A stretch of 23,671 bases of DNA, taken from the IMG/VR virus record IMGVR_UViG_3300006802_000583, positions 1 to 23,671 of that record; one strand, given 5' to 3'. The notes beneath the pieces were generated by a model. The model was not told where the DNA came from, did not search any database, and worked only from the letters and a program-made list of their open reading frames with translations. The stretch's first letter is position 1. Each line of letters begins with the position of its first letter. This stretch comes from a virus. Both the position numbers and the translations under genes were made by a program. Shown here in pieces: positions 1 to 23,671 of this stretch.

Positions 1-610
1 TGATTATGACCAAGCCGGTTACGCAACTCAAAAAGCCATCATTATTTCGAAGGCAATGAGAAAGGTAACTAATCTTATTGGTAGAGAACGAATTTCACTA
101 ATCTTCACCAACCAATTGAGAACACGATTAGGTGTATCATTCGGTGACCCTTGGACAACGAGTGGTGGTAAGGCAATTGCGTTCCACTCATCGTGTAGAT
201 TAAGACTGAAACAAATGGGTCAGTTAAAATCCAAAGTGGGTGGTGTAGACCAAGTGGTTGGTATTAAGACTCGTGCTCAAGTAGTTAAGAATAGAATGGG
301 GCCACCACTCCGTTCGGTAGATTACGATATTTACTTTGATAGAGGTATCGATAATTATGGCTCTTGGTTACAAATGATGAAGAGTTACAAACTGATTGAC
401 CAAAGTGGTGCTTGGTACACTTATGTAGATAAAGAGACTGGTGAAGAGATTAAATTCCAAGCTAAGAATTTCGAAGACCTCTTAGAAGAGAAACCCGAAC
501 TAAAAGAGTCGATTTATTCTCAAATTTGTGATGCATACATTATGTCTTACAAAAAATCAAGCGCAGAAGCAAACATAGATAACGTAGAAGTAGAAGATTT
601 CGATGCATAA
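1..610 (+). CDS. uvsX: UvsX/RecA-like recombinase, C-terminal part (5' end outside window)
   Basis: Strand-exchange recombinase that would coat single-stranded DNA in recombination-dependent replication and repair. The reading frame is open from base 2, before the first ATG at 56, so the gene begins upstream of the window. The visible part has the RecA-core features that follow the Walker B strand: the stretch RISLIFTNQLRTRLG, then GDPWTTSGGKAIAFHSS, which matches the RecA L2 region (compare NPETTTGGNALKFYAS in bacterial RecA). A charged C-terminal tail ends in VEVEDFDA, as is common for acidic RecA/UvsX tails. Walker A is not in the window. Its stop overlaps the next start by 8 bases, so it is probably co-translated with the flap endonuclease. 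RecA-fold identity is secure. Choosing UvsX over a host-type RecA rests on the phage replication context. Confidence 0.88.
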   Translation, partial: DYDQAGYATQKAIIISKAMRKVTNLIGRERISLIFTNQLRTRLGVSFGDPWTTSGGKAIAFHSSCRLRLKQMGQLKSKVGGVDQVVGIKTRAQVVKNRMGPPLRSVDYDIYFDRGIDNYGSWLQMMKSYKLIDQSGAWYTYVDKETGEEIKFQAKNFEDLLEEKPELKESIYSQICDAYIMSYKKSSAEANIDNVEVEDFDA

Positions 611-1643
611 TAGATACGCAGAACTCCTCAAAGAAGTGAGTAAAGAACATAGTGAAGTTAAAGACGAAAGTCTAAATGATAACGTTCTAATCATAGATGG
701 ATTAAACCAATTTATCAGAGTATTTGGGGCAGTACCTGCGTTGAATGATGATGGAGAACATTGTGGTGGTGTGACAGGATTTCTCTTGTCCACCGCTGCA
801 ACCATCAGAAGATTGAAACCTACACGTGTCGTTATCGTGTTTGATGGTAAGGGTGGGTCTAATCGTAGAAAGTCAATGTATAAGGGTTATAAGGAAGGTC
901 GCACTGGTCTGACTAAAATCAATAGATTGGCTGGATACGAGGATTTAGAGGACCAATCGGAATCGATGAGGAAGCAATTTGCTCGACTCATTGAGTACCT
1001 TCAAATCTTACCCGTATCTCTTACCTATATTGATTATGTTGAAGCAGATGACATCATAGCATACCTTGCAAATCATTACTTCAAGAAAAATGTTACGATT
1101 ATATCATCAGATAAGGATTTCTTACAATTGGTAAACCCACGTATCAGAGTATGGGCCCCTACAAAGAAGAAAATGTATGATGAGGCACTTGTAATAGAAG
1201 ATTATGGTATTAAACCACAAAACTTGGTATTTTATCGTGTTATTGAGGGTGATAAATCTGATAACATTGAGGGGGTTCGTGGTGTGGGTCAAAAAACCAT
1301 TCATAAAAAAATGCAATTCCTAAATGAGGATACGCTTGATTATGATGGGTTTATTCAAAAAATAAAAACTGAATGTGATGATAAGTTGTCACAAAAGTTG
1401 ATTGAAAATGTGACAACTATGGAGATTAATTACAAGTTGATGCAACTCAAAGACCCTGAAATATCATCATCAATTAAATCAAATGTCAGAGAGATTATGG
1501 ATTCACATAGCTCTAATTTTGATATTGTGGAATTTAAGAAGATGTTTATGTATGATAAACTATATACTGCATTTTCTAATGTAGATTCGTGGTTGAGAAA
1601 TTCATTTTTATCTTTGGATAGTTTTTTAAAGAATGAAAAGTGA
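603..1643 (+). CDS. rnh: 5'-3' exonuclease / RNase H (flap endonuclease family)
   Basis: Structure-specific 5' nuclease of the FEN/T4 RNase H family, expected to remove RNA primers and trim 5' flaps on the lagging strand. The 346-residue length is close to T4 RNase H (about 305). Visible metal-binding and substrate motifs are IDGLN (D32), FDGKGG (D81) followed by the basic arch region RRKSMYKGYK, EADD (147-150), SSDKDF (D170, D172), and the helix-three-turn-helix region with GDKSDN (216-221) and GVRGVGQKT. All the acidic residues expected of an active enzyme appear present. The start ATG lies inside the uvsX stop region, and the gene's own end overlaps the next gene by 11 bases. Adjacency to uvsX and, shortly after, the helicase supports a replication role. 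Confidence 0.87.
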   Translation: MHNRYAELLKEVSKEHSEVKDESLNDNVLIIDGLNQFIRVFGAVPALNDDGEHCGGVTGFLLSTAATIRRLKPTRVVIVFDGKGGSNRRKSMYKGYKEGRTGLTKINRLAGYEDLEDQSESMRKQFARLIEYLQILPVSLTYIDYVEADDIIAYLANHYFKKNVTIISSDKDFLQLVNPRIRVWAPTKKKMYDEALVIEDYGIKPQNLVFYRVIEGDKSDNIEGVRGVGQKTIHKKMQFLNEDTLDYDGFIQKIKTECDDKLSQKLIENVTTMEINYKLMQLKDPEISSSIKSNVREIMDSHSSNFDIVEFKKMFMYDKLYTAFSNVDSWLRNSFLSLDSFLKNEK

Positions 1644-2175
1644 TTATAGAACTGAAATTTGGAATGGTGAATTAGAATACCACACTTATACACAACGTGG
1701 TTGGTTAGGTATAGGTGGGCCAGAACACCCTATGTTTAAAGGAATGGTCGAACGTATTTTAACGGAATCAAAATACATATCAGACTACAAGTTATATGTG
1801 ATTGGTGGTTTACTGGAATCGTGGGTGTCTTGGGATGTTGATTTTGCCATAACTGGTGAATTTGACCCAATAAAAATAAAAGAGATATTTGAGGTAATTA
1901 CTAAGATTTCATTCGAAATGAGAATATTTACCGATTGCCACTATCAAAAAAAACTATGGCCAGTACATTTGTATTGTAGATATGGTGGATACGAGGAAGT
2001 ACACGAGTGTTGGAGATTATCTAATCGATTTGCACGAGATGGGGTATATCAAGACCTAAGTAGCTTTGAGTATGCTGATGGGTTGTACAAACAAACAATA
2101 AATTATCCATTTCCAAAGCATATTAAGCGTAGGGAAGAAGGGTATATTTATAAACCGCCACTTTTATTAAATTAA
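1633..2175 (+). CDS. Putative nucleotidyltransferase-fold protein
   Basis: A 180-residue protein of uncertain function. Residues 55-71 read YVIGGLLESWVSWDVDF, which resembles the signature of DNA polymerase beta-superfamily nucleotidyltransferases: a hydrophobic strand, GG (58-59), a short helix, then D-h-D (D68, D70). A possible third acidic residue is D101 in RIFTDCHY. Such enzymes transfer nucleotides to proteins, RNA or small molecules; the substrate cannot be guessed here. The length suits a minimal nucleotidyltransferase. It is translationally coupled to the flap endonuclease by an 11-base overlap and is the last gene before the helicase promoter. No signal peptide or membrane segment is seen. 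The fold call rests on one motif and could be wrong. Confidence 0.4.
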   Translation: MKSDYRTEIWNGELEYHTYTQRGWLGIGGPEHPMFKGMVERILTESKYISDYKLYVIGGLLESWVSWDVDFAITGEFDPIKIKEIFEVITKISFEMRIFTDCHYQKKLWPVHLYCRYGGYEEVHECWRLSNRFARDGVYQDLSSFEYADGLYKQTINYPFPKHIKRREEGYIYKPPLLLN

Positions 2176-2176
2176 G

Positions 2177-2209
2177 TTTGGATAGTTAAAAATAAAGTCG
2201 TATATTAGT
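2177..2209 (+). promoter_or_regulatory. Promoter P1 (Bacteroidetes-type), upstream of helicase
   Basis: TTTGG at 2177-2181, a 19-base spacer ending in TCG, then TATATTAGT at 2201-2209. The same two boxes with the same spacing occur six more times in the window, always just before a gene. The helicase ATG starts only 6 bases after the second box, so the transcript would be leaderless or nearly so. Confidence 0.8.
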
Positions 2210-2215
2210 GACTAT

Positions 2216-3574
2216 ATGGAGAAGTTAGGAAGCAAGTTTAGTACATCATTTCAAAATAAGGTAATATCGGCTATCATATCAGATAGGTCGTTTACTCGAC
2301 AAATCTATGATATACTAAAACCAGAGTACTTTGATTCGGAAGCGTCTGAGTGGTTAGTTAATACTACTCTAAAATATTTCGATGAGTATGAGACAATGCC
2401 AACGTTAGATGTTCTTAAAGTAAAGATAAATGGTATTGAGAGGGATGTACTGAAGACTTCAGTCGTGGATACTCTTAAATTTGCTTGGAATCACTTAGAA
2501 ACCGAAGATTTACCTTACGTAAAGGAGCAAGTTCTTGATTTTTGTAAGAATCAGTCTATCAAGAACGCAATCTTAGATTCCGTGTCCTTATTAGAGGATG
2601 GTAAGTATGAAACTATTAAAAAGAATATTGATACTGCAATGAAAGCAGGTCAAGATTCTGATATTGGTCACGAATACAAGACTATGGTTACGGAAAGATA
2701 CGAGGATAGCGTTCGTAATGTCGTATCTACTGGTTGGGATGTCGTTGATGAAATCACTCAAGGTGGGTTTGGTAAAGGTGAATTAATCCTATTCGCAGCT
2801 CCTCCCGGAATTGGTAAGTCTTGGGCTTTGGTTAACATTGGGGCTAATGCTATGAAAAAAGGTAAAACTGTGGCTCATTATACTTTGGAATTGAACGAAG
2901 GATATACTGGTCAGAGATATGATGCCGTTTTGAGTGGTGTTGCTGTCGCTAATCTAAAGTATAATATGGAAGATGTTGAGAAGGTAGTCCAAAACACACC
3001 AGGTGACTTAGTAATTAAACATTATCCTACTAAAACGGCAAGTGTGACTTCATTGAAGGCACATATGGATAAGATGATACTTCAAGGTAAGAAGCCCGAT
3101 TTAGTTATTGTGGATTACGCTGACCTTTTACGAGGACCAAAAAAAGAAAAGAGACACGAAGAGCTGGAAGAAATCATCGAAGACCTTAGAGGTATGGCTG
3201 GTGAGTATGACGTTCCAGTATTCACAGCATCTCAGATTAATAGAAGTGGTGCAGAAGATGACATCATTACAGGTACTAAGATTGCTGGGTCATTCTCCAA
3301 GATGATGACTGCTGATTTTGTGGTATCATTATCTCGTAAGATTGAAGATAAACTCGCTGGAACTGGTAGATGGCACGTAATTAAGAATCGCTTTGGTCCT
3401 GATGGGATGACGTTCCCATCTAAAGCAAACTTCTCAACTGGTCAAATTCACATCTATAATGAGGACTCTATAAATGGTAGACAAACCAAAAAAGATATGA
3501 AACAAGGGGAGAGTTTAGTAAGAAAAGAATTAGCTCAAAAATATAAAGAAATGAGTGGTGATATTGGTTTTTAG
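2216..3574 (+). CDS. 41: Replicative DNA helicase, gp41/DnaB family
   Basis: Hexameric 5'-3' helicase that unwinds the fork ahead of the polymerase. The 452-residue length is close to T4 gp41 (475). An N-terminal helical domain (about 10-150, with FQNKVISAIISDRSF and ILKPEYF typical of the family) precedes a RecA-like motor. Walker A is APPGIGKS (195-202). A HYTLE strand carries the catalytic glutamate (E225). Walker B is LVIVDYADLL (D300). A sensor strand FTASQINRSG follows, then a C-terminal region with basic residues near ADFVVSLSRK. All motor motifs are intact. The start is the first ATG after promoter P1 and gives the N-terminus expected for the family. No primase (gp61) gene is visible in this window. 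Confidence 0.92.
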   Translation: MEKLGSKFSTSFQNKVISAIISDRSFTRQIYDILKPEYFDSEASEWLVNTTLKYFDEYETMPTLDVLKVKINGIERDVLKTSVVDTLKFAWNHLETEDLPYVKEQVLDFCKNQSIKNAILDSVSLLEDGKYETIKKNIDTAMKAGQDSDIGHEYKTMVTERYEDSVRNVVSTGWDVVDEITQGGFGKGELILFAAPPGIGKSWALVNIGANAMKKGKTVAHYTLELNEGYTGQRYDAVLSGVAVANLKYNMEDVEKVVQNTPGDLVIKHYPTKTASVTSLKAHMDKMILQGKKPDLVIVDYADLLRGPKKEKRHEELEEIIEDLRGMAGEYDVPVFTASQINRSGAEDDIITGTKIAGSFSKMMTADFVVSLSRKIEDKLAGTGRWHVIKNRFGPDGMTFPSKANFSTGQIHIYNEDSINGRQTKKDMKQGESLVRKELAQKYKEMSGDIGF

Positions 3575-3622
3575 AGACTATATATAACCACCCCAATTAA
3601 CATAATGTCTAACAATTTAAAA

Positions 3623-3627
3623 AGGAG
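3623..3627 (+). promoter_or_regulatory. Strong Shine-Dalgarno site for nrdB
   Basis: AGGAG within AAAAAGGAGAACCCT, 6 bases before the nrdB ATG. It is the only strong, well-placed Shine-Dalgarno sequence I see before a gene in the window. Most other starts have A- or AT-rich leaders or direct stop/start coupling. Confidence 0.7.
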
Positions 3628-3633
3628 AACCCT

Positions 3634-4629
3634 ATGGGTCTATTTGATAATCGCGTACCTTTTAAACCATTTGAATATCCAGAATATTACACCGAAGGTT
3701 GGTTAAAACAAGCACAAGCATTTTGGTTACATACCGAAATACCAATGCAAGGTGATATTAAGGATTGGAATGAAAATTTGTCACTCGAAGAAAAGAACTT
3801 GGTAGGTAATATCCTATTAGGGTTTGCTCAAACGGAATGTGCAGTCTCCGATTATTGGACAGGTTGGGTTACCGAGTGGTTTCCTAAACACGAAATCAAA
3901 CAAATGGCAATGATGTTTGGTTCACAAGAAACTATTCATGCAACTGCATACTCATACTTGAACGAGTCGTTGGGATTGGAAGATTTCGAAGCATTCCTAC
4001 ACGAACCAGCAACTGCTGATAGATTTGAGAATCTTGCTAACATTGAAAATAACTATACTTGGGAAGACCTCAAGGAGAATCCAGATGCAAGAAGAGAAGT
4101 GGCAAGGTCACTCGCAATCTTCTCAGCATTTACTGAAGGTGTGGCTTTATACTCCTCATTTGCAGTTCTATTCTCATTTCAAATGAGAAATATGTTGAAG
4201 GGCATTGGGCAACAAATGAAATGGTCAGTACGAGATGAATCACTACACTCGAAAATGGGGTGTCAACTCTTCAGACATATGTGTGAAGAATATCCAGAGT
4301 TGAAGATAGAAGCAAAAGATGCAGTTGAAGACGCTGCAGAGATTATGTTGGATTTGGAATTAAAATACATCGATAAGATGTTTGAAATGGGTGACTTAGA
4401 AAACCTCAAGAAGGTAGACCTCATTAACTTTATTAAAAGTAGAGTAAATAGTAAGTACAACGAATTAGGTTATGAAGGTAGATTATTTGAATACGATGAA
4501 ACTTCTGCAAATGGGTTAGATTGGTTCGCACATTTGACTGGGGGAACAACCCATACCGATTTCTTCGCAGTAAGGCCTACTGATTATAGTAAGGCAAATG
4601 AGGGTGAAGATTGGAATGATATATTTTAA
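3634..4629 (+). CDS. nrdB: Class I ribonucleotide reductase, beta (radical) subunit NrdB
   Basis: Supplies the radical that NrdA uses to reduce ribonucleotides to deoxyribonucleotides. At 331 residues it is a little shorter than E. coli NrdB (376). Aligning by spacing to E. coli, the metal ligands are E68 (position of D84), E99 (E115), H102 (H118), E168 (E204), E202 (E238) and H205 (H241). The 31- and 34-residue gaps between ligands match exactly. The radical tyrosine position is filled by Y106 (Y122) in ETIHATAY. The odd point is glutamate instead of aspartate at the first ligand. The C-terminal tail ends in EDWNDIF and would dock into NrdA. The gene lies six bases upstream of nrdA and has the only strong Shine-Dalgarno site nearby. 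Confidence 0.93.
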   Translation: MGLFDNRVPFKPFEYPEYYTEGWLKQAQAFWLHTEIPMQGDIKDWNENLSLEEKNLVGNILLGFAQTECAVSDYWTGWVTEWFPKHEIKQMAMMFGSQETIHATAYSYLNESLGLEDFEAFLHEPATADRFENLANIENNYTWEDLKENPDARREVARSLAIFSAFTEGVALYSSFAVLFSFQMRNMLKGIGQQMKWSVRDESLHSKMGCQLFRHMCEEYPELKIEAKDAVEDAAEIMLDLELKYIDKMFEMGDLENLKKVDLINFIKSRVNSKYNELGYEGRLFEYDETSANGLDWFAHLTGGTTHTDFFAVRPTDYSKANEGEDWNDIF

Positions 4630-4635
4630 TTAGTT

Positions 4636-6420
4636 ATGAAAAATTACGGAGAAGAATTAGGTTGGGAGTTAGGAGTTGACTTTCCAACTTGGGCAAATAC
4701 TGAGATTTATGTAAAAACAATCTCAAAGGGATACTTACTCGCAGGAGAAGTTCCAAAAGACGCATATTGGAGAGTTGCTACTGCATCAGCACGAAGATTG
4801 AAGAAACCACAATTGGCATCAAAGTTCTTTGATTACATTTGGAGAGGTTGGTTGAACCTTGCATCACCAGTACTATCAAATATGGGTACTGATAGAGGTC
4901 TACCCATCTCGTGTTTCGGAATTGATGTAGCAGACTCAATCCAAGATATTGGTACAAAAAATCTTGAGTTGATGTTGTTGGCAAAGCATGGTGGTGGTGT
5001 TGGTATTGGTATCAACCAAATCAGACCAGCTGGAAAGCCGATTACGGACAATGGTACATCAGATGGTGTTGTACCATTCGCTAAAATCTACGATTCAACT
5101 ATCCTTGCTACCAATCAAGGTGCAGTTCGTAGAGGCGCTGCGTCTGTAAATCTAAACATCGAGCACGAGGACTTTGATGAGTGGATTGAAATTCGTGAAC
5201 CAAAGGGTGATGTCAATAGACAATGTTTGAATCTACACCAAGCAGTAATTGTTGGTGATAAGTTTATGAGGCAACTCGAAGAGGGTGATGCTGAAGCAAG
5301 ACGCCGGTGGGGTAAAGTACTCCAAAAACGAAAAGCAACTGGTGAACCTTATATTATGTATAAAGGTAATGTAAACAAAGCAAATCCAGAAGCATATAAA
5401 CAAAACTCATTGAAGGTCTTTATGACTAACATTTGTAGTGAGATTGTACTTCATACTGACGAGTCCCATTCGTTTGTATGTTGTCTATCATCGGTTAACT
5501 TAGCTAAGTATGATGAGTGGAAGGATACTGACCTTATTTACACCGCAACATGGTTCTTAGATGGTGTACTCGAAGAGTTCATTCAGAGAGCAAAGAATAT
5601 GAGAGGTTTTGAGAACTCAGTCCGTTCAGCAGAGAAGGGTAGAGCACTTGGTTTAGGTGTTCTTGGGTGGCACACATACCTACAACAAAATGGTATGTCA
5701 TTTGAAGGCCTTCCATCTCAATTCGAAACTCGTAAGATATTCTCTCAAATCAAAATTGAGTCTGAACGGGCATCTCGTGATTTGGCTCAAGAATATGGAG
5801 AACCACTATGGTGTATTGGAACTGGTATGAGAAATACTCACTTGAGGGCTATTGCACCAACGGTATCCAACTCCAAATTGAGTGGTAATGTATCTGCAGG
5901 TATCGAACCTTGGGCCGCAAACGTATTTACTGAACAAACCGCAAAGGGTACTTTTATTCGTAAGAACAATGAATTAGAACGTGCTCTTCGTAAGATGGGT
6001 ATGAATAACAAAGATACTTGGAATCAAATCCTCGAAGATGGTGGGTCTGTGCAGGGGTTAGATGGATTAGATAGTTGGGGTTATGTAGATGGTAAGTTAT
6101 TACCTAAAGATAAGATTGACCCACTAACAATCGAAAACAATCAAGTTGATTGGCCAAAGGATGTATTTAAGACATTCAAAGAAATCAACCAATTGGAGTT
6201 AGTAAAACAGGCTGGTGTTAGACAACAATATATCGACCAATCCGTATCACTTAACTTAGCATTCCCATCACAAGCATCGCCAAAATGGATTAATCAAGTT
6301 CATCTTGAGGCTTGGAAACAAGGAATTAAAACTCTCTATTATATGAGAACAGAGTCGGTACTTCGTGGAGACATCGCAACTCGTGCCACCGACCCTGATT
6401 GTGTATCTTGCGATGGTTAA
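4636..6420 (+). CDS. nrdA: Class I ribonucleotide reductase, alpha (catalytic) subunit NrdA, without ATP-cone
   Basis: Catalytic subunit that reduces ribonucleoside diphosphates. Active-site features are the cysteine pair C93 (ISCFGIDV) and C282 (VCCLSS), the catalytic N265-I-C267-S-E269, the radical-relay pair Y568-Y569 in TLYYMRTES, and the C-terminal shuttle cysteines C589 and C592 (CVSC). At 594 residues it is much shorter than E. coli NrdA (761). The sequence enters the catalytic 10-stranded barrel region almost at once, so the N-terminal ATP-cone that gives dATP feedback inhibition is missing. The spacing between C267 and the partner cysteine is also shorter than in E. coli. It sits between nrdB and a small thioredoxin, giving a complete reductase module. 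Confidence 0.93.
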   Translation: MKNYGEELGWELGVDFPTWANTEIYVKTISKGYLLAGEVPKDAYWRVATASARRLKKPQLASKFFDYIWRGWLNLASPVLSNMGTDRGLPISCFGIDVADSIQDIGTKNLELMLLAKHGGGVGIGINQIRPAGKPITDNGTSDGVVPFAKIYDSTILATNQGAVRRGAASVNLNIEHEDFDEWIEIREPKGDVNRQCLNLHQAVIVGDKFMRQLEEGDAEARRRWGKVLQKRKATGEPYIMYKGNVNKANPEAYKQNSLKVFMTNICSEIVLHTDESHSFVCCLSSVNLAKYDEWKDTDLIYTATWFLDGVLEEFIQRAKNMRGFENSVRSAEKGRALGLGVLGWHTYLQQNGMSFEGLPSQFETRKIFSQIKIESERASRDLAQEYGEPLWCIGTGMRNTHLRAIAPTVSNSKLSGNVSAGIEPWAANVFTEQTAKGTFIRKNNELERALRKMGMNNKDTWNQILEDGGSVQGLDGLDSWGYVDGKLLPKDKIDPLTIENNQVDWPKDVFKTFKEINQLELVKQAGVRQQYIDQSVSLNLAFPSQASPKWINQVHLEAWKQGIKTLYYMRTESVLRGDIATRATDPDCVSCDG

Positions 6421-6426
6421 ATTATT

Positions 6427-6663
6427 ATGAAACAATATATATACTTTTCAGCACCTTGGTGTGGACCTTGCAGAATGTTAGGACCAGTTATGGAACGAGT
6501 GAATGCCACTATTCCAGTTCAAAAGGTAAACATTGAAGAACAATCTGCATTGGCACAACAATACAATGTAAGAAGTATCCCGACGGTAGTTCTATTAGAG
6601 AATGGTAACGAGATTAAACGAATTGTAGGAGCAAAATCAGAATCAGAATATTTAAACGTATAA
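6427..6663 (+). CDS. Small thioredoxin-like protein
   Basis: A 78-residue thiol-disulfide oxidoreductase. It has the classic active site WCGPC (11-15), a central strand PVQKVNIEE, and the cis-proline loop RSIPTVV (P52) followed by LLENGNEI. It is about 30 residues shorter than E. coli thioredoxin and begins directly at the strand before the active site, so the first strand and helix of the standard fold are absent. This compact form is common in phage. It lies six bases after nrdA, so it is probably the electron donor for the NrdA C-terminal cysteines. The WCGPC motif favours a thioredoxin name over glutaredoxin. Confidence 0.88.
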   Translation: MKQYIYFSAPWCGPCRMLGPVMERVNATIPVQKVNIEEQSALAQQYNVRSIPTVVLLENGNEIKRIVGAKSESEYLNV

Positions 6664-6666
6664 GTT

Positions 6667-7779
6667 ATGAAAAATAGTAAAATATGTCTAAATGGTATGG
6701 TTGGTAGTGAGGAAGCTACCATCCAACGAATGTTAGACTCGGTTGTAGATTATATTGATTATTATGTAATTCAATGTAATGGTAAAGACAAAACTCAAGA
6801 GATTATTGATAGTTTTTTTAAATCAAAGGGTGTTCCTGGCTTTACTTATTATGTAGATTGGAACTTTCCTGGTTGGAATCGTGACCATACTTTACAAGAG
6901 TGTTTGAAAGCAGACCACGGGTGTGATTGGATTCTGAGAATGGACGCAGATGAACAATTAAAAGTGGATGATGATTTTGATTGGAGTATATTAAACGATA
7001 CATCGGTGGAATCTTGGAATATTGTAGCAGACCCTGGAAATTCATTATATTTCCGTACTTGGATGTGGAACGCAAATCTACCTTGGTTCTTCCAACACGA
7101 CAAAAGACACGAAACGATACATTTACCAAATCGTGGTGAGGGTTTCCAAAGACTAAATCTACCTAAATCATTCAGACACATCATTACTAATGATGGTGAT
7201 ACTTGGATGGCACCAATGAAGTTTATTACCGATGGGCTGACCCTTGAACTTGATAAAGTACCAACAAGACTTGTACTTGAAGATTATTATCACCTATGGT
7301 ACATCGCAAAATCATACCACGATGGATATCGTGATATTGATAATCTACCATTTGGTAAAGCCCACTCAGATGAGTATGCTCGTAGAGTAATATTTTATTA
7401 TACTCAATATTTAAATAAAACGCATGATTTTGAAAGCAGACAACACTCTAAGTACGTTGATGATATGGGTTACTATGCTTGTATTTTGATTTCGGAAGCA
7501 TATGATTGGATTGGTGATGTTGATAACGCATTACACTACTTGAAGACTGCAACCACTTTTAATTCTCGTAGAAACGAACACTACGTCAAACTGGCACAAT
7601 TGTATCAAAGATTGGAACAATGGGAAAATATGGTTCACGTTACTGGAATGCTCGTTAATCCACAAAGAACCAATCCATTTCCTGAGTTTTCATTCTTGAT
7701 AGAAAACTCCGCATATTGTGATACTGGTAACTTTTGTAACGAACTACACGAAATTGCATTAAATGGACTCAACTCGTAA
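6667..7779 (+). CDS. Family 2-like glycosyltransferase with TPR-like C-terminus
   Basis: A 370-residue putative GT-A glycosyltransferase that would transfer a sugar from a nucleotide sugar. The N-terminus has the family 2 pattern: ICLNGMVGSEEATIQRML, then YYVIQCNGKDKTQEII, and a metal-binding DxD in ILRMDADEQL (D93, D95). The C-terminal part (roughly 270-345) contains helical pairs such as AYDWIGDVDNALHYL and LAQLYQRLEQWENM that look like TPR repeats. The start follows the thioredoxin stop by three bases (TAAGTTATG), and the end overlaps UDP-galactopyranose mutase by 17 bases. That coupling suggests the two act together on a galactofuranose-type sugar. The acceptor is unknown: phage DNA, a virion protein or host surface glycan are all possible. 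Confidence 0.75.
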   Translation: MKNSKICLNGMVGSEEATIQRMLDSVVDYIDYYVIQCNGKDKTQEIIDSFFKSKGVPGFTYYVDWNFPGWNRDHTLQECLKADHGCDWILRMDADEQLKVDDDFDWSILNDTSVESWNIVADPGNSLYFRTWMWNANLPWFFQHDKRHETIHLPNRGEGFQRLNLPKSFRHIITNDGDTWMAPMKFITDGLTLELDKVPTRLVLEDYYHLWYIAKSYHDGYRDIDNLPFGKAHSDEYARRVIFYYTQYLNKTHDFESRQHSKYVDDMGYYACILISEAYDWIGDVDNALHYLKTATTFNSRRNEHYVKLAQLYQRLEQWENMVHVTGMLVNPQRTNPFPEFSFLIENSAYCDTGNFCNELHEIALNGLNS

Positions 7780-8866
7780 ATACGATTATATTATTGTTGG
7801 TGCTGGGTTTTTTGGAGCAATCTGCGCTCACGAATTAAAAAAAGCCGGTAAACGGGTTGCTGTTTTAGAGAAACGAGACCACATTGGTGGAAATACTTAC
7901 ACCGAAGAGAAAGATGGAGTGCATATTCACAAATATGGTGCCCATATCTTTCATACCAATAATAAAGATGTTTGGAATTATGTAAATCAGTTTGCAGAGT
8001 TCAGACAATATGCTCATAGTGTCATTGCTAACTATAAAGGTAAGATTTACACCCTACCATTTAATATGAATACATTCAATCAAATGTGGGGAGTAACTAC
8101 ACCTCATGACGCAAAGAAAAAGATTGAAGAACAGCGATATGATGGTAAGATAACCAATTTGGAAGAACAAGCTCTTTCGCTCGTTGGTAAGGATATCTAC
8201 GAACGGCTGATTAAGGGTTATACTGAAAAACAATGGAGAAAACCTGCGACTGAACTACCAGCATCAATCATAAAACGACTGCCTGTTAGATTTACCTACA
8301 ACAACAACTATTTCAACGATAAATACCAAGGTATTCCAATAGGTGGATACACTCAGATATTTGAAAAAATGTTGGATGGTATTGATGTAAAATTAGGCGT
8401 TGACTACCTTTCCGAAAAGGACAAGTGGGATGTAATGGCTGATACGGTAATTTACACAGGCCCAATCGATAAATACTTTGACTATCAATTTGGTGATTTA
8501 GAATACAAATCAGTTTGTTGGGACACGATGAAGATTAATAGTGACAATTACCAAGGATGTGCTGTGATGAATTACACCGATGATTCCTCATTTACTCGTA
8601 TTATTGAACACAAATACTTTGATGACCAAAATCAAAAAGTAACGTGGGTTAGTATGGAGTTCCCACAAGAGTATAAGAGGGGTATTGAACCATTTTATCC
8701 GGTGAATGATGAAGCAAACAACGAAAAGTATCGTAAGTACAAAAAACTCGCAGATAATGACAAAGTAATATTTGGCGGCAGACTCGCAGAGTACAAATAT
8801 TACGATATGCACCAAGTAGTGGCCTCTGCGTTAAATAAAGTTACTAAAATCTTGGAAAATGAATAA
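7763..8866 (+). CDS. glf: UDP-galactopyranose mutase
   Basis: Flavoenzyme that converts UDP-galactopyranose to UDP-galactofuranose. The 367-residue length is typical. The N-terminal FAD-binding fingerprint is YIIVGAGFFGAICAHEL, followed by VAVLEKRDHIGGNTYTEE and the substrate-region motif KYGAHIFHTNNKDVW. Further family features are YTEKQWRKPATELPASIIKRLPVRF, seen here as separate blocks around residues 150-175, and a C-terminal FGGRLAEYKYYDMHQV that closes the FAD site. The ATG lies inside the glycosyltransferase gene (17-base overlap), so translation is coupled. The -33 box of promoter P2 lies in the last codons. A glf gene in the replication region of a T4-like phage is unusual and implies the phage makes its own activated Galf donor. 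Confidence 0.92.
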   Translation: MDSTRKYDYIIVGAGFFGAICAHELKKAGKRVAVLEKRDHIGGNTYTEEKDGVHIHKYGAHIFHTNNKDVWNYVNQFAEFRQYAHSVIANYKGKIYTLPFNMNTFNQMWGVTTPHDAKKKIEEQRYDGKITNLEEQALSLVGKDIYERLIKGYTEKQWRKPATELPASIIKRLPVRFTYNNNYFNDKYQGIPIGGYTQIFEKMLDGIDVKLGVDYLSEKDKWDVMADTVIYTGPIDKYFDYQFGDLEYKSVCWDTMKINSDNYQGCAVMNYTDDSSFTRIIEHKYFDDQNQKVTWVSMEFPQEYKRGIEPFYPVNDEANNEKYRKYKKLADNDKVIFGGRLAEYKYYDMHQVVASALNKVTKILENE

Positions 8867-8883
8867 TAATTTTGTATATTAGT
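8851..8883 (+). promoter_or_regulatory. Promoter P2, upstream of HTH/mom cassette
   Basis: CTTGG at 8851-8855 (last codons of glf), a 19-base spacer ending in TTG, and TATATTAGT at 8875-8883. The first base of the -33 box differs from the TTTGG seen in five of the other sites. It is placed to drive the HTH gene and the two Mom-like genes as a separate unit. Confidence 0.75.
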
Positions 8884-8896
8884 GAAAAGATTTAGA

Positions 8897-9100
8897 ATGG
8901 CTTTAAGAGGAGAATCACATCCACAACATAAACTTACGGAAAACCAAGTAAGGTCTATCCGTAAGTTGTGGGCTGTCGGACATCGAAACATCAGAGTATT
9001 AGCCCAAAACAATGGTGTATCACCTACCAACATTCGTAAGATTGTAAAAGGTGAAACTTGGACACATATTCTTTTTGGAGAATTTAATGATTATCAATGA
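8897..9100 (+). CDS. Small helix-turn-helix protein
   Basis: A 67-residue predicted DNA-binding protein. Residues 11-53 (HKLTENQVRSIRKLW, then VLAQNNGVSPTNIRKIVKG) match the small HTH seen at the ends of phage HNH homing endonucleases and in related stand-alone proteins; the recognition helix is about SPTNIRKIV. The ATG at 8897 is chosen over an in-frame GTG at 8882 because the GTG lies within the -7 box of promoter P2 and would not be in the transcript. The stop overlaps the first Mom-like start (ATGA), so the two are tightly coupled. In phage Mu, mom is preceded by its translational activator com. This protein is in the same position but is an HTH and not the zinc-finger Com, so any regulatory role is inference. 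Confidence 0.7.
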   Translation: MALRGESHPQHKLTENQVRSIRKLWAVGHRNIRVLAQNNGVSPTNIRKIVKGETWTHILFGEFNDYQ

Positions 9101-9855
9101 AAGTAGAAGGTAGAGTTTATACCGATACATCAAAACTGTCAGTAAGACCTATATCCAAGTCGGTTGCAAAGGATATAATTGTAGCAAACCATTATTCCCA
9201 CGCGTGGACTAAGGTATCTTACTCATTTGGATTATATGTTGAAGATAACTCTCACCAATTCTTTGAATCTACCGACAAACTAATTGGGGTTGCCTGTTAT
9301 GGTGACCCCATTGGTAGACTTACCGGCCAATCCATCTCTGAGATAATCAAACGAGACGAGGTTTTGGAATTGGTAAGATTGTTTGTATTTGATGACCACG
9401 GACATAACATCGAGAGTTGGTTCTTAGGTCAGACATTCGAGTGGTTACGTAAGAACTCACCAAAGATAAAAGCACTGATATCATACTCAGACCCAAAGGA
9501 AGGACACGCTGGCACAATCTATCAGGCTACCAATTGGATATACCAAGGTAACAAACTTAGATACAACGATTCATGGGGGTTCAAGTTTGAAGAAGATGGT
9601 GAGTGGATTCATGGTCGAACAATATTCCCTCAATATGGTACAAATGAACCTGCTAAGATACAAGAAATGGTAGACAAACCATTTTGGATTAGAAAAGAAC
9701 CAAGAAAGCATAGATACGTTTATGTACTTGCAAAAGGTGGAGTTAGAAGAAAGATTCTAAAGAATCTCAAACACCCACCATTCCCATATCCAAAAGGTGG
9801 TGATACTGAAGAAATGGAAATCCTAAAATTAGACCCAATTGAAAGAGGAGAATAA
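9097..9855 (+). CDS. mom: Mom-like adenine modification protein, copy 1
   Basis: A 252-residue protein of the phage Mu Mom type. Mom is a GNAT-fold enzyme that converts adenine in phage DNA to a carbamoylmethyl-type derivative that blocks restriction. Recognisable blocks are AKDIIVANHYSHAW (24-37), KLIGVACYGDPIGR (61-74), ELVRLFVFDD (91-100), then SYSDP (129-133) and GHAGTIYQATNWIYQG (136-151); the last is the most diagnostic stretch of the family. The C-terminus is basic (EPRKHRYVYVLAKGG). It starts within the HTH gene stop (ATGA overlap) and overlaps the second copy by 17 bases. The phage probably modifies its own DNA; the exact product and target sequence cannot be read from the sequence. 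Confidence 0.83.
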   Translation: MKVEGRVYTDTSKLSVRPISKSVAKDIIVANHYSHAWTKVSYSFGLYVEDNSHQFFESTDKLIGVACYGDPIGRLTGQSISEIIKRDEVLELVRLFVFDDHGHNIESWFLGQTFEWLRKNSPKIKALISYSDPKEGHAGTIYQATNWIYQGNKLRYNDSWGFKFEEDGEWIHGRTIFPQYGTNEPAKIQEMVDKPFWIRKEPRKHRYVYVLAKGGVRRKILKNLKHPPFPYPKGGDTEEMEILKLDPIERGE

Positions 9856-10633
9856 ACACTATGTAGACACCTCACGTGTTACGATTCGTGAGATTGGTAA
9901 GGCTACTGCAAAAGAGATGATAGTAACATATCATTACTCTCACGCATGGACTATGTGTAGATATGCATTGGGTGTATTCTATAAGACTGATGAAAAGGAC
10001 ATTTTAGGTAACGAAGAGCAGTTGATTGGATGTTTGGTCTATGGGTATCCAGTAGGTAGGTCAGCAATCAAGTCGGTTATCGATGGATTAGAGAAAGACC
10101 AATGTTTGGAGTTGACACGATTGTTTATACACGATGGGTATGGGTCTAATATCGAGTCATACGCTATGGGTCAGTCCTTTCAATGGATTAAAGAGAATGC
10201 TCCTAATATCAAGATGTTACTCAGTTACGCTGACCCCGAACAATTACACTTAGGTGGTATCTATCAAGCTACAAATTGGTTGTATCAAGATTGTCGTGAT
10301 ATTCAACTGATGCCAAACTACTCGATATCACTTACATCTAACCCTTACAAATGGATACATTCAAGAACTGTATTCTCACGATGGGGGTCTCATAACTTAG
10401 AACATCTCAAAACCGAAATGGGTAAAGAGAACATCAAAGAGTTTTGGAGAAAGAAAGAGTCACCTAAACATAGGTACATCCAAGTGTTAGGTCAGAACAA
10501 ATCAGAGAAACGGAAGCTAACCAAACAACTTAAACATAAGGTTAGTCCGTATCCTAAGAATCCAGAGGAGTTCATAGCTCCAGTAGAACGACACGAAACT
10601 TACGAGCCAGAAAATAAAGTAAGTTTTTGGTAA
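9839..10633 (+). CDS. mom: Mom-like adenine modification protein, copy 2 (TTG start)
   Basis: A 264-residue paralogue of the preceding gene, a bit under half identical by eye. It shares AKEMIVTYHYSHAW, LIGCLVYGYPVGR, ELTRLFIHDG, SYADP and GIYQATNWLYQ in the same order and spacing. No ATG precedes the conserved domain in this frame, so the TTG at 9839 is taken as the start. With that choice the two N-termini align residue for residue (MKVEGRVYTDTSKLSV against MKEENKHYVDTSRVTI). The start lies inside copy 1 (17-base overlap). Differences include loss of the GH pair (GHAGTIY becomes HLGGIY) and a longer insert after the YQATNW block, so substrate or target choice may differ. It is followed by the promoter region for the 173-aa gene. 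Confidence 0.8.
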   Translation: MKEENKHYVDTSRVTIREIGKATAKEMIVTYHYSHAWTMCRYALGVFYKTDEKDILGNEEQLIGCLVYGYPVGRSAIKSVIDGLEKDQCLELTRLFIHDGYGSNIESYAMGQSFQWIKENAPNIKMLLSYADPEQLHLGGIYQATNWLYQDCRDIQLMPNYSISLTSNPYKWIHSRTVFSRWGSHNLEHLKTEMGKENIKEFWRKKESPKHRYIQVLGQNKSEKRKLTKQLKHKVSPYPKNPEEFIAPVERHETYEPENKVSFW

Positions 10634-10750
10634 GTTTAACAATATCTTAACATTATAATTTGGTAGTTTAAGAAAATTGTTGTATATTAGTACTGTTAGT
10701 GAATGAGTCATTAACATTAAAACAATAATAATTTCAAAAAAGGTAAAATT
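10634..10750 (+). promoter_or_regulatory. Intergenic region with promoter P3 (boxes 10659-10691)
   Basis: The largest gap in the window, 117 bases. It holds TTTGG at 10659-10663, a 19-base spacer ending in TTG, and TATATTAGT at 10683-10691. The 33 bases starting at 10638 match the same region of promoter P5 at 30 positions. The predicted leader is about 55 bases and ends in an AAAAAAGG tract shortly before the ATG at 10751. No convincing terminator hairpin is seen. Confidence 0.78.
10699..10715 (+). promoter_or_regulatory. Operator-like palindrome downstream of P3
   Basis: A 17-base near-perfect palindrome, GTGAATGAGTCATTAAC, centred on 10707: five paired bases on each side of the centre, one mismatched pair, then two more pairs. 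It starts 7 bases after the -7 box, at or just past the likely transcription start, a usual place for a repressor site. No second copy was seen at the other promoters. It could be chance. Confidence 0.35.
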
Positions 10751-11272
10751 ATGTTACAATTAACAGAGTCGCCAATGACCGGGCGATTAAAAAAAGGTCA
10801 CTCTGAATCGATTAGTACAAAGGTAAAATTCTCAACGGGAGATTATCAGACAGTTTCGTATCCAAGTATCTCAAATGGATTACCAAATGGTAATATGAAG
10901 ATAGAAATGCAAAAGATTGGTTCTATGGAAGATGGTGGTCGTTCTCGTAACAAGGATGGGAGTGATTGGAGTGATTCTGAAAAGAAACTAATTTATTCAA
11001 AAGTCCCAACTGCACACATTGACCATTTGGGTAATGTATATCCATCCAAAAAAGAAATGAGAGTTGGAGTATCACCTATTGAATCAATTCGTACATTTGT
11101 AAAATTTCAATCTATTGTAGAAGAATTACAATGGCAATCTGAAATATACACTATGGAAGATGCTGAAAGAGATGGGTTTGCATATGGGTATCCTATGCAA
11201 ACGGAAACCCCTTGGATTGAAGAAGGTGATTTGGATAATTCAAAAAATAATCGTATATTTGTTAACCAATAA
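10751..11272 (+). CDS. Unrecognised 173-aa protein
   Basis: I do not recognise this protein. It is soluble-looking, with no signal peptide, membrane helix or cysteine cluster. The N-terminal half is polar with glycine- and serine-rich patches (SISNGLPNGNMK, GSMEDGGRSRNKDGSDWSDSE). The C-terminal half carries HIDHLGNVYPSKKEM and a likely helix SIRTFVKFQSIVEELQWQS, and the end is acidic. It has its own promoter (P3) with a longer leader than its neighbours. It is followed after three bases by the 595-aa protein, whose promoter lies in its last codons. The pair could work together, but nothing in the sequence states a function. Confidence 0.6.
   Translation: MLQLTESPMTGRLKKGHSESISTKVKFSTGDYQTVSYPSISNGLPNGNMKIEMQKIGSMEDGGRSRNKDGSDWSDSEKKLIYSKVPTAHIDHLGNVYPSKKEMRVGVSPIESIRTFVKFQSIVEELQWQSEIYTMEDAERDGFAYGYPMQTETPWIEEGDLDNSKNNRIFVNQ
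11230..11262 (+). promoter_or_regulatory. Promoter P7, inside the end of the 173-aa gene
   Basis: TTTGG at 11230-11234, a 19-base spacer ending in TCG, and TATATTTGT at 11254-11262. This is the copy whose -7 box fits the Bacteroidetes consensus TAnnTTTG exactly. It lies wholly within coding sequence, 13 bases before the next ATG (11276), and would allow the 595-aa protein, glycosyltransferase and polymerase to be transcribed independently. Confidence 0.72.
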
Positions 11273-11275
11273 GAA

Positions 11276-13063
11276 ATGAAAGATATGAACGAAATGACTA
11301 AATTTGAAAAGTGGTTGAAAGAAAAGTATCTACTATGGACTTCAGACACCACAAAATACGAAGACCGAGTTTCTAACTTTTCAATATCACCAAAAGAGTT
11401 ACAAGACATTTGGTTAAATAAAGACCAGAGTCGTGAAGTAGAGACTATTGCTGAAACTGATATTAAACCTACTATAAAAAATAGTATATCAAACCGACCA
11501 CCAAATTATAGTAATATAAGTAAACGGAAACAAAAAATATCCTATTTGTTAGGAGCTATTTCATACGTTCGTGACTATAACCAACTTGCAGTATCTTTGA
11601 TTATTAAAGAAAAGGGTAAGTTGAACTTTGACAACTTGTTAGCGAAAGATAGGGGTACATTTAACTTCTATATGACCAAAATGAATGAAAAACAAACTAT
11701 TCCCTTTTGGAAGGATATTGTTAACTTAAACAATCAGTTTGAGAAGAACAATCGTATGAAGCAGATTTTGAGTCGTATTGAAGAACTTATAGGCAAGGGT
11801 ATTGAATTTAGTGTTCGAGAAGCAGTTCCAAGTTCGTTGCTAAATGAATGGGAATCTGATGAAGAAATGATTTCTATCCGAATGAAGTATGAAACATACT
11901 CAAATCATAGTGGTGAGATGGATAGAATGAATAACAACCCAAATCCTTGGGTAGAGCATAACCACATTATGAACAATACACTTGTTCCTATGGTATATGA
12001 ATATCCGAATGTGTATAAAGAGGAAACTCTCAATAAAGCATATGATTTAGTTTGTAAATACCCATTGTTTTCAGGTAGTAACAAACTTTGTATGACATCA
12101 ATACCAAACTCTACTGTTGAGGAAAGTGAAGGTTTCATTCCGTGGATGTTCCATTCTCTAACTTATGGTAAACTAACACCATTAGAGATTGTATCAACCA
12201 TATCTCGTGGAACTGAAACCAATACTAAAACAAAATCTAAACATTATAAACTTGCCTTTGAAGCTAAAGATAAATTTTTAGATGAGTTCACTACATCATT
12301 GGAGTTTATGAATACCATCGCAAATCACCCTATGGTGTCTTCGTGGGTTACTGAGTATAATGACTATGTTGAAGTTAACTATCCAAATAAACGAAAGACT
12401 CCGACTAACATTAAAGATATACGAATTTCGAAGTGGGATACATTCTTTACAGTAGTAGTTAGTATTAAGGATATTCAAACGACAACCAAACGGAATGGTA
12501 AAGAACGATTGAATGGTATTACAGACAAGTTTTTTAAATCAGCTATTGAGGCTTTATCCGATGTAAACCTAATGAAAGAGTTAGCTGATACTAATGGTGG
12601 ACTTACAACTCGTTTTGAATTATTCTGGGAGAAGATTTCACTAAAAACGATAGATAAGTTAAACTTGGCTGAGCAAGGTCAATTTGATGTGACCAACCTA
12701 CACCATATTTTAAAAACAAATTTGGTAGACGCTGGTATGTGGGGTAACGCTTTAGAAATTTATGACCGAAAGTCATCAACGGAATTTGAATTGATTGATA
12801 TTTCTGACTTCAAAAATCTACAAGAGGGTCACTTGATACCAACGGGTAATATCACATATGGTAACATTGTGTTACAACCAAAAGGTGATAATAAATTCAA
12901 TAATAATCACCCTATCAAAAGTATTAGTAAATATATTGATGAGTATATGTTAGAGCTTAATGAGTTCTTTGAAAACTCACCAATCACTCAAAACCCATTA
13001 GCCGTTCTTCGTACAAAAGAAGTACTGAAGAGTTGGGTTAAACAACAAGAATATACAGCATAA
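11276..13063 (+). CDS. 595-aa protein with a C-terminal HNH-like patch
   Basis: I do not recognise the whole protein. Near the C-terminus, residues 515-545 contain LQEGHLIPTGNITYGNIVLQ, then PKGDNKFNNNH. This resembles the H...N...N/H core of HNH nucleases as found in restriction-type enzymes (a 'GHIIP...NLVLQPKxxN' pattern), with H519, N530, N539 and H545 as possible key residues. No zinc-binding cysteine pairs accompany it. The N-terminal 450 residues are mostly helical-looking with many charged residues and show no other motif I can name. The gene has its own promoter (P7) and lies one base upstream of the glycosyltransferase that precedes DNA polymerase. A nuclease role is a weak inference. 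It could equally be a large structural or regulatory protein. Confidence 0.45.
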   Translation: MKDMNEMTKFEKWLKEKYLLWTSDTTKYEDRVSNFSISPKELQDIWLNKDQSREVETIAETDIKPTIKNSISNRPPNYSNISKRKQKISYLLGAISYVRDYNQLAVSLIIKEKGKLNFDNLLAKDRGTFNFYMTKMNEKQTIPFWKDIVNLNNQFEKNNRMKQILSRIEELIGKGIEFSVREAVPSSLLNEWESDEEMISIRMKYETYSNHSGEMDRMNNNPNPWVEHNHIMNNTLVPMVYEYPNVYKEETLNKAYDLVCKYPLFSGSNKLCMTSIPNSTVEESEGFIPWMFHSLTYGKLTPLEIVSTISRGTETNTKTKSKHYKLAFEAKDKFLDEFTTSLEFMNTIANHPMVSSWVTEYNDYVEVNYPNKRKTPTNIKDIRISKWDTFFTVVVSIKDIQTTTKRNGKERLNGITDKFFKSAIEALSDVNLMKELADTNGGLTTRFELFWEKISLKTIDKLNLAEQGQFDVTNLHHILKTNLVDAGMWGNALEIYDRKSSTEFELIDISDFKNLQEGHLIPTGNITYGNIVLQPKGDNKFNNNHPIKSISKYIDEYMLELNEFFENSPITQNPLAVLRTKEVLKSWVKQQEYTA

Positions 13064-13064
13064 T

Positions 13065-14183
13065 ATGAGAGTATTAGTAATACCAAATTATACAAACTTT
13101 GGGGCTGTTAAGGACATCAATAGGGATTCGTTCCTATTGGTGTTTAAGTCCTTTATAGAGAATACTGAAATAGGTAAAGAATGGGAGTGGGTTTTACCAT
13201 ATCCTGACTTTAGTAATCATCCCGGCATCATCAATAAATTTGAACATCCAAATGTTGAGTTGATATCAATGGATGGTTTAGATTGCTTTCCACCTAAAAT
13301 GAGGGTAGACTATCCACATAAGTTCTTCAATAGACTCATTGAAAAATACAATGGTGAATTCAACTTGATTTGGAGTCATCTGCCTGAATGGACCAATGAG
13401 TTTAAGGTCAGTCGTATCTATAATAAGTCACAACCTATAATCGGATATTCTCATTGGTGGGAAATAAAAGATAATGGTGCTAGAGATACCAATTCGTTTT
13501 TTAGAAATGTAAATGGTATGTTGCAAATGAAAGTTTGTGGTGTAAATTCACAATGGGTAAAAGACTTAGTGATTAAACGTGCATCTGAAATATTCCAACC
13601 ACATATCATTGATAAGTTAGAGAATATTATCCAGCCGTGGTATTTGGGATGTGATTCAGCTACTCCAACATCTACTTATGAACCAAAGACCATTTTATTC
13701 AACCATAGATGGGGTGTGTATACTGGTGCTGAGTGGTTCTTTGAAGCTATGGATGAGTTATGGGAAACGCGTAAAGATTTTCAAGTGTGGTCTTCTTTAA
13801 AAGATATGGATAAACCATACGCTAAATACATTGGTCACGCTGATAGAAACGTATATATGAATCAAATGTCTAAAGCACATTTTGGTGTAGGTACATTCCA
13901 AGGGTATTCAGCTTGGTCTATGTCTGCTACTGATGGTTTATCTCGTGGAGTTCCATATTTACTTCCAAATGAGTTTTGTTATCCCGAAATGGTTGGAAAT
14001 GATTATCCACTACTTTACAATGGTAAAGAAGAATTCAAAGAAATGGTTGTTAAGTTATTGGATGGTGATATTGAACGACCTGATGTAACTCATATTGCAG
14101 AATCTCTATTATGGGAACATCAACTAAAGAGTTGGAAGATTGAAGAAAACTTTGTTAATACTGCTAGAAAAGACTTTAATTAA
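13065..14183 (+). CDS. GT-B type glycosyltransferase
   Basis: A 372-residue putative glycosyltransferase of the two-domain GT-B fold. The C-terminal domain opens with KTILFNHRWGVYTGAEWFF (about 208-226), a typical first strand and helix. It continues with a YIGHADRNVYMNQMSKAHFGVG block and, around 280-303, SAWSMSATDGLSRGVPYLLP and NE, the usual nucleotide-sugar-binding segment with an acidic residue followed by a 'G-P-L-P' loop. The N-terminal domain begins MRVLVIPNYTNFGAV. It sits between the HNH-like gene and DNA polymerase, overlapping the polymerase start by one base (TAATG). T4 carries DNA glucosyltransferases of the same fold, so DNA is a possible acceptor. A virion or host-glycan acceptor cannot be excluded. 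Confidence 0.72.
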   Translation: MRVLVIPNYTNFGAVKDINRDSFLLVFKSFIENTEIGKEWEWVLPYPDFSNHPGIINKFEHPNVELISMDGLDCFPPKMRVDYPHKFFNRLIEKYNGEFNLIWSHLPEWTNEFKVSRIYNKSQPIIGYSHWWEIKDNGARDTNSFFRNVNGMLQMKVCGVNSQWVKDLVIKRASEIFQPHIIDKLENIIQPWYLGCDSATPTSTYEPKTILFNHRWGVYTGAEWFFEAMDELWETRKDFQVWSSLKDMDKPYAKYIGHADRNVYMNQMSKAHFGVGTFQGYSAWSMSATDGLSRGVPYLLPNEFCYPEMVGNDYPLLYNGKEEFKEMVVKLLDGDIERPDVTHIAESLLWEHQLKSWKIEENFVNTARKDFN

Positions 14184-16699
14184 TGTATCAAAATGTATAC
14201 TTCGAAAAAGAAAATAATCTCATCCATTGTTGGGATGATGAGAAAGGGTACTTCACATCTAAATACCGTAGATATGCTTACGTTAGAGATGGTAATGGTG
14301 CTCACACTTCTATTCACGGAGAGCGTCTTAAAAAGATAAACTTTTGGAAACAAGATGAAGGTCTTGAGCTATACGAAAGTGATGTAAACGAGATGACACG
14401 ATTTCTGATTGACCAATATGGTGATTCAGATGAGGTATCGACTGGACATACTGTACTTACCTTTGATATTGAGGTAGAGATGAATAGTGGTCTACCCGAT
14501 ACAAATGAAGCTAAGAATGCTATGACTTCAGTCGCAGGTCACGATTCGGTGAGTGGTGATTACTTTGTATATGTTGTAAACAAAGGTGAAAAGATTAATA
14601 AGACCATCAAAGGTGCTACGGTAGAATCGTTTGATACTGAAGAGGGTATGTTAGTTGCATTCCTAAACAAATGGAAAGAAGTCAACCCAACTATTATTAC
14701 TGGTTGGAACATTGACTTCTTTGATGTCACGTATCTATACAATCGAATGAAGAGAGTGTTGGGTGAGTCTATGGCAAACCAACTATCACCGATTGGTAAA
14801 GTTCATTGGAATAAGTATCGTAATCGTTATTTGATTGCTGGTGTGTCTGCATTGGACTACATCGCTCTATTTAAGAACTTTACATATACCGAATACCCAA
14901 ACTACCGATTAGACACTATTGCTAATTTGGAGTTGGGTAGAGGTAAGATTGAGTATGAGGGTAACCTTGACCAATTGTTCAGAGATGACTTAGAGAAGTT
15001 TATTGAGTACAACTTAGTAGATGTTGAGTTAGTTGTGGATATGGACAAGAAACTTCAGTTCATTGACTTAGCTAGAGCAATATGTCACGCAGGTCACGTA
15101 TTCTATGAAGACTTCTTATTCTCATCAAAATGGTTAGAGGGTGCAATGTTAACATTCCTACGTAGGAGTGGTCGTGTTGCTCCAAACAAACCAAGACGAA
15201 GAGCACGTAATGATGATGGTACTGAGGCTGAAGGTAAGTTTACTGGAGCATATGTAAAAGAACCTAAACCTGGTCTTTACAAATGGGTATATGATTTGGA
15301 TTTAACATCACTATATCCATCTATTATTATGACCATCAACATCTCACCAGAGACAAAGATTGGTAAGTTAAAGAACTATGTGGCTGAAGACCATATGAAG
15401 GGTAAGATTGAAACATATTCAATTATCGATGACGATGGTAATGAGTTTCCCCCATTGGCTAAAGATAAGTTTATGGACTTTATCGAAAAGTCAAACTACT
15501 CAGTCGCTGCTAATGGTGTTCTTTATCGTAGAGATAAGGTAGGTGTGATTCCTGAGATTCTTAATGTTTGGTTTGACAAACGTGTGGAATACAAAGACCT
15601 TATGAAGAAATATGGTAAGGAAGGTAATGATGAGTTGTATAAGTTCTACTCTCAACGTCAGTTGGTACAAAAGATTATGTTGAACTCCTTATATGGGGTA
15701 CTTGGTCTACCATCATTCCGATTCTATGATGTGGATAATGCTGAGGCAACCACAATCACAGGTCAGACTGTAATTAAGACTACCGAGTTTATTGCTAACC
15801 AATACTACACAAAGAACATTGGTAAGGAAGCAGATTACAATGTGTATACTGATACGGATTCCGTATTCTATCAGGCAGCTCCGCTTGTAAAAGCTCGTAA
15901 CCCTGAGATTGACGAGAACTCAGATGAACAAATGATTCCAGCAATTCTATCAGTTGCAAAAGAGGTTGAAGAACACATAAATAATGTTTATGACCAGATG
16001 GCATTTAAATTGTTCAACGTAGACACTCACCGATTCGACATCAAACAAGAGACTATCGCTAAGGGTGGTTTTTGGGTATCGAAGAAGAGATACGCTCAAT
16101 GGATTATCAATGATAATACCGTTGATTGTGATAAGCTGGATGTGAAGGGGCTAGATGTAAAACGTTCATCATTCCCAGTATACTTTAAAGAGGTAATGTC
16201 TACTGTACTGATGGATATCCTAAAGGATGAGGACAAGAAGAAGTTGGACGATAAAATCCTAAACTATAAGGATGGGATGACTAACCAACCATTTGTAAAT
16301 ATTGCAAAGAACTCGGCTGTAAAGGATATGTCTAAGTATAGGTTTAAGGACCAAGCACTTGGTGAGTTTATGAAGGGGACACCTGCTCACGTAAAGGCTG
16401 CACTTACTTATAATCAATTGTTGAAGAAGTTTAACGCTCCTTACAAATATGAACCAATGAAAGATGGTGATAAAATCAAATGGGTATATCTAAAGAAAAA
16501 TCCACTGGGACTTCAGACTACCGCATTTACTGGTCACTCAGACCCACCTGAGATAAACGCATTTATCGAACAATACATTGACTATGATTTGATTTGGGAG
16601 AAAGAGTTGAACAATAAGTTGGATGACTTCTACAAAGCAATGGATTGGGAGAAGCCAAATCCGAATCTGGCTGCTGCAGCACAATTCTTTTCATTTTAA
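14183..16699 (+). CDS. 43: DNA polymerase, family B (gp43 type)
   Basis: Replicative polymerase with proofreading. The 838-residue length is near T4 gp43 (898). Exonuclease motifs: Exo I TFDIEVE (D95, E97), Exo II ITGWNIDFFD (N176, D181), Exo III YNLVD (276-280). Polymerase motifs: A DLDLTSLYPS (371-380), B QKIMLNSLYGVLG (about 496-508), C YTDTDS (555-560; D557, D559). All catalytic residues are present, so both activities should be intact. The C-terminal end AAAAQFFSF resembles the short hydrophobic tail by which T4-type polymerases bind their sliding clamp, and the clamp gene follows immediately. No intein or split is seen, although split or intein-bearing polymerases are frequent in relatives. 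Promoter P4 begins at the base after the stop. Confidence 0.95.
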   Translation: MYQNVYFEKENNLIHCWDDEKGYFTSKYRRYAYVRDGNGAHTSIHGERLKKINFWKQDEGLELYESDVNEMTRFLIDQYGDSDEVSTGHTVLTFDIEVEMNSGLPDTNEAKNAMTSVAGHDSVSGDYFVYVVNKGEKINKTIKGATVESFDTEEGMLVAFLNKWKEVNPTIITGWNIDFFDVTYLYNRMKRVLGESMANQLSPIGKVHWNKYRNRYLIAGVSALDYIALFKNFTYTEYPNYRLDTIANLELGRGKIEYEGNLDQLFRDDLEKFIEYNLVDVELVVDMDKKLQFIDLARAICHAGHVFYEDFLFSSKWLEGAMLTFLRRSGRVAPNKPRRRARNDDGTEAEGKFTGAYVKEPKPGLYKWVYDLDLTSLYPSIIMTINISPETKIGKLKNYVAEDHMKGKIETYSIIDDDGNEFPPLAKDKFMDFIEKSNYSVAANGVLYRRDKVGVIPEILNVWFDKRVEYKDLMKKYGKEGNDELYKFYSQRQLVQKIMLNSLYGVLGLPSFRFYDVDNAEATTITGQTVIKTTEFIANQYYTKNIGKEADYNVYTDTDSVFYQAAPLVKARNPEIDENSDEQMIPAILSVAKEVEEHINNVYDQMAFKLFNVDTHRFDIKQETIAKGGFWVSKKRYAQWIINDNTVDCDKLDVKGLDVKRSSFPVYFKEVMSTVLMDILKDEDKKKLDDKILNYKDGMTNQPFVNIAKNSAVKDMSKYRFKDQALGEFMKGTPAHVKAALTYNQLLKKFNAPYKYEPMKDGDKIKWVYLKKNPLGLQTTAFTGHSDPPEINAFIEQYIDYDLIWEKELNNKLDDFYKAMDWEKPNPNLAAAAQFFSF

Positions 16700-16732
16700 T
16701 TTGGAAAGTAAGAATAAATTTCGTATATTAGT
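16700..16732 (+). promoter_or_regulatory. Promoter P4, upstream of sliding clamp
   Basis: TTTGG at 16700-16704, starting at the base after the polymerase stop codon, a 19-base spacer ending in TCG, and TATATTAGT at 16724-16732. The clamp ATG is 23 bases further on, after an A-rich leader without a clear Shine-Dalgarno sequence. Confidence 0.8.
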
Positions 16733-16755
16733 AAAACAAATAACAATTAAGAACT

Positions 16756-17451
16756 ATGAAAAAGAACTCGTTAGAAGGTTTTATCGCCCGTTATAACTTG
16801 GGTGGTGAGGTTGAGAGTGTAAAAATCAACTCAACCAATGATGGAATGTCAGTTTCCTTTATCTCTGATGACAAAACCCTATTGGGTACGGTCACATCTG
16901 AAGAGGCTGAATTTCCAAATGGTGAGTATGGTGTGTACACTACCTCACAACTAAAAGGACTACTTGGTGTATTGGGTAGTCAAATGGATGTAAAAGAAGG
17001 TACGGCTGCATTGGTATTCTCGGATACTAAAACTTCAGTTAACTATATGTTGGCTGACTTGTCAGTAATTCCAGTAGTACCTGAATTAAAAGCACTTCCA
17101 CCATTTACATCTACTGTAACTATGGATGGTGACTTCATCGCTACATTTAGTAAAGCTAAAGGTGCTATGAGTGATTCAGACACATTTACATTTACGTGTA
17201 AGGAGAACAAAGGTGAGGTAATCTTAGGTTACTCTAAAATCAACTCAAACCGAATCTCTATCAACGTTGAATGTACGTGTGATGGTGATGTTGAACCAAT
17301 CTCATTCTCAGCTAAGTACTTGAAAGAAATCTTAGGTGCAAATCGTGGTGCTAAGTCATCTTCTTTGAAGATTTCACCACAAGGTCTTGCCCACGTTTCA
17401 TTCGAACACGATGGGTTTAAATCGGATTATTATCTTGTAGAGATTAAGTAA
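16756..17451 (+). CDS. 45: Sliding clamp (gp45 type)
   Basis: Ring-shaped processivity factor that tethers the polymerase to DNA; in T4 it also activates late transcription. The 231-residue length matches T4 gp45 (228). The sequence has the alternating strand pattern of a clamp with two domains: FIARYNLGGEVESVKINS and MSVSFISDDKTLLGTV in the first, and a second repeat with DFIATFSKAKGAMSDSDTF, then ISFSAKYLKEILGAN, and a final strand HDGFKSDYYLVEIK typical of the C-terminal end. There is no catalytic motif to check. The call rests on length, strand pattern and position after the polymerase and before the clamp loader. It has its own promoter (P4), which fits the need for more clamp than polymerase. 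Confidence 0.85.
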   Translation: MKKNSLEGFIARYNLGGEVESVKINSTNDGMSVSFISDDKTLLGTVTSEEAEFPNGEYGVYTTSQLKGLLGVLGSQMDVKEGTAALVFSDTKTSVNYMLADLSVIPVVPELKALPPFTSTVTMDGDFIATFSKAKGAMSDSDTFTFTCKENKGEVILGYSKINSNRISINVECTCDGDVEPISFSAKYLKEILGANRGAKSSSLKISPQGLAHVSFEHDGFKSDYYLVEIK

Positions 17452-17452
17452 T

Positions 17453-18643
17453 ATGCAGTTTTGGGACACGGAACCAGCGAAGCCTGTATTTGACTACGAT
17501 GTAGAGAAAAAGAAGTTCATTGAAAATATGGACTATCTTTCCTCTATGTCAGTTGAAGAGCAGACGCTTTATAAAAAGTGGGATGAGTGGAATTCAGACC
17601 TACCAACATCAATGAAACGGAAAGCCGCAATGGCTCAGTATATTGACCAATTGTGGTCACCTACTGATATTATGAATAAGGAACAAACAATCCAAGAGAT
17701 TGAGGACCTTGAACCATACGTTGAGATTGTAGAAGATTCCAAAGAATCCACTCGTTGGACTGAAATCCGTAAACTAATTCATACGATGTCATTTACAGCA
17801 AATCCTGGTCGTAACGTTAAGTTATACATTAAGGATAGAGTAAGTGGTAAGTTGTTAGGGTTGGTTTCGTTGGGTTCTGATGTCACTTCATTGGGAGTTA
17901 GAGATACCTACATTGGGTGGTCAAAGGACAACAAATTCAAAGATGGTCGATTGAACCACACCACAATCGCAAGTACCATTGTGTGTACTCAACCATTAGG
18001 TTACAATTTCTTAGGTGGTAAGTTAGTTGCTTGTATGACTACATCTCCAATCGTTCGTAAACATTGGAAAGAAAAGTATGGTCAAGAGCTAATAGCAGTC
18101 GGAACTACCTCTTTGTATGGTATCCACTCTCAATACAATGGAATCCCTCACTTCAAAACATTAGGTGAGTCTGCTGGTAAAGTTTCTACCAAACCAGATG
18201 ATTCAGTATACGATGTGTGGCACCAATGGATTAAGGAAAATAAGTCTGATGAGTATGATAAACACACCACTCAGAAAGATGGAATTGCTGGACCAGTATC
18301 AGGTGTAAAGCAACGTATCCTTACACTCATATTCAAAGAATTGGGTATCAAGCAAAGTCAGTATATGCACGGATTCAAACGAGGTGTATACTTCGCTATG
18401 TTGTATGATAATGGAAATGAGTTTCTTCGTAATGAGATTGACGAAAGTGAATTGAAGCTAAAGAAGAAGTTTGAGGAAGGTGACGATTATACTATGAGGT
18501 GGTGGAAGAAGAAGGCTATTAAACGATACTCTAAACTATTTGATGAGGGTCGTATTAAGCCAGAACCATTATTTTATCTTGACATCATTGGTATGTCTTG
18601 GGAAGAAGCAAAAAAACAATACTTAAAAGAAGTAGGACGATGA
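17453..18643 (+). CDS. DUF4338 (DruA-like) protein in the clamp/clamp-loader operon
   Basis: A 396-residue protein whose middle matches the DUF4338 family, known mainly from DruA of the Druantia anti-phage system. Matching blocks are GKLLGLVSLGSDV (132-144), RDTYIGWS (150-157), GGKLVACMTTSPIVRKHW (188-205), YGQELIAVGTTSLYG (209-223) and a later LGESAGK (237-243). The N-terminal 100 residues are helical and acidic, and the C-terminus is lysine-rich. It starts one base after the clamp stop and overlaps the gp44 start (ATGA), so it is made together with the replisome. DruA biochemistry is poorly known. Here a replication- or modification-related DNA role is more likely than defence against itself, but defence against rival phages is possible. 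Confidence 0.65.
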   Translation: MQFWDTEPAKPVFDYDVEKKKFIENMDYLSSMSVEEQTLYKKWDEWNSDLPTSMKRKAAMAQYIDQLWSPTDIMNKEQTIQEIEDLEPYVEIVEDSKESTRWTEIRKLIHTMSFTANPGRNVKLYIKDRVSGKLLGLVSLGSDVTSLGVRDTYIGWSKDNKFKDGRLNHTTIASTIVCTQPLGYNFLGGKLVACMTTSPIVRKHWKEKYGQELIAVGTTSLYGIHSQYNGIPHFKTLGESAGKVSTKPDDSVYDVWHQWIKENKSDEYDKHTTQKDGIAGPVSGVKQRILTLIFKELGIKQSQYMHGFKRGVYFAMLYDNGNEFLRNEIDESELKLKKKFEEGDDYTMRWWKKKAIKRYSKLFDEGRIKPEPLFYLDIIGMSWEEAKKQYLKEVGR

Positions 18644-19560
18644 GTAATTCACTATGGGTTGAGAAGTATCGACCAGACACATTAGAAGGTTATGTGGGTA
18701 ACGACCATATCCTTGAGAAGGTAAAGATTTACATCGAGAACGATGATGTACCACACCTATTACTTTATGGAGTAGCAGGTACTGGTAAAACCACTCTCGC
18801 TAAAATCATTACAAACCAAATTGATTGTGATGTTATGTACATCAACGCTTCGGATGAAAACTCGGTTGATGCAGTTCGTGATAAGATTCGTGGGTTCGCA
18901 TCATCTATGGGATTCCGTAAGTGGAAAGTTGTAATCTTAGACGAGTCTGATTATTTGACACCAAACGCACAAGCAGCACTCCGTAACTTAATGGAGACTT
19001 TCAGTAAATCAACACGATTCATATTAACGTGTAATTACGTGGAGAAGGTAATTGACCCTATCCAATCACGTTGTCAGACATTTGCAATCACACCCCCATC
19101 TAAGAAGGAAGTTGCAAAGAGACTGCATCAAATCTTAACTGAAGAAGGTGTTGACTTTAAGACTGAAGAATTGGCAGTATTGGTAAATAGTGGGTATCCC
19201 GATATTCGTAGAGTCCTCAACGCAGCACAACGACAAGTTGTTAAGGGCCAGTTGAAGATTGATTCTACCTCTACAATTCAAGCAAATTATGCCGATGACA
19301 TAGTTGAGGTATTGTGTTGGGATAACGACATTAAAGATAAGTTTACTAAAATCAGACAAATCATTGCTGATTCTAAAGTTAAAGACTTTACACCGCTATA
19401 TAGAACTCTATACGATAGGGTAGATACTTATGCAAGTGGTAAAGTGGGTCAGACCATCTTAAACATCGCAGATGGTCAATATAAAGACTCAATGGTAGTT
19501 GATAAGGAAATCAACGTAATGGCGATGATGTTAAATATATTAATAACAATAGGAAAGTAA
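18640..19560 (+). CDS. 44: Clamp loader large (ATPase) subunit, gp44 type
   Basis: AAA+ ATPase that opens the sliding clamp and loads it at primer ends. The start at 18640 is chosen because it gives MSNSLWVEKYRPDTLEGYVG, the standard opening of the family; a longer frame from 18598 adds 14 residues with no family resemblance and lies inside the previous gene. Walker A is GVAGTGKT (44-51), Walker B ILDESDYLT (D101, E102), sensor 1 FILTCNY, and the arginine-finger motif SRC is at 143-145. At 306 residues it is close to T4 gp44 (319). It overlaps the DUF4338 gene by four bases. It is separated from its partner gp62 by two small genes, unlike T4, where 44 and 62 are adjacent. Confidence 0.93.
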   Translation: MSNSLWVEKYRPDTLEGYVGNDHILEKVKIYIENDDVPHLLLYGVAGTGKTTLAKIITNQIDCDVMYINASDENSVDAVRDKIRGFASSMGFRKWKVVILDESDYLTPNAQAALRNLMETFSKSTRFILTCNYVEKVIDPIQSRCQTFAITPPSKKEVAKRLHQILTEEGVDFKTEELAVLVNSGYPDIRRVLNAAQRQVVKGQLKIDSTSTIQANYADDIVEVLCWDNDIKDKFTKIRQIIADSKVKDFTPLYRTLYDRVDTYASGKVGQTILNIADGQYKDSMVVDKEINVMAMMLNILITIGK

Positions 19561-19563
19561 ATT

Positions 19564-19734
19564 ATGGCAAATTCAAACGAATTATTCGAACAAATGACCG
19601 AGCTATTTGCAGACTTTACTGAGTCTCACAATGGAACAACTAAGAAATCATCTACCCAAGCTAGAAAAGCAATTGGTGAGTTGAAGAAATTAGTTACTGA
19701 GTATCGTAAGGCTTCGGTAGAAGAAAACAAGTAA
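19564..19734 (+). CDS. Histone H1-like mini-protein (Hc1-type)
   Basis: A 56-residue protein, MANSNELFEQ... to ...SVEENK, with a start three bases after the gp44 stop (TAAATTATG). It has a helical acidic N-terminal half and a basic second half, STQARKAIGELKKLVTEYRK. This resembles the 'RVRKGMQDLKNLAQEIR' core of Hc1-type histone-like proteins, which are common in Bacteroidetes and Chlamydia. It would bind DNA or act as a small replisome accessory. Its retention between the two clamp-loader subunits, with the same compact junctions on both sides, shows it is a real gene despite its size. It could also simply be a short helical-hairpin protein unrelated to Hc1. Confidence 0.6.
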   Translation: MANSNELFEQMTELFADFTESHNGTTKKSSTQARKAIGELKKLVTEYRKASVEENK

Positions 19735-19737
19735 GTT

Positions 19738-20019
19738 ATGGCTAAGAAAAAAGGTAAAATCGTAGAGATGGGTCAGCCGGCTCAATCTCCACAAATGAAT
19801 TTGGATGTTACAAAACTAAAGAATGTAACGTGTCCTCAATGTGATGGTATTTTCTTTGATGAACTACAAATGTTCAAAGAGGTATCAGCAATGCAATCTC
19901 CAAATGGTCAACCATCGATGTTACCAATCCCAGTTGTTGTATGTAATAATTGTGGTACAGTACATCCTAAGTTTACACCAAAAGAGTTATTTGAAGATGT
20001 CTCAACCGAAGAAAAGTAA
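19738..20019 (+). CDS. Zinc-ribbon protein
   Basis: A 93-residue protein with two CxxC pairs: C32-P-Q-C35 (NVTCPQCDG) and C69-N-N-C72 (VVCNNCGTVHP). The 33-residue gap includes FFDELQMFKEVSAM and a flexible QSPNGQPSM. This is a zinc ribbon. The N-terminus is basic (MAKKKGK) and the C-terminus acidic (ELFEDVSTEEK). It begins three bases after the histone-like gene and overlaps the gp62 start by 23 bases. It may be a small transcription or replication adaptor; T4 has small co-activators that link the clamp to RNA polymerase, but I see no sequence match to them. Function is otherwise unknown. Confidence 0.7.
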   Translation: MAKKKGKIVEMGQPAQSPQMNLDVTKLKNVTCPQCDGIFFDELQMFKEVSAMQSPNGQPSMLPIPVVVCNNCGTVHPKFTPKELFEDVSTEEK

Positions 20020-20437
20020 GACATTATTTCAACATCTTTCGGGTATCAAGGAGCAGAAAGCTTCTTGGGAGTCTCTATCGGTTATGGATAGAAAGAGTTT
20101 CGAACCATATATGGTGAATAGATTTTTGTCTATGAATATGGGACTCCTTGAGCTGGTCAATGAACTACAAAAGTACACCATTGGTCAGCTCTCTCCGAGG
20201 GATGTTTACAAGTTATATTTGGATGTTTTACCTAAGAAAAAGTCATTCGACAAGTATATCAAAGGTAGTAAGGAATCTAAACATCACAATATGGTAGTGG
20301 ATTATCTATCAATGTACTTTGAAGTATCAAAAAGAGAGGTTTTAGATTACCTTGAAATCCTATCAAAGGATGAAGTTACCAACATTATCCAAAAGTTTGG
20401 AGTAGATAAAAAAGATATTAAGAAATGGCTGAAGTAA
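19997..20437 (+). CDS. 62: Clamp loader small subunit, gp62 type
   Basis: Non-ATPase partner of gp44 in the clamp-loader pentamer. The start at 19997 (MSQPKKSKTLFQHLSG) is chosen because it follows the compact overlap style of the operon; the frame is open further upstream, but that part is out of frame with and inside the zinc-ribbon gene. The 146-residue length is between cyanophage gp62 and T4 gp62 (187). Typical pieces are RKSFEPYMVNRFLSMNMG (about 32-49), a helix LLELVNELQKYT, and the basic block YLDVLPKKKSFDKYIKG, which resembles the 'P(R/K)KR/S-F' segment of the family. A C-terminal extension with KREVLDYLEIL and FGVDKKDIKKWLK follows. The call is supported by position and by the visible blocks. 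Confidence 0.72.
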   Translation: MSQPKKSKTLFQHLSGIKEQKASWESLSVMDRKSFEPYMVNRFLSMNMGLLELVNELQKYTIGQLSPRDVYKLYLDVLPKKKSFDKYIKGSKESKHHNMVVDYLSMYFEVSKREVLDYLEILSKDEVTNIIQKFGVDKKDIKKWLK

Positions 20438-20844
20438 TAAGAGAAGCAAAAAACAAAGTAGAGTGGGTTAAGGAAGAGGAACGGCCAATCTATGAAACTG
20501 GAGTTCAACAATCCGCACGAACATATTGTGAAGAGACTTATCCTGAAATGATGGAAGAGTACAAACGGATTATGTGGGAACAATATGAAACTTTTTGTAA
20601 GAAACAACGTAACTATGGGCCAGGTAACATCTCGGTTGGAACTCCGTTAGAAACAAAGGATGATGTGAAATTGTCACTAACTGGATTGTGGTTCAGAATG
20701 AATGATAAGGTGCAGAGACTAAAACAACTCGTAGTATTGGGCCAGCCAGATGAGGTTGGTGAGTCACTACAAGATACCTACGCTGACCTTTCTGTATATG
20801 GTATCATCGCCCAATTAGTCCAAAACGGAAAATGGGCTAAATAA
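20425..20844 (+). CDS. DUF1599-type protein (nucleotide-modification-associated domain)
   Basis: A 139-residue helical protein. The central region has FCKKQRNYGPGNISVGT (58-73), then LSLTGLWFRMNDKVQRLKQL (83-102) and DTYADLSVYGIIAQLV. This fits the DUF1599 pattern, in which a 'Y-G' loop is followed by an 'R-x-N/D-K-x-x-R' helix and a final 'D-x-x-x-D-x-x-x-Y' helix. As I recall, the family is also named nucleotide-modification-associated domain 1 because it recurs beside DNA base-modification genes. The helical layout with acidic residues recalls MazG-like nucleotide pyrophosphatases, which would suit trimming of unwanted dNTPs (inference). It overlaps gp62 by 13 bases and is the last gene of the clamp operon. 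Confidence 0.7.
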   Translation: MAEVIREAKNKVEWVKEEERPIYETGVQQSARTYCEETYPEMMEEYKRIMWEQYETFCKKQRNYGPGNISVGTPLETKDDVKLSLTGLWFRMNDKVQRLKQLVVLGQPDEVGESLQDTYADLSVYGIIAQLVQNGKWAK

Positions 20845-20918
20845 TAACAATTTCTTAACATAAGAATTTGGTAGTTTACGATATATTTCGTATATTAGTA
20901 TAAGAAAAGTAAGAGTAT
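20845..20918 (+). promoter_or_regulatory. Intergenic region with promoter P5 (boxes 20867-20899)
   Basis: TTTGG at 20867-20871, a 19-base spacer ending in TCG, and TATATTAGT at 20891-20899; the next ATG is at 20919. The 33 bases from 20846 match those from 10638 (promoter P3) at 30 positions, including AACAATTTCTTAACAT against AACAATATCTTAACAT at the same distance from the -33 box. The upstream part also contains a small inverted repeat, TTCTTA-ACA-TAAGAA (20852-20866), which is not followed by a T-run and so is unlikely to be a terminator. Confidence 0.8.
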
Positions 20919-21854
20919 ATGAAGAAGTCCGTAGTATCAAACATATTTAATTTTCCAGTTCACGAAGAGAAACAAGGTGACTCTAAGATTTCCTATTCTC
21001 AGTACACGATGTGGGCTAATTGTCCTAAACAATGGAAATTGACCTATATGGATGGTCACAAAGACTTTGACCCATCCATCCACCTTGTATTTGGTACTGC
21101 AATGCACGAGACTCTACAAGAATGGTTACAAGTCCTATACAAAGATGGGCCTACTGAAGCAGATAAGCTCGACTTAGGTCAGTTGTTATTAGAGTCGATG
21201 GCTGCCGAATACAAGTCAATGTCTGACAGGTATGGTAAGTTCACTACGAAAGATGAGATGAATGAGTTCTACGATGATGGTATTCAAATCATTGACTTTA
21301 TCAAAAAAAATAGAACTGATTATTTTTCTACCAAGAAACTCAAGTTAGTAGGTGTCGAATTACCAATATACTATCCAACATCTAATGAGAACATTATGAT
21401 GAAGGGTTTCATTGATTTGGTATTTGAAGACCAAGATGGTATCATCGAGATTTGGGACATCAAAACATCTACAAGAGGATGGAATGAGTATCAGAAGAAA
21501 GATAAAACCAAGACTGCTCAATTAGTTCTATATAAGAAGTTCTTCTCAGAACAATACGGATGGCCTATCGACAAGATTCAAGTCAGATACTTTATTGTAA
21601 AACGTAAGTTGTGGGAAGAAGCAATGTTTGCTCAGAAGAGAGTTCAAGAGTTTGTACCTGCCCACGGTAGTATTACAATGAGAAATGTATCAACATCATT
21701 CGATGATTTTATATCTAAATCATTTAACGATGATGGTTCATACAATACCGAAGGTGAGTTTCCTGCAATTGCTGGTAAGAACTCCAAGAATTGTAAGTAT
21801 TGTCCATTTAAGAAGAGTGAGTTGTGTAATCGTAAGGAAAGAATTAAATCCTAA
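20919..21854 (+). CDS. PD-(D/E)XK exonuclease, Cas4/RecB type with probable iron-sulfur cluster
   Basis: A 311-residue nuclease of the RecB/Cas4 group. N-terminal SYSQYTMWANCPKQWKL (25-41) is the usual helix with a cysteine (C35). FGTAMHETLQEWL (58-70) carries the first acidic/histidine motif (H63, E64). GFIDLVF has D166. The catalytic core is IIEIWDIKTS (D180, K182), followed by the QLVLY helix (Q201, Y205). The C-terminal CKYCPFKKSELC gives C292, C295 and C303. With C35 this makes the four-cysteine set that holds a 4Fe-4S cluster in Cas4, AddB and related nucleases. All catalytic residues are present. It starts a new unit under promoter P5. A role in recombination or end processing is likely; no CRISPR array is nearby. 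Confidence 0.85.
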   Translation: MKKSVVSNIFNFPVHEEKQGDSKISYSQYTMWANCPKQWKLTYMDGHKDFDPSIHLVFGTAMHETLQEWLQVLYKDGPTEADKLDLGQLLLESMAAEYKSMSDRYGKFTTKDEMNEFYDDGIQIIDFIKKNRTDYFSTKKLKLVGVELPIYYPTSNENIMMKGFIDLVFEDQDGIIEIWDIKTSTRGWNEYQKKDKTKTAQLVLYKKFFSEQYGWPIDKIQVRYFIVKRKLWEEAMFAQKRVQEFVPAHGSITMRNVSTSFDDFISKSFNDDGSYNTEGEFPAIAGKNSKNCKYCPFKKSELCNRKERIKS

Positions 21855-21857
21855 TAT

Positions 21858-22382
21858 ATGAGAAAGTTATCATTACTATTATTCATTCTATTGACATCAT
21901 CAACTTACGAAATCCAACCTAAGATGGAATTGGTAAGTGTACCAACTAAAGACATAACTCTTGAAGTTGAAGTTGTAGCTCCTAAACTAAATTTAGTAAA
22001 AACAACACGAAACCTCACTCCATTGGTAAACGCATTGATGTGGGTAGAGAGTAGATGTGACACATCTGCTTATTGTAAAAGGGAAGATGCAGTTGGGGTT
22101 CTTCAAATTAGACCAATTATGGTCAGAGAGGTTAACCGAATTTTACGTTTAAAAGGTTCGAGTTATACATATACATTAGAAGACCGGTGGTCAAAAGATA
22201 AATCCATCGAGATGTTTAATGTAGTTGCAAATTATTATCACGAAACAAGTTCATATGAGAAAATCGCCCGGTGTTGGAATGGTGGTCCGAAGGGACTACA
22301 AAAGAAACAAACCCAAAAGTATTGGAGAAAGGTTCAAAAAAGACTCAACCACGATGAGAATAGCACTGATAGGGAGTCCTAA
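21858..22382 (+). CDS. Secreted lysozyme/transglycosylase-like protein
   Basis: A 174-residue protein with an N-terminal signal-like segment (MRKLSLLLFILLTSS) and no lipobox cysteine. The mature part resembles the lysozyme-like superfamily. NALMWVESRCDTSAY (58-72) gives a candidate catalytic glutamate, E64; DAVGVLQIRP (77-86) matches the 'G-L-x-Q-I-x-P' strand of lytic transglycosylases; and RCWNGGPKG (138-146) matches the 'Y-N-x-G' segment. It would cleave peptidoglycan in the periplasm. The start is three bases after the nuclease stop, and the end overlaps the next gene by 29 bases. An endolysin or a wall-degrading helper inserted late in evolution are both possible. Its place beside replication genes is not where T4 keeps its lysis genes. 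Confidence 0.7.
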   Translation: MRKLSLLLFILLTSSTYEIQPKMELVSVPTKDITLEVEVVAPKLNLVKTTRNLTPLVNALMWVESRCDTSAYCKREDAVGVLQIRPIMVREVNRILRLKGSSYTYTLEDRWSKDKSIEMFNVVANYYHETSSYEKIARCWNGGPKGLQKKQTQKYWRKVQKRLNHDENSTDRES

Positions 22383-22749
22383 GTATGAAAATCGTGGTGA
22401 AATTAAAGAACTCGTTTGGAAACTAAAACAAAAGTTTGGAGATGACCTCATACTGATTACACGTGGAAATAAAGATGGTATAGAAAAATGGGTTCGTAAG
22501 TTTACATTGGAGATGGGAGTCAAGTATATTGAATATAATCCGGCATCATCTCCAATGTCACTTTATAGTGGAATGGCAAAGGAATACTATGAGAAACCAT
22601 ACCACCCAACACAACCACTACATCAATACGATTGCGTGGTTAGAGGTTCAGACAAAATCTATTATTTTGGTGAAATAAAAAAGAACGAATACAATCACTT
22701 CAATAGAGTATTAATTAGAAACGGAAAAACTGCTAAATTTGTAAATTAG
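22354..22749 (+). CDS. SLOG/DUF2493-like protein
   Basis: A 131-residue protein starting MRIALIGSPKYENRGEIKELV and continuing with DDLILITRGNKDGIEKWV, then GVKYIEYNPA. This is the pattern of the small Rossmann-like SLOG/DUF2493 (YspA) family, in which 'GSR-x-F/Y' and 'GGA-x-GA-D' loops bind a nucleotide-type ligand; here the second loop is RGNKDGIEKW and lacks the second glycine. The start at 22354 is chosen because residue 1 then begins the first strand, as usual; the frame is open upstream inside the lysozyme-like gene. Family members sense or process nucleotides. The phage role is unknown. The -33 box of promoter P6 covers its last codons. Confidence 0.65.
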   Translation: MRIALIGSPKYENRGEIKELVWKLKQKFGDDLILITRGNKDGIEKWVRKFTLEMGVKYIEYNPASSPMSLYSGMAKEYYEKPYHPTQPLHQYDCVVRGSDKIYYFGEIKKNEYNHFNRVLIRNGKTAKFVN

Positions 22750-22770
22750 TAAATATTTTTGTATATTTAT
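22738..22770 (+). promoter_or_regulatory. Promoter P6, upstream of the last glycosyltransferase
   Basis: TTTGT at 22738-22742 (overlapping the end of the SLOG-like gene), a 19-base spacer ending in TTG, and TATATTTAT at 22762-22770. It is the weakest match of the seven, differing at one base of the -33 box and two of the TATATTAGT box, but spacing and TYG context are kept. The next ATG is at 22796. Confidence 0.62.
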
Positions 22771-22795
22771 ATTAAATAAAATAAGAGAGTTACGA

Positions 22796-23671
22796 ATGGA
22801 ATTACCAAAGCTACGAAAAGTAGACCCAAATAAACCGAAGAAGAAAAAGATTCTACTTCTATCGGATGACCTAAGATTACATAGTGGTATTGCAACTCAG
22901 TCAAAAGAGATTGTTCTTTCAACAATCCATAAGTATGATTGGGTTCAATTAGGTGCTGCACTAAAACATCCCGAACAAGGAAAGGTGTTTGATATATCAG
23001 AAGATGCTCGAAAAGAAACTGGTGTAGAAGACGCATCACTCAAGGTTTATGCATCTACTGGATATGGTTCACCTGATGTATTGAGACAACTCATAAACAT
23101 CGAGAAGCCAGACGCAATCCTACACTTCACCGACCCCCGTTTTTGGAAGTGGTTGTATGATATGGAGCATGAGGTACGAGAGTTTTGTCCTATTATGTAT
23201 TACAACATTTGGGACTCACTACCAGACCCAATGTGGAATGCACCATTCTACGCATCGTGTGATATGTTGATGTCTATCTCAAAACAATCTTATGGTATCA
23301 ACAAGAGAACTCTTGAGAAGTATGGTATGGCAAAGGAAGATTGGGCATACAAATATATTCCACACGGAGTATCAAAGTATTTTAGACCATTACCATCTGA
23401 TGACCAACCGTTAACTGAATTTAAACAAAAATTTGGATTGAACGAGTATGACTTTGTAGTGATTTGGAACAATAGAAATATTCGTAGAAAAGTGCCAGGT
23501 GATGTAATTCTCGCATTTAACGAGTTTGCTAAACAACACGAAGATGCTAAGGTATGTCTATTCTTACATACTCAGCGTAGTGATGACAATGGTACTGATT
23601 TAAATGAGGTAATCAAACACAATGGTCACTATGGTGATTATAAATTCACCGATGCAAAGTTCTCTACTGAA
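22796..23671 (+). CDS. GT4-like glycosyltransferase (3' end outside window)
   Basis: The first 292 residues of a protein that runs off the right edge. KKKKILLLSDDLRLHSGIATQ (about 16-36, read here in two parts: KKKKILLLSDD and LRLHSGIATQ) is the opening strand and glycine loop of a GT-B glycosyltransferase. FTDPRFWKWLYDME and PIMYYNIWDSLPDP continue the N-terminal domain. YIPHGVSKYFRPLP is the usual linker, and FVVIWNNRNIRRKVPGDVIL begins the C-terminal domain, with R-R-K at the donor-site loop. This fits family 4. Similar genes occur in several T4-like phages. The acceptor is unknown. Preceded by promoter P6. Confidence 0.75.
   Translation, partial: MELPKLRKVDPNKPKKKKILLLSDDLRLHSGIATQSKEIVLSTIHKYDWVQLGAALKHPEQGKVFDISEDARKETGVEDASLKVYASTGYGSPDVLRQLINIEKPDAILHFTDPRFWKWLYDMEHEVREFCPIMYYNIWDSLPDPMWNAPFYASCDMLMSISKQSYGINKRTLEKYGMAKEDWAYKYIPHGVSKYFRPLPSDDQPLTEFKQKFGLNEYDFVVIWNNRNIRRKVPGDVILAFNEFAKQHEDAKVCLFLHTQRSDDNGTDLNEVIKHNGHYGDYKFTDAKFSTE

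Follow-up and report, generated by a model that had tools for sequence, protein, structure and literature searches.

A phage gene of the DruA (DUF4338) family lies between the sliding clamp and clamp loader genes of a T4-type replication operon, and its product is best read as a replication-coupled, DNA-modifying acyltransferase that belongs to an exchangeable counter-restriction cassette. We hold this reading with little more than even confidence: from the family membership of the protein, its position, selection and predicted fold, the kinship between canonical DruA and Mom, and an exchange with a DNA glycosyltransferase in sister phages, we infer catalysis on DNA, an acyl donor, binding to the clamp and a protective role. 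The gene was found in a virus DNA of 23,671 nucleotides (IMG/VR record IMGVR_UViG_3300006802_000583), the whole of which was analysed and is called the window below.

According to this proposal, phage-type DruA would be a GNAT-fold acyltransferase, a distant relative of Mom, and would place covalent modifications on bases in the DNA of the phage itself. Synthesised with the clamp and the clamp loader, it would act at the replication fork or close behind it. Together with two mom genes, and possibly a glycosyltransferase gene upstream of gp43, it would form an exchangeable DNA-modification cassette that shields the phage DNA from host nucleases.

Our literature search found no stated biochemical role for DruA. 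Once the family is tied to Mom and to an operon slot shared with a DNA glycosyltransferase, an unexplained defence protein becomes a testable DNA-modification enzyme, and the phage relative suggests what the defence protein DruA itself may do. If the proposal is true, one principle, known for the T4 alpha-glucosyltransferase, would couple protective DNA modification to phage replication, and marine and freshwater phages might carry an undescribed chemical modification of DNA.

A full-length DruA homologue in the replication operon

The replication genes around DruA in the window are listed here.

14183 to 16699, plus strand: gp43, family B DNA polymerase, C-terminus AQFFSF
16756 to 17451, plus strand: gp45, sliding clamp, T4-type (PHROG 223, E 3e-9), stop 1 nt before the DruA start
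17453 to 18643, plus strand: phage-type DruA/DUF4338 protein, predicted GNAT acyltransferase (profile matches, alignment, AlphaFold2 model)
18640 to 19560, plus strand: gp44, clamp loader large subunit (PHROG 168, E 6e-80), 4-nt overlap with the DruA stop
19997 to 20437, plus strand: probable gp62, clamp loader small subunit, assigned by position only

The DruA open reading frame (ORF) runs from an ATG start to a TGA stop and encodes 396 amino acids. The initial annotation had placed it in DUF4338, and profile searches bore this out. Pfam PF14236 (DruA) matched with E 9.2e-24 and 84.5 bits, about three times its curated cut-off of 27, and the match covered nearly the whole profile (residues 53-326 of the protein, positions 12-296 of 297 in the profile). 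The PADLOC DruA profile matched with E 1.1e-24. Judged by these matches, the ORF is a full-length DruA/DUF4338 homologue. The motif RDxxIGW is at residues 150-156, with R150, D151, I154, G155 and W156 conserved in at least 90% of the phage alignment, and it is common to nearly all members of a second alignment, one with canonical DruA. The N-terminal tail is disordered and conserved, and its W4 is invariant.

The junction of gp45 and DruA reads TAA-T-ATG, with a gap of 1 nt, and the junction of DruA and gp44 reads ATGA, with an overlap of 4 nt, so that coupled translation of gp45, DruA and gp44 is likely. The position between clamp and clamp loader with tight coupling on both sides, as originally described, thus agrees with the PHROG matches and the junction sequences. 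For gp44, the first start in the ORF list, a TTG at 18598, was rejected in favour of 18640. No Druantia partner gene, above all none for the large helicase DruE, was evident among the ORFs of the 23.7-kb window, which is a phage fragment.

The dN/dS of the window DruA against six relatives was 0.05-0.12, with similar values for gp45 and gp44, and this argues that it is a functional gene. Its conservation is about equal to that of the core genes gp43, gp45 and gp44.

Position of DruA genes in related phages

A survey of T4-like relatives agreed with the observation made in the window and made it more general. Wherever the contig covers the slot, the order gp45-DruA-gp44 was kept in the IMG/VR loci L001-L080 except L076, in some cases with further genes separating DruA from gp44. 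Dozens of T4-like contigs, marine and freshwater, have DruA relatives adjoining replication or recombination genes. Other relatives carry DruA upstream of gp43, next to mom genes or a glycosyltransferase gene; it follows gp46 in pelagiphages and freshwater phages, and gp41 in some relatives. Pelagibacter phage HTVC008M has two different DruA genes (KC465899.1, 86116-87258 and 99535-100659; loci L082 and L261); one of them follows gp46, and the other, which has an ATGA overlap, is flanked by gp43 and uvsX.

DruA-like proteins of Synechococcus phages have already been reported by structure (PMC12774648); the part of that report dealing with them points out their fold and does not discuss position or function. 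These proteins (phrog_19197) belong to the same phage-type subfamily as the window protein and are likewise encoded inside a replication cassette. They differ from it in having only about 27% identity to it, in occupying the gp44-gp62 slot (11 of 11 cyanophages of that type examined) and in lacking the conserved FWDTEP tail of the window type. In phage S-B68, the gene is near gp47.

An unrooted 70-row tree separated three main phage groups, with canonical DruA on a long branch. It implied at least 8 changes of DruA position, all inside the replication module, several of these being local moves inside a single cluster of genes.

Not all T4-like phages carry the gene. DruA was found in 31 phage records, compared with 2592 phage records with a match to T4-type gp43, and none was found anywhere in the genome of Microcystis phage Mel-JY01, the closest isolate by gp43 (48%). 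A search of GTDB genome contigs gave one match, in a TMED198 MAG contig that is probably phage. A plasmid search gave remote matches only (about 26%).

Position alone is a weak argument for a role in replication, because in T4-like phages such slots between genes often house accessory genes of various kinds. Other small ORFs and genes for dUTPase and endonucleases are also present there. DruA might then be one more accessory gene that a tolerant slot of a core operon has taken in, functionally unconnected with replication, and its absence from Mel-JY01 and from most records with a T4-type polymerase would fit. We regard this as very improbable: every one of the position changes stayed within the same module, ATGA overlaps were seen in several lineages, and the gene is about as conserved as its core neighbours.

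Exchange with a DNA glycosyltransferase in sister phages

In the contigs L253, L258 and L259, which come from different samples, the place exactly between gp45 and gp44 is occupied not by DruA but by a TAGT DNA glycosyltransferase gene (L253:5699-6952; PF20691, E 7e-36; PHROG 842). The three are sister phages of the window, with identities of 88-89% in gp43, 75-76% in gp45 and 89-93% in gp44. Neither DruA nor Mom was found within these contigs of 17-51 kb. Upstream of gp43, L259 encodes one ABC-ATPase-plus-GNAT protein (L259:1211-2392), which replaces the stretch of mom1, mom2, two ORFs and the glycosyltransferase gene of the window. For proteins of this architecture, acylation of DNA bases has been predicted (PMC7824862).

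Mom genes upstream of the DNA polymerase gene

In the window, the stretch replaced in L259 consists of the following genes.

9097 to 9855, plus strand: Mom family DNA-modification protein, copy 1 (PF25680, E 6.8e-46; PHROG 1384)
9839 to 10633, plus strand: Mom family DNA-modification protein, copy 2 (PF25680, E 3.1e-48; PHROG 1384)
10751 to 11272, plus strand: 173-aa protein, no convincing Pfam or PHROG match, in a block missing from the TAGT-bearing sister phage L259
11276 to 13063, plus strand: 595-aa protein, no convincing Pfam or PHROG match, in the same block as the 173-aa ORF and missing from L259
13065 to 14183, plus strand: putative glycosyltransferase, a weak assignment, the protein itself matching no profile; homologues adjoin DruA in other loci

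Of 19 long contigs tested that carry DruA and belong to the lineage of the window, 18 had at least two mom genes. The pelagiphage-type contigs G214-G216 have DruA and no Mom, which counts against the proposal. Three loci (L005, L007 and L013) have Mom between gp43 and gp45. In two more (L114:3441-4166 and L132:2027-2779), a second, small DruA of canonical type is directly upstream of mom2, the usual position of mom1. For the putative glycosyltransferase, one homologue gave a weak match to Glyco_transf_4. The two ORFs between mom2 and this gene (10751-13063) are possible further parts of the cassette.

Farther upstream, positions 6667-8866 of the window encode a family 2 glycosyltransferase followed by a UDP-galactopyranose mutase (Glf). 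This pair points to a galactofuranose product, which may be meant for DNA or for surface glycans.

Predicted fold

Structure prediction, which the initial annotation had proposed as a check, gave a GNAT acyltransferase fold. The AlphaFold2 model, built from 54 window and viral sequences, had a pLDDT of 90.4 and a pTM of 0.84, and its best matches among solved structures (PDB, Foldseek) were GNATs, with a probability of up to 0.97 and E no better than 4e-3. When the DruA alignment was searched against the sequences of solved structures, no relevant match came up. The residues Q180-P-L-G183-Y-N185, which form a motif-A-like Q180-x-x-G183-x-N185, follow beta-strand 170-178 (strand 4) of the model; this is where the GNAT superfamily has its CoA-binding motif. 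In the phage DruA alignment, Q180, P181, G183, N185, G188, G189 and K190 are nearly invariant (QPxGxNxxGGK). We conclude from the model that the window DruA has a GNAT fold, and we infer the CoA site at this motif. An independent study likewise treats DUF4338 as a GNAT domain, in that case one joined to DndF (PMC10853773).

In the fold search, proteins of giant viruses (Faunusvirus, Yasminevirus and Dasosvirus) also matched the DruA model, with E 1e-9 to 1e-19.

The fold of the model would also serve for a protein acyltransferase, one that acetylates replisome or host proteins and, for example, switches the use of the host polymerase or clamp. The gene adjoins clamp and loader genes, and acetylation of the host's RNA polymerase by phage GNATs has been described (Rac, PMC7824862). 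The homology of canonical DruA to Mom and the same-slot exchange with a DNA glycosyltransferase both point to DNA as the substrate, however, and we consider a protein substrate unlikely.

Relation to Mom and to Druantia DruA

Nine DruA proteins from bacterial genomes and phage loci, most of them canonical, were combined into a profile, which matched that of the window Mom proteins with a probability of 91 and E 1.1e-6. The Pfam Mom model (PF25680) matched 5 of the 9 DruA proteins of this canonical set, with a best E of 5e-5. On these profile matches, canonical DruA is a relative of Mom, a phage DNA-modifying GNAT. Mom acylates N6 of adenine in DNA (PMC7824862).

The phage type is related to Mom through canonical DruA. 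Phage-type and canonical DruA profiles matched with E 5e-30, but when the phage-type profile was aligned directly to that of Mom (hhalign), no match was seen, nor did PF25680 match the window DruA. The two motifs that carry the similarity of DruA and Mom, HYLG and G-x-CY-x-AANW, are missing from the phage type, and so are the HY and YxAxNW motifs of Mom from the window DruA. What the two have in common is the GNAT superfamily and their co-occurrence in these phages. The relation is therefore transitive, and the chemistry of the phage type may differ from that of Mom or may be lost.

The loss of HYLG and AANW suggests a second alternative, in which the fold now serves as a non-catalytic DNA-binding or clamp-binding subunit that tunes clamp loading or processivity. 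Conservation similar to that of gp43, gp45 and gp44 would be expected of such a replisome accessory, and so might the conserved disordered N-terminal tail with its invariant W4. We think it improbable, since the CoA-binding-like QPxGxNxxGGK is nearly invariant and since phages with about 90% identical gp44 do without DruA and have a DNA-modifying enzyme in its place.

Compared with DruA of Druantia type I, the phage type has the same Pfam domain over nearly the whole length and shares RDxxIGW. It differs in its motifs, with QPxGxNxxGGK and TTSLYG...SQY instead of NNSRFLILP...NLAS and ETFVD...YxAANW. Window and pelagiphage DruA proteins, of about 396-432 amino acids, have extra N-terminal and C-terminal helices relative to canonical Druantia DruA.

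The homology to a Druantia component could also mean that the phage protein is a weapon against host defence or against other phages. It might act as a decoy for Druantia-like systems or inhibit them, or it might be a superinfection factor that the phage took over from a defence island of a host. Few canonical cellular copies were sampled, and most of them were beside or fused to transposases, which would make capture possible. This explanation seems to us quite unlikely in view of the strong purifying selection noted above, the deep branch of its own on which the phage type stands in the 70-row tree, and the repeated location in the replication module and not in a variable accessory region. 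The initial annotation had further suggested that an ancestral function was recruited for defence, or the reverse; the long branch between phage-type and canonical cellular DruA favours neither direction.

Among the canonical copies, DruA is fused to a Tn5-type transposase or is beside IS66, Tn5-type or other DDE transposases (L278:1306-3624, L279, L284, L285 and L286), which suggests that canonical DruA genes travel as transposon passengers. In another bacterial genome (L280:1303-3108, minus strand), ParB_N is fused to a phage-type DruA, and a resolvase-like ORF, recognised by eye, lies upstream. We count this fusion among the arguments for our proposal.

Proposed coupling of modification to replication

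An ancestral DNA-handling function linked to the clamp had been suggested for the family. The results support a replication-linked role on DNA, but DNA modification fits better than a generic clamp-linked activity because of the Mom-related GNAT fold, the association with mom genes and the slot exchange with a DNA glycosyltransferase.

In T4, the alpha-glucosyltransferase is a gp45-binding enzyme that probably modifies DNA while it is being replicated (PMC13216743; PMC6024577). By analogy, it is a DNA modifier of T4-like phages as proposed here for DruA, with gp45 binding being a feature of the T4 enzyme. TAGT (PF20691) is a DNA modifier in the same gp45-gp44 slot, in sister phages. Both are glycosyltransferases, however, with a fold unrelated to DruA and no homology to it.

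A bolder form of our proposal joins two claims: that in T4-like phages a GNAT tethered to the clamp acylates newly made DNA at the fork, which would be a new hypermodification, and that Druantia DruA belongs by ancestry to the DNA acyltransferases of this superfamily. We put it forward tentatively, as rather doubtful in this combined form. As a lead from sequence, the N-terminal FWDTEP of DruA, which the cyanophage branch lacks, is a candidate clamp-binding peptide; gp43 of the window ends in QFFSF.
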